Shown piece by piece: positions 1 to 43,520 of a stretch of 43,520 nt of DNA. The notes under the pieces are model-generated. The model searched no databases. It had not been told where the DNA came from and saw only the letters and a list, made by a program, of their open reading frames with translations. Made by a program: the position numbers and the translations under genes. Every line of letters starts with the position of its first letter. The first letter of the stretch is position 1. Source of the DNA: a virus; IMG/VR virus record IMGVR_UViG_3300031951_000362, positions 1-43,520 of that record; one strand, written 5' to 3'.

Positions 1-150
1 GAAAGCGTCGTCATCTGGCCAAGCGGAATCGTAGACAAGGACATCAATGATATGGTCCTCTCTGGACTTAATGTTATGGATGTGATAGAATCAAATACCT
101 ACTCAGGTTTAGAAGCAAAAATTAAGTTTAACAACTGGAAGAAAATATGA
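1..150 (+). CDS. C-terminal end of probable DNA primase (T4 gp61-like), 5' truncated
   Basis: An open frame runs in from the window edge and ends with TGA at 148-150, giving the last 49 residues of a protein. The segment WPSGIVDKDINDMVLSG followed by NTYSGLEAKIKF resembles, from memory, the tail of T4-type primases (gp61), which make RNA primers for the lagging strand together with helicase gp41. The stop overlaps the nrdA start (ATGA), so the two are translationally coupled. In T4-like cyanophages a primase gene just before nrdA is a familiar order. With only 49 residues the family call is moderate; the existence of a coding region is firm. Confidence 0.55.
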   Translation, partial: ESVVIWPSGIVDKDINDMVLSGLNVMDVIESNTYSGLEAKIKFNNWKKI

Positions 151-2444
151 GCAATGGAACTAAAGTTGTCAAGAGAAACGGTAAGACTGAACCTCTTGAC
201 TTAAATAAACTCCACGTTATGGTGGAAGAAGCGTGTAAAGATCTAGCAAATGTATCTGCATCGCAAGTTGAAATGCAGTCTGGTATTCAATTTTACGATG
301 GCATTACCACTGCAGAAATTCAGGAGATTCTGATCCGTTCTGCTTCTGACCTGATTGACCTGGAGCATCCCAACTATCAATTTGTTGCTGCTCGTCTGCT
401 CCTGTTTGCTACTCGCAAGCAGTTGTATGGACGTATGCACGAAATTCCGAACCTGAAACAACATGTAGAACGTTGCGTTGAAAAGGGTGTATATGATGAA
501 GAAATTCTCAATCTTTACACTGAAGAAGATTTTGATAAACTTCAGTCGTTTATTGATCATCAGCGTGACTATCTGTTCACTTATGCAGGTCTACGTCAGG
601 TCGTTGATAAGTACCTCGTGCAGGATAGAAGCACTGGGGCACTTTACGAAACGCCACAATTTATGTACCTTTTGATTGCGGCAACTATCTTCTCTAAATA
701 TCCAAAAGAGACTCGTTTGGATTACGTTAAGAGGTATTATGACGCAATCTCCAAACACAAAATCAACATCCCAACCCCCATCATGGCGGGAGTGCGGACA
801 CCACTTAGACAATATGCTAGCTGTGTCCTTATTGATGCTGATGACACCCTCGATAGTATCTTTACTAGCGATATGGCTATTGGCCGATATGTTGCACAAA
901 GGGCGGGCATCGGTATCAACGCAGGTCGCATCAGGGGCATCAACGCTAAAATCAGAGGCGGAGAAGTTCAGCACACAGGCGTTATCCCTTTCCTCAAAAA
1001 GTTTGAAGCGACTGTCCGATGCTGCACTCAAAATGGCATCAGAGGTGGATCAGCGACTGTCCACTTCCCGATCTGGCACCAAGAAATAGAAGATATCATT
1101 GTTCTGAAGAATAATAAAGGAAGTGAAGATAATCGTGTCCGTAAACTAGATTATTCCATTCAAATTTCCAAGTTGTTCTATGAGCGTTTCATCAAAAACG
1201 AAAACATCTCACTCTTCTCTCCACACGACGTTCCTGGTCTGTATGATGCTTTTGGTACTGATGGATTTGATGAGTTATACAATGTTTATGAATCAGATAA
1301 GTCTATTCCAAGAAAGACTATCGGAGCTCAAGAACTCTTTTTGGATATTCTGAAAGAGCGTGCTGAAACTGGTCGCCTCTACATTATGAATATCGACCAC
1401 TGCAACTCTCACTCCTCCTTTATGGATAAAGTTGAGATGAGCAATCTGTGTCAGGAGATCACTCTGCCTACTAAACCACTTCAACATATTGATGATACTG
1501 ATGGCGAAATTGCTCTTTGCATTCTTTCTGCTGTTAACATTGGAAAAATTAGGGATCTTGAGGATCTTGAAGTTCTCTGTGATCTTGCTGTTAGGGGTCT
1601 TGATGAACTCATTGATTTTCAAGGATACCCAGTCAAGGCAGCAGAGATCGCTACAAAGACACGTCGCTCCCTTGGAATTGGTTATATTGGTTTAGCACAC
1701 TATCTCGCCAAGCACGGGCACTCATACGACTCTCAGGGTGCCTGGAACGCGGTTCACGACCTCACTGAGGCATTCCAATACTACCTCATTCAGGCAACTG
1801 TAAACCTTGCTAAAGAGAAAGGTGCTTGTGAATATTCACATCGAACCAAGTATGGTAATGGAATTCTTCCCATTGATACATACAAGAAGGACGTTGACGA
1901 AATCGTCCCCAACGAGTTAAAATATGATTGGGAAGGTCTTAGAACACAGGTTAAGCAATACGGAGTACGGAACTCAACATTGTCCGCACAAATGCCTTCA
2001 GAGAGCAGTTCCGTTGTGTCAAACGCAACAAATGGAATCGAACCTCCCCGTGCATTCCTGTCCGTTAAGAAGTCAAAGAAAGGAGTCCTTAAGCAGATTG
2101 TCCCCCAATATCAATCTCTTAAAAATGCTTATACGCTTCTTTGGGATATGGAGTCCAATCGTGGTTATATTAATGTTGTTGCTGTGATGCAAAAGTTCTT
2201 CGACCAAGCAATCAGCGGCAACTGGTCTTATAATCCAACTCAATATCCTAACAATGAGATCCCCATTTCGGTATGGGCACAAGACCTTCTGACTACATAT
2301 AAGTACGGTTGGAAAACCAGTTATTATCAAAACACTTACGACAGTAAGAATGATGAGGTTGAAGAAACTACTCAATCTCTAAATGATTTAATCTCTCAAC
2401 TAGAAAACGCCGAGGAGGAAGATTGTGAGTCTTGTAAGATTTAA
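147..2444 (+). CDS. nrdA: Class Ia ribonucleotide reductase, large (alpha) subunit NrdA
   Basis: Reduces ribonucleoside diphosphates to deoxy forms with NrdB; cytoplasmic. 765 residues, close to the 761 of E. coli NrdA. An N-terminal ATP-cone-like segment (KVVKRNGKTEPLDLNK, residues 6-21) is present. The expected catalytic set is visible: Cys226 and Cys458 as the active-site redox pair, NLCQE (Asn433, Cys435, Glu437) at the radical site, the tyrosine pair Tyr726-Tyr727 in SYYQNT, and the mobile C-terminal CxxC (Cys760, Cys763). The start ATG at 147 overlaps the upstream stop. The gene looks intact, with no intron or intein. It is followed at once by nrdB, giving the phage its own dNTP supply during replication. 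Confidence 0.97.
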   Translation: MSNGTKVVKRNGKTEPLDLNKLHVMVEEACKDLANVSASQVEMQSGIQFYDGITTAEIQEILIRSASDLIDLEHPNYQFVAARLLLFATRKQLYGRMHEIPNLKQHVERCVEKGVYDEEILNLYTEEDFDKLQSFIDHQRDYLFTYAGLRQVVDKYLVQDRSTGALYETPQFMYLLIAATIFSKYPKETRLDYVKRYYDAISKHKINIPTPIMAGVRTPLRQYASCVLIDADDTLDSIFTSDMAIGRYVAQRAGIGINAGRIRGINAKIRGGEVQHTGVIPFLKKFEATVRCCTQNGIRGGSATVHFPIWHQEIEDIIVLKNNKGSEDNRVRKLDYSIQISKLFYERFIKNENISLFSPHDVPGLYDAFGTDGFDELYNVYESDKSIPRKTIGAQELFLDILKERAETGRLYIMNIDHCNSHSSFMDKVEMSNLCQEITLPTKPLQHIDDTDGEIALCILSAVNIGKIRDLEDLEVLCDLAVRGLDELIDFQGYPVKAAEIATKTRRSLGIGYIGLAHYLAKHGHSYDSQGAWNAVHDLTEAFQYYLIQATVNLAKEKGACEYSHRTKYGNGILPIDTYKKDVDEIVPNELKYDWEGLRTQVKQYGVRNSTLSAQMPSESSSVVSNATNGIEPPRAFLSVKKSKKGVLKQIVPQYQSLKNAYTLLWDMESNRGYINVVAVMQKFFDQAISGNWSYNPTQYPNNEIPISVWAQDLLTTYKYGWKTSYYQNTYDSKNDEVEETTQSLNDLISQLENAEEEDCESCKI

Positions 2445-2466
2445 GACAGGGTTGGAGGGAAAACCA

Positions 2467-3609
2467 ATGGTTGATTCCATGACAGTTTTCAACTCCAACG
2501 AGGTTGATACAAAGAAACAACCAATGTTCTTTGGTCAACCTCTGGGAGTTCAAAGATATGATTCTTACAAATATCCAATCTTTGAAAAACTTACAACTCA
2601 ACAACTAGGGTATTTTTGGAGACCAGAGGAGGTCTCTCTTCAAAAGGATCGCAGCGACTATCATATGCTGCGTCCAGAACAAAAGCATATCTTTACCAGC
2701 AATCTGAAGTATCAGATTATGCTGGATTCCGTTCAGGGACGTGGACCTGGTATGGCGTTCGCGCCCTACTGTTCTCTCCCAGAACTGGAAGCTTGCATGA
2801 AAGTGTGGGAATTCATGGAGATGATTCACTCACGTTCCTACACCTATATCATCAAAAACATTTATTCAGACCCATCTGAGGTTTTTGATACTATCCTCAG
2901 AGAGGATCGGATTATGGAGCGTGCTGTGAGCGTTACGCAAGCGTATAACGACTTCATTAACGCAGCACATCAATATGATAATGGAAATGATTGGTTGCAC
3001 GCATTAGAGCAAGTCCCCACCGCACTAGAAGGAAGGTATGAACTCAAGCGCAAACTATTCAGAGCAGTTGCAAACGTTAATATTCTTGAAGGCATTCGCT
3101 TTTACGTGTCATTTGCTTGCAGTTTTGCATTTGGCGAACTCAAACTTATGGAAGGAAGTGCAAAAATCATCTCACTAATTGCTAGAGATGAAAACCAGCA
3201 CCTAGTCATCACCCAGAACATCCTTAAGAACTGGATGAATGGAGATGATCCAGAAATGGCGCGTATCGCCAAAGAAGAAGAACAGTGGATCTACAAGACC
3301 TTTGAGAACGCTGTAAACCAGGAAAAACTTTGGGCAGAGTATCTGTTCAAGGATGGATCTATGATTGGTCTGAATGACAAACTGTTACAGCAGTATGTTG
3401 AATGGATTGCGAACCGTAGAATGAAGGCAATTGGATTCAAACCACTTTATGATATTTCCGCAAAGAATAATCCTCTTCCTTGGACAGAGCACTGGATTTC
3501 TTCAAAGGGTCTTCAAGTTGCACCACAAGAAACTGAGGTCGAATCATATATTGTTGGAGGAATTAAGCAAGATGTTACCAAAGACTCTTTTACAGGATTC
3601 CAATTATGA
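2467..3609 (+). CDS. nrdB: Class Ia ribonucleotide reductase, small (beta) subunit NrdB
   Basis: Carries the di-iron/tyrosyl radical that starts nucleotide reduction in NrdA. 380 residues (E. coli 376). Iron ligands align as Asp87, Glu118, His121, Glu208, Glu242 and His245; the radical tyrosine is Tyr125 in HSRSYTY. The protein ends in FTGFQL, matching the C-terminal tail that docks NrdB to NrdA. I chose ATG 2467 because GGAGGG lies at 2454-2459, eight bases upstream; an in-frame GTG at 2425 would overlap nrdA and has no such site. The gene is intact. Its end is overlapped by a short gene beginning at 3572. Confidence 0.97.
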   Translation: MVDSMTVFNSNEVDTKKQPMFFGQPLGVQRYDSYKYPIFEKLTTQQLGYFWRPEEVSLQKDRSDYHMLRPEQKHIFTSNLKYQIMLDSVQGRGPGMAFAPYCSLPELEACMKVWEFMEMIHSRSYTYIIKNIYSDPSEVFDTILREDRIMERAVSVTQAYNDFINAAHQYDNGNDWLHALEQVPTALEGRYELKRKLFRAVANVNILEGIRFYVSFACSFAFGELKLMEGSAKIISLIARDENQHLVITQNILKNWMNGDDPEMARIAKEEEQWIYKTFENAVNQEKLWAEYLFKDGSMIGLNDKLLQQYVEWIANRRMKAIGFKPLYDISAKNNPLPWTEHWISSKGLQVAPQETEVESYIVGGIKQDVTKDSFTGFQL

Positions 3610-3724
3610 TGAGTGGGTCGAACAAGAAATTATAAATGCTTATCAAGAAGCAGCAGAATGTGATGAATTCTTGTTCGGAGACTATGATTATTGCAAAGAA
3701 TGGTTGAAGGAAACGGAGGGGTAA
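3572..3724 (+). CDS. Small hypothetical protein overlapping the nrdB end
   Basis: 50 residues, acidic (EQEIINAYQEAAECDEFLF), starting inside the last 38 bases of nrdB in another frame. GGAGG at 3556-3560 lies about 11 bases before the ATG. The frame stays open well beyond nrdB and stops right at the terminator at 3715, which supports a real gene. No family recognised; no membrane segment. NrdC-type glutaredoxins often follow nrdB in T4-like phages, but no CxxC is seen here, so that identity is not supported. Confidence 0.45.
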   Translation: MLPKTLLQDSNYDEWVEQEIINAYQEAAECDEFLFGDYDYCKEWLKETEG

Positions 3725-3739
3725 TACCCTCCTTTTTTT
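3715..3739 (+). terminator. Rho-independent terminator after the nrd genes
   Basis: Stem GGAGGG (3715-3720) pairs with CCCTCC (3727-3732), followed by seven T. It overlaps the last codons of the 3572 gene and ends the primase-nrdA-nrdB unit. Confidence 0.85.
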
Positions 3740-3746
3740 ATAAATA
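3739..3746 (+). promoter_or_regulatory. T4-type late promoter
   Basis: TATAAATA, the exact T4 late promoter box, sits directly on the T-run of the preceding terminator. Expected transcription start is near 3752-3753, about 15 bases before the ATG at 3768. It marks the following two genes as late, in keeping with a virion role. Confidence 0.8.
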
Positions 3747-3767
3747 CTAAAAAAAGTGTCGATAGAG

Positions 3768-5855
3768 ATGAAGTCCTTTAAGGAAATATTACATGAACAG
3801 GGTAGAAGTAAGAAGGAATTCAAAGATCCTCTTAGAAACAAAAACATTGAGATTAGAATAGATAGACAACCTTCTTCTCAACCATCATATCAAGGTAGAG
3901 CTGCTAGACGAGCAGCAAAAATTGCTGTTCAACAAGCAGCAACAACACCTTCTGCTCAGAGAGTTGCTGATACTGCCTTATCTGCCAAAGAGCAGCAGGC
4001 GCAAGCAAAAGGATATAGATCGCCAGAAGGTAACATTACTCAGCGTGGTGTTGAAACTTATGCTACCCGTAGAGGATCACTTGGATATGGTGATCCAGGA
4101 AAGGACCCATCAAAGTATGGTATAGACCCAAGACAAGCAGCAGCAGATGCTAGGGAAAGAAGTAGAACTGCTTCTCAGGGTGTAGGTGCCGAAAGAAGAG
4201 CGGCAAGAAGAGGAATTAAGATAGATATTGCTAAGATTGAAAAAAATTATCCATCACCATCAACTGCTAAACAGACTGGATTTGGTGAATTTAGTAGAAG
4301 AGCATCTACTACCACAACGGATTTAAAAACTGGTAGAGCAAATATTTCAACACCAGAGATGTCTGCAAAGGACACCAAGTTTTTCAAAGGTTTAGAACCA
4401 GACCCAGTAAAAAGAACTACTGCTAAAATCGATGCTGCTATTCATCAGCAGGCAGACGATTTGATGGGTAAGAAAGGACCACAACAATCGTCAGGATATA
4501 GTCAGCAGGGTCTGAAGGACCTCGGCAAGGCAGTTCAAGATGTAGATACAAAACCAGCAAAATCCTCTCCAACACCCAAGGTAAGAGGAGGACAGGGTTC
4601 TGGTTCTACAACCACTAGAGGTAGTGGTCCTAAACTACCAGATGTATCTAAACCATCTAAACCAACTGGTGCTTCTAGGGTAACCTATGGTAGAGGTGGA
4701 ACACCTCCAGCCAATACCTTTAAAGCATTTAGTCAGCAGGCATCAGTTCAAGCAGCAAAACCAGGGTCTACTGGTCCTACATCACAAGCAGTTCAGAAAA
4801 TTGATACTGCTAGAAGATTATCCACCCCTTCAGGAAGATTATCTAATCTAGCATCAAAAACAAAATCCATTGGTGGTAGGCTAACTCTTCCTGTTACCGC
4901 TGGTATTGAAGGTGTATATGATATAACAGCACCAGAAAAACAAGCATCAATTGGAAGAACTGCTGCTAAAAAAGGTTCTCAACTATATGCAGCTTCTCAG
5001 GGAGCTAAACTAGGAGCAAACATTGGCGGTCTAGTTGGTCCTTGGGGAAGAATTGCTGGTGGACTCATTGGTGGTGGTCTTGGTTATGCCGGTGCTGGTG
5101 GTGCTTTTGAAACCTTAGCAGGTCAAACTCCAACCGAGAAAAAACTTGCTAGACAACAAAATCTAGACACTCAACAGATGAGGAAACCATCTGTTGAACC
5201 TGGTTCTTTCGGCACCAGATCACTTCAAACAGTTGTTAAAGATCCAAGAACTGGTAAAGATACTGTAGGTTATCTTACAAAACAAAGTTATCAGGGTCAG
5301 GAATATACAGGATATAAGGCGGCAGACACTTCTAATGCTGCTAGAGCACGTACATCATCTAATCCTTTTGAAAGGATTGGAAGAACTCTCTTTCCAGATG
5401 CTTATACCAAGAGTGATGAGGAAAACATGAGGAAAAAAGTTCGTGAAATTAAAAAAATTCAAGGATTACCAGAGTCTGTTAACAGGAGGAAACCAATGAA
5501 GACTTATTCACAGTTTATGGAACAAGCGTATCAACAGAGCGGACCATCTCAATGGTCTCAGCGTGCAACAGAAAAATTTTTGAGAGGGTCTGATTATCTT
5601 GCTAATCTTGCAGGAAAAGGCATTGGTAGAGTAACTGATTTTGGAGGTTCTCTTGCATCTGGTATTGTTAAAGGTGCTACTGGAGGTAGAATAGATCCAG
5701 AAAAAATCGGTCATGAAGCAGAAAAATGGATTAACAAAAAAGGTAGAGAAGTAAGAGATACTGAAGTAAGAGCAGCAGACACACTATCAAAAACTAAGAT
5801 GGAGTTAATTCCACCTGGTTCCATGTATCCATCAACATTCAAAAAAGGACGCTGA
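3768..5855 (+). CDS. Long basic repetitive protein, probable virion or internal head protein
   Basis: 695 residues, rich in Arg, Lys, Ala, Gln, Ser and Thr, with many RRAA/ARRGI-type stretches and low-complexity Pro-Thr-Ser regions at about residues 240-350. A glycine-rich hydrophobic stretch (about 415-448, pattern GGLIGGGLGYAGAGG) could be membrane-active, as in ejected phage proteins. Start: ATG 3768 gives MKSFKEILHEQ, an N-terminus style seen in T4-like structural proteins; an in-frame GTG at 3756 is the alternative. It lies behind a late promoter and is followed one base later by the 5857 gene. A strong ribosome site and ATG inside it (5496) may produce a second, shorter protein. No enzymatic motif was recognised; the virion role is inferred from the late promoter and composition. 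Confidence 0.7.
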   Translation: MKSFKEILHEQGRSKKEFKDPLRNKNIEIRIDRQPSSQPSYQGRAARRAAKIAVQQAATTPSAQRVADTALSAKEQQAQAKGYRSPEGNITQRGVETYATRRGSLGYGDPGKDPSKYGIDPRQAAADARERSRTASQGVGAERRAARRGIKIDIAKIEKNYPSPSTAKQTGFGEFSRRASTTTTDLKTGRANISTPEMSAKDTKFFKGLEPDPVKRTTAKIDAAIHQQADDLMGKKGPQQSSGYSQQGLKDLGKAVQDVDTKPAKSSPTPKVRGGQGSGSTTTRGSGPKLPDVSKPSKPTGASRVTYGRGGTPPANTFKAFSQQASVQAAKPGSTGPTSQAVQKIDTARRLSTPSGRLSNLASKTKSIGGRLTLPVTAGIEGVYDITAPEKQASIGRTAAKKGSQLYAASQGAKLGANIGGLVGPWGRIAGGLIGGGLGYAGAGGAFETLAGQTPTEKKLARQQNLDTQQMRKPSVEPGSFGTRSLQTVVKDPRTGKDTVGYLTKQSYQGQEYTGYKAADTSNAARARTSSNPFERIGRTLFPDAYTKSDEENMRKKVREIKKIQGLPESVNRRKPMKTYSQFMEQAYQQSGPSQWSQRATEKFLRGSDYLANLAGKGIGRVTDFGGSLASGIVKGATGGRIDPEKIGHEAEKWINKKGREVRDTEVRAADTLSKTKMELIPPGSMYPSTFKKGR
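5485..5498 (+). promoter_or_regulatory. Internal in-frame ribosome binding site and start codon
   Basis: GGAGG at 5485-5489 lies six bases before ATG 5496, in the frame of the surrounding gene (codon 577). Translation from here would give 119 residues beginning MKTYSQFMEQA, which looks like a natural N-terminus and echoes the MKSFKEILHEQ start of the full gene. Either the gene makes two nested products or it is a fusion of two ancestral genes. Confidence 0.55.
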
Positions 5856-5856
5856 A

Positions 5857-7092
5857 ATGGAAAACTTTAACGAAAAATACGACAGACTAACAACTGGTGG
5901 AGTAACCAGATTTAGATATCCTATTCCAGGAAAACTTCCTGGATGGATGAGTGGTATGGAAGATGCTCTTAAAAGAGCTGCTGGTGAACCAACCAGTGCA
6001 TTTATGACTCCTCAACAGATTAACAAACTCAGACAGTCTAGTGGTCAGAGTCCATATACTAGAGCAGAATTTGAAACTTTTGGTATTAATCCTGCTGGAC
6101 CACGTAATGTTCCTGTACAGGGATGGGATGAACCAGGGGCAACACCTCCAAAACAGGATCCAAAACAGGATCCAAAGCAAGATCAAAAACCAGATCAAAA
6201 ACCAGATCAAAAACCAAAAACTCATGATGAATTGAGAGCGGAACTTAATAAACTTTTCCCATTACCAACATCAGAACCAGCAAAACCTGCAGCAGAAGCA
6301 AAGCCTGCAGCAGAAGCAAAGCCTGCAGCAGAAGCAAAGCCTGCAGCAGAAGTAAAGCCTGCAGCAGAAGCAAAACCTGAAGCAACAAAAACAAAACCCG
6401 CTCCACAGGTATCACCTTCTCAACGTTACCGCGATCTAATCAAACAAGGTAACACAAAAGAAGCAGAAGCAGTTGGTAAGGAAATATGGGCTAAAAAGTA
6501 TGCTGGTAAGTTTACTGTCCCTAGCGTTGAGAAGGGTGGATCCAGAATTGATGTGTCAACTGCTCCCCAAAAAGAGCTGTTCAAGGCTGCTGAGAAAAAA
6601 TACAATGTTCCAAGAGTTCAGTCAATCAAACAAGATCTTGAAGATCTGAAGAACATTAGTGTATCGAATACATCCTTAGAACCTGCATCTAGCATACAGG
6701 CACAAACACCAAAACTCAAGACAAAGGGGGATCCAGGTTGGGCAAATAATGCAAGATATAATGTTAAAGAAGGATATGACGCCTATGACTTAGTTCTTGA
6801 GTATCTCCTCTCTGAGGGGCACGCAGACACCGTAGAAGAAGCGCATTACGTTATGATGCAGATGGATGCTGAATATATCCAGAGCATTGTTGAAGGGTTT
6901 CCAATTGAACCAGAAGGTGAAGTTATCGAAGGTGTAATGCCAGAACCTATTAATCCTGAGGCTCATAGAAAAAATCAACGCATTGAAAAAGCAACTCAAC
7001 TGAAGAAAGGCACTTCTGGTGCCGAATCTGATGCTGCTGGTGCTGCTGTTAAAAGACTTGGTGGTTCTGGAATAAGTCTTCCCCCAGTCTGA
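5857..7092 (+). CDS. Repeat-rich probable structural protein
   Basis: 411 residues, starting one base after the stop of the preceding gene. Three parts: an N-terminal region (1-95) of mixed composition; a charged linker with KQDP/QKPD repeats (about 100-120) and then five tandem AKPAAE-type repeats (about 143-175); and a C-terminal region with YDAYDLVLEYLLSEGHADTV (about 306-325), a short helical module that recurs in cyanophage structural proteins. The AKPAAE linker is likely extended and flexible. Same late unit as the 3768 gene and closed by the terminator at 7112. The exact role is unknown; virion component is inferred. Confidence 0.75.
   Translation: MENFNEKYDRLTTGGVTRFRYPIPGKLPGWMSGMEDALKRAAGEPTSAFMTPQQINKLRQSSGQSPYTRAEFETFGINPAGPRNVPVQGWDEPGATPPKQDPKQDPKQDQKPDQKPDQKPKTHDELRAELNKLFPLPTSEPAKPAAEAKPAAEAKPAAEAKPAAEVKPAAEAKPEATKTKPAPQVSPSQRYRDLIKQGNTKEAEAVGKEIWAKKYAGKFTVPSVEKGGSRIDVSTAPQKELFKAAEKKYNVPRVQSIKQDLEDLKNISVSNTSLEPASSIQAQTPKLKTKGDPGWANNARYNVKEGYDAYDLVLEYLLSEGHADTVEEAHYVMMQMDAEYIQSIVEGFPIEPEGEVIEGVMPEPINPEAHRKNQRIEKATQLKKGTSGAESDAAGAAVKRLGGSGISLPPV
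6281..6382 (+). repeat. Tandem 18-base coding repeats (AKPAAE)
   Basis: About five near-identical copies of an 18-base unit of the form AAGCCTGCAGCAGAAGCA, coding AKPAAE. Such repeats change copy number easily by slippage and set the linker length. Confidence 0.85.
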
Positions 7093-7111
7093 TGCAACTA
7101 TCATAACACAT

Positions 7112-7140
7112 AAAGCACCCTCTTGACAGGGTGCTTTTTT
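7112..7140 (+). terminator. Rho-independent terminator
   Basis: Ten-base perfect stem: AAAGCACCCT (7112-7121) with AGGGTGCTTT (7128-7137), six-base loop, then further T. It ends the 3768-7092 late unit. Confidence 0.92.
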
Positions 7141-7169
7141 ATTGCTAGACTAGGTTTGTCCCGGTTAAA

Positions 7170-7177
7170 GATAAATA
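7170..7177 (+). promoter_or_regulatory. Late promoter variant before the GIY-YIG gene
   Basis: GATAAATA, one base from TATAAATA, 23 bases before ATG 7200. Between them lies a perfect 12-base palindrome (ATAGAATTCTAT, 7185-7196), which would fold or bind a dimer right at the start of translation; no Shine-Dalgarno is seen there. Confidence 0.6.
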
Positions 7178-7199
7178 ATAGCTCATAGAATTCTATAGT

Positions 7200-7649
7200 A
7201 TGAGTTATGGGAATCCCTGGAGATATAGTGGGGAAATTTTTAACAGTGATGATATTGGGGACTACTTTGGTTTTGTTTACTGTATTACCAATAAGACCAC
7301 CGGTAGAAGATACATCGGTAGAAAATACTTCTGGGCATTCAGAACTCCTCCAGGAAAGAAGAGAAGAGTAAAACAAGAATCAGACTGGAAGAAGTATTAT
7401 GGTTCTTGTCCTGAGTTAAAGGAAGATATCAAAAAGTATAACAAAGAGAATTTCAATAGAGAAATATTGAGTCTTCATAAGGCAAAGGGTGACTGTAATT
7501 ATGAAGAAACGAAACAACTTTTTCTAAATAATGTGTTGAAGGAGTCTCTTGACGATGGAAGTCCAGCATTCTATAATAGCAATATTCTAGGACGCTACAT
7601 GCGAAAAGATTATGGTAACTTTGGAGCAGACTCTACAAACAACACATGA
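7200..7649 (+). CDS. GIY-YIG family nuclease
   Basis: 149 residues. The N-terminal half reads GFVYCITNKTTGRRYIGRK (residues 24-42), a variant of the GIY-YIG core in which the paired strands and the catalytic Arg of YIGR are present; a Glu in the segment after NKENFNREI may serve as metal ligand. Free-standing GIY-YIG enzymes in T4-like phages are mostly homing endonucleases or DNA-degrading enzymes; no separate DNA-binding (NUMOD) repeat is visible, so homing is not certain. Its last 38 bases overlap the next gene. It has its own late-type promoter, as mobile nuclease genes in T4-like phages often do. Confidence 0.8.
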   Translation: MSYGNPWRYSGEIFNSDDIGDYFGFVYCITNKTTGRRYIGRKYFWAFRTPPGKKRRVKQESDWKKYYGSCPELKEDIKKYNKENFNREILSLHKAKGDCNYEETKQLFLNNVLKESLDDGSPAFYNSNILGRYMRKDYGNFGADSTNNT

Positions 7650-7800
7650 TTGGGCAGTTGACCGCATTCATACTCTTTGTGAGGAAAATATTGAGAATGC
7701 CCATGCGATTCAATCAGAATTCAGTGAGTGGTTGGATCCAGATATTTTAGATCATGATATTTTCTCATTAGAGTTTATAGGAGACAAAGATGACACTTGA
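7612..7800 (+). CDS. Small acidic hypothetical protein
   Basis: 62 residues, strongly acidic, for example EFSEWLDPDILDHDIFSLEF. It starts inside the end of the GIY-YIG gene and overlaps the start of the C39-type peptidase gene by 11 bases, a packing typical of phage operons. No family recognised, no export signal or membrane segment. The Shine-Dalgarno is weak. Confidence 0.55.
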   Translation: MVTLEQTLQTTHDWAVDRIHTLCEENIENAHAIQSEFSEWLDPDILDHDIFSLEFIGDKDDT

Positions 7801-8461
7801 CCTTCATAACTTTTTCAAGTATTACGACGAAAACAATTCAAATCATGTTGCGGCAGTTCAGTGGTTAGAAGATAACCTACCTGCTAACTTCATGGATGAT
7901 TCAGAGACTGACTGGATTGGTATCTTTAGAACGAAACCACCAACTCCAGAAGTTCTTGCAGTTCCATACTATAACCAAGTAGACAACTACAGAGATGCAC
8001 ATAGAACTTGCAACTCTTCATCGTGCGCTATGTGTTTATCTTTCCTCAAGCCAGGAAGCATTAAAGGCGACGATGAGTATGTTAAGAAAGTATTTGAGAT
8101 TGGTGATACAACGGACCACGCCGTTCAGACGAAAGTTTTGGCGGCTTATGGAGTTAAGTCACACTTTAGTTACAATCTATCTTTTGCTGATATTGATAAA
8201 AGTTTGGACGCTGGGAAGCCAGTTGTTATTGGCATCCTTCATAGGGGTTCTCTTTCTGCACCTACTGGTGGGCATATGTGTGTCGTCATTGGTAAAACCC
8301 CAGATGGAAAGGGATATTACATAAACGATCCATACGGTTCTCTCAACGACAACTACACTGGACCTGTGACGAATGGTAAGAAGACCATTTATACCAAAGC
8401 AGTTCTTAAGCACCGCTGGTGTCCAGGAGGGAACGATGGATGGGGCAGAATCTTCGATTAA
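7790..8461 (+). CDS. C39-like cysteine peptidase with phage N-terminal module
   Basis: 223 residues. Residues 4-31 (LHNFFKYYDENNSNHV, then AVQWLEDNLP) form a module shared with the lysozyme encoded next door. The rest has the papain-like C39 layout: VPYYNQVDNYRDAHRTCNSS with Cys in TCNSSSCAM as probable nucleophile, GGHMCVVIG with the catalytic His, and INDPYG with the Asp. Proteins of this fold cut peptides, often in cell walls. No signal peptide, so it acts from the virion or reaches the wall after lysis begins. AGGAGA lies upstream of ATG 7790. A wall-peptide endopeptidase working with the lysozyme is the likeliest role; the substrate is inferred. Confidence 0.8.
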   Translation: MTLDLHNFFKYYDENNSNHVAAVQWLEDNLPANFMDDSETDWIGIFRTKPPTPEVLAVPYYNQVDNYRDAHRTCNSSSCAMCLSFLKPGSIKGDDEYVKKVFEIGDTTDHAVQTKVLAAYGVKSHFSYNLSFADIDKSLDAGKPVVIGILHRGSLSAPTGGHMCVVIGKTPDGKGYYINDPYGSLNDNYTGPVTNGKKTIYTKAVLKHRWCPGGNDGWGRIFD

Positions 8462-8582
8462 TTTTAAAAGAAAGATGCTCAAGGTGATTAAAGACCTCAC
8501 AAATAATGGAAAGCATGTAGAAGCAAGTCAACTGTATCAAAAGTATTTCGGAGACAACAATGGCACGAATCGACCTTCATAA
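8436..8582 (+). CDS. Small hypothetical protein between peptidase and lysozyme
   Basis: 48 residues, overlapping the end of the C39-like gene by 26 bases and the start of the lysozyme gene by 23 bases. AGGAGGG at 8425-8431 sits four bases before ATG 8436. The sequence (KRKMLKVIKDLTNNGKHVEA) is basic and helical, with no recognised family. A second in-frame ATG at 8475 is possible. Confidence 0.5.
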   Translation: MDGAESSINFKRKMLKVIKDLTNNGKHVEASQLYQKYFGDNNGTNRPS

Positions 8583-9225
8583 CTTTTTTAAGTTCTACGA
8601 CGAAAGAAACCCTAACCATGTGAAAGCAGTTCAGTGGTTAGAAGATAATCTTCCCGTCAAATATTTGGAAGATAATATTGACTGGGCAGAAATCTATAGA
8701 GGAAAAAAGTCTAGTGCTGCACCAGCCCCTGCTGCTGCAGCTCCTGTAACTGCGAGTGGTGATGTCCCTATGATGGGCATCAAGTTGATCAAAGAGTTTG
8801 AGGGATGTCATTTAAATGCATACCCTGACCCTCTTTCTGGTGGACTTCCAATCACTATTGGTTGGGGTTCTACCCGTAAGAAAGATGGTTCTCCTTTCAA
8901 ACTTGGTGAATCAATCACTCAACAGGAAGCTGATGACCTACTGATTAGTCAGTGTAAGAGTCAGTTTATTCCAGCACTTCAAAAGATTCCTCATTGGAAT
9001 GAAATGTCAGATGGTAAAAGAGGCGCTCTATTATCTTTCGCTTACAATCTTGGTGCTGGGTTTTACGGTGGCGATAATTTTAATACCATTACTAAGCGAC
9101 TTAAAAATAAGGAGTGGGATTTAGTCCCTGATGCTCTTTATCTCTATCGTAATCCTGGTTCAAATGTAGAGGCAGGACTCGCAAGACGCCGCAAGGCAGA
9201 AGGCGAAGCGTGGAAGAAAGGATAA
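8560..9225 (+). CDS. T4-type lysozyme (GH24 muramidase) with N-terminal module
   Basis: 221 residues. Residues 1-36 repeat the module of the preceding peptidase (DLHNFFKFYDERNPNHV, then AVQWLEDNLP). An Ala/Pro linker (about 51-66) leads to a GH24 domain: IKEFEGCHLNAYPDPLSGG carries the catalytic Glu, with downstream Asp and the Thr of GWGST matching the Glu-Asp-Thr triad of T4 lysozyme. It cleaves the glycan strand of peptidoglycan. No signal peptide, so as an endolysin it would need a holin; as a virion part it would act at entry. The shared module suggests both wall enzymes dock to the same partner. Confidence 0.9.
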   Translation: MARIDLHNFFKFYDERNPNHVKAVQWLEDNLPVKYLEDNIDWAEIYRGKKSSAAPAPAAAAPVTASGDVPMMGIKLIKEFEGCHLNAYPDPLSGGLPITIGWGSTRKKDGSPFKLGESITQQEADDLLISQCKSQFIPALQKIPHWNEMSDGKRGALLSFAYNLGAGFYGGDNFNTITKRLKNKEWDLVPDALYLYRNPGSNVEAGLARRRKAEGEAWKKG

Positions 9226-9228
9226 ATA
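9221..9228 (+). promoter_or_regulatory. Late promoter variant before the exported protein gene
   Basis: GATAAATA overlapping the lysozyme stop codon. A start near 9235 gives a leader of about 130 bases before ATG 9365. Confidence 0.6.
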
Positions 9229-9282
9229 AGATACAGTCATAACTGATTTTGATCTTAATGGTCTGAATCTACATAGTCCGAG

Positions 9283-9364
9283 TCCTCTGTGATTCGGTGA
9301 ATACTTTACTTTTCATACTTCGGTTTGTTTCGTTTAGTACACACTGAACTCACAGAGGATTTTT
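9283..9364 (+). promoter_or_regulatory. Leader stem that covers the ribosome binding site
   Basis: TCCTCTGTGA (9283-9292) is perfectly complementary to TCACAGAGGA (9350-9359), which contains the only Shine-Dalgarno (AGAGGA) before ATG 9365. The ten-base stem encloses 57 bases. The upstream strand also lies in the loop of a CCGA/TCGG hairpin (9278-9281 with 9294-9297), which could compete with it. Translation is therefore likely to be switched by refolding, a ligand, temperature or a ribosome. Confidence 0.65.
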
Positions 9365-10945
9365 ATGTCTTACACTAAGAAGGCGTTGGCTGCAGCGTCT
9401 GCATTATTAATGGGCACATTGCCTACAGCAGCATTGGCGCATACAAACTCTATTGGTTATGTTGGGGATGGGCAAGGTGGTATTACTTTCTGGTATGGAT
9501 CTTGGCACGGTGGAACTAACTTTAATGAAGCAGAAATTAAGTTAGAAGGTGCCAATGGAACCAGTTATACAACCACAATCAATCAATTTAATCTACTTGA
9601 GAGTTCAACTCCTGCTGGTTTGATTCCTGGAACAAACTACTTCACATCTGATGGAACCCAGTTAGTTCCTTATGGTGATCCTAATGGTGGTGGAGATTCT
9701 TACACATGGCAGGGTCTAAACTTCACTGGACTTTCTGCTGGTGACTATACCTTCACATATATTCCTTTAGGTGATGTTGAGTCCTACTGTACTACCTGTT
9801 CTCCAACGGCAGACTGGATGCCTATGGATAATATTATTCGTAGTGCTACTGTAACTCTTTCAGCAACACTTCTTTCTGGTGATGCTAACCAGAATGGAAT
9901 CCTGGATATCTATGAGTTTGGAACAGTACAACAACCATCAACACCAACTCTGGTAAGTTCTGTAACCAATCCATATTCTCAGTCTGTTGTTACTACAATA
10001 ACCGAAACCCCATCAGAAGCAGATGGTGTTCAGACTGTTGATAGAAACACCAGAACTGATACAACCACAACATATGCGACTGTAGATACTTATAGTGATA
10101 ACTCTACAACAACCGCATACTCAAGTTCTACTGTAACTACAAACGCAGCAGATAAGTTTACTGGACGCATTGACCAGTATCAAATGCTTGATAAGGTCGG
10201 TAATACTCTTCGTGGTGCCCTTAACCATACTCCTTCTCAAACCAAAGAGAAAGTTAGAGTCTTTTCCAAAAACTATCTTGGATGGGCACACGGAGACTAT
10301 GGATACTACGGCACTTCTACCATTCTTGGAACTGGTGTAGAGATTGATGTAAAACCAACTTGGACTATTGGTGGTCAGTATAATAATGTAAGTGTTGATT
10401 TAACTGGTGCCGACAGCACTTCGAGTCTTTCTAAAGAACACTTTGGTGTATTCAGTATGATGCGTGGTAATACATTATCACTTCGCACCAATGCTGGATA
10501 TGCTCTCAACAAGTATTCTGTTTCCAGAAATGTTGCTGGTGTATTCAATAATGATAGTGCTTCTAATGGGCAAGAGTGGTGGGTCAACAACAGACTCTAT
10601 TGGAATGCTCATAAGAATATCACTCCATTCGTAGGACACACTGTAAGTAATGTTTGTAGAGATGCCTTTAGTGAGAATGGTTCAGTTCAGTCTGCTAGAA
10701 GTGTTGGTGACTACAACAAGACAGAGAATGTCGGTGAAGTTGGTGTAAATGTTTCTCACCGCTTTGGTGGTAAGAAGAAAGATAAGTTTGGTGTTGCTTT
10801 AGAAGCATCCGTGAATACTAATACTGATGTGGAAGTTATTGCCTCTGTTGACTATAACCAAACTATTTTCATTGAAGGACTTCACCAGATTGCTGATGGT
10901 ATTAACAACACTCAAGTAGCAGCAAAGGTCAAATTTAGATTCTAA
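9365..10945 (+). CDS. Exported autotransporter-like outer-membrane protein
   Basis: 526 residues. A signal peptide (KKALAAASALLMGTLPTAAL, cleavage after ALA near residue 25) leads to a Gly/Thr-rich passenger. A calcium-loop motif DANQNGILDIYE (about residues 173-184) matches an EF-hand or dockerin-type loop. After a Ser/Thr linker (about 195-265), the last 260 residues alternate like beta strands and finish VAAKVKFRF; a terminal Phe is the usual outer-membrane barrel signal. The layout resembles an autotransporter. A phage gene for an outer-membrane protein would alter the surface of the infected host (adhesion, exclusion, nutrient uptake) or be a secretory fusion with a virion role. Function inferred; export and barrel features are seen. 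Confidence 0.75.
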   Translation: MSYTKKALAAASALLMGTLPTAALAHTNSIGYVGDGQGGITFWYGSWHGGTNFNEAEIKLEGANGTSYTTTINQFNLLESSTPAGLIPGTNYFTSDGTQLVPYGDPNGGGDSYTWQGLNFTGLSAGDYTFTYIPLGDVESYCTTCSPTADWMPMDNIIRSATVTLSATLLSGDANQNGILDIYEFGTVQQPSTPTLVSSVTNPYSQSVVTTITETPSEADGVQTVDRNTRTDTTTTYATVDTYSDNSTTTAYSSSTVTTNAADKFTGRIDQYQMLDKVGNTLRGALNHTPSQTKEKVRVFSKNYLGWAHGDYGYYGTSTILGTGVEIDVKPTWTIGGQYNNVSVDLTGADSTSSLSKEHFGVFSMMRGNTLSLRTNAGYALNKYSVSRNVAGVFNNDSASNGQEWWVNNRLYWNAHKNITPFVGHTVSNVCRDAFSENGSVQSARSVGDYNKTENVGEVGVNVSHRFGGKKKDKFGVALEASVNTNTDVEVIASVDYNQTIFIEGLHQIADGINNTQVAAKVKFRF

Positions 10946-10980
10946 AAACCTAAATACATAGAATTCATCACACGGAACTG

Positions 10981-11355
10981 ATGGACAAGAAAAAGGAAAA
11001 CCGTATGGGGACATTGATTCGTATTTTGATTTTGAGTTGGTCTGCTGCACTCCTCACCGCAAGTTATGCTGGGGCTCTATCTAAGATGGACCCCACCTTC
11101 ATTGCTACCGTCTTCACAGCTTCTGCTGCGACTTTTGGTATCAATACAATGAAGAAAGGTGGTGACGACGATGACCATGATCATCCAGCACCTGAACCAA
11201 GAAGAGAATTGGTTGTTGCTCCACCAGAACCACCAGCACCTGAGTTAGTTGTAGCAGAAACTCCTGTATCCCTTGAGGAAAGAGTAGAAGCACTTGAGAC
11301 TAAAGTAGAAGGTGAAGAAGGTGAAGGGTTCGTCACACCCCGCACAGGAGCATAA
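10981..11355 (+). CDS. Small membrane protein with acidic and Pro-rich tail
   Basis: 124 residues. Two hydrophobic segments (about 12-33 and 37-54), then GGDDDDHDHPAPEP and a Pro/Glu-rich cytoplasmic-type tail with a short possible coiled coil (EERVEALETKVEGE). ATG 10981 is used; ATG 11005 with AAGGA upstream is an alternative. Two close membrane helices and nearby lysis-type enzymes make a holin possible, but nothing specific proves this. The stop overlaps the next start (TAATG). Confidence 0.65.
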   Translation: MDKKKENRMGTLIRILILSWSAALLTASYAGALSKMDPTFIATVFTASAATFGINTMKKGGDDDDHDHPAPEPRRELVVAPPEPPAPELVVAETPVSLEERVEALETKVEGEEGEGFVTPRTGA

Positions 11356-11462
11356 TGTCCAAGTCACCAAACAAAGGTAAGAAAGGTTCCGCTGGTAATA
11401 AGAAGCAGAATCAAGGCAACGCAACCGCTAAGAAGGCGAAGAATGGCGGCAAAAAGAAGTAA
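11355..11462 (+). CDS. Very basic 35-residue lysine-rich peptide
   Basis: Starts on the preceding stop (TAATG) with GGAG at 11347-11350, and its own stop overlaps the next ATG the same way. About 14 of 35 residues are Lys, with no acidic residue (MSKSPNKGKKGSAGNKKQNQ at the start). Such composition suggests nucleic-acid binding or a packaged internal protein. No family recognised. Confidence 0.55.
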   Translation: MSKSPNKGKKGSAGNKKQNQGNATAKKAKNGGKKK

Positions 11463-11638
11463 TGGAACTCATTGCTTTTTTAATAGTTGGTTATGCCGAA
11501 ATTAGTCCTGGTAGTTGCCAGTTGGAATATTTTAGATACAATGAAATACACTCGCTCGTAATCCCGTGCCACGAGAATGGAACACTCCAAAAAGGGAGTG
11601 TTGGAATGCTCCCATCCATAAAATACTCCAAGCAATAG
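11462..11638 (+). CDS. Hypothetical 58-residue protein
   Basis: Coupled to the Lys-rich gene by TAATG. Short hydrophobic N-terminus (MELIAFLIVGYAEIS) followed by a polar part. Its second half overlaps the 11566 gene in another frame, so one of the two may be weakly or not expressed; a terminator-like hairpin just after its stop (11646) fits it as the last gene of its transcript. Confidence 0.4.
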   Translation: MELIAFLIVGYAEISPGSCQLEYFRYNEIHSLVIPCHENGTLQKGSVGMLPSIKYSKQ

Positions 11639-11766
11639 ATAATCACACCCGTCTTTTTTTAGAGACGGGTGATTTTTGGCATCAAGAGCAAGCAGATATA
11701 CTAAGGAAATATATAAAAGACCTGAAAGTATGGATACACAAAGAAGAGGGTTGGTGGAATGAATAG
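11566..11766 (+). CDS. Conserved-type small cyanophage protein
   Basis: 66 residues, GTG start. The pattern IHKILQAIDNHTRLFLETGD, then WHQEQADILRKYIKDLK is familiar to me from small proteins of T4-like cyanophages, which supports this frame over the overlapping one. Helical, with no enzymatic motif. A hairpin with a T-run lies inside its coding sequence (11646-11677). The next gene starts at 11759, overlapping its end. Confidence 0.6.
   Translation: MPREWNTPKRECWNAPIHKILQAIDNHTRLFLETGDFWHQEQADILRKYIKDLKVWIHKEEGWWNE
11646..11677 (+). terminator. Terminator-like hairpin inside a coding region
   Basis: Perfect nine-base stem CACCCGTCT (11646-11654) with AGACGGGTG (11663-11671) and then ATTTTT. 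It lies eight bases past the stop of the 11462 gene but within the 11566 gene, so it may end most transcripts while some read through. Confidence 0.6.
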
Positions 11767-11914
11767 TGAGTTTAACTGGGGAGTATTCATCATCTTATCC
11801 TGTGGACTTGCGTTCACAGGATATTGTGTTTTCTATATACTTAGGTTAGCCCACTTGGAGATGAAAGATGAAACACATAAGTCTGATTCTGTCCCTGACA
11901 AGTCTAAGCATTAG
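11759..11914 (+). CDS. Single-pass small membrane protein
   Basis: 51 residues with one membrane segment (GVFIILSCGLAFTGYCVFYI, residues 8-27) and a charged tail. Overlaps its neighbours on both sides (11766 and 11868). No family recognised. Confidence 0.5.
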   Translation: MNSEFNWGVFIILSCGLAFTGYCVFYILRLAHLEMKDETHKSDSVPDKSKH

Positions 11915-12080
11915 TGCTGCGATTGGTGTAGGAGCATATATCACCTATCAAAAAGCACAGAAGATTTTAGACAACCCAGAAGAGTTTGTTGGTGCTGTTG
12001 TAGAGAAGCAGGTCAACAAGGCATTTGAGAAACTTCCTCTGCCTAAACTAAATACGAAAGAGTTTAAACTTCCTTTCTAA
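11868..12080 (+). CDS. Small membrane-anchored conserved cyanophage protein
   Basis: 70 residues. N-terminal hydrophobic helix (LILSLTSLSISAAIGVGAYI) followed by a polar domain with DNPEEFVGAVVEKQVNKAFE. The same layout recurs in T4-like cyanophages, usually close to a thermonuclease gene, as here. The stop overlaps the next start (TAATG). Role unknown; it could be a membrane anchor or a signal-anchored periplasmic protein. Confidence 0.65.
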   Translation: MKHISLILSLTSLSISAAIGVGAYITYQKAQKILDNPEEFVGAVVEKQVNKAFEKLPLPKLNTKEFKLPF

Positions 12081-12511
12081 TGTCAGAAAAAGATCCGTAT
12101 ATTTACAGAATTAAGTCAGTTGGAAGAGTTGTAGATGGCGACACCATTGATGCTGACATTGATTTGGGGTTTGATATTTCTCTCACTAAACGAATTCGTC
12201 TGGCGGGTATTGATACCCCAGAAAGTCGCACGAGAGATCTCAAAGAAAAAGAACTTGGATTAGATGCGAAGAACTGGTTGAAGCATCAGTTAGAAGATGC
12301 TTTTGATGTTGTTATCCGCACAGAAAAACCAGATTCTACTGAGAAATATGGGCGCATTATCGGACATCTTTTTATTAACGGACAAGATGAATCTTTGAAT
12401 AACCAAATGATTACTGAGGGTTATGCTCTTCCTTATGATGGTGGAACAAAAGATAAGGACTGGGAACCACTCAGAGAAATTCGTAGAGCAAAGGGCACAT
12501 TGATTGAGTAG
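12080..12511 (+). CDS. Staphylococcal-nuclease-like thermonuclease
   Basis: 143 residues. VVDGDTIDADIDLGF, then KRIRLAGIDTPESR, a following Glu in EKELGLDAK and YGRIIGHLFING match the SNase fold, with the catalytic Arg, Glu and Arg set recognisable. It hydrolyses DNA and RNA with calcium. There is no signal peptide on this copy, so it acts in the cytoplasm or is carried otherwise; breakdown of host DNA for nucleotide reuse would fit with NrdAB. It directly follows the membrane-anchored gene. Confidence 0.85.
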   Translation: MSEKDPYIYRIKSVGRVVDGDTIDADIDLGFDISLTKRIRLAGIDTPESRTRDLKEKELGLDAKNWLKHQLEDAFDVVIRTEKPDSTEKYGRIIGHLFINGQDESLNNQMITEGYALPYDGGTKDKDWEPLREIRRAKGTLIE

Positions 12512-12514
12512 GGA

Positions 12515-13309
12515 ATGGAAATCCCAGAGATACAAGTTCACCAAGTTGAGGTTCCAGTTGTTCGTAGATTGGAACCACCTGTTGTCTTAACACCATCCAT
12601 AAGATCTTTACAAAAACCAGTAGTCCAAGTTCCTACTGCTGAAATTCCTTATTATGAACCCATTGATGTTCCAACAACGGAACAATGGAAACAGATAGTG
12701 GAGGGACAGAATTCGCAAAAAGAAAAGGAAGAAACCCAAGAAGAGAAGTCTAGGCAACTACCACCTGCCGCTCCTGTTGTTCCTCCTGCCGTTCAGGTTC
12801 CACAAGAAACACAGGTAGTTACACCACCACCAACAACAAACTTAGGAGTACCCGTCATTGAAGTACCCCTCATCGGACAAGTTCCCATCCCACCTAAAGA
12901 GCAGGTTATTCTTGCTGGCACCACTGCTACTGCTTCTGTTGCTGCGGCTCTTGTTGGCAAATCTCTGGTGGAATGGATGGTAGGTAAAATGAAACCTATC
13001 GTCCAGCAGGTGTACGTTCAGGCAAAGAAACGGCTCCACCGAGACCTGACGCCTTATGAGTTACAGGTTGACTTCGCTGCCCAACTGGAACTGAAGAAGA
13101 AGGTTTTGAAGACATTCCAGAAGGAACTAAAGCAGCAGAAGAAGGAACAATACCTCCATTGGACACAACAACAACATCAGCACATATCTTCGCATAAGGA
13201 GACTGGGGATGAAAATGTATCCCAGCCTTCATTGCTTCGCCGCATTTTAAGAGGCGGACGAGCTCAAAGTCCAAACGAGCCTTATCAGTCTCCGCCTTCT
13301 GGCGATTAG
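12515..13309 (+). CDS. Proline-rich protein with one membrane segment
   Basis: 264 residues, beginning three bases after the nuclease stop. Residues 1-130 are dominated by Pro, Val and Gln (VEVPVVRRLEPPVVL and similar), with a highly charged KEKEETQEEKSRQ patch. A hydrophobic segment AGTTATASVAAALVGK (about 133-148) may cross the membrane, followed by a Lys/Gln-rich helical tail (QLELKKKVLKTFQKELKQQK). The last 314 bases overlap, on the opposite strand, the end of the minus-strand exported gene. Function unknown. Confidence 0.6.
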   Translation: MEIPEIQVHQVEVPVVRRLEPPVVLTPSIRSLQKPVVQVPTAEIPYYEPIDVPTTEQWKQIVEGQNSQKEKEETQEEKSRQLPPAAPVVPPAVQVPQETQVVTPPPTTNLGVPVIEVPLIGQVPIPPKEQVILAGTTATASVAAALVGKSLVEWMVGKMKPIVQQVYVQAKKRLHRDLTPYELQVDFAAQLELKKKVLKTFQKELKQQKKEQYLHWTQQQHQHISSHKETGDENVSQPSLLRRILRGGRAQSPNEPYQSPPSGD

Positions 13310-13724
13310 TCCAAGTCTCTGCTGCTTCCTTACAGCGTGCTTGTAGACCACCATCCAAAGGAATGGAGATGGTCCCAGAGATTCCAAAGTTCTTTGCCCA
13401 GTTGTCCTTCTGTCCAGTTCTTTCTAAAGGAGTGGTAGGATCATTATCAATATTCGCAAGTTCCTCAAATGGTCTTTGACCACTATTTGTAGTAGTAAGA
13501 AATGGTGTCAGGTTAAAGGTTGGTCCTTGACAACTTACGCCACCACCGTATGAGTTGGTAACGTATGGACCTTGTAAGACCTGAACCGCCTGGTTTGTTA
13601 CACTTCCTGTTGAGGTTGCCTGTGGATTTGCAACCGCAGTGATTGGAGTATCCCCTTCCGCATATACAGGGGTCGCAAAGGCAGTGAGAACAAGGGCGGA
13701 TGCTATTGTGTGAAGACACTTGTT
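12996..13724 (-). CDS. Exported protein of unknown function, start codon unclear
   Basis: The frame encodes a signal peptide (NKCLHTIASALVLTAFATPV, cleaved after YA before EGD) and then a mature protein with VLQGPYVTNSYGGGVSCQG, NWAKNFGISGTISIPLDGG and a Cys-containing helical part. No ATG, GTG or TTG lies just upstream of the signal peptide; the only in-frame canonical start is far upstream at 13904, inside the preceding gene. The best positioned alternatives are a rare AUA overlapping the upstream stop (ATAG at 13703-13706) or a frameshift from that gene. The C-terminal third overlaps the + strand gene ending at 13309. The given right end marks the signal peptide, not a proven start. Confidence 0.6.
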   Translation of the reverse strand, partial: NKCLHTIASALVLTAFATPVYAEGDTPITAVANPQATSTGSVTNQAVQVLQGPYVTNSYGGGVSCQGPTFNLTPFLTTTNSGQRPFEELANIDNDPTTPLERTGQKDNWAKNFGISGTISIPLDGGLQARCKEAAETWTNRQKAETDKARLDFELVRLLKCGEAMKAGIHFHPQSPYAKICADVVVVSNGGIVPSSAALVPSGMSSKPSSSVPVGQRSQPVTHKASGLGGAVSLPERTPAGR

Positions 13725-14065
13725 GTATCTGTAACCGACATTATGGTTGTGCTGCGATTCACAGTTGTGTCTTTGATCATTCCTGGTCCCGAATAAGTTT
13801 CCGTGAACTGGAATGGAGCACCATTTTCCATAATGGTATAGGGTGTTCCTACTTTTGGTGTTGCGGGAATATTGATGTTTGTCCCTGTAACTGTGTAACT
13901 CCATCCTGTCTGATAATCAATTTGGCGAATAGTTTCATTTACAGTTGTTGTGGACTCCGTGTGTGAAGTCATTGTGCCGCTGGTGAAGTTAGGCGTAACG
14001 GGCACTGCTAGAGCGGGGGATATAAATCCCGTCGCTACTAGCAAGACGGGATTTATAAGTCTCAT
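13703..14065 (-). CDS. Exported protein, paralogue of the 14062-14556 product
   Basis: 120 residues with a signal peptide (MRLINPVLLVATGFISPALA). The mature part SYTVTGTNI...GAPFQFTETYSGPG parallels SYAVTGSNI...GQAFSFSESFTAGD of the upstream gene, so the two arose by duplication. The ATG overlaps the upstream stop (ATGA). A perfect 13-base inverted repeat covers codons 3-15. Likely periplasmic or surface-located; beta-rich by look. No known family recognised. Confidence 0.65.
   Translation of the reverse strand: MRLINPVLLVATGFISPALAVPVTPNFTSGTMTSHTESTTTVNETIRQIDYQTGWSYTVTGTNINIPATPKVGTPYTIMENGAPFQFTETYSGPGMIKDTTVNRSTTIMSVTDTTSVFTQ
14021..14057. repeat. Perfect 13-base inverted repeat over a gene start
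   Basis: TATAAATCCCGTC (14021-14033) and GACGGGATTTATA (14045-14057) around an 11-base loop. In the minus-strand mRNA this hairpin begins eight bases inside the coding region of the 14065 gene, where it would hinder initiation. Confidence 0.85.
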
Positions 14066-14556
14066 TTAAATACGCTTAACTCAATGGATCTTTGACCGAC
14101 TGCTTGAGTACCAGCACCACCAGCAGTAACCGTAGGAACACCAGTACCAGAAAGAGAACCAGCAAGGGAACCAGCAACACCACCAGAAGAAGTGGTAACG
14201 CTTCCGAAAGAAGGAAGAGAACCAACAACACCAGAGGTTACTGTTGTACCACTTGGAATAGCATCACCAGCAGTAAAGGATTCAGAGAAACTGAATGCTT
14301 GACCAGCGGTGTTTACATCATAAGAACCCTGAATCTGGGTAGCAGCAGCAGTGGTGCTTGCTGGAGCGGTAAGACCACCGAAAGTTGTAGCGGAAATGTT
14401 GCTTCCAGTTACAGCATATGAAGAACCGATTCTGGTTGCGGCAGAAGCAGCACCATCAACAGTCAGTTGTACCGAATCAACAATCTTATGGGTGATTTCC
14501 CCTGCAAAGACTGGAGTTGTTAAGAATAACGAAAAGGCTAGAAATAGTCTTTTCAT
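14062..14556 (-). CDS. Exported Gly/Ser/Thr/Ala-rich protein
   Basis: 164 residues from ATG 14556 (GTG 14574 is an upstream alternative). Signal peptide KRLFLAFSLFLTTPVFA then GEITH. The mature part is low in charge and rich in Ala, Gly, Ser and Thr, with SYAVTGSNISATTFGGL and GQAFSFSESFTAGD, and a C-terminal Gly/Ser repeat region. Probably a surface or periplasmic protein. First gene of the minus-strand cluster. The promoter should lie between 14575 and 14640; CTAAATAC on the minus strand (about 14582-14589) is a possible weak late-type box. Confidence 0.65.
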   Translation of the reverse strand: MKRLFLAFSLFLTTPVFAGEITHKIVDSVQLTVDGAASAATRIGSSYAVTGSNISATTFGGLTAPASTTAAATQIQGSYDVNTAGQAFSFSESFTAGDAIPSGTTVTSGVVGSLPSFGSVTTSSGGVAGSLAGSLSGTGVPTVTAGGAGTQAVGQRSIELSVFK

Positions 14557-14611
14557 TTGAGTTGCGATAAACACTAAAAGTATTTAGTGAAACTGCCTTT
14601 AAAATCAAATT

Positions 14612-14641
14612 CTTGACAAAAGATAAATAATCACTTATTAT
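14612..14641 (+). promoter_or_regulatory. Sigma70-like promoter with embedded late box
   Basis: TTGACA (14612-14617), 18 bases, TATTAT (14636-14641). The spacer contains GATAAATA (14622-14629). The start would fall at about 14648, exactly at the foot of the terminator hairpin that follows. Confidence 0.6.
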
Positions 14642-14647
14642 GTGTAG

Positions 14648-14671
14648 ACCCAACTTCTGGTTGGGTTTTTT
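14648..14671 (+). terminator. Rho-independent terminator right after a promoter
   Basis: ACCCAAC (14648-14654), loop TTCTG, GTTGGGT (14660-14666), then a T-run. It stops + strand transcription before the tail lysozyme gene or caps a tiny RNA from the promoter at 14612. The bases 14672-14772 hold no gene that I can support. Confidence 0.8.
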
Positions 14672-14772
14672 ATTATGAGTCATTGAAGTGACATTAGAGC
14701 CGAGGAAGGTGCCCCCAGAGATGGTTGTGGTATACCCCCCTTCTATTCGGATGTAGAGTTCAATTAAATTTA

Positions 14773-15411
14773 GTGCAAAACTTCTTTACTGTAGCCCTGC
14801 CCCTTCTGGCAACGGTTACAACCAATGCGGCAACACTGCCATTCGTAAACTACAAGATGCAGGGTCCTCCCCCATTTATTACTGATGTATTGAATCTTGT
14901 AGATGAGAAGACAGCGACCAAAGAGGTTGCTCCCGAAAAGCCAAAAGAGATAAGGCTAATTTGTAAAGGGTGTAATGAAAATGAGAATGCTACCCTGGCA
15001 TACTTCCAGGAGCGTGGTATTACAGACAGAAACGCCCTTGCTACTATCATGGGCAATATTAGACAGGAATCAACATTCGTGCCTAATATCTGCGAAGGTG
15101 GTAGCAGAACCAGTTGGAGTAACTGCGGACGCGGTTACGGACTGATTCAATGGACATCTGCCAACCGTTATTATGGATTGGGTGCTTTTGCTAATAAGTA
15201 TGGTGGGAAACCATCAGACTTACACACGCAACTTCGTTATCTAACGACTGAGGTTCAATGGCAACGAATTGAGGACAGGATGAAAACTCCTGGTAAGTCT
15301 ATCAATCGTTACATGGACTATGCGTATAGTTGGATTGGTTGGGGGCATCATGGTGCTCGCACACATTATGCACATGATTATGCTAACCGACTGATCACGG
15401 TAGAGGTTTAA
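14773..15411 (+). CDS. Phage tail-type lysozyme, exported or virion-borne
   Basis: 212 residues from GTG 14773; in-frame TTG 14725 is a longer alternative. N-terminus QNFFTVALPLLATVTTNA looks like a signal peptide or anchor. The catalytic part (from about residue 75) reads ATLAYFQERGITDRNALATI, then MGNIRQESTFVPN, YGLIQWTSANRY and DLHTQLRYLTTEVQW, the pattern of the phage tail lysozyme family in which a Glu in the RQES segment cuts peptidoglycan glycan strands. It probably opens the wall during DNA entry. No clear Shine-Dalgarno. Confidence 0.75.
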   Translation: MQNFFTVALPLLATVTTNAATLPFVNYKMQGPPPFITDVLNLVDEKTATKEVAPEKPKEIRLICKGCNENENATLAYFQERGITDRNALATIMGNIRQESTFVPNICEGGSRTSWSNCGRGYGLIQWTSANRYYGLGAFANKYGGKPSDLHTQLRYLTTEVQWQRIEDRMKTPGKSINRYMDYAYSWIGWGHHGARTHYAHDYANRLITVEV

Positions 15412-15423
15412 AAAAACTGAATA

Positions 15424-15452
15424 TATAGGGGGAGGGATTTACTTCCCCTTTA
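15424..15452 (+). repeat. Intergenic hairpin, copy 1
   Basis: ATATATAGGGGGAG...TTACTTCCCCTTT folds with GGGGAG (15429-15434) against TTCCCC (15443-15448). The layout repeats at 15670. It has only a weak T-rich tail, so it may be a partial terminator, an mRNA end or a translation element for the next gene. Confidence 0.5.
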
Positions 15453-15480
15453 CTTTTTATTCTATAGATTGGGAACAGAA

Positions 15481-15669
15481 ATGACCGAACAACAACAACA
15501 TCTAGCAAATCTTTTAGAGCAAAGAAATAATCTAGACCAACAAATGACTACAAATCGGGAACTGCTTTGGAAAATTCAGGGAGCAATTGAGTATTTGGCT
15601 CAAATCGGCGTAACCCTTCCAGAACCAGAAGTGACTGAAGAAGTGACTGAAGAAGTGACTGAAGAGTGA
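15481..15669 (+). CDS. Small coiled-coil protein with VTEE repeats
   Basis: 62 residues. The first 45 form an amphipathic helix (QQQHLANLLEQRNNLDQQMT) then IQGAIEYLAQIGVTL, a segment I know from many T4-like cyanophages. The C-terminus is three VTEE tandem repeats. ATG 15481 is chosen over an upstream in-frame start at 15469. Structural adaptor or chaperone are both possible; function unknown. Confidence 0.7.
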   Translation: MTEQQQHLANLLEQRNNLDQQMTTNRELLWKIQGAIEYLAQIGVTLPEPEVTEEVTEEVTEE

Positions 15670-15700
15670 TATATAAGGGGAGTGCTGCTTACTCTCCCTT
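15670..15700 (+). repeat. Intergenic hairpin, copy 2
   Basis: ATATATAAGGGGAG...TTACTCTCCCTT mirrors the element at 15424: AAGGG (15675-15679) pairs with CCCTT (15696-15700), directly before ATG 15701. Confidence 0.5.
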
Positions 15701-16093
15701 ATGATTAACTTTCAGTTTGGAAATAAAAAACCAGATAAACGAGAGATAATAAAAGTAAGTATTATCGTATCACTTCTTATCGCAGCACTCTCAACATTTA
15801 CTGGGATAAGTGAAACCAAACTCTGGGATATGTTGGATGAGTTACAGAGAAAATATCTTCCACTTGGTATTCTCAATGAACTTATCATCAGAGACCCTGA
15901 GAAGACCGAGAGGCGGGTCACCATGGACGTTGACGTCGCCATTGAGAAGTACTTGACGGAAAACCCAGAAGACCCTATAATACCTAGACCGAAGTTGGTT
16001 GAGAGACCACCTGACGGTAGTGAGGCGCAGAAACTGCTTGGTGGTGAGATGCGCCTTTGTGCTCCTTGGACTGAAAATTGCCTTAATGATTGA
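15701..16093 (+). CDS. Membrane-anchored conserved cyanophage protein
   Basis: 130 residues. A basic N-terminus (GNKKPDKREIIK) precedes one membrane segment (VSIIVSLLIAALSTFTGI, about 19-36). Then LPLGILNELIIRDPEKTERR and DVDVAIEKYLTENPEDPIIP, a pattern recurrent in T4-like cyanophages. Sits among wall-active proteins, so it could be a spanin- or anchor-like part, but no direct evidence. Its end overlaps the RlpA-like gene by eight bases. Confidence 0.7.
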   Translation: MINFQFGNKKPDKREIIKVSIIVSLLIAALSTFTGISETKLWDMLDELQRKYLPLGILNELIIRDPEKTERRVTMDVDVAIEKYLTENPEDPIIPRPKLVERPPDGSEAQKLLGGEMRLCAPWTENCLND

Positions 16094-16400
16094 AACTGTA
16101 ATTGCTGGTCTTACCTGTGGTATTGCTACTTTCTATGGTTTAGGAGATGGATTTCATGGTCAAACTACTGCAAACGGCGAAAGGTTTGATGCTTATCGTT
16201 GGACTGCAGCTCATCCTTATCTACCTATGGGTACAAAAATTCGGGTGACGAATCAAGACAATCTCAAACAAGTGATTGTAAGAGTGAATGATCGTGGTCC
16301 TTACTCCCACGCAGATTTAGACCTTTCTTATTCTGCTTTTGCTCACATCGAATCTACAAGAAAAGGAAACGCTACTGTATGCTGGAGGGTTGTAGGATGA
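16086..16400 (+). CDS. RlpA-like double-psi beta-barrel protein
   Basis: 104 residues, essentially one domain: ATFYGLGDGFHGQTTANGER, then MGTKIRVTN and VIVRVNDRGPYSHADLDLS. These are signatures of RlpA, whose bacterial members are lytic transglycosylases acting on peptide-free peptidoglycan strands. The Asp of VNDRGPY and the AYRW/AAHPYLP region match the barrel core. No clear signal peptide. The stop overlaps the next ATG. Adds a third type of glycan-strand enzyme in this window; a role in entry or lysis is inferred. Confidence 0.8.
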   Translation: MIETVIAGLTCGIATFYGLGDGFHGQTTANGERFDAYRWTAAHPYLPMGTKIRVTNQDNLKQVIVRVNDRGPYSHADLDLSYSAFAHIESTRKGNATVCWRVVG

Positions 16401-16768
16401 AAAAACTCATTGCTCTTGCTCTGATTCTTTCTGGTGCTCCTGCACTTGCAACACCAGAGCAAACTTATCGCCCATTTCGTTATGAAACTCCTTGTTTGTT
16501 GGAGCAAGGTATTCAAACCTATCCTGATACTTGTGTAGTAGTTGAAACCCGTGAAAAGGGTGGAGCACTTCGCACTCGTAACATCTTCTCTAATAAGCAC
16601 TCTCTCACTATCAAGGGTCGCTTTGATAAGGAGCAGGGATATATGACTTGGGATAGTCACAATAAGTTTGAATACAAGTGGGACTACAAGGTTGGTGGTC
16701 ATAATGACTTGGGTGCTTGGACTTATGTAATGCCTGGTTTCCTTGTTCAAAATGTTTCTTGGGACTGA
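16397..16768 (+). CDS. Exported protein of unknown function
   Basis: 123 residues with a clear signal peptide (MKKLIALALILSGAPALA, cleaved before TPEQT). Mature part is polar, with two Cys (CLLEQGIQTYPDTC) that could form a disulphide, and a Trp/Tyr-rich C-terminal half (WDSHNKFEYKWDYKVGG). ATG 16397 overlaps the RlpA stop (ATGA) and follows GGAGGG at 16384-16389. Probably periplasmic, working with the RlpA-like protein. Confidence 0.75.
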   Translation: MKKLIALALILSGAPALATPEQTYRPFRYETPCLLEQGIQTYPDTCVVVETREKGGALRTRNIFSNKHSLTIKGRFDKEQGYMTWDSHNKFEYKWDYKVGGHNDLGAWTYVMPGFLVQNVSWD

Positions 16769-16770
16769 TC

Positions 16771-16803
16771 TTGACAAACAAAACTGAGTAGTGTATACTA
16801 CTC
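16771..16803 (+). promoter_or_regulatory. Consensus sigma70 promoter with dyad over the -10
   Basis: TTGACA (16771-16776), 17 bases, TATACT (16794-16799). GAGTAGT (16786-16792) and ACTACTC (16797-16803) form an inverted repeat across the -10 box. The start predicted at about 16805-16807 almost coincides with the mature 5' end of the tRNA-Arg at 16808. Confidence 0.8.
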
Positions 16804-16807
16804 TTAT

Positions 16808-16880
16808 GGGCACGTAGCATAATGGATAATGCATCAACCTTCTAAGTTGCCGATTGCTGGTTCGAGTCCAGCCGTGCCTG
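16808..16880 (+). tRNA. tRNA-Arg (UCU)
   Basis: 73 bases. Acceptor GGGCACG with CGTGCCT (first pair G-U), D arm GCAT/ATGC, anticodon loop CTTCTAA giving TCT, T arm GCTGG-TTCGAGT-CCAGC, discriminator G. CCA is not encoded. Reads AGA, a codon common in AT-rich phage genes. Confidence 0.93.
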
Positions 16881-16896
16881 TTGTCCTTTCTTCATT

Positions 16897-17064
16897 ATGG
16901 ACCCAATAAAAATTCTAATATTAATTGGAGAACTTGAGGGGTGTTATGCCCATACCAAGAAATTGGGTTTTGAAGAGGACAATAAAATCCTTGCTGAGAT
17001 GAAGCAGAGGTATTATAAACTCTACTTCAAACTTTGTAAGGAACAGGGTGTTAAACCCCTGTAA
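16897..17064 (+). CDS. Small hypothetical protein between tRNA genes
   Basis: 55 residues ending at the base before tRNA-Asn. Helical and charged (HTKKLGFEEDNKILAEMKQR). No clear Shine-Dalgarno. An open frame of this length fitting exactly between two tRNAs supports a real gene, but no family is recognised. Confidence 0.45.
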   Translation: MDPIKILILIGELEGCYAHTKKLGFEEDNKILAEMKQRYYKLYFKLCKEQGVKPL

Positions 17065-17138
17065 TCCTGCTTAGCACAGTTGGTAGTTGCGCTGGACTGT
17101 TAATCCGGATGTCGCTGGTTCGAGCCCAGCAGCAGGAG
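17065..17138 (+). tRNA. tRNA-Asn (GUU)
   Basis: 74 bases. Acceptor TCCTGCT with AGCAGGA, anticodon stem CTGGA/TCCGG, loop CTGTTAA giving GTT, T arm GCTGG-TTCGAGC-CCAGC, discriminator G. Confidence 0.93.
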
Positions 17139-17141
17139 CCT

Positions 17142-17214
17142 GCCCTTGTAGCATAACGGTTACTGCATCCGCCTTGTAAGCGGAAGATTCTCGGTTCGAT
17201 TCCGAGCGGGGGCT
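17142..17214 (+). tRNA. tRNA-Thr (UGU)
   Basis: 73 bases, three bases after tRNA-Asn. Acceptor GCCCTTG with CGGGGGC (two G-U pairs), anticodon stem TCCGC/GCGGA, loop CTTGTAA giving TGT, T arm CTCGG-TTCGATT-CCGAG, discriminator T. Reads ACA. Confidence 0.93.
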
Positions 17215-17242
17215 TGACGGAAATAAAACTCCGTCTTATAAT
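17214..17242 (+). promoter_or_regulatory. Consensus sigma70 promoter with hairpin spacer
   Basis: TTGACG (17214-17219), 17 bases, TATAAT (17237-17242). GACGGA (17216-17221) and TCCGTC (17230-17235) form a dyad over the -35 and spacer, which may act as operator or, for RNA from upstream, as a hairpin. Drives tRNA-Gly. Confidence 0.78.
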
Positions 17243-17264
17243 CCCTTCCGTGTGGGCAAGTGTT

Positions 17265-17282
17265 TGGGAGAGCAATCTCCCA
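17265..17282 (+). ncRNA. GNRA hairpin in the tRNA-Gly leader
   Basis: TGGGAGA (17265-17271), GCAA tetraloop, TCTCCCA (17276-17282): a perfect seven-base stem six bases before tRNA-Gly. Possibly a processing or stability element. Confidence 0.6.
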
Positions 17283-17288
17283 CCGCCT

Positions 17289-17360
17289 GCGGAGTTAATT
17301 CAGTGGTAGAATGGCTGCCTTCCAAGCAGTTCGTCGTCGGTTCGAATCCGATACTCCGCT
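17289..17360 (+). tRNA. tRNA-Gly (UCC)
   Basis: 72 bases. Acceptor GCGGAGT with ACTCCGC, anticodon loop CTTCCAA giving TCC, T arm GTCGG-TTCGAAT-CCGAT, discriminator T. Reads GGA. Confidence 0.93.
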
Positions 17361-17387
17361 TTTTAAAAGATTCGGTTAACCACCCCC

Positions 17388-17422
17388 TTGACAAAAAGGT
17401 TAAGCGAATGTTAAAATAAATA
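17388..17422 (+). promoter_or_regulatory. Composite early/late promoter of the 17530 gene
   Basis: TTGACA (17388-17393), 18 bases, TAAAAT (17412-17417), overlapping the late box AATAAATA (17415-17422). The same overlap is seen before psbA and psbD. Confidence 0.65.
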
Positions 17423-17429
17423 TGTTCAA

Positions 17430-17529
17430 GTGATAAAACCTCAAATACTCGTTGAGTCACTGAAACGGAGAAAGTCGATTCTCCTTACATCCGCAGGTAT
17501 AATTCTGCGAGAAACTTAGAGGTACTATT
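17430..17529 (+). promoter_or_regulatory. Structured 5' leader with three stems
   Basis: Stem 1: GTGA (17430) with TCAC (17457), enclosing CTCAA/TTGAG. Stem 2: GGAGAA (17467-17472) with TTCTCC (17479-17484). Stem 3: CGCAG (17492-17496) with CTGCG (17505-17509). The Shine-Dalgarno TAGAGG (17517-17522) stays free, seven bases before the ATG. This suits a stable, highly translated mRNA. Confidence 0.6.
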
Positions 17530-17889
17530 ATGTTTAAATCCGCAATCGCAGCTGTTGCTGCTGCTCCTTTCCTTGCTTCGGCTGCGTTCGCTGGCCCTTA
17601 TGTTAATGTAGAATCTAACGCTGGTGTCGTTGGTTCTGACTACATCGGTACTCTGACCGAAGCACATCTTGGTTATGAAGGTGCTCTGTCTCCTACCGTT
17701 AACGGTTATGTTCAGGTTGGTCCTGCACTGTCCACTCCTGAAGGTGGTGACGCAACCGTTAAGGTTTCTGGTAAGGCAGGTGCTTCTGTTGCCGCTACCG
17801 ACAACCTGAGCGTCTATGGTGAGTACTGGTTCCTGACTGGTGATGACCTGACCAGCAACATCAAGGCTGGTGTGAAGTACACCTTCTGA
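17530..17889 (+). CDS. Small outer-membrane-like beta-barrel protein, copy 1
   Basis: 119 residues. Signal peptide MFKSAIAAVAAAPFLASAAF ending AFA, then GPYVNVES. The mature 98 residues alternate hydrophobic and polar residues in short strands (LGYEGALS, NGYVQVGPAL, LSVYGEYWFL) and end AGVKYTF, with the terminal Phe typical of outer-membrane barrels. Too short for a classic porin alone; it may form a small or oligomeric barrel. Paralogue of the 18023 product. Strong promoter, stable leader and its own terminator suggest high expression. It may change permeability or surface properties of the infected host; inferred. Confidence 0.75.
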   Translation: MFKSAIAAVAAAPFLASAAFAGPYVNVESNAGVVGSDYIGTLTEAHLGYEGALSPTVNGYVQVGPALSTPEGGDATVKVSGKAGASVAATDNLSVYGEYWFLTGDDLTSNIKAGVKYTF

Positions 17890-17953
17890 AATAGAAGGTT
17901 TGTGGAACCTAACTGTCCACATTGATTGTTAACTAAACCTTAACGACAAACTT

Positions 17954-17986
17954 AAAGACCCCTGTTAGAATATAGGGGTCTTTTTT
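17954..17986 (+). terminator. Rho-independent terminator after the 17530 gene
   Basis: AAAGACCCCT (17954-17963) pairs with AGGGGTCTTT (17974-17983), ten-base loop, T-run. The 17890-17953 stretch holds nothing else I can support. Confidence 0.9.
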
Positions 17987-18022
17987 ATTGAAGACATTTA
18001 ATGTTTATAAAAGGAGATTTTT

Positions 18023-18406
18023 ATGAAAGCAATCGCTCTTGCCGCAATGGCACTTCCGATGATTGCGGCACCTGCCCTTGCTGGTCCATATGTAGAAAGT
18101 AAGACCACCTCTGGTATCTCTGTTACCAGTGATAAGAGCACCTACAAAGGTTCTCAAACCGAACTTCGTGTTGGTTATGATGAAAAGGTTGGTAAGTCTG
18201 GTCTGAAAGTCTATGGCGAAATCGGTCCTGGTTATGAGTTCAACACTGGTAAAACTAAGAGTGAAGGTGTTGCCGTTGGTGAAGTAGGTTTCTCTTATCC
18301 TCTTGCTAAGAAAGTTTCCCTCAAAGGGAAAGTTGCTGGTGAGTATGGTATGAGTTCTGAGGTCCTTGATCTTGGTGGTGAAGTTAAAGTTCGTTATAGC
18401 TTCTGA
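18023..18406 (+). CDS. Small outer-membrane-like beta-barrel protein, copy 2
   Basis: 127 residues. Signal peptide MKAIALAAMALPMIAAPALA then GPYVESKT, the same mature start (GPYV) as the 17530 product. Strand-like repeats (LRVGYDEKVG, LKVYGEIGPGYEF, VGEVGFSYPLAKK) and C-terminal VKVRYSF again fit an outer-membrane barrel. AAGGAGA at 18011 is a strong ribosome site. It lies just past the terminator of copy 1, so it needs its own promoter or read-through. Confidence 0.75.
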   Translation: MKAIALAAMALPMIAAPALAGPYVESKTTSGISVTSDKSTYKGSQTELRVGYDEKVGKSGLKVYGEIGPGYEFNTGKTKSEGVAVGEVGFSYPLAKKVSLKGKVAGEYGMSSEVLDLGGEVKVRYSF

Positions 18407-18422
18407 TTTATGCTATAATACT

Positions 18423-18444
18423 GGGGTCTTCGGACCCCTTTTTT
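18423..18444 (+). terminator. Rho-independent terminator with UUCG loop
   Basis: GGGGTC-TTCG-GACCCC (18423-18438) followed by six T; a very stable tetraloop hairpin. TATAAT lies just upstream (18414-18419) but without a -35 box. Confidence 0.93.
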
Positions 18445-18600
18445 ATGATTAAACTTTTAAAGATCCTTAGAGCAATTGGAAATGAAATGTGGGCAGTGCC
18501 TACAGTTCTTTTAGTCACTTTTGTGTTGATACAAGGAATTCATACAGCAGAACATAAAAAACTTGATGGGCAAGTGGGAGATACTTGCCTGAATAGATAG
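18445..18600 (+). CDS. Small single-pass membrane protein
   Basis: 51 residues with one hydrophobic segment (AVPTVLLVTFVLIQGI). The ATG lies on the terminator T-run and has no Shine-Dalgarno, so either a later start (in-frame ATG 18487) or weak expression is likely. No family recognised. Confidence 0.35.
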   Translation: MIKLLKILRAIGNEMWAVPTVLLVTFVLIQGIHTAEHKKLDGQVGDTCLNR

Positions 18601-18619
18601 TAGTATACTGAGAAGTCTT

Positions 18620-18823
18620 ATGTCTCTTATTTCACAACGGGATAGGCAACTTACTATCACCGCCATCAATCATTATATTGATTATCTTTCTAGTGAGATT
18701 GAGTTTTATGAAAGAGAGGGTATGTTGGAAGATACTGACTACCAAGATCATAAGTTAGAACTATCAGAAACTTATGCTCTTTTAAACTGGATCAAACTAG
18801 AATATCAGAAGAATGAAAATTAA
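18620..18823 (+). CDS. Small helical hypothetical protein
   Basis: 67 residues, charged and helical (NHYIDYLSSEIEFYEREGML). AGTATACT (18602-18609) upstream contains a -10-like TATACT in a palindrome, but no good -35 is seen. Overlaps the next gene by 11 bases. No known family. Confidence 0.6.
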   Translation: MSLISQRDRQLTITAINHYIDYLSSEIEFYEREGMLEDTDYQDHKLELSETYALLNWIKLEYQKNEN

Positions 18824-18974
18824 TCTGTGGTATTGTGCTGATATGAATCAATGGCGTTGGACTCTTGTTGATGACCGACGCCCTATCTGCAGACAAGAAT
18901 CTGGGCAGAGGGAAGATTTGAGACTGGCTATGGAAGATGTTGCCAAAACTGTAGAGTATATGCTACAATGTTGA
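18813..18974 (+). CDS. Small Trp-rich conserved-type phage protein
   Basis: 53 residues beginning MKINLWYCADMNQWRWTLVD, a pattern reminiscent of small proteins found in T4-like cyanophages. Starts within the end of the 18620 gene (AATGA context). Function unknown. Confidence 0.55.
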   Translation: MKINLWYCADMNQWRWTLVDDRRPICRQESGQREDLRLAMEDVAKTVEYMLQC

Positions 18975-18975
18975 T

Positions 18976-19069
18976 ACACTCAGGTGTAATAGACCTGCCC
19001 GATGACCCAGCAAGTGAAGGGACCTGATTTACACTCAGACATTGACGGGAGCGTTACCTGTATCGGGCA
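18976..19069 (+). ncRNA. Candidate structured RNA element of unknown class
   Basis: TGCCCGAT (18996-19003) pairs perfectly with ATCGGGCA (19062-19069) as a closing stem around 58 bases. Upstream is CAGGT/ACCTG (18981-18985 with 18993-18997), and GTGTAA (18984-18989) can pair with TTACAC (19029-19034) as a long-range contact. The stretch 18975-19143 has no gene; it ends at the late promoter of the HNH gene. It could be a leader element or a free small RNA. No known class fits by eye. Confidence 0.5.
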
Positions 19070-19113
19070 TTATTAGAGTTTACTGACAACTTAATAGAAA
19101 CGGAGACTTATGT

Positions 19114-19121
19114 TATAAATA
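19114..19121 (+). promoter_or_regulatory. T4-type late promoter before the HNH gene
   Basis: Exact TATAAATA, 23 bases before ATG 19144. Mobile endonuclease genes in T4-like phages often have their own late promoter. Confidence 0.78.
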
Positions 19122-19143
19122 ATAATAGGTCTTTGTTTCTATT

Positions 19144-19680
19144 ATGAATAGTTGTCTAAACTGCGGATGCGAGCACGATAAACCTAAGTTCTGCTCCCGA
19201 TCCTGTGCCGCCATTTATAATAACAAAAATACGCCCAAGCGTAAGAGAACCGCCTGGAAGACTGCCACTTGCCAACACTGTGGTGTGGAGTTTGACTACC
19301 AGACCAAGAAGAGCACTGGTAAGTTTTGCTCCAATGAGTGTAGTGCCGCTGGTAGGAAGAAACTAAAAGTAGAGAACTGGTTGGCGGGCAACGCATTATC
19401 AACTGATAGGGGGGATACGCCAGGATACATAAGAAACTATCTACTGGAAGCGAGCGGGGGTAAGTGTTCTCTTTGTGGTTGGTCTGGCACAAACATCCAT
19501 ACAGGACGAATCTGCCTTGAGGTGGACCACATAGACGACGACCCTTTTAACCATTCTCCTGAAAACCTACAAGTGGTCTGTCCTAATTGTCACGCACAAA
19601 AAACTTTACCGCCCCAGAAGAGTAAAGGTGGGCGTTATAGTAAGGACAAGCAACATCCGAAGTTTCATATAAATAACTGA
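19144..19680 (+). CDS. HNH endonuclease with zinc fingers
   Basis: 178 residues. Two N-terminal CxxC-type knuckles (CLNCGCEHDKPKFCSRSC and CQHCGVEF...CSNECS) suit DNA recognition. The nuclease core is CSLCGWSG, LEVDHIDDDPFNHSPENLQV and CPNCHAQK, with the DH of VDHIDDD, an Asn in PENLQ and the zinc-binding Cys pairs in place. It probably cuts DNA as a free-standing homing enzyme, spreading itself between related phages. Flanked by late promoters on both sides and set amid small conserved genes, which fits a mobile insertion. Confidence 0.88.
   Translation: MNSCLNCGCEHDKPKFCSRSCAAIYNNKNTPKRKRTAWKTATCQHCGVEFDYQTKKSTGKFCSNECSAAGRKKLKVENWLAGNALSTDRGDTPGYIRNYLLEASGGKCSLCGWSGTNIHTGRICLEVDHIDDDPFNHSPENLQVVCPNCHAQKTLPPQKSKGGRYSKDKQHPKFHINN
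19668..19675 (+). promoter_or_regulatory. T4-type late promoter before the zinc-ribbon gene
   Basis: Exact TATAAATA within the last codons of the HNH gene, 29 bases before ATG 19704. It may have driven the downstream gene before the HNH gene arrived. Confidence 0.7.
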
Positions 19681-19703
19681 AAACTGAATACAGTTAACTT
19701 ATA

Positions 19704-19961
19704 ATGGATAACATTAAGATAAGATGCCGCTCCTGTGGTAAGGAGTTAGAGGGGCATCAGAATAAAACGGTGACTTGTGGTTGCCCTAATATGGCGACTA
19801 TTCGTGGTGATAAGATTTCAGCACTTGACTTATCTAATGTTATTATGCTAAACTCTTATCAACCCAAAAATAAAAAGGGTGTTCTTACACAAGAAGATAT
19901 CCTGTGGCAAGAACAAAGAAAGCAACGCAAGGTTCGTAAACTGGACTTTGAAGTTCGCTGA
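19704..19961 (+). CDS. Small zinc-ribbon protein, conserved type
   Basis: 85 residues. KIRCRSCGKELEGHQNK, then TVTCGCPNMATIRGDKI gives a CxxC...CxC zinc site; the C-terminal part is charged (EQRKQRKVRKLDFEV). The sequence looks like a conserved cyanophage family of unknown function, possibly nucleic-acid binding. tRNA-Ser follows six bases after the stop and may be co-transcribed. Confidence 0.7.
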   Translation: MDNIKIRCRSCGKELEGHQNKTVTCGCPNMATIRGDKISALDLSNVIMLNSYQPKNKKGVLTQEDILWQEQRKQRKVRKLDFEVR

Positions 19962-19967
19962 AAATTT

Positions 19968-20052
19968 GGAGAGATGGCCGAGTGGTTTAAGGCAGCAGTC
20001 TTGAAAACTGCCGAAGTGAAAGCTTCCGTTGGTTCGAATCCTACTCTCTCCG
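19968..20052 (+). tRNA. tRNA-Ser (UGA)
   Basis: 85 bases with the long variable arm of serine tRNAs. Acceptor GGAGAGA with TCTCTCC, anticodon loop around CTTGAAA giving TGA, T loop TTCGAAT, discriminator G. Reads UCA. Confidence 0.92.
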
Positions 20053-20105
20053 TTTTATTTAAGATTTAATAATTTCTTCAACACTTTTTTGAAATCAACA
20101 CAAAG

Positions 20106-20143
20106 TTGACGGGTTGAAACTACTTGCTATTATAGCTAGTAGT
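20106..20143 (+). promoter_or_regulatory. Extended -10 promoter overlapped by a 25-base dyad
   Basis: TTGACG (20106-20111), 16 bases, TG-C-TATTAT (20125-20133). ACTACT-T-GCTA (20119-20129), loop TTA, TAGC-T-AGTAGT (20133-20143) is symmetric apart from one central T:T position on each side. Because transcription would start near 20140, the dyad acts in DNA, as an operator would. Confidence 0.65.
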
Positions 20144-20161
20144 ATTCAATTTAAAACCCGT

Positions 20162-20311
20162 ATGGATCAGCACACCTACGAGAATTGGGTGAAGATCAAG
20201 GCGACCTTCGAAGAGTCTGGTAACACAGACAATATGTTCTACAAGAGAGCAGTAGAAATTGTAAAGACCAGAAGAGACCCTCTGGCGAAGTTTCTTGGTG
20301 ATGAAAAATGA
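20162..20311 (+). CDS. Small conserved-type cyanophage protein
   Basis: 49 residues from ATG 20162: MDQHTYENWVKIKATFEESG, ending DPLAKFLGDEK. The pattern (YExWxKIK, then NMFYKRAVEI) is familiar from short cyanophage proteins. An upstream in-frame start at 20114 would begin before the predicted transcription start and is rejected. The stop overlaps the next ATG (ATGA). Confidence 0.65.
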   Translation: MDQHTYENWVKIKATFEESGNTDNMFYKRAVEIVKTRRDPLAKFLGDEK

Positions 20312-20511
20312 TACACGAACAAGAAGAGTTAATCACTCGCTCTGAATGCCAGGAGATGATTGATGCTGCTATACGAAGGCACAATCGAAATGCTTCCATT
20401 ATTTCTATGTGCGTTGGTTGGGTTGTCCTTGCTTTATTTGCTGAAGGACTGCTAAGGCTTATAGGCGTCATTCCACCCTTACTACCATGGCTCAACATTA
20501 CCCTGAAATAA
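20308..20511 (+). CDS. Small membrane protein
   Basis: 67 residues. Polar N-terminus with a coiled helix (ITRSECQEMIDAAIRRHNRN) and one or two hydrophobic segments (IISMCVGWVVLALFAEGLLR, then LIGVIPPLLPWL). First of a run of overlapping tiny membrane protein genes. Conserved-type in cyanophages; function unknown. Confidence 0.65.
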   Translation: MIHEQEELITRSECQEMIDAAIRRHNRNASIISMCVGWVVLALFAEGLLRLIGVIPPLLPWLNITLK

Positions 20512-20672
20512 TAGGTATAGTTCTGCTTCTTATCTTTGCTGCCACGATGTTCTATCAAGGCACAATGATAATGAAAGGGCATCGTGGATATACTCATATG
20601 GACCACGAGAAACAAAAAATGACCAATATGAGAAAACGAATAGAGGAGTTAATGAACCAAGATGACGACTGA
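20487..20672 (+). CDS. Small single-pass membrane protein
   Basis: 61 residues: one membrane helix (IIGIVLLLIFAATMFYQG) then a charged helical tail (EKQKMTNMRKRIEELMNQDD). Overlaps both neighbours. Function unknown. Confidence 0.6.
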   Translation: MAQHYPEIIGIVLLLIFAATMFYQGTMIMKGHRGYTHMDHEKQKMTNMRKRIEELMNQDDD

Positions 20673-20784
20673 AGAGTGGTTTATTTTCATTGACTTTTTC
20701 TCACATATGCTCTATATGTTTGTAGCATTTATGTGTGGACTTATTATTGGATACCTAGTTGGATTTAGAAACGGAGGAATGTAA
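20662..20784 (+). CDS. 40-residue membrane protein
   Basis: Almost wholly hydrophobic (MLYMFVAFMCGLIIGYLVGF). Overlaps the preceding gene by 11 bases and shares its stop with the next start (TAATG). Function unknown. Confidence 0.55.
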   Translation: MTTEEWFIFIDFFSHMLYMFVAFMCGLIIGYLVGFRNGGM

Positions 20785-20915
20785 TGCCCCATTTATTAGG
20801 AAGGTTTCTTGTTGTATTAGCAATCCCTTTTGTGGTTGCTACTTTATATGTTGGATCAAAGAAAGGGAGTTATTACGACTCAGAGGATTATAAAGGAAAT
20901 GGAACAGCACACTAG
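20784..20915 (+). CDS. 43-residue membrane protein
   Basis: One hydrophobic segment (LLGRFLVVLAIPFVVATLYV), then a polar Tyr/Gly tail. GGAGG at 20773-20777 lies six bases before the ATG, a good ribosome site. Function unknown. Confidence 0.55.
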   Translation: MPHLLGRFLVVLAIPFVVATLYVGSKKGSYYDSEDYKGNGTAH

Positions 20916-21105
20916 TCAGTGTTGGAACTTCGTTATGTCTTCTTTTGCTAGAAGTTATGGTGTGGAAAGAGTGATGAGAGAGGAAAACTTTCATTGGATG
21001 GCTCTACAATGGTGTGATGATAATAACTATACATGTAATATCCACCTAGATGATTTAAAAAAAGTAGATTCTTACTTTAGAAGATATTACGAGGAATGGG
21101 ATTAA
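20899..21105 (+). CDS. Small soluble hypothetical protein
   Basis: 68 residues from ATG 20899 (a longer in-frame start at 20830 would lie within the previous gene). Contains RSYGVERVMREENFHWMALQ and ends in an acidic/aromatic helix (VDSYFRRYYEEWD). The only soluble product in this run of membrane peptides. No family recognised. Confidence 0.55.
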   Translation: MEQHTSQCWNFVMSSFARSYGVERVMREENFHWMALQWCDDNNYTCNIHLDDLKKVDSYFRRYYEEWD

Positions 21106-21106
21106 T

Positions 21107-21259
21107 ATGGGACATTTCGCAGCAGCAGCACTCAACAATGATTTATTTCTTGGATTCATTTGTTACATAATGGTCTTTGTGCCTATCTTGGGCATCTGGG
21201 CAGTCCACAAATACGACTGGCAACACTGGGCTCCATTTGACAAAGGGCACAAGAAGTAG
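21107..21259 (+). CDS. 50-residue membrane protein
   Basis: One membrane segment (GFICYIMVFVPILGIWAV) and a Trp/His-rich tail (HKYDWQHWAPFDKGHKK). Its last codons contain the -35 and spacer of the promoter for tRNA-Pro. Function unknown. Confidence 0.5.
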   Translation: MGHFAAAALNNDLFLGFICYIMVFVPILGIWAVHKYDWQHWAPFDKGHKK

Positions 21260-21272
21260 TATAATTACTTCT
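21237..21272 (+). promoter_or_regulatory. Perfect consensus promoter with dyad flanking the -10
   Basis: TTGACA (21237-21242), 17 bases, TATAAT (21260-21265). AGAAGTA (21252-21258) and TACTTCT (21266-21272) form a perfect inverted repeat with the -10 in the middle. Drives tRNA-Pro and perhaps the genes after it. Confidence 0.85.
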
Positions 21273-21299
21273 GTTGAGAGGCAAGACCACTCAACGCAA

Positions 21300-21373
21300 C
21301 CGGGATTAGCGCAGTTTGGTAGCGCACTTCACTTGGGCTGAAGGGGTCGCAGGTTCGAATCCTGCATCTCGGA
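21300..21373 (+). tRNA. tRNA-Pro (UGG)
   Basis: 74 bases. Acceptor CCGGGAT with ATCTCGG (one G-U pair), D stem GCGC, anticodon stem CTTCA/TGAAG, loop CTTGGGC giving TGG, T arm GCAGG-TTCGAAT-CCTGC, discriminator A. Reads CCA. A GCCAGT/ACTGGC hairpin (21376-21393) follows. Confidence 0.92.
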
Positions 21374-21396
21374 TAGCCAGTTTAAACACTGGCACC

Positions 21397-21425
21397 TTGA
21401 CTATATAAAGTCAAACACTTATAAT
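21397..21425 (+). promoter_or_regulatory. Sigma70 promoter before the 21449 gene
   Basis: TTGACT (21397-21402), 17 bases, TATAAT (21420-21425). TTGACT and AGTCAA (21409-21414) form a dyad over the -35 and spacer. Confidence 0.8.
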
Positions 21426-21448
21426 ACTCAGGTATTCATTACACAACA

Positions 21449-21664
21449 ATGTCTCTGATCGAAAAATTCAAGAAAGATGTTAGCACTTTGCGTTCTGCTG
21501 CTAACGGGGATATCTACCTTGATGTAAAGAGTCCGAAACTTTATAAGAAAGTTCGCCGCTATTATGAAAATAATGGTGTCGTGTTTTCTGGAGATCCCCT
21601 TGATGACTATGAAATGCTGATGGATTATCTCTATCAGGATCTTGAAACGATTGAGGTTGCCTGA
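21449..21664 (+). CDS. Small conserved-type cyanophage protein
   Basis: 71 residues, charged and soluble, with KSPKLYKKVRRYYENNGVVF and an acidic C-terminal helix (DYEMLMDYLYQDLETIE). Stop and next start overlap (TGATG). Own consensus promoter. Function unknown. Confidence 0.65.
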   Translation: MSLIEKFKKDVSTLRSAANGDIYLDVKSPKLYKKVRRYYENNGVVFSGDPLDDYEMLMDYLYQDLETIEVA

Positions 21665-21927
21665 TGAAAGTCGTCAAAAAACCTACTGTTCTTCTTGAGC
21701 GGTTTCCTTATCGTTATGTTCAGGTCGGTACTTTGGAAATCAATGGAAAACCTGATTGTCGCATTCAAAAAGTAGACGCATATACTGGTCGTTACCGTGA
21801 TATGTATCTTTGCGACAATGAAATGCAACTTATGACCGCTATGGATGACCACGATTATACTTGTTGGTTAGACCCAGATATGGTTCCTGCATATGTGAAA
21901 GACGACGAAGACACGGAGAGTCTTTAA
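21664..21927 (+). CDS. Small conserved-type cyanophage protein
   Basis: 87 residues, coupled to the previous gene. LLERFPYRYVQVGTLEINGK and YLCDNEMQLMTAMDDHDY look like a compact beta-rich domain. No catalytic motif recognised. The acidic tail ends DDEDTESL. Confidence 0.65.
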   Translation: MKVVKKPTVLLERFPYRYVQVGTLEINGKPDCRIQKVDAYTGRYRDMYLCDNEMQLMTAMDDHDYTCWLDPDMVPAYVKDDEDTESL

Positions 21928-21953
21928 AAGTACTGGTCGGGAGCAAACCCCTT

Positions 21954-22187
21954 ATGTCTAAGTCTAATGTATTCAGATACATTGGTAATATCCTCCTCTT
22001 ATCTGGTTATTTTTTCCTGTTATGGGGAGATATGAAAATCGGACTATTTGTAAAATGTATTGGGAATGTCTTTGTCGTTCCCTTTGCTATCAAATATAAG
22101 TTCTGGGATATTCTTTTCTTGTGTGGTTTTTATGCCGCTATTGAGATACCAAAACTAGTCCAACTTTTCCTAGTTAATTCAAACTAG
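21954..22187 (+). CDS. Small two-pass membrane protein
   Basis: 77 residues from ATG 21954. Hydrophobic segments YIGNILLLSGYFFLLWGD and FWDILFLCGFYAAIEIP flank a short polar turn. Conserved-type in T4-like cyanophages. Last gene before the glycan island; a CCTAGTT/AACTAGG hairpin (22169-22188) spans its stop. Confidence 0.65.
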   Translation: MSKSNVFRYIGNILLLSGYFFLLWGDMKIGLFVKCIGNVFVVPFAIKYKFWDILFLCGFYAAIEIPKLVQLFLVNSN

Positions 22188-22189
22188 GT

Positions 22190-22345
22190 GGTGGAGTCAA
22201 TCCCCAATATGCCCGTGATGGAGACACGATAAAAACCCTGGTGCGGATGGGGTATACCCCGCCCAGTTTCTTGCTTCTGGACAAAGAGCAAGTGGCGTGC
22301 ATGTAAAGACCTAATGAGGACGGCTTGCGCGAGTCGTCCTTTTTT
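22190..22345 (+). ncRNA. Structured leader RNA of the glycan operon
   Basis: About 150 gene-free bases full of pairings: CGTG/CACG (22214 and 22225), GGGG-TATA-CCCC (22249-22260) competing with CTGG-T-GCGG against CCGC-CCAG (22239-22247 with 22259-22266), CTTGCT/AGCAAG (around 22270-22292), and a final terminator hairpin. Alternative pairings plus a terminator just before the first gene are the layout of a transcription attenuator or riboswitch. The wcaG RNA motif, known upstream of exopolysaccharide genes and in cyanophages, is a candidate to test. Confidence 0.55.
22317..22345 (+). terminator. Terminator at the end of the leader
   Basis: GGACGGCT (22318-22325) pairs with AGTCGTCC (22332-22339), one G-U, loop TGCGCG, then TTTTTT. 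It lies 25 bases before the first glycosyltransferase gene, so it must be bypassed or regulated for the operon to be read from upstream. Confidence 0.85.
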
Positions 22346-22369
22346 AGTATAATAATAAAAAAAGGTATA

Positions 22370-23167
22370 ATGATTGGTTTTAATCACTTAGGAAGACTTG
22401 GACGCTTGGGAAACCAAATGTTTCAATATGCTGCTCTACGCGGTATTGCTGCTAAGCAGGAAGTCAACTATTGCCTTCCACTTTATAAAGAAGCAGTTGA
22501 TGATGGTCTGGGAAATCCAAACAGAACAGAACTATTTGACTGCTTCACAATGGAGACGGTAACTCCATTGAATATTCAAATGATTGATATTGATAGACCT
22601 ATTATTGGTGAAAATACATTCAACTTCAACCAAGAACTATTCTCTAACTCTTTTGACTGGATTAGTTTATATGGGTTCTTTCAGTCTGAAAAGTATTTTA
22701 AGAATGTAGAAGATACTATTCGCAAGGACTTCACATTTAAGAGTGAAATACTTGAACCTTGTGCAGATATGATGGAAGGCATTGGGCAGGCAGTTGGTCT
22801 CCATATCCGTAGAAAAGACTATCTGACCAACCCAAACCATTGTGCTCTTGATATTGAATATTATAAAAAGGCATTGATGAAGTTCCCTGATGATGCTCAG
22901 GTCATTGTGTTTTCGGATGAACCACAATGGTGTATGGAACAAGAAATATTTGCAGATGACCGTTTTATGGTTTCTGAGAATGAGAATGGATATATTGATA
23001 TGTGTTTAATGAGTATGTGTAGTGGATATATTATTGCTAACTCTTCATTCTCTTGGTGGGCAGCGTGGTTGGGAAATAGGGGAAAAGTTATTGCACCAAA
23101 GAAATGGTTTCCTTCAAATGATAAGGACACTAAAGATCTATATCCCGAAACTTGGGAGGTAATTTAA
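22370..23167 (+). CDS. GT11 alpha-1,2-fucosyltransferase
   Basis: 265 residues from ATG 22370 (AAAGG just upstream). GT11 signatures: GRLGNQMFQYAALRGIA near the N-terminus, LHIRRKDY (the HxRRxD fucosyltransferase motif) in the middle, and ANSSFSWWAAWLGNRGKVIA near the C-terminus. Enzymes of this family move fucose from GDP-fucose to the 2-position of galactose. Cytoplasmic GT-B fold. The stop overlaps the next start (TAATG), pairing it with a GT6 enzyme that classically uses fucosylated galactose as acceptor. First gene of the island, behind the structured leader. Confidence 0.9.
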   Translation: MIGFNHLGRLGRLGNQMFQYAALRGIAAKQEVNYCLPLYKEAVDDGLGNPNRTELFDCFTMETVTPLNIQMIDIDRPIIGENTFNFNQELFSNSFDWISLYGFFQSEKYFKNVEDTIRKDFTFKSEILEPCADMMEGIGQAVGLHIRRKDYLTNPNHCALDIEYYKKALMKFPDDAQVIVFSDEPQWCMEQEIFADDRFMVSENENGYIDMCLMSMCSGYIIANSSFSWWAAWLGNRGKVIAPKKWFPSNDKDTKDLYPETWEVI

Positions 23168-23892
23168 TGAAACTTGCAGACTTAGCAGTTGTTTTTATTG
23201 GGACTAACAAGTATCTAAACTTTCTCCCATCATGGTATGAATCTTGTGAAGAGTATCTTCTACCAGGACATAAGAAGCAATACTTTGTTTTTACGGATGG
23301 TGAGTTAGATGAACTTCCTGATAATATTTCACTTTATCATCAGGAGCACCTTCCTTGGCCATATATTACACTCTACAGATTTTCTACTATTCTGAAAGCG
23401 TATGAGGACATTTGTAAGTATGATTATCTTCTATTCCTTGATGCCGATATGCGTTTGGTGGACACTGTAAAACCAGAAGAGATATTAACTGATAAACCTT
23501 ATATTGGTGTTCATCACCCTTGTCATTTTCTGGGAATGAATCCACATACAAAGTTTCCAGGAGCATTTGAAACTAATTCAGATTCATCGGCATGTATTAC
23601 AGATGAAGATGATACAACTACTTATTTTCAAGGATGTTTGTGGGGAGGCAGAGTTCCAGATGTGATAGATATGATGAAAGAACTTCAAAAAAGAACTGAA
23701 GATGATCTTTTAAGGAATGTAATAGCAGTCTGGCACGATGAGAGTCATCTCAATAAATTTTATTCCGAAAGAGTAGATGATGTCCATATCCTTAGTCCAT
23801 CATTTGCTTACCCAGAACTATTTTCAGAATATTGTAATTTTGAACCAAAAATAGTTCACCTTGCAAAAGAAAACTCTAAGTATCACCAATAG
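23167..23892 (+). CDS. GT6 (ABO blood-group type) glycosyltransferase
   Basis: 241 residues from ATG 23167, with GGGAGGT six bases upstream. DYLLFLDADMRL holds a DxD metal/UDP-sugar motif; YFQGCLWGG matches the GT6 acceptor/donor loop; AVWHDESHLNKFY is nearly identical to the catalytic segment of vertebrate A/B transferases. Such enzymes add GalNAc or Gal in alpha-1,3 linkage, usually to Fuc-alpha-1,2-Gal. Many bacterial GT6 proteins have NxN instead of DxD; this one keeps DxD, as reported for a cyanophage GT6 (P-SSM2). It lacks the membrane anchor of the animal enzymes. Sugar specificity cannot be told by eye. Confidence 0.9.
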   Translation: MKLADLAVVFIGTNKYLNFLPSWYESCEEYLLPGHKKQYFVFTDGELDELPDNISLYHQEHLPWPYITLYRFSTILKAYEDICKYDYLLFLDADMRLVDTVKPEEILTDKPYIGVHHPCHFLGMNPHTKFPGAFETNSDSSACITDEDDTTTYFQGCLWGGRVPDVIDMMKELQKRTEDDLLRNVIAVWHDESHLNKFYSERVDDVHILSPSFAYPELFSEYCNFEPKIVHLAKENSKYHQ

Positions 23893-23898
23893 TATAAA

Positions 23899-24597
23899 AT
23901 GAACCTTAAAGATTTAGAACTTGTTACTGCACTTGACCAAAACTTTTATGATAGTTTTAATACTTTCATGATTAGTTCTGACTTGAAAGTGTTTGGAAAA
24001 CTTTTAGCTAGAACACAATTATTTGAAAAAGTCAAGGATGTTCCTGGAGATATTGTAGAGTGTGGTGTTTTTAAAGGAACTGGTCTTTTTACTTTTCTTA
24101 AATTGAAAAGATATTTTTGTCCAAATACTTATAAAAAGGTAATTGGATTTGACTTTTTTAATTCTGATGAACTTACATCTACTCTAAAGAATCAAGATCA
24201 AACTGCCATGAAGACTTTGTTTGATGGTAGAAATTTTGAGCATGACTCAGACTTTAAACAAAAACTAGATCTCAGTATTCGTTCTTCTGGTTTTCAGGAT
24301 CATGAATATGAGTTAATACCTGGTGATATTTCTAAAACTGTAGTAGAATATGTAGAGAATAGACCAGGTGCAAAAATTTCATTGCTATACCTTGATTTGG
24401 ATTTGGAAGTACCAACATACAATACTTTAGTTTCTTTATGGGATAGAGTAAGTAGTGGTGGAATAGTAGTCTTTGATGAATACGCTTATCATAACTGGTC
24501 TGAGTCGAAAGGAGTTGATAAGTTTTTCTCCGATCATGATGTTAAAATTAATTCATTAAACTTTTTTGCCCCATCTGCATATGTTGTTAAGCCATGA
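23899..24597 (+). CDS. TylF/MycF-type SAM-dependent O-methyltransferase
   Basis: 232 residues. DIVECGVFKGTGLFTFLKL is the SAM-binding loop; IGFDFF, LLYLDLDLEVPTYNTLVSLW and GGIVVFDEYAYHNW follow as in the TylF (macrocin O-methyltransferase) family, where the Asp pair and the downstream Asp/Tyr bind metal and sugar. Members methylate sugars, including in surface glycans. Six bases after the GT6 gene; its stop overlaps the next ATG. Likely caps or modifies the glycan made by the island. Confidence 0.85.
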   Translation: MNLKDLELVTALDQNFYDSFNTFMISSDLKVFGKLLARTQLFEKVKDVPGDIVECGVFKGTGLFTFLKLKRYFCPNTYKKVIGFDFFNSDELTSTLKNQDQTAMKTLFDGRNFEHDSDFKQKLDLSIRSSGFQDHEYELIPGDISKTVVEYVENRPGAKISLLYLDLDLEVPTYNTLVSLWDRVSSGGIVVFDEYAYHNWSESKGVDKFFSDHDVKINSLNFFAPSAYVVKP

Positions 24598-25964
24598 ATA
24601 AACTTGTAATTTTTGATCTTGATGGTGTATTGATTGATAGTAGAGATATGCATTACGAAGCACTTAATTGTGCTCTCGAAAAAGTAGATCCAAAATATAA
24701 AATAAGTAAAGATGAGCATCTAAGTTCCTATGATGGACTTCCAACTTCTAGAAAGTTGGCGATGTTGACTGAAAGTAAAGATCTTCCTGTAGAAAAGCAT
24801 CAGCAGGTTTGGGAAGATAAGCAAAAAGCAACTCTTGAAATCTTCTCACATCTTGAGCATGATTATGAGTTGATGCACTACTTCCAACAACTCAAAAGTA
24901 AAGACTATCAAGTTGCTGTTGCTAGTAATAGTATTCGCAATACTGTTAAACTAGTTCTCCTTAAACTTGGACTTCTAGAGTTCATTGATTACTATGTGAG
25001 TAATGAAGATGTAGTCAAGAACAAACCATTTCCAGAAATGTACTGGAAGTGTATGACTGCATGTAATGCCCTTCCTAAGGATACAGTAATCTTCGAAGAT
25101 AGTCATATTGGTAGACAAGGTGCTTTAGATAGTGGTTCACACCTTGTACCTATTGAAAATAGGTATGACCTTAACCAGAGTAAAATTGATAAAGTATTTA
25201 AAATATTCTCATCTCAAAAAGTATCACATATTCCTTGGAAGTCTGAAAAAATGAATGTTCTTATTCCCATGGCTGGTGCAGGCAATAGATTCTCTTCTGC
25301 TGGATATACATTCCCCAAACCTTTGATTGAGGTCAATGGGAAACCAATGATTCAGGTTGTTATTGAAAACTTGAATATTGATGCAAACTATACTTTCGTT
25401 GTTCGTAAAGAGCACTATGAGAAGTATAGTCTACAGTATCTACTGACGCTGATTGTACCTGGATGTAACATTGTTCAGGTAGATGGTCTTACAGAAGGTT
25501 CTGCTTGCACGACACTTTTAGCAAAAGAATATATTGATAACGACCATCCGCTGCTACTAGCAAACTCCGACCAATTCATGGAGTGGAACAGTAATGAATG
25601 TTTGTATGCATTTAATGCAGATGGTATTGATGCTGGAATTCTAACCTTTAAGGCAACTCATCCAAAGTGGTCTTATGCAAAAGTTGGTGAAGATGGTTTC
25701 GTATCTGAAGTTGCTGAGAAGAAACCTATCAGTAATGATGCTACTGTTGGCGTCTACTTCTGGAAGAAAGGTTCTGATTATGTTAAGTACGCAGAGCAGA
25801 TGATTGAGAAAGATATTAGAACTAATAATGAGTTTTATATCTGCCCAGCATTTAATGAGGCTATTCTTGATAATAAGAAGGTGAGAGTTAAGGAGATTGA
25901 AAGGATGTGGGGTATTGGAACTCCAGAAGACCTTAACTACTTCTTGGAGCATTACAATCCATGA
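24594..25964 (+). CDS. HAD phosphatase fused to sugar nucleotidyltransferase
   Basis: 456 residues in two domains. 1-205: HAD superfamily, beta-phosphoglucomutase-like, with LVIFDLDGVLIDSRDMHYEA (nucleophile Asp), VASNS and IFEDSHIGRQGALDSG. 219-456: nucleotidyltransferase with MNVLIPMAGAGNRFSSAGY and TFPKPLIEVNGKP, plus LLLANSDQFMEW. The fusion suggests that a sugar or polyol phosphate is both made or dephosphorylated and activated to an NDP form by one protein. The second domain starts with an in-frame Met (about residue 219), the likely fusion point. Provides a donor for the neighbouring transferases; the substrate is unknown. Confidence 0.85.
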   Translation: MNKLVIFDLDGVLIDSRDMHYEALNCALEKVDPKYKISKDEHLSSYDGLPTSRKLAMLTESKDLPVEKHQQVWEDKQKATLEIFSHLEHDYELMHYFQQLKSKDYQVAVASNSIRNTVKLVLLKLGLLEFIDYYVSNEDVVKNKPFPEMYWKCMTACNALPKDTVIFEDSHIGRQGALDSGSHLVPIENRYDLNQSKIDKVFKIFSSQKVSHIPWKSEKMNVLIPMAGAGNRFSSAGYTFPKPLIEVNGKPMIQVVIENLNIDANYTFVVRKEHYEKYSLQYLLTLIVPGCNIVQVDGLTEGSACTTLLAKEYIDNDHPLLLANSDQFMEWNSNECLYAFNADGIDAGILTFKATHPKWSYAKVGEDGFVSEVAEKKPISNDATVGVYFWKKGSDYVKYAEQMIEKDIRTNNEFYICPAFNEAILDNKKVRVKEIERMWGIGTPEDLNYFLEHYNP

Positions 25965-26413
25965 GACTGATAGCACATAGAGGAAATGTGAATGGACCAG
26001 ATCCTTCAGTAGAAAATAGTCTAGATTATATTGATACTGCTATAAATCTTGGTTACGATGTTGAGATTGATCTTAGATGTGAATCTAATGATTTTTATCT
26101 TGGACATGACGAATCTCAGTACCATGTCTTCATGGAATGGTTGGTAGAAAGAAAAAATAATCTTTGGATACATTGCAAAGACTTTGCTTCTCTTGAATTT
26201 CTTTCAAAGTGTGATACTGATTTCAACTATTTCTGGCATGATACAGATGATCATACTCTTACCAGTAAGGGGTATATCTGGAGTTATCCTGGACAACCAC
26301 ACAGTTCTAACTCTATTGTAGTTTTACCAGAAAATACAGAAACGTTCAAATTTTCTGCTAGTGAGTATGACTGTTATGGAATATGCAGTGACTATGTTGG
26401 GAGAATGGGGTAA
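25961..26413 (+). CDS. Short GDPD-like phosphodiesterase
   Basis: 150 residues, overlapping the fused enzyme by four bases. MRLIAHRGNVNGP (catalytic His), ENSLDYIDTAINLGYDVEID (Glu, and Glu/Asp metal ligands) and LGHDE match the glycerophosphodiester phosphodiesterase barrel, but at 150 residues it is well short of the usual 240 or more, so it may be a reduced form. Could act on glycerophosphate-type decorations or be a specialised hydrolase of the glycan pathway. Activity is inferred. Confidence 0.7.
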   Translation: MRLIAHRGNVNGPDPSVENSLDYIDTAINLGYDVEIDLRCESNDFYLGHDESQYHVFMEWLVERKNNLWIHCKDFASLEFLSKCDTDFNYFWHDTDDHTLTSKGYIWSYPGQPHSSNSIVVLPENTETFKFSASEYDCYGICSDYVGRMG

Positions 26414-27220
26414 ATGAGAGTAGCAGTTTGTTATAGTGGGTTTCTGAGGAATATACAAAAAACATTCCCAAACATATCACAGCAAATGCTAAAGGGTCAT
26501 GACGTTGACTTTTTCATTCATACATGGAACGTTCCAGAATATTCTGAAGAAATCTTTTATTCAAAAAGCACAATATGTCCCAAGTTAATCTTGGTTGAAG
26601 AGCAGAAAGCATTTGAAAAAAATCCTTATGGATTTATAAACTGCAACACAACTCCAGAGCAGTATCTAAATGATCTTAAGTCTTCTGGAGAAGATAAAAA
26701 ATTTTTTGAGAAACCATCTAAGGAAAATAATTTTGACTTTAACAAAGATCTTGAAGTTGTAAAGTTTGGATATTATAGTAGTTTTCCTTATAACTTTTTA
26801 TCTCAGTTCTACTCCTTTTATAAAGCGATTGACCTGAAGAAGATATATGAACAGAACAACGGATTTGAATATGACTGTGTTATTCGAATACGACCTGATG
26901 TTTATCTGAACGAACAAATAGATTTGAACTCATTGAATATGTCCTATATGAATATATTCGATGCACCATATCATAAAGGAACTAATTTAACTGTTAATGA
27001 TCACTTTGCTTGTTCATCATCAAAACTCCTTGATTTGTATGGAGAATGCTTCTTATTCTTATCCACCTATTACTTTATCTATGGAGTTGACTTCATTCAA
27101 GAGATAGTATTGGGTAAGCACTTTGAAGTCAATAATTTTTATATCAATAAATTATCAACCAGTTATCTCATTACGAGAGATAGTATAGATAGAGAAACTT
27201 ATCCAAAGTTTATACGATGA
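26414..27220 (+). CDS. Putative glycosyltransferase, paralogue of the next gene
   Basis: 268 residues, starting on the base after the previous stop. MRVAVCYSGFLRNIQKTF, DFFIHTWN, FYSFYKAIDLKK and CVIRIRPDVYLN followed by NDHFACSSS resemble a nucleotide-sugar binding GT-A-like fold, with RxRxDV in the place of a DxD segment. It shares this skeleton with the 27217 product. The call as a glycosyltransferase rests on the pattern and the operon. Confidence 0.65.
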   Translation: MRVAVCYSGFLRNIQKTFPNISQQMLKGHDVDFFIHTWNVPEYSEEIFYSKSTICPKLILVEEQKAFEKNPYGFINCNTTPEQYLNDLKSSGEDKKFFEKPSKENNFDFNKDLEVVKFGYYSSFPYNFLSQFYSFYKAIDLKKIYEQNNGFEYDCVIRIRPDVYLNEQIDLNSLNMSYMNIFDAPYHKGTNLTVNDHFACSSSKLLDLYGECFLFLSTYYFIYGVDFIQEIVLGKHFEVNNFYINKLSTSYLITRDSIDRETYPKFIR

Positions 27221-27966
27221 AAGTTGCGGTTTGCTTTTCTGGGCAACCTCGTTTTGTAAATGAGTGTTCTCCTAGTATCCTGGAAAATGTATTTGGGAAT
27301 TATTCTGTTGATGTTTTTGGGCATCTGTGGTTTGATGAAAATCTTTTAACAAAACCATATAAGTATGGTGGATCTGGTGGATGGAAAGACCAGAGAATTT
27401 CTGAAACCGCGATTGATGATTTTAAAAGAATATACAACCCTGTTAAAATGATAGTTGAAGAGAGTTGTGATTTTTATGATCCATATATGGAAGAAGACTT
27501 TGAAATATCTCAAAACAGATATTGGAAAGGATCATTAAATGAACCAAACTATAAGGAAAGGCAAATTAAAAATACTTTGTCTAACTTTTATAGTATGAGT
27601 GAAGTTAATAGACTCAAACTAAAGCATGAATATAAAAATAGATTTAAGTATGATTGGGTATTTAAAATAAGAACAGATGTAAATGTCCATACAAAAATAA
27701 ATTTGTCTACCTATAACCAAAGTTCTCTCAACTGCACATCCTTAATGCAGCAACCACCACATATTAATGACTGGATTTGTTTCGGTGGATCTGATATAAT
27801 GGATGTGTGTATGGGAGTTTTTCCCGTCTTCCAAAGAGTTTTTGATTTGACTAAGCATCATCGTGATGGCGCATGGGATAATGAAACACTTCATGTTCAA
27901 CTCTTAGATCAAATGATGGTGAATATTGAGAGACACCCTATTGCTTTATCAGTACCTAGATTTTAA
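27217..27966 (+). CDS. Putative glycosyltransferase, paralogue of the previous gene
   Basis: 249 residues, ATGA overlap with the gene before. MKVAVCFSGQPRFVN, VDVFGHLWFDEN, NFYSMSEVNRLK, WVFKIRTDVNVH and NDWICFGGSDIMD parallel the 26414 product, so the pair arose by duplication and divergence. Probably adds another sugar; donor and linkage unknown. Confidence 0.65.
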   Translation: MKVAVCFSGQPRFVNECSPSILENVFGNYSVDVFGHLWFDENLLTKPYKYGGSGGWKDQRISETAIDDFKRIYNPVKMIVEESCDFYDPYMEEDFEISQNRYWKGSLNEPNYKERQIKNTLSNFYSMSEVNRLKLKHEYKNRFKYDWVFKIRTDVNVHTKINLSTYNQSSLNCTSLMQQPPHINDWICFGGSDIMDVCMGVFPVFQRVFDLTKHHRDGAWDNETLHVQLLDQMMVNIERHPIALSVPRF

Positions 27967-27978
27967 AATTAAACAAGA

Positions 27979-28941
27979 ATGAAAATTATTATTTGGGGAT
28001 ATCCGCTCCATTCTCATACACATTCATATATCCATGCTGCTTTTTATAAAGCATTTACTTATATGGGATATGAAACATATTGGTTCCATGATGGTGAATA
28101 TCCCGATAACTTTAATTGGGATGACTGTGTATTTTGGACGGAAGGATTTGCTGATAAAAATATTCCGCTAAACAAAACCAGTACCTACTTTGTTCATGTC
28201 TGTCCAGATCCATCAAAGTATATCAATGCTGGAGTGAAGAAGTTTATTGACGTTCGCTATAATCATTTGTGGCACAAAGATCACAACTATGATTATACTT
28301 TAGATAAAACTAAAGTTGAAAAAGTTGGACCTTGTTGCTATCTTCAACCAAAGAAAAATCATCGAGTTCAAGTTTTAAACAACTATCATCAGTACTGGAT
28401 TGAAGACTATGATAAGTTTTATGTGACTTGGGCAACTAATATTCTTCCACACGAATTTAACTTTGAGGATATTATCCACCCTAGAGAAAATAAAATCTAT
28501 TTCAGTGGAAATATTTCTGCTCATGGTAGATGTGAAAACTTCAGTACATTCAAACCTTTTATCTTGGAATGTGAGAAGAATGGAATAGATTTTATTCATA
28601 ACGACCCATTTTCAAATCCTCTAAGTGAGGATGAGGTTATATCGAGAACCAAGAAGTCAATTATCGGTGTTGATATTCGTGGACCAGAACATCTTCGTAA
28701 TGGATATGTTCCTTGTAGGGTATTCAAGTCTATTAGTTGGGGTCATCTTGGGACTACAAATTCTCCAGAAGTTTATGCAGAACTTGATGGTAATTGTATT
28801 CTTCAAGAAGATACTGCACAACTGTTCTATGATTCTATGGAAAAAAGAACGGATTATGAGTACATTAAAAATGCTATGATGTATGTTCAAGAAAACCATA
28901 CATACGTTAACAGAATTAAATCTATTATGAGTTTGCTATGA
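27979..28941 (+). CDS. Putative GT-B glycosyltransferase
   Basis: 320 residues. N-terminal MKIIIWGYPLHSHTHSYIHA suggests a Rossmann-like acceptor domain; the C-terminal NGYVPCRVFKSISWGHLGTT, then NSPEVYAEL resembles the donor-site end of exostosin-like or family-1-type transferases (basic residue, small loop, acidic residue). Many His and Tyr residues. Overlaps the following gene by four bases. The exact family is uncertain. Confidence 0.55.
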   Translation: MKIIIWGYPLHSHTHSYIHAAFYKAFTYMGYETYWFHDGEYPDNFNWDDCVFWTEGFADKNIPLNKTSTYFVHVCPDPSKYINAGVKKFIDVRYNHLWHKDHNYDYTLDKTKVEKVGPCCYLQPKKNHRVQVLNNYHQYWIEDYDKFYVTWATNILPHEFNFEDIIHPRENKIYFSGNISAHGRCENFSTFKPFILECEKNGIDFIHNDPFSNPLSEDEVISRTKKSIIGVDIRGPEHLRNGYVPCRVFKSISWGHLGTTNSPEVYAELDGNCILQEDTAQLFYDSMEKRTDYEYIKNAMMYVQENHTYVNRIKSIMSLL

Positions 28942-29744
28942 AAGACGTAACTATTGTATCTGCCCTTTTCAATATTGCGCGTGAGGGTATGGATGGTAGA
29001 AATTGGGAAGAGTACTTAGAGTGGTTTGATATTATGCTCAAACTCAAGTGCCCTATGGTTCTTTTTGTGACTGAAGATGTTCGAGAGTTTATTGAAGAGC
29101 GGCGGCTTTCTGTACCAACTTCTATTAACGTTCAAACTGTAGAAGAGATTCCTTATTATTATCTGAAAGATAAGATTGATACTATTATCGAGTCTGAGGA
29201 ATATATTAATAAGATTTCTGATCCAGATAGAATTGAATGTAAGCATTCACTTTACTCTATTGTTCAGTATTCTAAGTTCAAGTGGTTAGAGCAGGCAATT
29301 GAAGAAAACCCACATGGTAGTAAGCATTTCTTCTGGTTAGATGCTGGTGGTTCTCGCTTCTTTGATGGATATGATCTATCCAATGACTATCCAAGTGCTA
29401 GTGCTATTGAGTCTCTGAATGAGATGGGTGATAGTTTCCTTATTCAGATGAATATGGAGTATTATAAAGATCTCGCTGGTGCCGATGAACTTCCAAAAGA
29501 ATATCTGTTAGATAATCGCTCTTACGTTCTGGGTTCCATGTTTGGTGGTGGTCCAGAATCTATCAAGAAAGTTTCTAAGTATATGGATGAGATCTTTGTT
29601 GATGAAATGATAGGTAATGGTTATGTAAATAACGAACAAATTGCCTTTGGATATTTGGTTAAGAAATATCCTGATGACTTTTCTGTGTTTGAGAGGTATA
29701 ATGGTAAGCATATGGAACTGTTCACTGAACTTGGTAAGCAATGA
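28938..29744 (+). CDS. HtrL/YibB-type glycosyltransferase-like protein
   Basis: 268 residues. VTIVSALFNIAREGMDGRNW, EYLEWFDIMLKLKCPMVLFV and HFFWLDAGGSRFF match the HtrL/WlaTC family found in lipopolysaccharide gene clusters, with the WLDAG motif in the donor site. Cytoplasmic. Four-base overlaps at both ends show tight coupling. Confidence 0.75.
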   Translation: MKDVTIVSALFNIAREGMDGRNWEEYLEWFDIMLKLKCPMVLFVTEDVREFIEERRLSVPTSINVQTVEEIPYYYLKDKIDTIIESEEYINKISDPDRIECKHSLYSIVQYSKFKWLEQAIEENPHGSKHFFWLDAGGSRFFDGYDLSNDYPSASAIESLNEMGDSFLIQMNMEYYKDLAGADELPKEYLLDNRSYVLGSMFGGGPESIKKVSKYMDEIFVDEMIGNGYVNNEQIAFGYLVKKYPDDFSVFERYNGKHMELFTELGKQ

Positions 29745-30685
29745 GAATTGTATTAATAGGACCTGGTATTATGCCTATCCCACCAACAGGGTGGGGTGCT
29801 GTTGAGATCCTGATATGGGATACTAAGAACGCATTAGAGCAACTTGGACATGAAGTTCATATTGTGAATACCAAAGACGGTAGGCAGATCATTGATGAGA
29901 TAAACACCTTTAGACCTGATTTTGTTCATGTTCATTACGATGAGTTCATTCCCATCGTTCCTTATATTCAATATCCAAATGCTATTACTAGTCATTTTGG
30001 ATATCTTGAACGCCCAGAGATGTTCAATGGATACATCAATATCCTGAATGCCTTTACTCAGATTAAACCAAACGTTTTCTGCCTCTCTGAGGGCATTAAG
30101 AACGTTTATAAGGTTATGTCTGGTATTCCTAGTGAAAGGTTGTTTGTGACCCCTAACGGTGTCGATACCTCTAAGTTTAGAGTAGTGCAAGAACCAAAGT
30201 ATCCTGACCGTAGCATCTACCTAGCAAAGATTGATTATCGTAAGAGGCAGCATTTGTTTCAGTCTATCAGCAGTTTGTGGTTTGCTGGTAACAATGCAGA
30301 TCCACGATTTGATACAGGTAAAAATTACTTAGGTGAGTGGACAAAGAGTAAATTATTTAATGAACTAACTGAGTATGGAAACCTGGTTCTTCTGTCTGAT
30401 GGTGAGGCACATCCTCTAGTTTGTATGGAAGCACTTGCTGCTGGACTTGGTGTGGTTGTCTGTGAGTGGGGTAAAGCAAACCTTGATATCAACAAGGAGT
30501 TCATTACAGTTATTCCTGAGTCAAAGATAAACGACATTCAATATGTTGAAGATGCTATAATAAAGAATAGAGAATACTCTATTTCTCATAGAAATGATAT
30601 TATAGAATATTCCAAAGAATTTGACTGGACTTCAGTTATTGGGAAATACTATATTCCTGCTGTAAGAGAAATTATTGGACGATAG
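29741..30685 (+). CDS. GT4-family glycosyltransferase
   Basis: 314 residues. PPTGWGAVEILIWD (N-terminal glycine loop), FVTPNGVDTSKF between domains, and LLSDGEAHPLVCMEALAAGL with the ExxxxxxxE-type donor motif are standard for retaining GT4 enzymes. Somewhat short (usual 350-400), mostly in the linker. Builds the glycan from an NDP-sugar. Overlaps its upstream neighbour by four bases. Confidence 0.88.
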   Translation: MRIVLIGPGIMPIPPTGWGAVEILIWDTKNALEQLGHEVHIVNTKDGRQIIDEINTFRPDFVHVHYDEFIPIVPYIQYPNAITSHFGYLERPEMFNGYINILNAFTQIKPNVFCLSEGIKNVYKVMSGIPSERLFVTPNGVDTSKFRVVQEPKYPDRSIYLAKIDYRKRQHLFQSISSLWFAGNNADPRFDTGKNYLGEWTKSKLFNELTEYGNLVLLSDGEAHPLVCMEALAAGLGVVVCEWGKANLDINKEFITVIPESKINDIQYVEDAIIKNREYSISHRNDIIEYSKEFDWTSVIGKYYIPAVREIIGR

Positions 30686-30690
30686 TGTTG

Positions 30691-31482
30691 ATGGACAAGA
30701 ATAAGGCAGCATTCAAACTTAAAGGACTTCCTCCCATTTATTGTATCAACCTTGATGGAAAACCTGATAGGTGGAAGTATATGGAAGACCAGTTCAAATA
30801 CTGGGAGATAGAAGACTACACTCGTATCTCAGCATATGATGGTAGAGAAGATGACCTGAGTGATATTATCAAGGGTAGGTATCCTGATAACATGACTTCT
30901 GGTGAGGTTGGATGTGTAACATCTCATCTTAAGGCAATGAAGCATTTTCTAGAAACATCAGATGCACCATGTGCTTTGGTGATGGAAGATGACTGTGATA
31001 TTTCTACAGCATCGCATTGGCCATTTAAATGGAGGGACTTTTACTCTAAGGTTCCTTATGACTATGATGTTATTCAACTCGCTATTATCAACCCAGCACA
31101 AGTTCATATGAAACTCCATCGGAGGTTCGTAAATGACTTTTCTACTGCCTGCTATATGATTACAAGACATCATGCCCAGAAACTTATCGATTTGCATTGT
31201 CGTGAAGACAAGTATAAGTTAGATCAAGGTGTTAAACCCAGAGCAGTAGCTGATGACTTAATCTATAATTCTGGAAATACTTTTGCTATTCCCCTGTTCC
31301 TTTACAAGGTAGAACTTGGTTCTGATATTCATGACATTCATGTAGATATTTTTCATAGAAGTAGTCATGATGGTCTTTGGAACTTCTGGAAAACTCAAGC
31401 TATTGATATTCCAGATTGGAATGTTATATTTGACTATGATCCTTATTTTGGAACATTACCTCCAGGATTTGAAGGAAAGTAA
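30691..31482 (+). CDS. GT25-family (LPS-type) glycosyltransferase
   Basis: 263 residues from ATG 30691; in-frame GTG 30685 on the previous stop is an alternative. YCINLDGKPDRWKYMEDQF, SAYDGRE, GEVGCVTSHLKAMKHFLE and CALVMEDDCDIS are hallmark motifs of GT25 enzymes, which include the beta-galactosyltransferases LgtB/LgtE of lipooligosaccharide and collagen glycosyltransferases. The EDD motif is intact. Last gene of the island. The link of this family to collagen glycosylation is notable given the phage's collagen-like fibre. Confidence 0.88.
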   Translation: MDKNKAAFKLKGLPPIYCINLDGKPDRWKYMEDQFKYWEIEDYTRISAYDGREDDLSDIIKGRYPDNMTSGEVGCVTSHLKAMKHFLETSDAPCALVMEDDCDISTASHWPFKWRDFYSKVPYDYDVIQLAIINPAQVHMKLHRRFVNDFSTACYMITRHHAQKLIDLHCREDKYKLDQGVKPRAVADDLIYNSGNTFAIPLFLYKVELGSDIHDIHVDIFHRSSHDGLWNFWKTQAIDIPDWNVIFDYDPYFGTLPPGFEGK

Positions 31483-31518
31483 GCATTTATACTCAATATA
31501 TCGGGAAACCGTAACACA

Positions 31519-31543
31519 GGGGGATTGCGTCCCCTTTATTTTT
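31519..31543 (+). terminator. Terminator after the glycan island
   Basis: GGGGA (31520-31524), loop TTGCG, TCCCC (31530-31534), then TTTATTTTT. Moderate strength. Confidence 0.65.
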
Positions 31544-31553
31544 GCTATATAAT
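31525..31553 (+). promoter_or_regulatory. Possible promoter of the hli-petF unit
   Basis: TATAAT (31548-31553) with TTGCGT (31525-31530) 17 bases upstream. The weak -35 lies in the terminator loop. It gives a leader of about 20 bases before ATG 31581. Confidence 0.45.
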
Positions 31554-31580
31554 GTTGTAACAGTTCTTCACAAAACTACA

Positions 31581-31775
31581 ATGACTGTAACAACTAATGA
31601 GTATGGGCAGCAGAACATGTTTGCCAAAGAACCTGTAATGTATTATGAAAACTACGGGCAGATTACCCCTAACATGGTCAAGGAGCGCACCAATGGTCGC
31701 TGGGCAATGATGGGTATCGTAGCAGGCTTGATTTCTTACGCAACTACTGGTAAACTGTTCTTTGGTATTTTCTAA
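31581..31775 (+). CDS. hli: High-light-inducible protein (Hli)
   Basis: 64 residues from ATG 31581; the upstream in-frame start at 31542 lies in the promoter region. KERTNGRWAMMGIVAGLISY is the chlorophyll-binding Hli/LHC motif (ExxNGRxAMxG) in a single membrane helix, ending TTGKLFFGIF. Such proteins bind chlorophyll in thylakoids and dissipate excess light energy, protecting photosystem II in infected cells. Placed with petF and a second hli. Confidence 0.95.
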   Translation: MTVTTNEYGQQNMFAKEPVMYYENYGQITPNMVKERTNGRWAMMGIVAGLISYATTGKLFFGIF

Positions 31776-31787
31776 GTATTTCTACCT

Positions 31788-32078
31788 ATGACTTACAATG
31801 TTACTCTCCGCTCTCCCGACGGCTCCGAAACCACCATTCAGTGTGCGAGCGATCAGTATATTCTTGAAGCGGCAGAAGAGGCAGGTATTGACCTTCCTGC
31901 ATCGTGCCGTGCTGGCGCTTGTTCCGCCTGTGCTGGTAAACTCGTAGAAGGAACCGTAGATAATGAAGAGCAGTCATTCCTGGATGACGATCAAGTAGCA
32001 GACGGTTGGATTCTCACCTGTACCGCTTATCCTACTAGCGACTGTGTGATTCTTACCGAGCAAGAAGAAAACCTTTAA
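31788..32078 (+). CDS. petF: Plant-type [2Fe-2S] ferredoxin
   Basis: 96 residues. [11 protein letters not shown] and a fourth Cys in [10 protein letters not shown] give the full CxxxxCxxC...C cluster-binding set; [20 protein letters not shown] is the usual N-terminal beta strand region. Carries electrons from photosystem I to acceptors; in cyanophages it could redirect reducing power, for instance to nucleotide reduction or pigment synthesis. Twelve bases after hli. Confidence 0.96.
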
Positions 32079-32095
32079 TTTTTAGGAGTAAAACA

Positions 32096-32203
32096 ATGAA
32101 CGAAAGAGCAGAACGCATTAACGGTTGGTTCGCAATGATCGGAATCGTTGCCGCAATGGGGTCCTATGCCCTGACTGGTCAAGTGATTCCGGGTGTGTGG
32201 TGA
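32096..32203 (+). CDS. Very short high-light-inducible protein (Hli)
   Basis: 35 residues, TAGGAG seven bases upstream. NERAERINGWFAMIGIVAAM keeps the Hli core (ExxNGWxAMIG) and continues as one membrane helix to SYALTGQVIPGVW. Lacks the N-terminal extension of the first copy. Likely a second chlorophyll-binding helix that pairs with Hli or photosystem proteins. Confidence 0.88.
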   Translation: MNERAERINGWFAMIGIVAAMGSYALTGQVIPGVW

Positions 32204-32216
32204 GATGGAGGTAAAG

Positions 32217-32744
32217 ATGCGTAAAGAAGATTTTCAAGTCCCACAAGTCCAATTTGTTTTCCGTGAGAACGGTGAGTTTGTAACCCGCACTACTTCAGAA
32301 CTGTTTGATAACAAGCGAGTCGTTATTTTCAGTCTGCCTGGTGCATTCACTCCTACTTGTAGTGCTTATCAACTCCCAGGATTCGAGGAAAACTACGATG
32401 AATTTGCTGCTCTTGGCATCGACGCTATTTACTGCTTGGCTGTTAATGACGGCTTTGTTATGAATGCCTGGGCACAAGATCAAAATATTGAAAAAGTAAA
32501 ACTTATCCCCGATGGAAATGCCTATTTCACCAGAAGCATGGGTTATCTGGTCAACAAGTCTAACCTTGGTTTCGGTCAGCGTTCTTGGCGTTATGCTGCG
32601 GTTGTGGATAACGGAATCATCGAAAAACTATTCCTTGAAGACGGTTTCCGTGACAACGCAGACACCGATCCATACGAAGTATCGACACCAGAAAACGTTC
32701 TTGAGTATGTAAAGACAACTGTGAGGGAAACCGCACCAGTTTGA
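32217..32744 (+). CDS. Peroxiredoxin (Prx5-like)
   Basis: 175 residues from ATG 32217, which has GGAGG at 32207-32211; ATG 32205 is an alternative. VIFSLPGAFTPTCSAYQLPG has the peroxidatic Cys in the P(G)AFTPTCS motif of the Prx5 group; GFVMNAWAQDQNIEKVKLIP and YFTRSMGYLV follow as expected. It reduces peroxides using thiols. Its place between hli and psbA suggests protection of photosynthesis from oxidative damage during infection. Confidence 0.9.
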   Translation: MRKEDFQVPQVQFVFRENGEFVTRTTSELFDNKRVVIFSLPGAFTPTCSAYQLPGFEENYDEFAALGIDAIYCLAVNDGFVMNAWAQDQNIEKVKLIPDGNAYFTRSMGYLVNKSNLGFGQRSWRYAAVVDNGIIEKLFLEDGFRDNADTDPYEVSTPENVLEYVKTTVRETAPV

Positions 32745-32764
32745 TAGAATAAGTAATAATACTT

Positions 32765-32799
32765 AACTCTGTTGCTAAATAAGCAGCAGAGTTTTTTTG
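32765..32799 (+). terminator. Strong rho-independent terminator
   Basis: AACTCTGTTGCT (32765-32776), loop AAATA, AGCAGCAGAGTT (32782-32793), one G-U pair, then a T-run. Ends the hli-petF-hli-peroxiredoxin unit. Confidence 0.92.
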
Positions 32800-32802
32800 T
32801 AT

Positions 32803-32967
32803 ATGCCTAGAGGACAACTTACAAAGGAGACCATAAAATGTGAGGTCCTCAAAATCAAAAGAGACTTGGATAATGAGTGGATGAATAAACCTTGCCATGA
32901 TCCCAAGTATCTTGCTCACGAGTATCTCAATAAGGTCCTGGACAAGATAGAGGAATATAGGGCTTGA
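32803..32967 (+). CDS. Small conserved-type protein upstream of psbA
   Basis: 54 residues (MPRGQLTKETIKCEVLKIKR at the start, then HDPKYLAHEYLNKVLDKIEEY), basic and helical. A protein of this pattern is often found just before psbA in cyanophages. The ATG lies close after a terminator T-run with no Shine-Dalgarno, so its expression is unclear. The psbA -35 box overlaps its stop. Confidence 0.55.
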   Translation: MPRGQLTKETIKCEVLKIKRDLDNEWMNKPCHDPKYLAHEYLNKVLDKIEEYRA

Positions 32968-32997
32968 CGCCACTCCAAAACCGTAGTATGATAAATA
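32964..32997 (+). promoter_or_regulatory. Composite early/late promoter of psbA
   Basis: TTGACG (32964-32969), 17 bases, TATGAT (32987-32992), overlapping GATAAATA (32990-32997). Both host-type and phage-modified polymerase could start here, giving psbA transcripts all through infection. Confidence 0.75.
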
Positions 32998-33007
32998 CAT
33001 CAACAAC

Positions 33008-33164
33008 GTTACGGAATGTAACTTTCCGAAACAAGTTGTAACACTCCTGCCGCTTGACCGAGACTAGGCAGGGTTACCAATCCGTCTCTCATATCCCCGC
33101 TAAGGGTGCGGGGAGCATAGTATCTCCACCATTTCCCTGATGGTCTTACTATCTTTTTAAAAAA
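33008..33164 (+). ncRNA. Structured psbA leader with possible pseudoknot
   Basis: Gene-free leader. GTAAC...CCTGCC (33038-33051) pairs with GGCAGG-GTTAC (33067-33077). GAGAC (33060-33064) in its loop can pair with GTCTC (33084-33088), making a pseudoknot. CCCCGC/GCGGGG (33095-33113) and CCAT/ATGG (33129-33143) follow. PhotoRC RNA motifs are known before psbA in cyanobacteria and cyanophages and are the first candidates. Confidence 0.6.
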
Positions 33165-34502
33165 ATGGCTGCTTCTATTGCACAACAACGACAATCGAAT
33201 ACTTGGGAACAATTCTGCAACTGGGTCACCTCAACCGATAATCGTCTTTATGTCGGTTGGTTCGGAGTCCTGATGATTCCTTGCCTGCTTGCTGCTACGA
33301 CTTGTTTCATCATCGCCTTCATCGGTGCTCCCCCTGTGGACATTGATGGAATCCGTGAACCCGTTGCTGGTTCACTCATGTACGGAAACAACATCATCTC
33401 TGGTGCTGTTATTCCTTCGTCCAATGCTATTGGACTGCACTTTTACCCCATCTGGGAAGCTTCTTCCCTAGATGAGTGGCTATATAATGGAGGACCTTTC
33501 CAACTGGTCGTCTTCCACTTTCTGATCGGCATCTATGCTTACATGGGACGCGAATGGGAACTTTCTTACCGACTCGGTATGCGTCCTTGGATTTGTGTTG
33601 CCTACTCTGCACCCGTTGCTGCTGCTAGCGCAGTGTTCCTGGTCTATCCCTTCGGTCAAGGATCCTTCTCTGATGCGATGCCTCTGGGGATTTCAGGCAC
33701 TTTCAACTACATGCTTGTTTTCCAGGCAGAACACAACATTCTTATGCATCCTTTCCACATGCTGGGAGTTGCTGGGGTCTTCGGTGGTTCTCTTTTCTCT
33801 GCTATGCATGGATCTCTTGTCACCTCTTCTCTTGTCCGCGAGACGACAGAGAATGAGTCACAGAACTATGGATACAAGTTCGGACAAGAAGAAGAGACCT
33901 ACAACATTGTAGCCGCTCACGGTTATTTCGGTCGCCTTATTTTTCAATATGCTTCCTTTAATAACTCCCGTTCGCTGCACTTCTTCCTTGCTGCCTGGCC
34001 TGTTGTAGGCATCTGGTTCACCGCTCTTGGTGTTTCCACGATGGCTTTCAACCTCAACGGCTTTAATTTCAACCAGTCTATTGTTGATAGTCAAGGAAAA
34101 GTTATTAACACTTGGGCTGATGTTCTCAACCGTGCTGGACTGGGCATGGAGGTAATGCACGAAAGGAACGCTAGACTTGTTGGTGTTCTTGCCTAGTAAT
34201 AGGCATTAGTAAAATCGGGTTAAACGGGGAAACTCTCTATGAGACAATCCCGTACCAAGTCAGAAAGGGTTTAAGTTTTCTGAAAGGTCTAACGACTAGG
34301 TAGTGAGTCCCAACAATAATCTACCCACGAATGCCCGACTCCTTAATAAACATAAGGATGAAGAGATAGTCTGAACTTACTGGCGACAGTAAGAAGTAAA
34401 GAATAAAGAGTCTTTACGATAACACATTTGCACAATTTCCCACTTGATCTTGCTGCTGCCGAGTCAACTCCTGTTGCACTCACCGCACCTGCAATTGGTT
34501 GA
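33165..34502 (+). CDS. psbA: Photosystem II D1 protein, split by a group I intron
   Basis: Coding segments 33165-34172 and 34431-34502 join to 359 residues (usual 360). Without splicing the frame ends RLVGVLA, which is not D1. Key residues are in place: Tyr161 (TyrZ), Asp170, Glu189, His190, His198, His215, His332, Glu333, and after splicing His337, Asp342 and Ala344, followed by a 15-residue C-terminal extension for CtpA processing. Residue 130 is Glu, the high-light D1 form. D1 carries the Mn cluster and reaction-centre pigments in the thylakoid. Phage D1 replaces damaged host D1. No Shine-Dalgarno before the ATG. The intron separates the C-terminal Mn ligands, so unspliced mRNA gives a dead protein. 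Confidence 0.97.
34173..34430 (+). ncRNA. Group I intron in psbA
   Basis: 258 bases, no internal gene. P1: exon end GAACGCT (34166-34172) pairs with guide GGTGTTC (34182-34188), putting U34172 in the required U-G pair; the intron ends in G (34430). P10: TTGT (34177-34180) with ACAA of exon 2. P3: GGCATT (34202-34207) with AATGCC (34330-34335). P7: GACTA (34294-34298) with TAGTC (34367-34371). P8: TCCTTA/TAAGGA (34340-34345, 34353-34358). A GGTAG/CTACC hairpin between P7 and P3 hints at subgroup IA. P9: CTTACTG-GCGA-CAGTAAG (34376-34393). Cyanophage S-PM2 is known to have a psbA group I intron. Confidence 0.95.
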
Positions 34503-34527
34503 TATAAAACCAAATATATGATATAAT
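34499..34527 (+). promoter_or_regulatory. Sigma70-like promoter at the psbA stop
   Basis: TTGATA (34499-34504), 17 bases, TATAAT (34522-34527), overlapping the psbA stop. The terminator hairpin starts five bases after the -10, so little but a tiny RNA could be made unless the terminator is bypassed. Confidence 0.5.
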
Positions 34528-34531
34528 TAAG

Positions 34532-34555
34532 GGACCCCAAAAGGGTCCTTTTTTT
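34532..34555 (+). terminator. Rho-independent terminator of psbA
   Basis: GGACCC (34532-34537), loop CAAAA, GGGTCC (34543-34548), seven T. Confidence 0.92.
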
Positions 34556-34562
34556 ATAAATA
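34555..34562 (+). promoter_or_regulatory. T4-type late promoter of the endonuclease gene
   Basis: Exact TATAAATA joined to the terminator T-run, 27 bases before ATG 34589. Confidence 0.78.
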
Positions 34563-34588
34563 GTTTTGGAAAGTTATGAGCAACCTTT

Positions 34589-35167
34589 ATGGACCTCCAC
34601 GAATTAGTAATATCTGAATGTGAAAGACGGGGTTTAGAACTTATCTACCTTCCTGAAAGACTTGTGCGTCGCTCAACCGATGTAGTGGTTAAATGCCCTT
34701 GCACAGGACAGAGAAATATGAGTATAAGAAACTTTATTTTCACCTATGAAAAAGGTGGAGAAGCATTTTGTTGCAAAAGAAAATCAAAACTTGGTAAAAA
34801 TAATCCAGCATTTGGGAAACCAACTTGGAATGCTGGAACGGTTGGTATATCAAAAAGTTATGGATTTTTCGGTTTTAAGGAGGAATGGTCTGATAGAGAA
34901 GATTACTTATATTTTATTGAAACCATATACGGAACTTATAAAATAGGTAGGTCTTTTCACGGAATAAAATATCGCTTTACTGAAACTGTAAAAGAACTTG
35001 GCGAATGGAAAGCGTCCCACAAAAAAGTATTTGAGTGTGAAAGATATATCTTGGATACTTATAAGCAGTATCAAAAAAAGATTGATGGTATAATAGGAGG
35101 GTCAGAGCATTTTGTAAAAGAACTTCCAATACAAGAAATCATAGAATATGCTAATAGTTGTTTGTAA
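34589..35167 (+). CDS. Free-standing endonuclease next to the psbA intron
   Basis: 192 residues. N-terminal part has a CPCTGQ...CCKR zinc-like segment (about 36-64). GKNNPAFGKPTWNAG (about 69-83) looks like a NUMOD3-type DNA-binding motif. DYLYFIETIYGTYKIGRSFH (about 104-123) resembles the GIY-YIG/T5orf172 catalytic strands, with Arg in IGRS and a later Glu (FECERYILDTYK) as possible metal ligand. In cyanophage S-PM2 a free-standing homing enzyme (F-CphI) encoded between psbA and psbD cuts intronless psbA at the intron site; same position here suggests the same role, though I cannot show orthology. In S-PM2 an antisense RNA (CfrI) covers this region; not visible by eye here. Confidence 0.7.
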   Translation: MDLHELVISECERRGLELIYLPERLVRRSTDVVVKCPCTGQRNMSIRNFIFTYEKGGEAFCCKRKSKLGKNNPAFGKPTWNAGTVGISKSYGFFGFKEEWSDREDYLYFIETIYGTYKIGRSFHGIKYRFTETVKELGEWKASHKKVFECERYILDTYKQYQKKIDGIIGGSEHFVKELPIQEIIEYANSCL

Positions 35168-35175
35168 TAAAACTA

Positions 35176-35298
35176 ATGTCTCATAATACCGAAAACGAAC
35201 CTATGCCTAACTGGGTCATCTGGGCAGGTGTAGGTATGATGATATTCACAGTTATTATTTTCGTTGCGTTCACTCTTAGCGTCATTTATTGGGGATGA
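35176..35298 (+). CDS. 40-residue membrane protein between psbA and psbD
   Basis: Polar N-terminus (MSHNTENEPMPNWVIW) then one long hydrophobic helix (AGVGMMIFTVIIFVAFTLSV) ending YWG. Nine bases after the endonuclease gene, no Shine-Dalgarno. Size and place invite comparison with small photosystem or cytochrome subunits, but no motif proves it. Confidence 0.5.
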   Translation: MSHNTENEPMPNWVIWAGVGMMIFTVIIFVAFTLSVIYWG

Positions 35299-35311
35299 GC
35301 ACAAACACCCA

Positions 35312-35345
35312 TTGACTTCTTTGTTAAGGAATGTTAAGATAAATA
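35312..35345 (+). promoter_or_regulatory. Composite early/late promoter of psbD
   Basis: TTGACT (35312-35317), 17 bases, TAAGAT (35335-35340), overlapping GATAAATA (35338-35345). Same design as psbA. The leader is only about 15-20 bases. Confidence 0.7.
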
Positions 35346-35366
35346 TGAGAAACGATACAGGAGGTT

Positions 35367-36428
35367 ATGACTTCTTCAACTCTTTCACCGCCCATTTCAC
35401 AGAGAGGTTGGTTCGATGTCCTTGATGACTGGCTTAAACGCGATCGCTTCATATTTGTGGGTTGGTCTGGACTACTACTTTTTCCCACTGCTTATCTTGC
35501 CCTTGGTGGCTGGCTTACTGGCACGACGTTTGTTACAAGCTGGTACACCCACGGGTTGGCGTCTAGTTACCTTGAGGGCGCTAATTTCCTTACAGCTGCT
35601 GTGTCGTCGCCTGCAGATTCTATGGGTCATTCTCTTCTTTTACTTTGGGGTCCAGAGTCTCAGGGAGATATCGTCCGTTGGTTCCAACTTGGGGGACTCT
35701 GGACTTTTGTGGCGCTCCACGGAGCCTTTGCCCTTATAGGTTTCATGCTTCGCCAGTTTGAGATTGCTCGCCTGGTTGGTATCAGACCTTATAACGCAAT
35801 CGCATTCTCAGGTCCTATTGCTGTGTTCGTCAGCGTATTCCTGATGTATCCTCTGGGTCAATCCAGTTGGTTCTTCGCACCTTCCTTTGGTGTTGCTGCT
35901 ATCTTCAGGTTCCTTCTGTTCCTTCAGGGTTTCCACAATTGGACGCTAAACCCCTTCCATATGATGGGAGTTGCTGGTATACTAGGAGGAGCACTACTCT
36001 GTGCTATTCACGGTGCAACAGTTGAGAACACACTTTATGAAGACAGTGATCAATCAAATACTTTCAAAGCGTTTGAGCCTACCCAAGAAGAAGAAACTTA
36101 TTCAATGGTTACTGCCAACAGATTTTGGTCCCAGATCTTTGGTATTGCTTTTTCTAATAAACGTTGGCTGCATTTCTTTATGCTTTTTGTACCCGTTATG
36201 GGCCTTTGGACTTCTTCTATCGGCATCATTGGTCTTGCTCTTAACCTAAGAGCTTATGATTTTGTATCTCAGGAAGTTAGAGCGGCAGAAGATCCAGAGT
36301 TTGAAACTTTCTACACGAAGAATATATTATTAAACGAGGGCTTGCGTGCTTGGATGGCTCCTGTGGATCAGATTCATGAAAATTTTGTATTTCCAGATGA
36401 GGTTCTCCCAAGAGGGAATGCTCTCTAA
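35367..36428 (+). CDS. psbD: Photosystem II D2 protein
   Basis: 353 residues, within one or two of host D2. [11 protein letters not shown]-type start ([19 protein letters not shown]), Tyr161 in [11 protein letters not shown] (TyrD), His198 in NPFHMMG and His215 in CAIHGATVE (chlorophyll and iron/quinone ligands), and [14 protein letters not shown] at the C-terminus are all as expected. AGGAGG lies unusually close (two bases) to the ATG. No intron. Pairs with D1 in the photosystem II core; carrying both keeps the repair cycle supplied during infection. Confidence 0.97.
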
Positions 36429-36445
36429 ATATGTCGTATAATACA

Positions 36446-36473
36446 AGACCCCCCCTCAAAGGGGTCTTTTTTT
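36446..36473 (+). terminator. Rho-independent terminator of psbD
   Basis: AAGACCCC (36445-36452) pairs with GGGGTCTT (36461-36468), followed by T. TATAAT (36437-36442) lies just before it without a -35. Confidence 0.88.
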
Positions 36474-36479
36474 AACTCT

Positions 36480-36734
36480 ATGAAGAAACAAAAAACACTC
36501 TGGCGTTTGTGGGCAAAAGCACTTGGCGAGAAGTCAGGTAAAAACGATAGAGAGTCTGATACTATTGCTATTATACGCACCCTTATTTTTATCACATACC
36601 TGATTACAAATATCGCAATCGTAGCAAACGCAATAAGACACTGGAATGATAACAACGGAAACACCATACAAACTCGCAGAGATAATACGGGATACTTGGC
36701 CAAATCTTTACAGACCGCCAAAAAAGAAGTATAA
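36480..36734 (+). CDS. Small conserved-type membrane protein
   Basis: 84 residues. LWRLWAKALGEKSGKNDRES at the N-terminus and one membrane helix (TLIFITYLITNIAIVANAI), then a polar tail. The LWRLWAKALGE pattern is familiar from T4-like cyanophages. Starts on the T-rich end of the psbD terminator, so it needs read-through or a promoter I do not see. Confidence 0.65.
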   Translation: MKKQKTLWRLWAKALGEKSGKNDRESDTIAIIRTLIFITYLITNIAIVANAIRHWNDNNGNTIQTRRDNTGYLAKSLQTAKKEV

Positions 36735-36757
36735 TGAAGAGAGACTAGAAAAACCAG

Positions 36758-37039
36758 ATGATCGGAAACCTTGAACCTGAGGAAAATGTAATGAGAAGTG
36801 CTGATTGGGTAGAACATCTTAATAGTGCTCTTCAAAAATTGAAATGGACTGCTGATGATGATATTGCTGTTGAAATCGGTGGAGTTGCTTTCAGTGGTAT
36901 TAAGCAAACCGAAAGTGCAAATCCAAAGTGGTCAAAACCATACGGAACAATTTCCTATCAGAATGATGCCTTCATTGTAATTAAAAATAAAAGTAGAAGT
37001 CCAGTAGTTCCTTCGCAACCTAATAATGAAAAAGTATAA
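36758..37039 (+). CDS. Hypothetical small soluble protein
   Basis: 93 residues; in-frame ATG 36791 with AGGA upstream is an alternative, shorter start (82 residues). WVEHLNSALQKLKWTADDDI and NPKWSKPYGTISYQNDAFIV suggest a small alpha/beta domain. Overlaps the next gene by 14 bases. No family recognised. Confidence 0.6.
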   Translation: MIGNLEPEENVMRSADWVEHLNSALQKLKWTADDDIAVEIGGVAFSGIKQTESANPKWSKPYGTISYQNDAFIVIKNKSRSPVVPSQPNNEKV

Positions 37040-37349
37040 TGACGAGCACTTTACAGTAAGAGAAAGAAGAACTCATAAAAAAATTTGTGACTGTGGTAGT
37101 TTTGAAGATGCAAGAATGATGATGAGTCTGGACGGACCAAATCGTGAGATTGTAAAAAACAAGGTGCTGATGGACCAGGTAATAGATATTGAAACTCCAA
37201 AGGCACTTCCAACCAATGAGATTGTCGTCAATATGGATGGTGGTGTTGGTGGTTCTTGGAAGGAAATATATGAAGAATTTGATGATGCGTTTGGTGTTGA
37301 AAATCAAAAACAATTAAACCAGAGCGATGCCAAAGTTTTCGTACCCTAA
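37026..37349 (+). CDS. Hypothetical small soluble protein
   Basis: 107 residues. Starts HFTVRERRTHKKICDCGSFE, continues with an acidic middle and MDGGVGGSWKEIYEEFDDAF. Overlaps both neighbours, as usual in this compact stretch. No family recognised. Confidence 0.6.
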   Translation: MKKYNDEHFTVRERRTHKKICDCGSFEDARMMMSLDGPNREIVKNKVLMDQVIDIETPKALPTNEIVVNMDGGVGGSWKEIYEEFDDAFGVENQKQLNQSDAKVFVP

Positions 37350-37476
37350 TGACCCAAAGGATTCCAAGTGTCCTTATTGTGGTGAGTCTGGTAAACTTTG
37401 CTCTCATGTAGATAGTATGGCACGGGCATGGGCACGAGGAGCATGTAAGAGAATAAATATAGATAAGTCGCAGTAA
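37327..37476 (+). CDS. Small zinc-finger-like protein
   Basis: 49 residues: DSKCPYCGESGKLCSHVDSM has CxxC...C...H spacing suitable for one zinc ion, followed by a basic tail (RAWARGACKRINIDK). Could bind nucleic acid. A late promoter box lies in its last codons. Confidence 0.55.
   Translation: MPKFSYPNDPKDSKCPYCGESGKLCSHVDSMARAWARGACKRINIDKSQ
37452..37459 (+). promoter_or_regulatory. Late promoter variant before the HNH gene
   Basis: AATAAATA, 21 bases before ATG 37480, inside the end of the preceding gene. Confidence 0.55.
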
Positions 37477-37479
37477 TTT

Positions 37480-37851
37480 ATGGGACCTCTACACTCTCCA
37501 AAAGAATACTTGTTTAATCTATACACAACAAGTTCTGGAGAGGCAAAACGAATGTGGAAGAAACATATAAAAGAGCAATGGAATCATCAATGTGCTTATT
37601 GTGGATCAGGAGAAAATCTCACAATAGACCACATTGTTCCACAGTCCAAAGGTGGAATGGACTTCACAAAGAATGTAGTTTGCTGCTGTCACTCCTGTAA
37701 TCAAGATAAGGGGTACGAGCATTGGAAACTGTGGTATGTTCAGCAAGAATTTTATAGTGAAGAAAGGATCAATAAAATAGAAGAGTGGATGAAACCAGAT
37801 CCACCAGTAAACCTATTTAAATATCGTCCGAGAAGAAATAATTTTTCTTAA
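37480..37851 (+). CDS. HNH endonuclease
   Basis: 123 residues. CAYCGSGENLTIDHIVPQSK followed by GGMDFTKNVVCCCHSCNQDK is a canonical HNH core: zinc-binding CxxC pairs, catalytic DH in IDHIVP and the Asn in TKNVV. The C-terminal tail (EEWMKPDPPVNLFKYRPRR) is basic. Small free-standing HNH enzymes in T4-like phages are often homing nucleases; it lies right before the fibre genes with its own late promoter. Confidence 0.9.
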   Translation: MGPLHSPKEYLFNLYTTSSGEAKRMWKKHIKEQWNHQCAYCGSGENLTIDHIVPQSKGGMDFTKNVVCCCHSCNQDKGYEHWKLWYVQQEFYSEERINKIEEWMKPDPPVNLFKYRPRRNNFS

Positions 37852-37878
37852 TAAATATAAGGAGCAGTATATACTGCT
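37850..37878 (+). promoter_or_regulatory. Late promoter variant and 16-base palindrome before fibre genes
   Basis: AATAAATA (37850-37857) followed by the perfect palindrome AGCAGTATATACTGCT (37863-37878). The start would be near 37864, so the palindrome forms the 5' end hairpin of the mRNA or binds a dimeric protein. Confidence 0.6.
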
Positions 37879-37903
37879 ATTAAGGTAAATACCGAATCTA
37901 GTA

Positions 37904-38677
37904 ATGGCAGATCCTAAGATTATAATTAGGCGTAGTGCTACGCCTGGTAAAGTTCCTACTGAAAGTCAGCTATCTCTTGGTGAGTTAGCTATTAACACAT
38001 ATGACGGTAAACTTTATCTTGAGCAGGATCAGACATCAACAGGATTAGGTGTCACCGTAATAGCAGTTAATCCTTGGAGTGTTGGGATTGGCAGCACTGC
38101 ATATAATACTTATTTTACCTCAGGTAATGTCGGTCTTGGATTAACAAATCCAACACAAAGATTGGACATTGATGGGGGAATAAGAATTCGTGGTGCATTA
38201 TATGATAGTAATAATGTTGTAGGTGCTGCCGGATCAATCCTTACTTCAACTGGAATTGGAGTTAGTTGGACTACACCTTCTGCTGGTTCTGGTGGAAGTA
38301 GTGAATCCTATTGGTCATCTACCGTATTAGGAATACATACTCTTTCTAATGTTGGTATAGGAACTGAAATTCCAACATCAAAACTGACTGTTTCTGGTGA
38401 TGTAAATGTAAGTGGAGTAGTAACAGCTAGTGCATTTGTCGGTGATGGATCTGGACTAACTGGGATTGTTGCTGTTGGGTCTGGTATTGCAATTCAAGAT
38501 GAAGGAATACAAGTTGGATCTGCAAGTACGACTCTTAATTTTGTTGGAACTGGTGTTTCTGCGTTTATTGTAGGTAATATAACAGAAGTTGTTATAGATT
38601 TGCAAGGAAATCTTGATGGTGGATCGCCATCATCAAATTATGGTGGAATAGAAAATGTTAATGGAGGAGGCATTTAA
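37904..38677 (+). CDS. Probable tail-fibre or virion surface protein
   Basis: 257 residues. The N-terminal KIIIRRSATPGKVPTESQLS, then LGELAINTYDGKLYL matches the head of many phage fibre proteins (GELAxNxxDGKLY), which attaches to the baseplate or trimerises. The rest is Gly/Ser/Thr/Val-rich with a repeated DVNVSGVVTASAFVGDGSGL-type beta pattern, as in trimeric beta-helical fibres. Behind a late promoter. First of four fibre-region genes spaced 5-11 bases apart. Confidence 0.8.
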   Translation: MADPKIIIRRSATPGKVPTESQLSLGELAINTYDGKLYLEQDQTSTGLGVTVIAVNPWSVGIGSTAYNTYFTSGNVGLGLTNPTQRLDIDGGIRIRGALYDSNNVVGAAGSILTSTGIGVSWTTPSAGSGGSSESYWSSTVLGIHTLSNVGIGTEIPTSKLTVSGDVNVSGVVTASAFVGDGSGLTGIVAVGSGIAIQDEGIQVGSASTTLNFVGTGVSAFIVGNITEVVIDLQGNLDGGSPSSNYGGIENVNGGGI

Positions 38678-38682
38678 AAAAA

Positions 38683-39384
38683 ATGGCAACTAGAATTCAA
38701 ATTAGAAGAGGAAGTTCTGCAGACTGGACAAATGCCAATCCAGTGCTTGCTGAAGGTGAGTTGGGTTTAGAATTAGATACTGGAAGAATTAAAGTTGGTT
38801 TAGGAACCACATCATGGAATTATCTTGATTATCGGTACGGTACTGCATCTGCTGGATCTAATACTGAAGTTATTTTCAATGATAATTTAACTCTTGGAGC
38901 ATCTTCTAACTTCACATTCGATAAAAACACTTCGGATCTTAAAATTGGTGGAGTCAGTGGAATAGGAATTAATACTAGCACTATTAAAATCAATGGAACA
39001 GATGTTCTTTCATCAAATACACTTGGTTCTGGTATAGTTAATTCTTCACTTACATCTGTTGGTACTCTCAACCAGTTAAGTGTTTCTGGTATTGTAACCA
39101 TAAGCACTTTAGATGTAACAACTGGTACTATTGATTACTTATCTGGTACTAATGTTTCCTATAGTGGTATTGGTACTATTGAAGGGACTTTAAATGTTGG
39201 AGCAGCTGGGACAGTTATTACCACATCTATTGGTGGTGAAGTTGGAATAAATTCCACTGTACCTACATATAAATTAGATGTTGGTGGAGATATAAATAGT
39301 TCGACAGATCTTAAAATTGATGGAATTAGTGTTCTTACCACAGCAAGTAATGATGCACTTGCACTTGCAATCGCACTAGGATAA
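38683..39384 (+). CDS. Probable tail-fibre protein
   Basis: 233 residues. IQIRRGSSADWTNANPVLAE, then GELGLELDTGRIKVGLGTTS is the same fibre-head module in a second version. Following beta-rich repeats (VSGIVTISTLDVTTG, NVGAAGTVITTSIGGEVGIN) suit a trimeric shaft. Five bases after the previous gene. Role in host recognition inferred. Confidence 0.8.
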   Translation: MATRIQIRRGSSADWTNANPVLAEGELGLELDTGRIKVGLGTTSWNYLDYRYGTASAGSNTEVIFNDNLTLGASSNFTFDKNTSDLKIGGVSGIGINTSTIKINGTDVLSSNTLGSGIVNSSLTSVGTLNQLSVSGIVTISTLDVTTGTIDYLSGTNVSYSGIGTIEGTLNVGAAGTVITTSIGGEVGINSTVPTYKLDVGGDINSSTDLKIDGISVLTTASNDALALAIALG

Positions 39385-39389
39385 TAAAA

Positions 39390-39719
39390 ATGGCAAATTT
39401 ATTTAAAAGTTATACTAAAGCAAATGTAGGAACTGCTGCAAGTGATATTTACACTGTTCCCGGCGCGACTACATCCGTAATTGTGGGACTGTGTTTGGTA
39501 AACACAGTAGAATATCCTATAAATGCTAATGTTCTTGTAGACAAGGCAGGTGCTTCTGATACAGTTTATCTTGCTAAAAGTTTAGAACTTTCAGATGGAT
39601 CTCTTTATGAGTTTAATGGTGGCAATAAAATCATTTTAGAGACCGGTGATAAATTGCAGGTATTTTCCAATATATCTTCCAGTATTGATGTAATGTTGAG
39701 TATTCTAGAACAAACTTAG
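39390..39719 (+). CDS. Small virion-type beta-sandwich protein
   Basis: 109 residues, five bases after the previous gene. SYTKANVGTAASDIYTVPGA and then alternating strands ending DVMLSILEQT give a jelly-roll-like pattern common to small phage head or fibre decoration proteins. Likely a virion component because of its place. Confidence 0.65.
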   Translation: MANLFKSYTKANVGTAASDIYTVPGATTSVIVGLCLVNTVEYPINANVLVDKAGASDTVYLAKSLELSDGSLYEFNGGNKIILETGDKLQVFSNISSSIDVMLSILEQT

Positions 39720-39730
39720 GGGTAAGATAG

Positions 39731-42700
39731 ATGGCATATTTCGGTAAGAAACCAGAAAGACTTCGTGGTAAGGTTTACGATTATAATAATCAGGTTGGAG
39801 TAGCTGGATCCGTTTTAGTTTCTACAGGATCTTCTGTAGAATGGACATCTAGTAGTAGTGTTGTATCGCTAGGAATAGGAACAAATAGAAATGCTGAATT
39901 TCAGCAAGTTAATGTTTCAGGAGTAACCACTTCAGCAGGTGGTTTTGTAGGTAATTTAACTGGAACTGCAACAACAGCAACAAATCTTTCTGATGCTGCA
40001 AATATTACTACTGGAACTATTAATGCCTCTAGATTATCTGGATCTTATGATATTGATATAAGTGGCAATGCTGCAACTGCAGATTATGCTGATGTATCGG
40101 GTATTTCTACATATTCCACATCAGCAGGTATAGCAACTTATGCAACTACTGCGGGTATTGCAACAGCACTTCAGAACTCAAGAACATTTGAAATTACAGG
40201 AGACGTTGTTGCATCAGCGATCAGTTTTGATGGAACTGGAAATGTTTCATTAGCGGCAACTATTCAACCAAATTCAGTTGGATTGGGAACCGATACGACT
40301 GGAGATTATGTAAGAGATATTACAGGAACTGCAAATCAAATTACCATAACTGGTGGCACTGGTGAAGGTTCGACACCAACATTAAGTATTCCAAATCAAT
40401 TCACAGTACCACAGGATATAGAAGTTACAAGAGATCTTCAAGTCAATCGTAATTTAAATGTTAACGGAAACATTACTATTGGTGGAACAACAGCGACATT
40501 ACTTACAAGTGAATTAAAAATTTATGATCCAGATATTGTTCTTGGTTTTAGAACTGATGCATTTGGTAATGATGCTTCTAATGATAATACTGCAAATCAT
40601 GGTGGTATTGCTGTTGCATCAACTGAAGGTTCTCCACTAGTTAATCTTTTTATTGCTGGTATTGAAACTACGCCTACCACATATAAAAAGATTATGTGGT
40701 TCAAGGCGGGTGAATTTTCTGGACTTGGAACTGATGCTTGGTTATCAAACTATGCCGTTGGTATTGGTTCTACGCAAGTTCCTAATGGTGTTAGACTTGC
40801 TGCTGGAGCAGTCCAATTTACTGAAAGAGATTTAATTTCTGTTAGAAATATTAATTCATCCGGTATTATTACTTCGGATAGTGGGATTAGTGTATCTAAT
40901 GGCGGGATTAATATAACAGGTGTCTCTACATTTGTTGATAGTGTTAAATTTAATTCAACTTTAAAAGATTATTTTGGTAATGTTGGTGCAGCTTCTTCTG
41001 TTTTAATTTCAACGGGGTCTGGAATTAAATGGGAATCAATTGAAACTGCGGCTTTACAAGGTGCTGAAGGTGCTCAAGGAACTACAGGTGCTGAAGGTGC
41101 TCAAGGTGCTGTAGGGGATCAAGGTGCTCAAGGTGCTCAAGGATCTACAGGTGCTCAAGGTGCTCAAGGATCTACAGGTGCTGAAGGTGCTCAAGGAACC
41201 GCTGGTGCTCAAGGAACCGCTGGTGCTCAAGGAACCGCTGGTGCTCAAGGAACCGCTGGTGCTCAAGGATCTACAGGTGCTGAAGGTGCTCAAGGTGCTG
41301 TAGGGGATCAAGGTGCTCAAGGTGCTCAAGGAACCGCTGGTGCTCAAGGAACTACAGGTGCTGAAGGTGCTCAAGGTGCTCAAGGATCTACAGGTGCTCA
41401 AGGTGCTCAAGGATCTACAGGTGCTCAAGGTGCTCAAGGATCTACAGGTGCTCAAGGTGCTCAAGGATCTACAGGTGCTGAAGGTGCTCAAGGTGCTGTA
41501 GGGGATCAAGGTGCTCAAGGATCTACAGGTGCTCAAGGTGCTCAAGGAACCGCTGGTGCTCAAGGTGCTGAAGGTGCTCAAGGTGCTCAAGGAACCGCTG
41601 GTGCTCAAGGTGCTGAAGGTGCTCAAGGTTCCACAGGTGCTACTGGTGCTCAAGGAGTTCAGGGTGCTGATGGAAACTTTGGTGGTGCTACCTTCGACTA
41701 TACATTTTCTACAAATACTACCGATAGCGACCCAGGAACAGGAACTCTGAAGTTTAGTGAGTCTCCTTTCTCTGGAGCACTAAACCTTTATATTGATTAT
41801 ACTGACGACAATGGAACTGATATTCAGTCGTTCTTGAGAACTATTGATGACTCTACCTCTACTATTAAGGGTCACTTTAGAATTTCAAACCGACTTGATG
41901 CCTCAGACTTTGCTCTGTTTACTATTTCTTCAGTAACAGAGAACACTGGATATTTTGATGTAAGTTCTTCATACGTTTCAGGAAGTGCTACATCATTCTC
42001 CAATGGTGAAGACGTTATTATTACTTTTGCTAGAACTGGTGATAAGGGTGATACTGGAGCACAAGGAACCGCTGGTGCTCAAGGTTCCACAGGTGCTACT
42101 GGTGCTCAAGGTCCTCAAGGAACCGCTGGTGCTGAAGGTGCTCAAGGTGCTCAAGGAACCGCTGGTGCTGAAGGTGCTCAAGGTGCTCAAGGAACCGCTG
42201 GTGCTGAAGGTGCTCAAGGAACCGCTGGTGCTCAAGGTGCTGTAGGGGATCAAGGTGCTCAAGGAACCGCTGGTGCTCAAGGAACCGCTGGTGCTCAAGG
42301 AACCGCTGGTGCTCAAGGTCCTCAAGGAACCGCTGGTGCTGAAGGTGCTCAAGGTGCTCAAGGCGCCACTGGATCTGGTGCTCAAGGTGCTGATGGAGCA
42401 CAAGGTTCAATAGGTGCCACCGGTGCTCAAGGTTCTACTGGTGTCACTGGTGCTCAAGGTTCTACTGGTGCTCAAGGTTCCACAGGTGTCACTGGAGCAC
42501 AAGGTAATGCTGGTGCCCAAGGTTCCACAGGTGCTACCGGTGCACAAGGTTCTATAGGTGCTCAAGGTTCCACAGGTTCCACAGGTGCTCAAGGTGCTGA
42601 TGGAGCACAAGGTTCCACAGGTGCCACTGGAGCACAAGGTTCCACAGGTGTCACTGGAGCACAAGGTAATGCTGGTGCCCAAGGTTCTACTGGTTCTATA

Positions 42701-43520
42701 GGTGCTCAAGGTTCCACAGGTTCCACAGGTGCTCAAGGTGCTGATGGAGCACAAGGATCTACAGGCTCTACAGGTGCTCAAGGTACAGCAGGAGCACAAG
42801 GATCTCAAGGAACTGCTGGTGCACAAGGTACGGCAGGAGCACAAGGATCTACAGGTTCTACAGGTGCTCAAGGTGCTGATGGAAACTTTGGTGGTGCTGC
42901 TTTTGATTACACATTTGATAGTTCAACAGTAGATAGCGATCCAACACAAGGTAAATTAAGATTAAATCAAGTTGGAATAACAACAGCAAGTTATCTTTAT
43001 ATTCATAATGATGATGATAATAATGTAGATATTACAAGTTATTTACAAACAATTGATGATTCAACTTCTAATATTAAGGGACATTTCACAATTGCACAAA
43101 AAGGAAATACTGCATATTTTGGATTATTTTCAATTGTAGGTCTTCATACTGAATATACAAATTACTTTGCAGTTCCTATTTCTTATGTTTCTGGTATTAC
43201 GACATCATTTACCAATAACCTTGATGTAATTATCACATTTGCTAGAACTGGTGATAAAGGAGATACAGGTGCACAAGGTTCTACCGGTTCCACTGGAGCA
43301 CAAGGATCTACAGGTTCCACTGGAGCACAAGGATCTACAGGTTCCACTGGAGCACAAGGAACTGCTGGTGCTCAAGGTGCTGATGGATCTCAAGGTTCTA
43401 CTGGTGTCACCGGTGCTCAAGGTTCCACAGGTGCCACTGGTGCTCAAGGTTCCACAGGTGCCACAGGTGCTCAAGGTGCTGATGGAGCACAAGGTTCAAT
43501 AGGTGCCACCGGTGCTCAAG
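39731..43520 (+). CDS. Very long collagen-like tail fibre protein, 3' truncated
   Basis: At least 1263 residues, open to the window edge. 1-443: fibre-type beta repeats ([20 protein letters not shown] start, [20 protein letters not shown]). 444-648: Gly-X-Y collagen-like repeats. 649-769: a globular beta domain beginning [11 protein letters not shown]. 770-1051: second collagen-like stretch. 1052-1173: second copy of the globular domain ([11 protein letters not shown]), ending [13 protein letters not shown] as the first does. 1174 on: third collagen-like stretch. X and Y are mainly Ala, Ser, Thr, Gln, Glu; no Pro. Such repeats form triple helices in phage fibres. Thr-rich repeats are potential glycosylation sites. 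Host adhesin is the likely role. Confidence 0.85.
41060..41671 (+). repeat. Collagen-like coding repeat block 1
   Basis: Gly-X-Y triplets built from nearly identical 9- and 18-base units such as GGTGCTCAAGGATCTACA and GGTGCTCAAGGAACCGCT; about 68 triplets. High DNA identity favours copy-number change by recombination. Confidence 0.95.
42038..42880 (+). repeat. Collagen-like coding repeat block 2
   Basis: About 281 triplet-coded residues. The first half uses the same CAAGGAACCGCT units as block 1; the second half shifts to GGTTCCACAGGT-type units, so two repeat families were joined. Confidence 0.95.
43250..43520 (+). repeat. Collagen-like coding repeat block 3, cut by the window end
   Basis: Repeats of the GGTTCCACTGGAGCACAAGG type, continuing past the window edge. 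Confidence 0.92.

Follow-up and report, generated by a model that had tools for sequence, protein, structure and literature searches.

Judged by comparison of leader sequences, the long hairpin (LH) that ends just before the start codon of an autotransporter-like gene in the window (the whole stretch of viral DNA analysed, 43,520 nt) is a real conserved RNA element of cyanophages, whose shape is kept while its letters change. It probably acts in cis to gate translation of this gene, as part of the 5' leader on its late transcripts.

The window comes from the genome of a T4-like cyanophage, with ribonucleotide reductase, lysozyme, PhotoRC-II and wcaG RNAs, a group I intron, and tRNAs; the autotransporter-like gene adjoins lysis genes (Table 1). 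The C39-peptidase and lysozyme genes (7790-9225) have related N-terminal stretches of about 50 residues, 56-64% identical. Elsewhere, the wcaG RNA (22213-22345) is followed directly by a terminator-like hairpin and T run, while the PhotoRC-II leader (33033-33128) and the group I intron (34161-34393) lie around ORF 33165-34196, presumably psbA.

Table 1. Features of the leader and its flanking genes (window coordinates).
Feature	Position	Strand	Basis
Lysozyme gene, 5' neighbour of the autotransporter-like gene	8560..9225	+	Phage_lysozyme PF00959
TAAATA, core of the T4-type late-promoter motif TATAAATA; overlaps the stop codon of the lysozyme gene	9223..9228	+	motif; promoter use inferred
P1, small upstream hairpin (GAUUU..GAAUC), weak support	9245..9269	+	folding
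ACAUAG, whose MFE partner 9363-9368 spans the start codon	9271..9276	+	MFE fold
H1, alternative 5' hairpin, excludes LH	9278..9297 (9278-9284 with 9291-9297, loop 9285-9290)	+	folding and family evidence
LH, long leader hairpin	9280..9364	+	5' arm from 9280, 3' arm to ~9361, pyrimidine-rich tract up to the AUG
AGAGGA, Shine-Dalgarno-like element within the LH 3' arm	9354..9359	+	sequence
Outer-membrane protein, autotransporter translocator fold, 526 aa, phage-encoded	9365..10945	+	AlphaFold2 model and PDB fold matches

The initial annotation described two 10-base arms that pair across 57 bases and bury AGAGGA. Both positions and pairing are exact in the window: TCCTCTGTGA occupies 9283-9292 and TCACAGAGGA 9350-9359, with 57 nt between them, and 5 nt separate the end of AGAGGA from the ATG. 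These arms are the core of a longer hairpin than first described; in the MFE fold of 9270-9400 (-48.2 kcal/mol, z -6.5; none of 200 shuffles reached this energy), the lower stem begins at 9280 with about 20 pairs in succession and one bulge, and further pairs continue to the apex. The hairpin folded alone has about -32 kcal/mol. Among 45 window ORF leaders tested, this one has the lowest z (-6.38; the next is -4.99), but 15 of 4342 overlapping 100-nt segments of the window fold tighter in raw energy, so that the region is not unique by energy alone. The MFE also pairs ACAUAG with the start codon region; the corresponding columns are paired in just 17-18 of 33 type A and B MFEs (types defined below), and covariation cannot be shown for this pairing because the AUG is invariant. 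P1 forms in both nascent and full-length leader folds, with p ≤ 0.05 against shuffles in just 13 of 40 A and B leaders and 10 of 19 type C leaders (window p 0.174).

Conservation was assessed over leaders of the homologous gene on virus contigs. A first scan gave 69 loci, which with the window and two named phages reduce to 45 distinct leaders; a second, of 39 further virus loci, added 22 more, for a total of 67 after identical leaders were merged. Five loci of the first scan that lacked a start or sufficient upstream DNA were dropped (L014, L019, L022, L026, L049), as were three of the second (L082, L083, L113). By a structural criterion LH is present in 60 of the 67 (41 of 45 in the first set, 19 of 22 in the second), and in every one of these 60 it stops 3-6 nt short of the AUG; the leaders scored as lacking it are L006, L010, L023 (a partial gene of doubtful start, scored as a miss), L055, L094, L095, and L110. 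Because the structure alone was also found in 146 of 1340 shuffles and at 9 of 120 DSL-LC03 starts, a cut-off on hairpin energy was added; at -22 kcal/mol or lower, the counts are 61 of 67 leaders vs. 23 of 1340 shuffles. Such hairpins are no rarity in front of DSL-LC03 starts, at least 6 of 120 of which reach this value, and one (L075:42425, -31.8) is lower than the phage's own autotransporter leader (-25.3). Ranked by arm-duplex energy among all ATG starts, the autotransporter start takes second place in both phages, surpassed in DSL-LC03 by a pair of overlapping starts within the lysozyme gene and in DSL-LC02 by a start within another gene. A search of bacterial genomes found four weak relatives (L116-L119), none with LH by the structural criterion; these are excluded from the viral counts.

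The first-set leaders with LH fall by eye into three sequence types, A (n = 27), B (n = 6), and C (n = 8). In a MAFFT alignment of the 33 A and B leaders, not fitted to structure, 92.6% of LH cells are paired, against 34-47% when the partner is slid, and both sides have changed in 12 of 26 pairs, in 52 cells vs. 16.4 in shuffles (0 of 500 as many). The eight type C leaders have 91.3% of cells paired, with both sides changed in 4 of 19 pairs (7 cells). Related leaders are not independent of each other. The initial annotation would have given up its proposal for arms neither conserved nor compensated in relatives; the arms are conserved, with many compensatory changes. LH also stays with its gene where the gene 5' of it differs: in L003, L004, L011, L015, and L061 this is a DUF6450 gene rather than lysozyme, and LH is retained. 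It is therefore a leader of the autotransporter gene, and a role as lysozyme terminator is ruled out.

The downstream protein was called autotransporter-like in the initial annotation, and its predicted fold bears this out. The AlphaFold2 model (mean pLDDT 76.9, pTM 0.54) has a C-terminal barrel of 12 strands preceded by a helix at residues 271-281; its best PDB matches are NalP structures 1uyn (E 1.3e-10) and 1uyo (TM-score by target 0.80), followed by EstA, Hbp, and EspP, all autotransporter translocators. On this model the product has an autotransporter-type barrel, with the 12-strand C-terminal translocator found in such proteins, while secretion of a passenger is putative. Neither Pfam nor PHROGs gave a match for it. 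The gene has annotated relatives in the Synechococcus phages DSL-LC02 and DSL-LC03 (Kyanoviridae), and DSL-LC03 annotates its copy as an autotransporter barrel protein. The words autotransporter, outer membrane, hairpin, and lysozyme are all absent from the main text of the paper on these phages (PMC10611076). The passages of PMC9146016 consulted treat YadA-type phage structural proteins, a separate subject. Two small Phage_OMP (PF24653) outer-membrane barrel genes, at 17530-17889 and 18023-18406 of the window, are separate from the large autotransporter-like gene.

The idea that the stem hides the only ribosome site of the gene holds for AGAGGA in the window and fails as a general principle. 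Between -18 and -4, 24 of 27 type A leaders have an SD-like 4-mer, against 0 of 6 of type B and 0 of 8 of type C (0 of 20 for type C with the second set included); 70 of 120 annotated DSL-LC03 starts examined also lack one. What is common to all types is a helix, a short pyrimidine-rich spacer, and the AUG. With the arm of types B and C free of SD-like motifs, LH cannot act by SD burial alone, and burial as the conserved principle is ruled out. The layout had further been called a classical one for a translational switch. Compensated arms, and an exclusive hairpin in two of the three types, are consistent with this at the level of sequence; general SD burial, again, is not. Of the kinds of switch proposed, namely a riboswitch, a thermosensor, or trans-RNA control, a thermosensor seems unlikely for a helix as stable as this, with an arm lacking an SD-like motif in types B and C; RNA thermometers have a marginally stable helix over the SD that opens near growth temperature, and this candidate was rejected. 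A small-molecule riboswitch also seems unlikely, in that no unpaired core is common to types A/B and C, and there is no Rfam match; loop letters are, however, well conserved within type A. As to proteins that might act here, RegA has its T4 binding sites at AUGs or immediately 5' of them, according to the sections of PMC3014915 consulted, and is annotated as "translation repressor" in both DSL-LC02 and DSL-LC03; it could act at the LH leader too.

The alternative hairpin of the initial annotation, said to take the upstream strand into its loop, does exist in the window as H1 and is kept in types A and B. In the window it has -8.6 kcal/mol (p 0.017, or 0.037 if the null preserves the pairs of LH and 0.072 for a longer segment). 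Across the A and B leaders, 90.3% of the cells of its 7 pairs are paired, vs. 17-46% when slid, and both partners differ in 9 cells (0/500 shuffles), while counts for pairs changed on both sides (87 of 500) and for pair types (133 of 500) are unexceptional. Under the null that keeps LH pairs, p ≤ 0.05 is reached in 22 of 27 type A leaders and 4 of 6 of type B, but 0 of 8 of type C. On longer segments from both sets the figures are 25 of 42 for A and B (6 of 7 for new viral ones) and 1 of 20 for C; the 42 comprise 40 viral and two MAG loci, the latter being the bacterial-genome relatives L118 and L119, which passed a looser criterion. On these sequence grounds H1 is taken as real in types A and B and absent from type C. 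In type C, an upstream CAACUC, noticed by eye, is complementary to GAGUUG in the 5' arm and could pair with it, and repeated GAGUUG/CAACUC segments (e.g., L031:250-355) permit several alternative pairings upstream of and within LH.

On its own the 3' arm does not fold: mean self-folding energies in types A and B are -1.6 and -0.2 kcal/mol for this arm, close to its own null, vs. -8.2 and -7.2 for the 5' arm. When nascent chains were folded (13 of the 41 first-set LH leaders), most of types A and B had H1 first and LH as the final structure; in the window itself, the MFE leaves H1 before the 3' arm emerges. Barriers on the path from open to closed were estimated in 24 of the 41 leaders. Most of the type A leaders among them have 7-13 kcal/mol, but L017 has 1.1, type B 2-9, and type C 4-7; given the last three, the barriers do not follow H1 cleanly. 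The values of 7-13 would fit a folding delay.

The T4 late motif is TATAAATA, as given in the sections of PMC3014915 consulted. Its TAAATA core lies upstream of LH in 54 of the 60 leaders that have the hairpin (36 of 41 in the first set) and within LH in none; one of the six others, L085, has a leader shortened by the contig end. A core in this place would be expected to give late transcripts that include all of LH. L010, L094, and L095 form a natural contrast: they have short leaders without LH, with TAAATA 31 nt before the AUG.

This position bears on the likeness to the T4 genes e, soc, 49, and I-TevI, whose transcripts escape inhibitory hairpins through late promoters in the region of the 5' strand (PMC3014915, in part). 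Those too are T4-type phage genes with a helix over the initiation region, as here, where LH ends close to the AUG and the window MFE pairs the AUG itself; here, in contrast, the promoter core is upstream of the whole hairpin, and types A and B have a second, exclusive 5' hairpin. Control of the same kind, with LH silencing read-through transcripts and a late promoter inside the hairpin yielding open ones, is known for the four T4 genes, and the window seems to hold a case of its own, before an HNH gene; with TAAATA never inside LH and so often upstream, it is very improbable for this leader, and the gene e layout, with its promoter in the 5' strand or loop, was rejected. A promoter of another type may lie inside LH. 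The case before the HNH endonuclease gene (19144-19680) consists of 20-nt arms (85% complementary) at 19092-19146, which flank TATAAATA (19114-19121) and reach the start codon; it looks like an early-off, late-on leader of the gene e/I-TevI kind.

A hairpin beside an AUG might have a part in processing or in stability as well, and three further roles deserve consideration. An intrinsic terminator or attenuator is suggested by the long stem and the U-rich tract after it (the final five nt before the AUG are TTTTT in 37 of 60 leaders), with transcripts ending at the U tract to give a short structured RNA, and H1, which occupies the 5' arm as an antiterminator would, letting the polymerase through. 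A terminator scan limited to loops of 3-8 nt does not call LH, however; terminator-like hairpins in front of other genes of the window are built from compact, GC-rich stems with longer T runs, and the T run of 7 of 41 leaders is 3 nt or less. Termination has no need of a 3-6 nt spacing to the AUG, and LH moves with the downstream gene; this role appears unlikely. Much the same can be said of LH as a processing site, cut by host RNase III to free the AUG. Cleavage of long helices by RNase III does free the AUG in some phage leaders, and a helix longer than 20 bp that contains small internal loops, and whose shape, not its sequence, is conserved, would suit the enzyme; the constant spacing and H1 would be left unexplained, and we consider this doubtful as well.

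Protection of the mRNA or promotion of initiation, as hairpins do in T4 genes 25 and 38, whose ribosome sites are split, is less probable still. The T4 precedent (PMC3014915, in part) shares a conserved stem at the initiation region in T4-type phages, and a structured leader immediately before the AUG is what LH provides. The split-site form requires an SD just 5' of the hairpin, whereas an SD-like 4-mer occurs in the 18 nt before LH in 0 of 41 leaders; that form is ruled out.

The reading we prefer, then, is a gate on translation. LH probably limits ribosome starts on the gene, since its shape has been preserved although its letters change. Closed, LH would block the 30S subunit by setting some 20-30 base pairs against the start codon, with or without an SD in the arm. 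During transcription of type A and B leaders, the 5' arm would fold first into H1, leaving the 3' arm and the AUG open until LH replaces H1; ribosomes would load on the nascent RNA, or when something holds H1. H1 most likely makes the A and B leaders either bistable or slow to close. The sequence comparisons above show that LH is conserved, that its pairs are compensated, that its distance from the AUG is constant, and that H1 occurs in types A and B; we infer repression by LH, a transcript start at the upstream late promoter, and the relevance of H1 in the cell.

Whether delayed folding sets the timing is a more speculative matter, and we put it forward tentatively. A late surface protein might be timed co-transcriptionally, H1 holding the leader open and LH then shutting it permanently, so that output would track the rate of transcription rather than the amount of mRNA; this seems a possible but rather unlikely account. 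Type C would then reach the same end through its other upstream partner, CAACUC with GAGUUG. The closest known system in working is the MS2 maturation-gene leader, in which a transient structure allows translation before a stable inhibitory fold forms (PMC6733600, in part). The likeness is one of working only, without sequence relation: MS2 has a cloverleaf, whereas this is a DNA phage with a single long local hairpin, known from folding of its sequence, and the early exclusive hairpin of delayed-folding leaders, present in types A and B, is missing from type C.

LH differs from the conserved structured RNAs already described in T4-like cyanophages. The wcaG and PhotoRC-II RNAs (RF01761, RF01717; PMC2864571, in part), both in the window, are elements separate from LH and constitute Rfam families, whereas LH matches none; its two best Rfam hits are microRNA precursors far under the gathering score, and a known Rfam family is ruled out as its identity. 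No such leader is named in the literature searched, whose coverage left out most subscription papers. LH thus appears to be an undescribed conserved RNA element of cyanophages, tied to one gene.

Should the timer prove true, it would be an MS2-like one of independent origin in T4-like cyanophages, attached to a virus-encoded autotransporter. The 60 natural leaders, in three sequence types, are material for studying a bistable RNA, and if LH does gate translation, it would represent a testable cis-acting control in late genes of the T4-like cyanophages.
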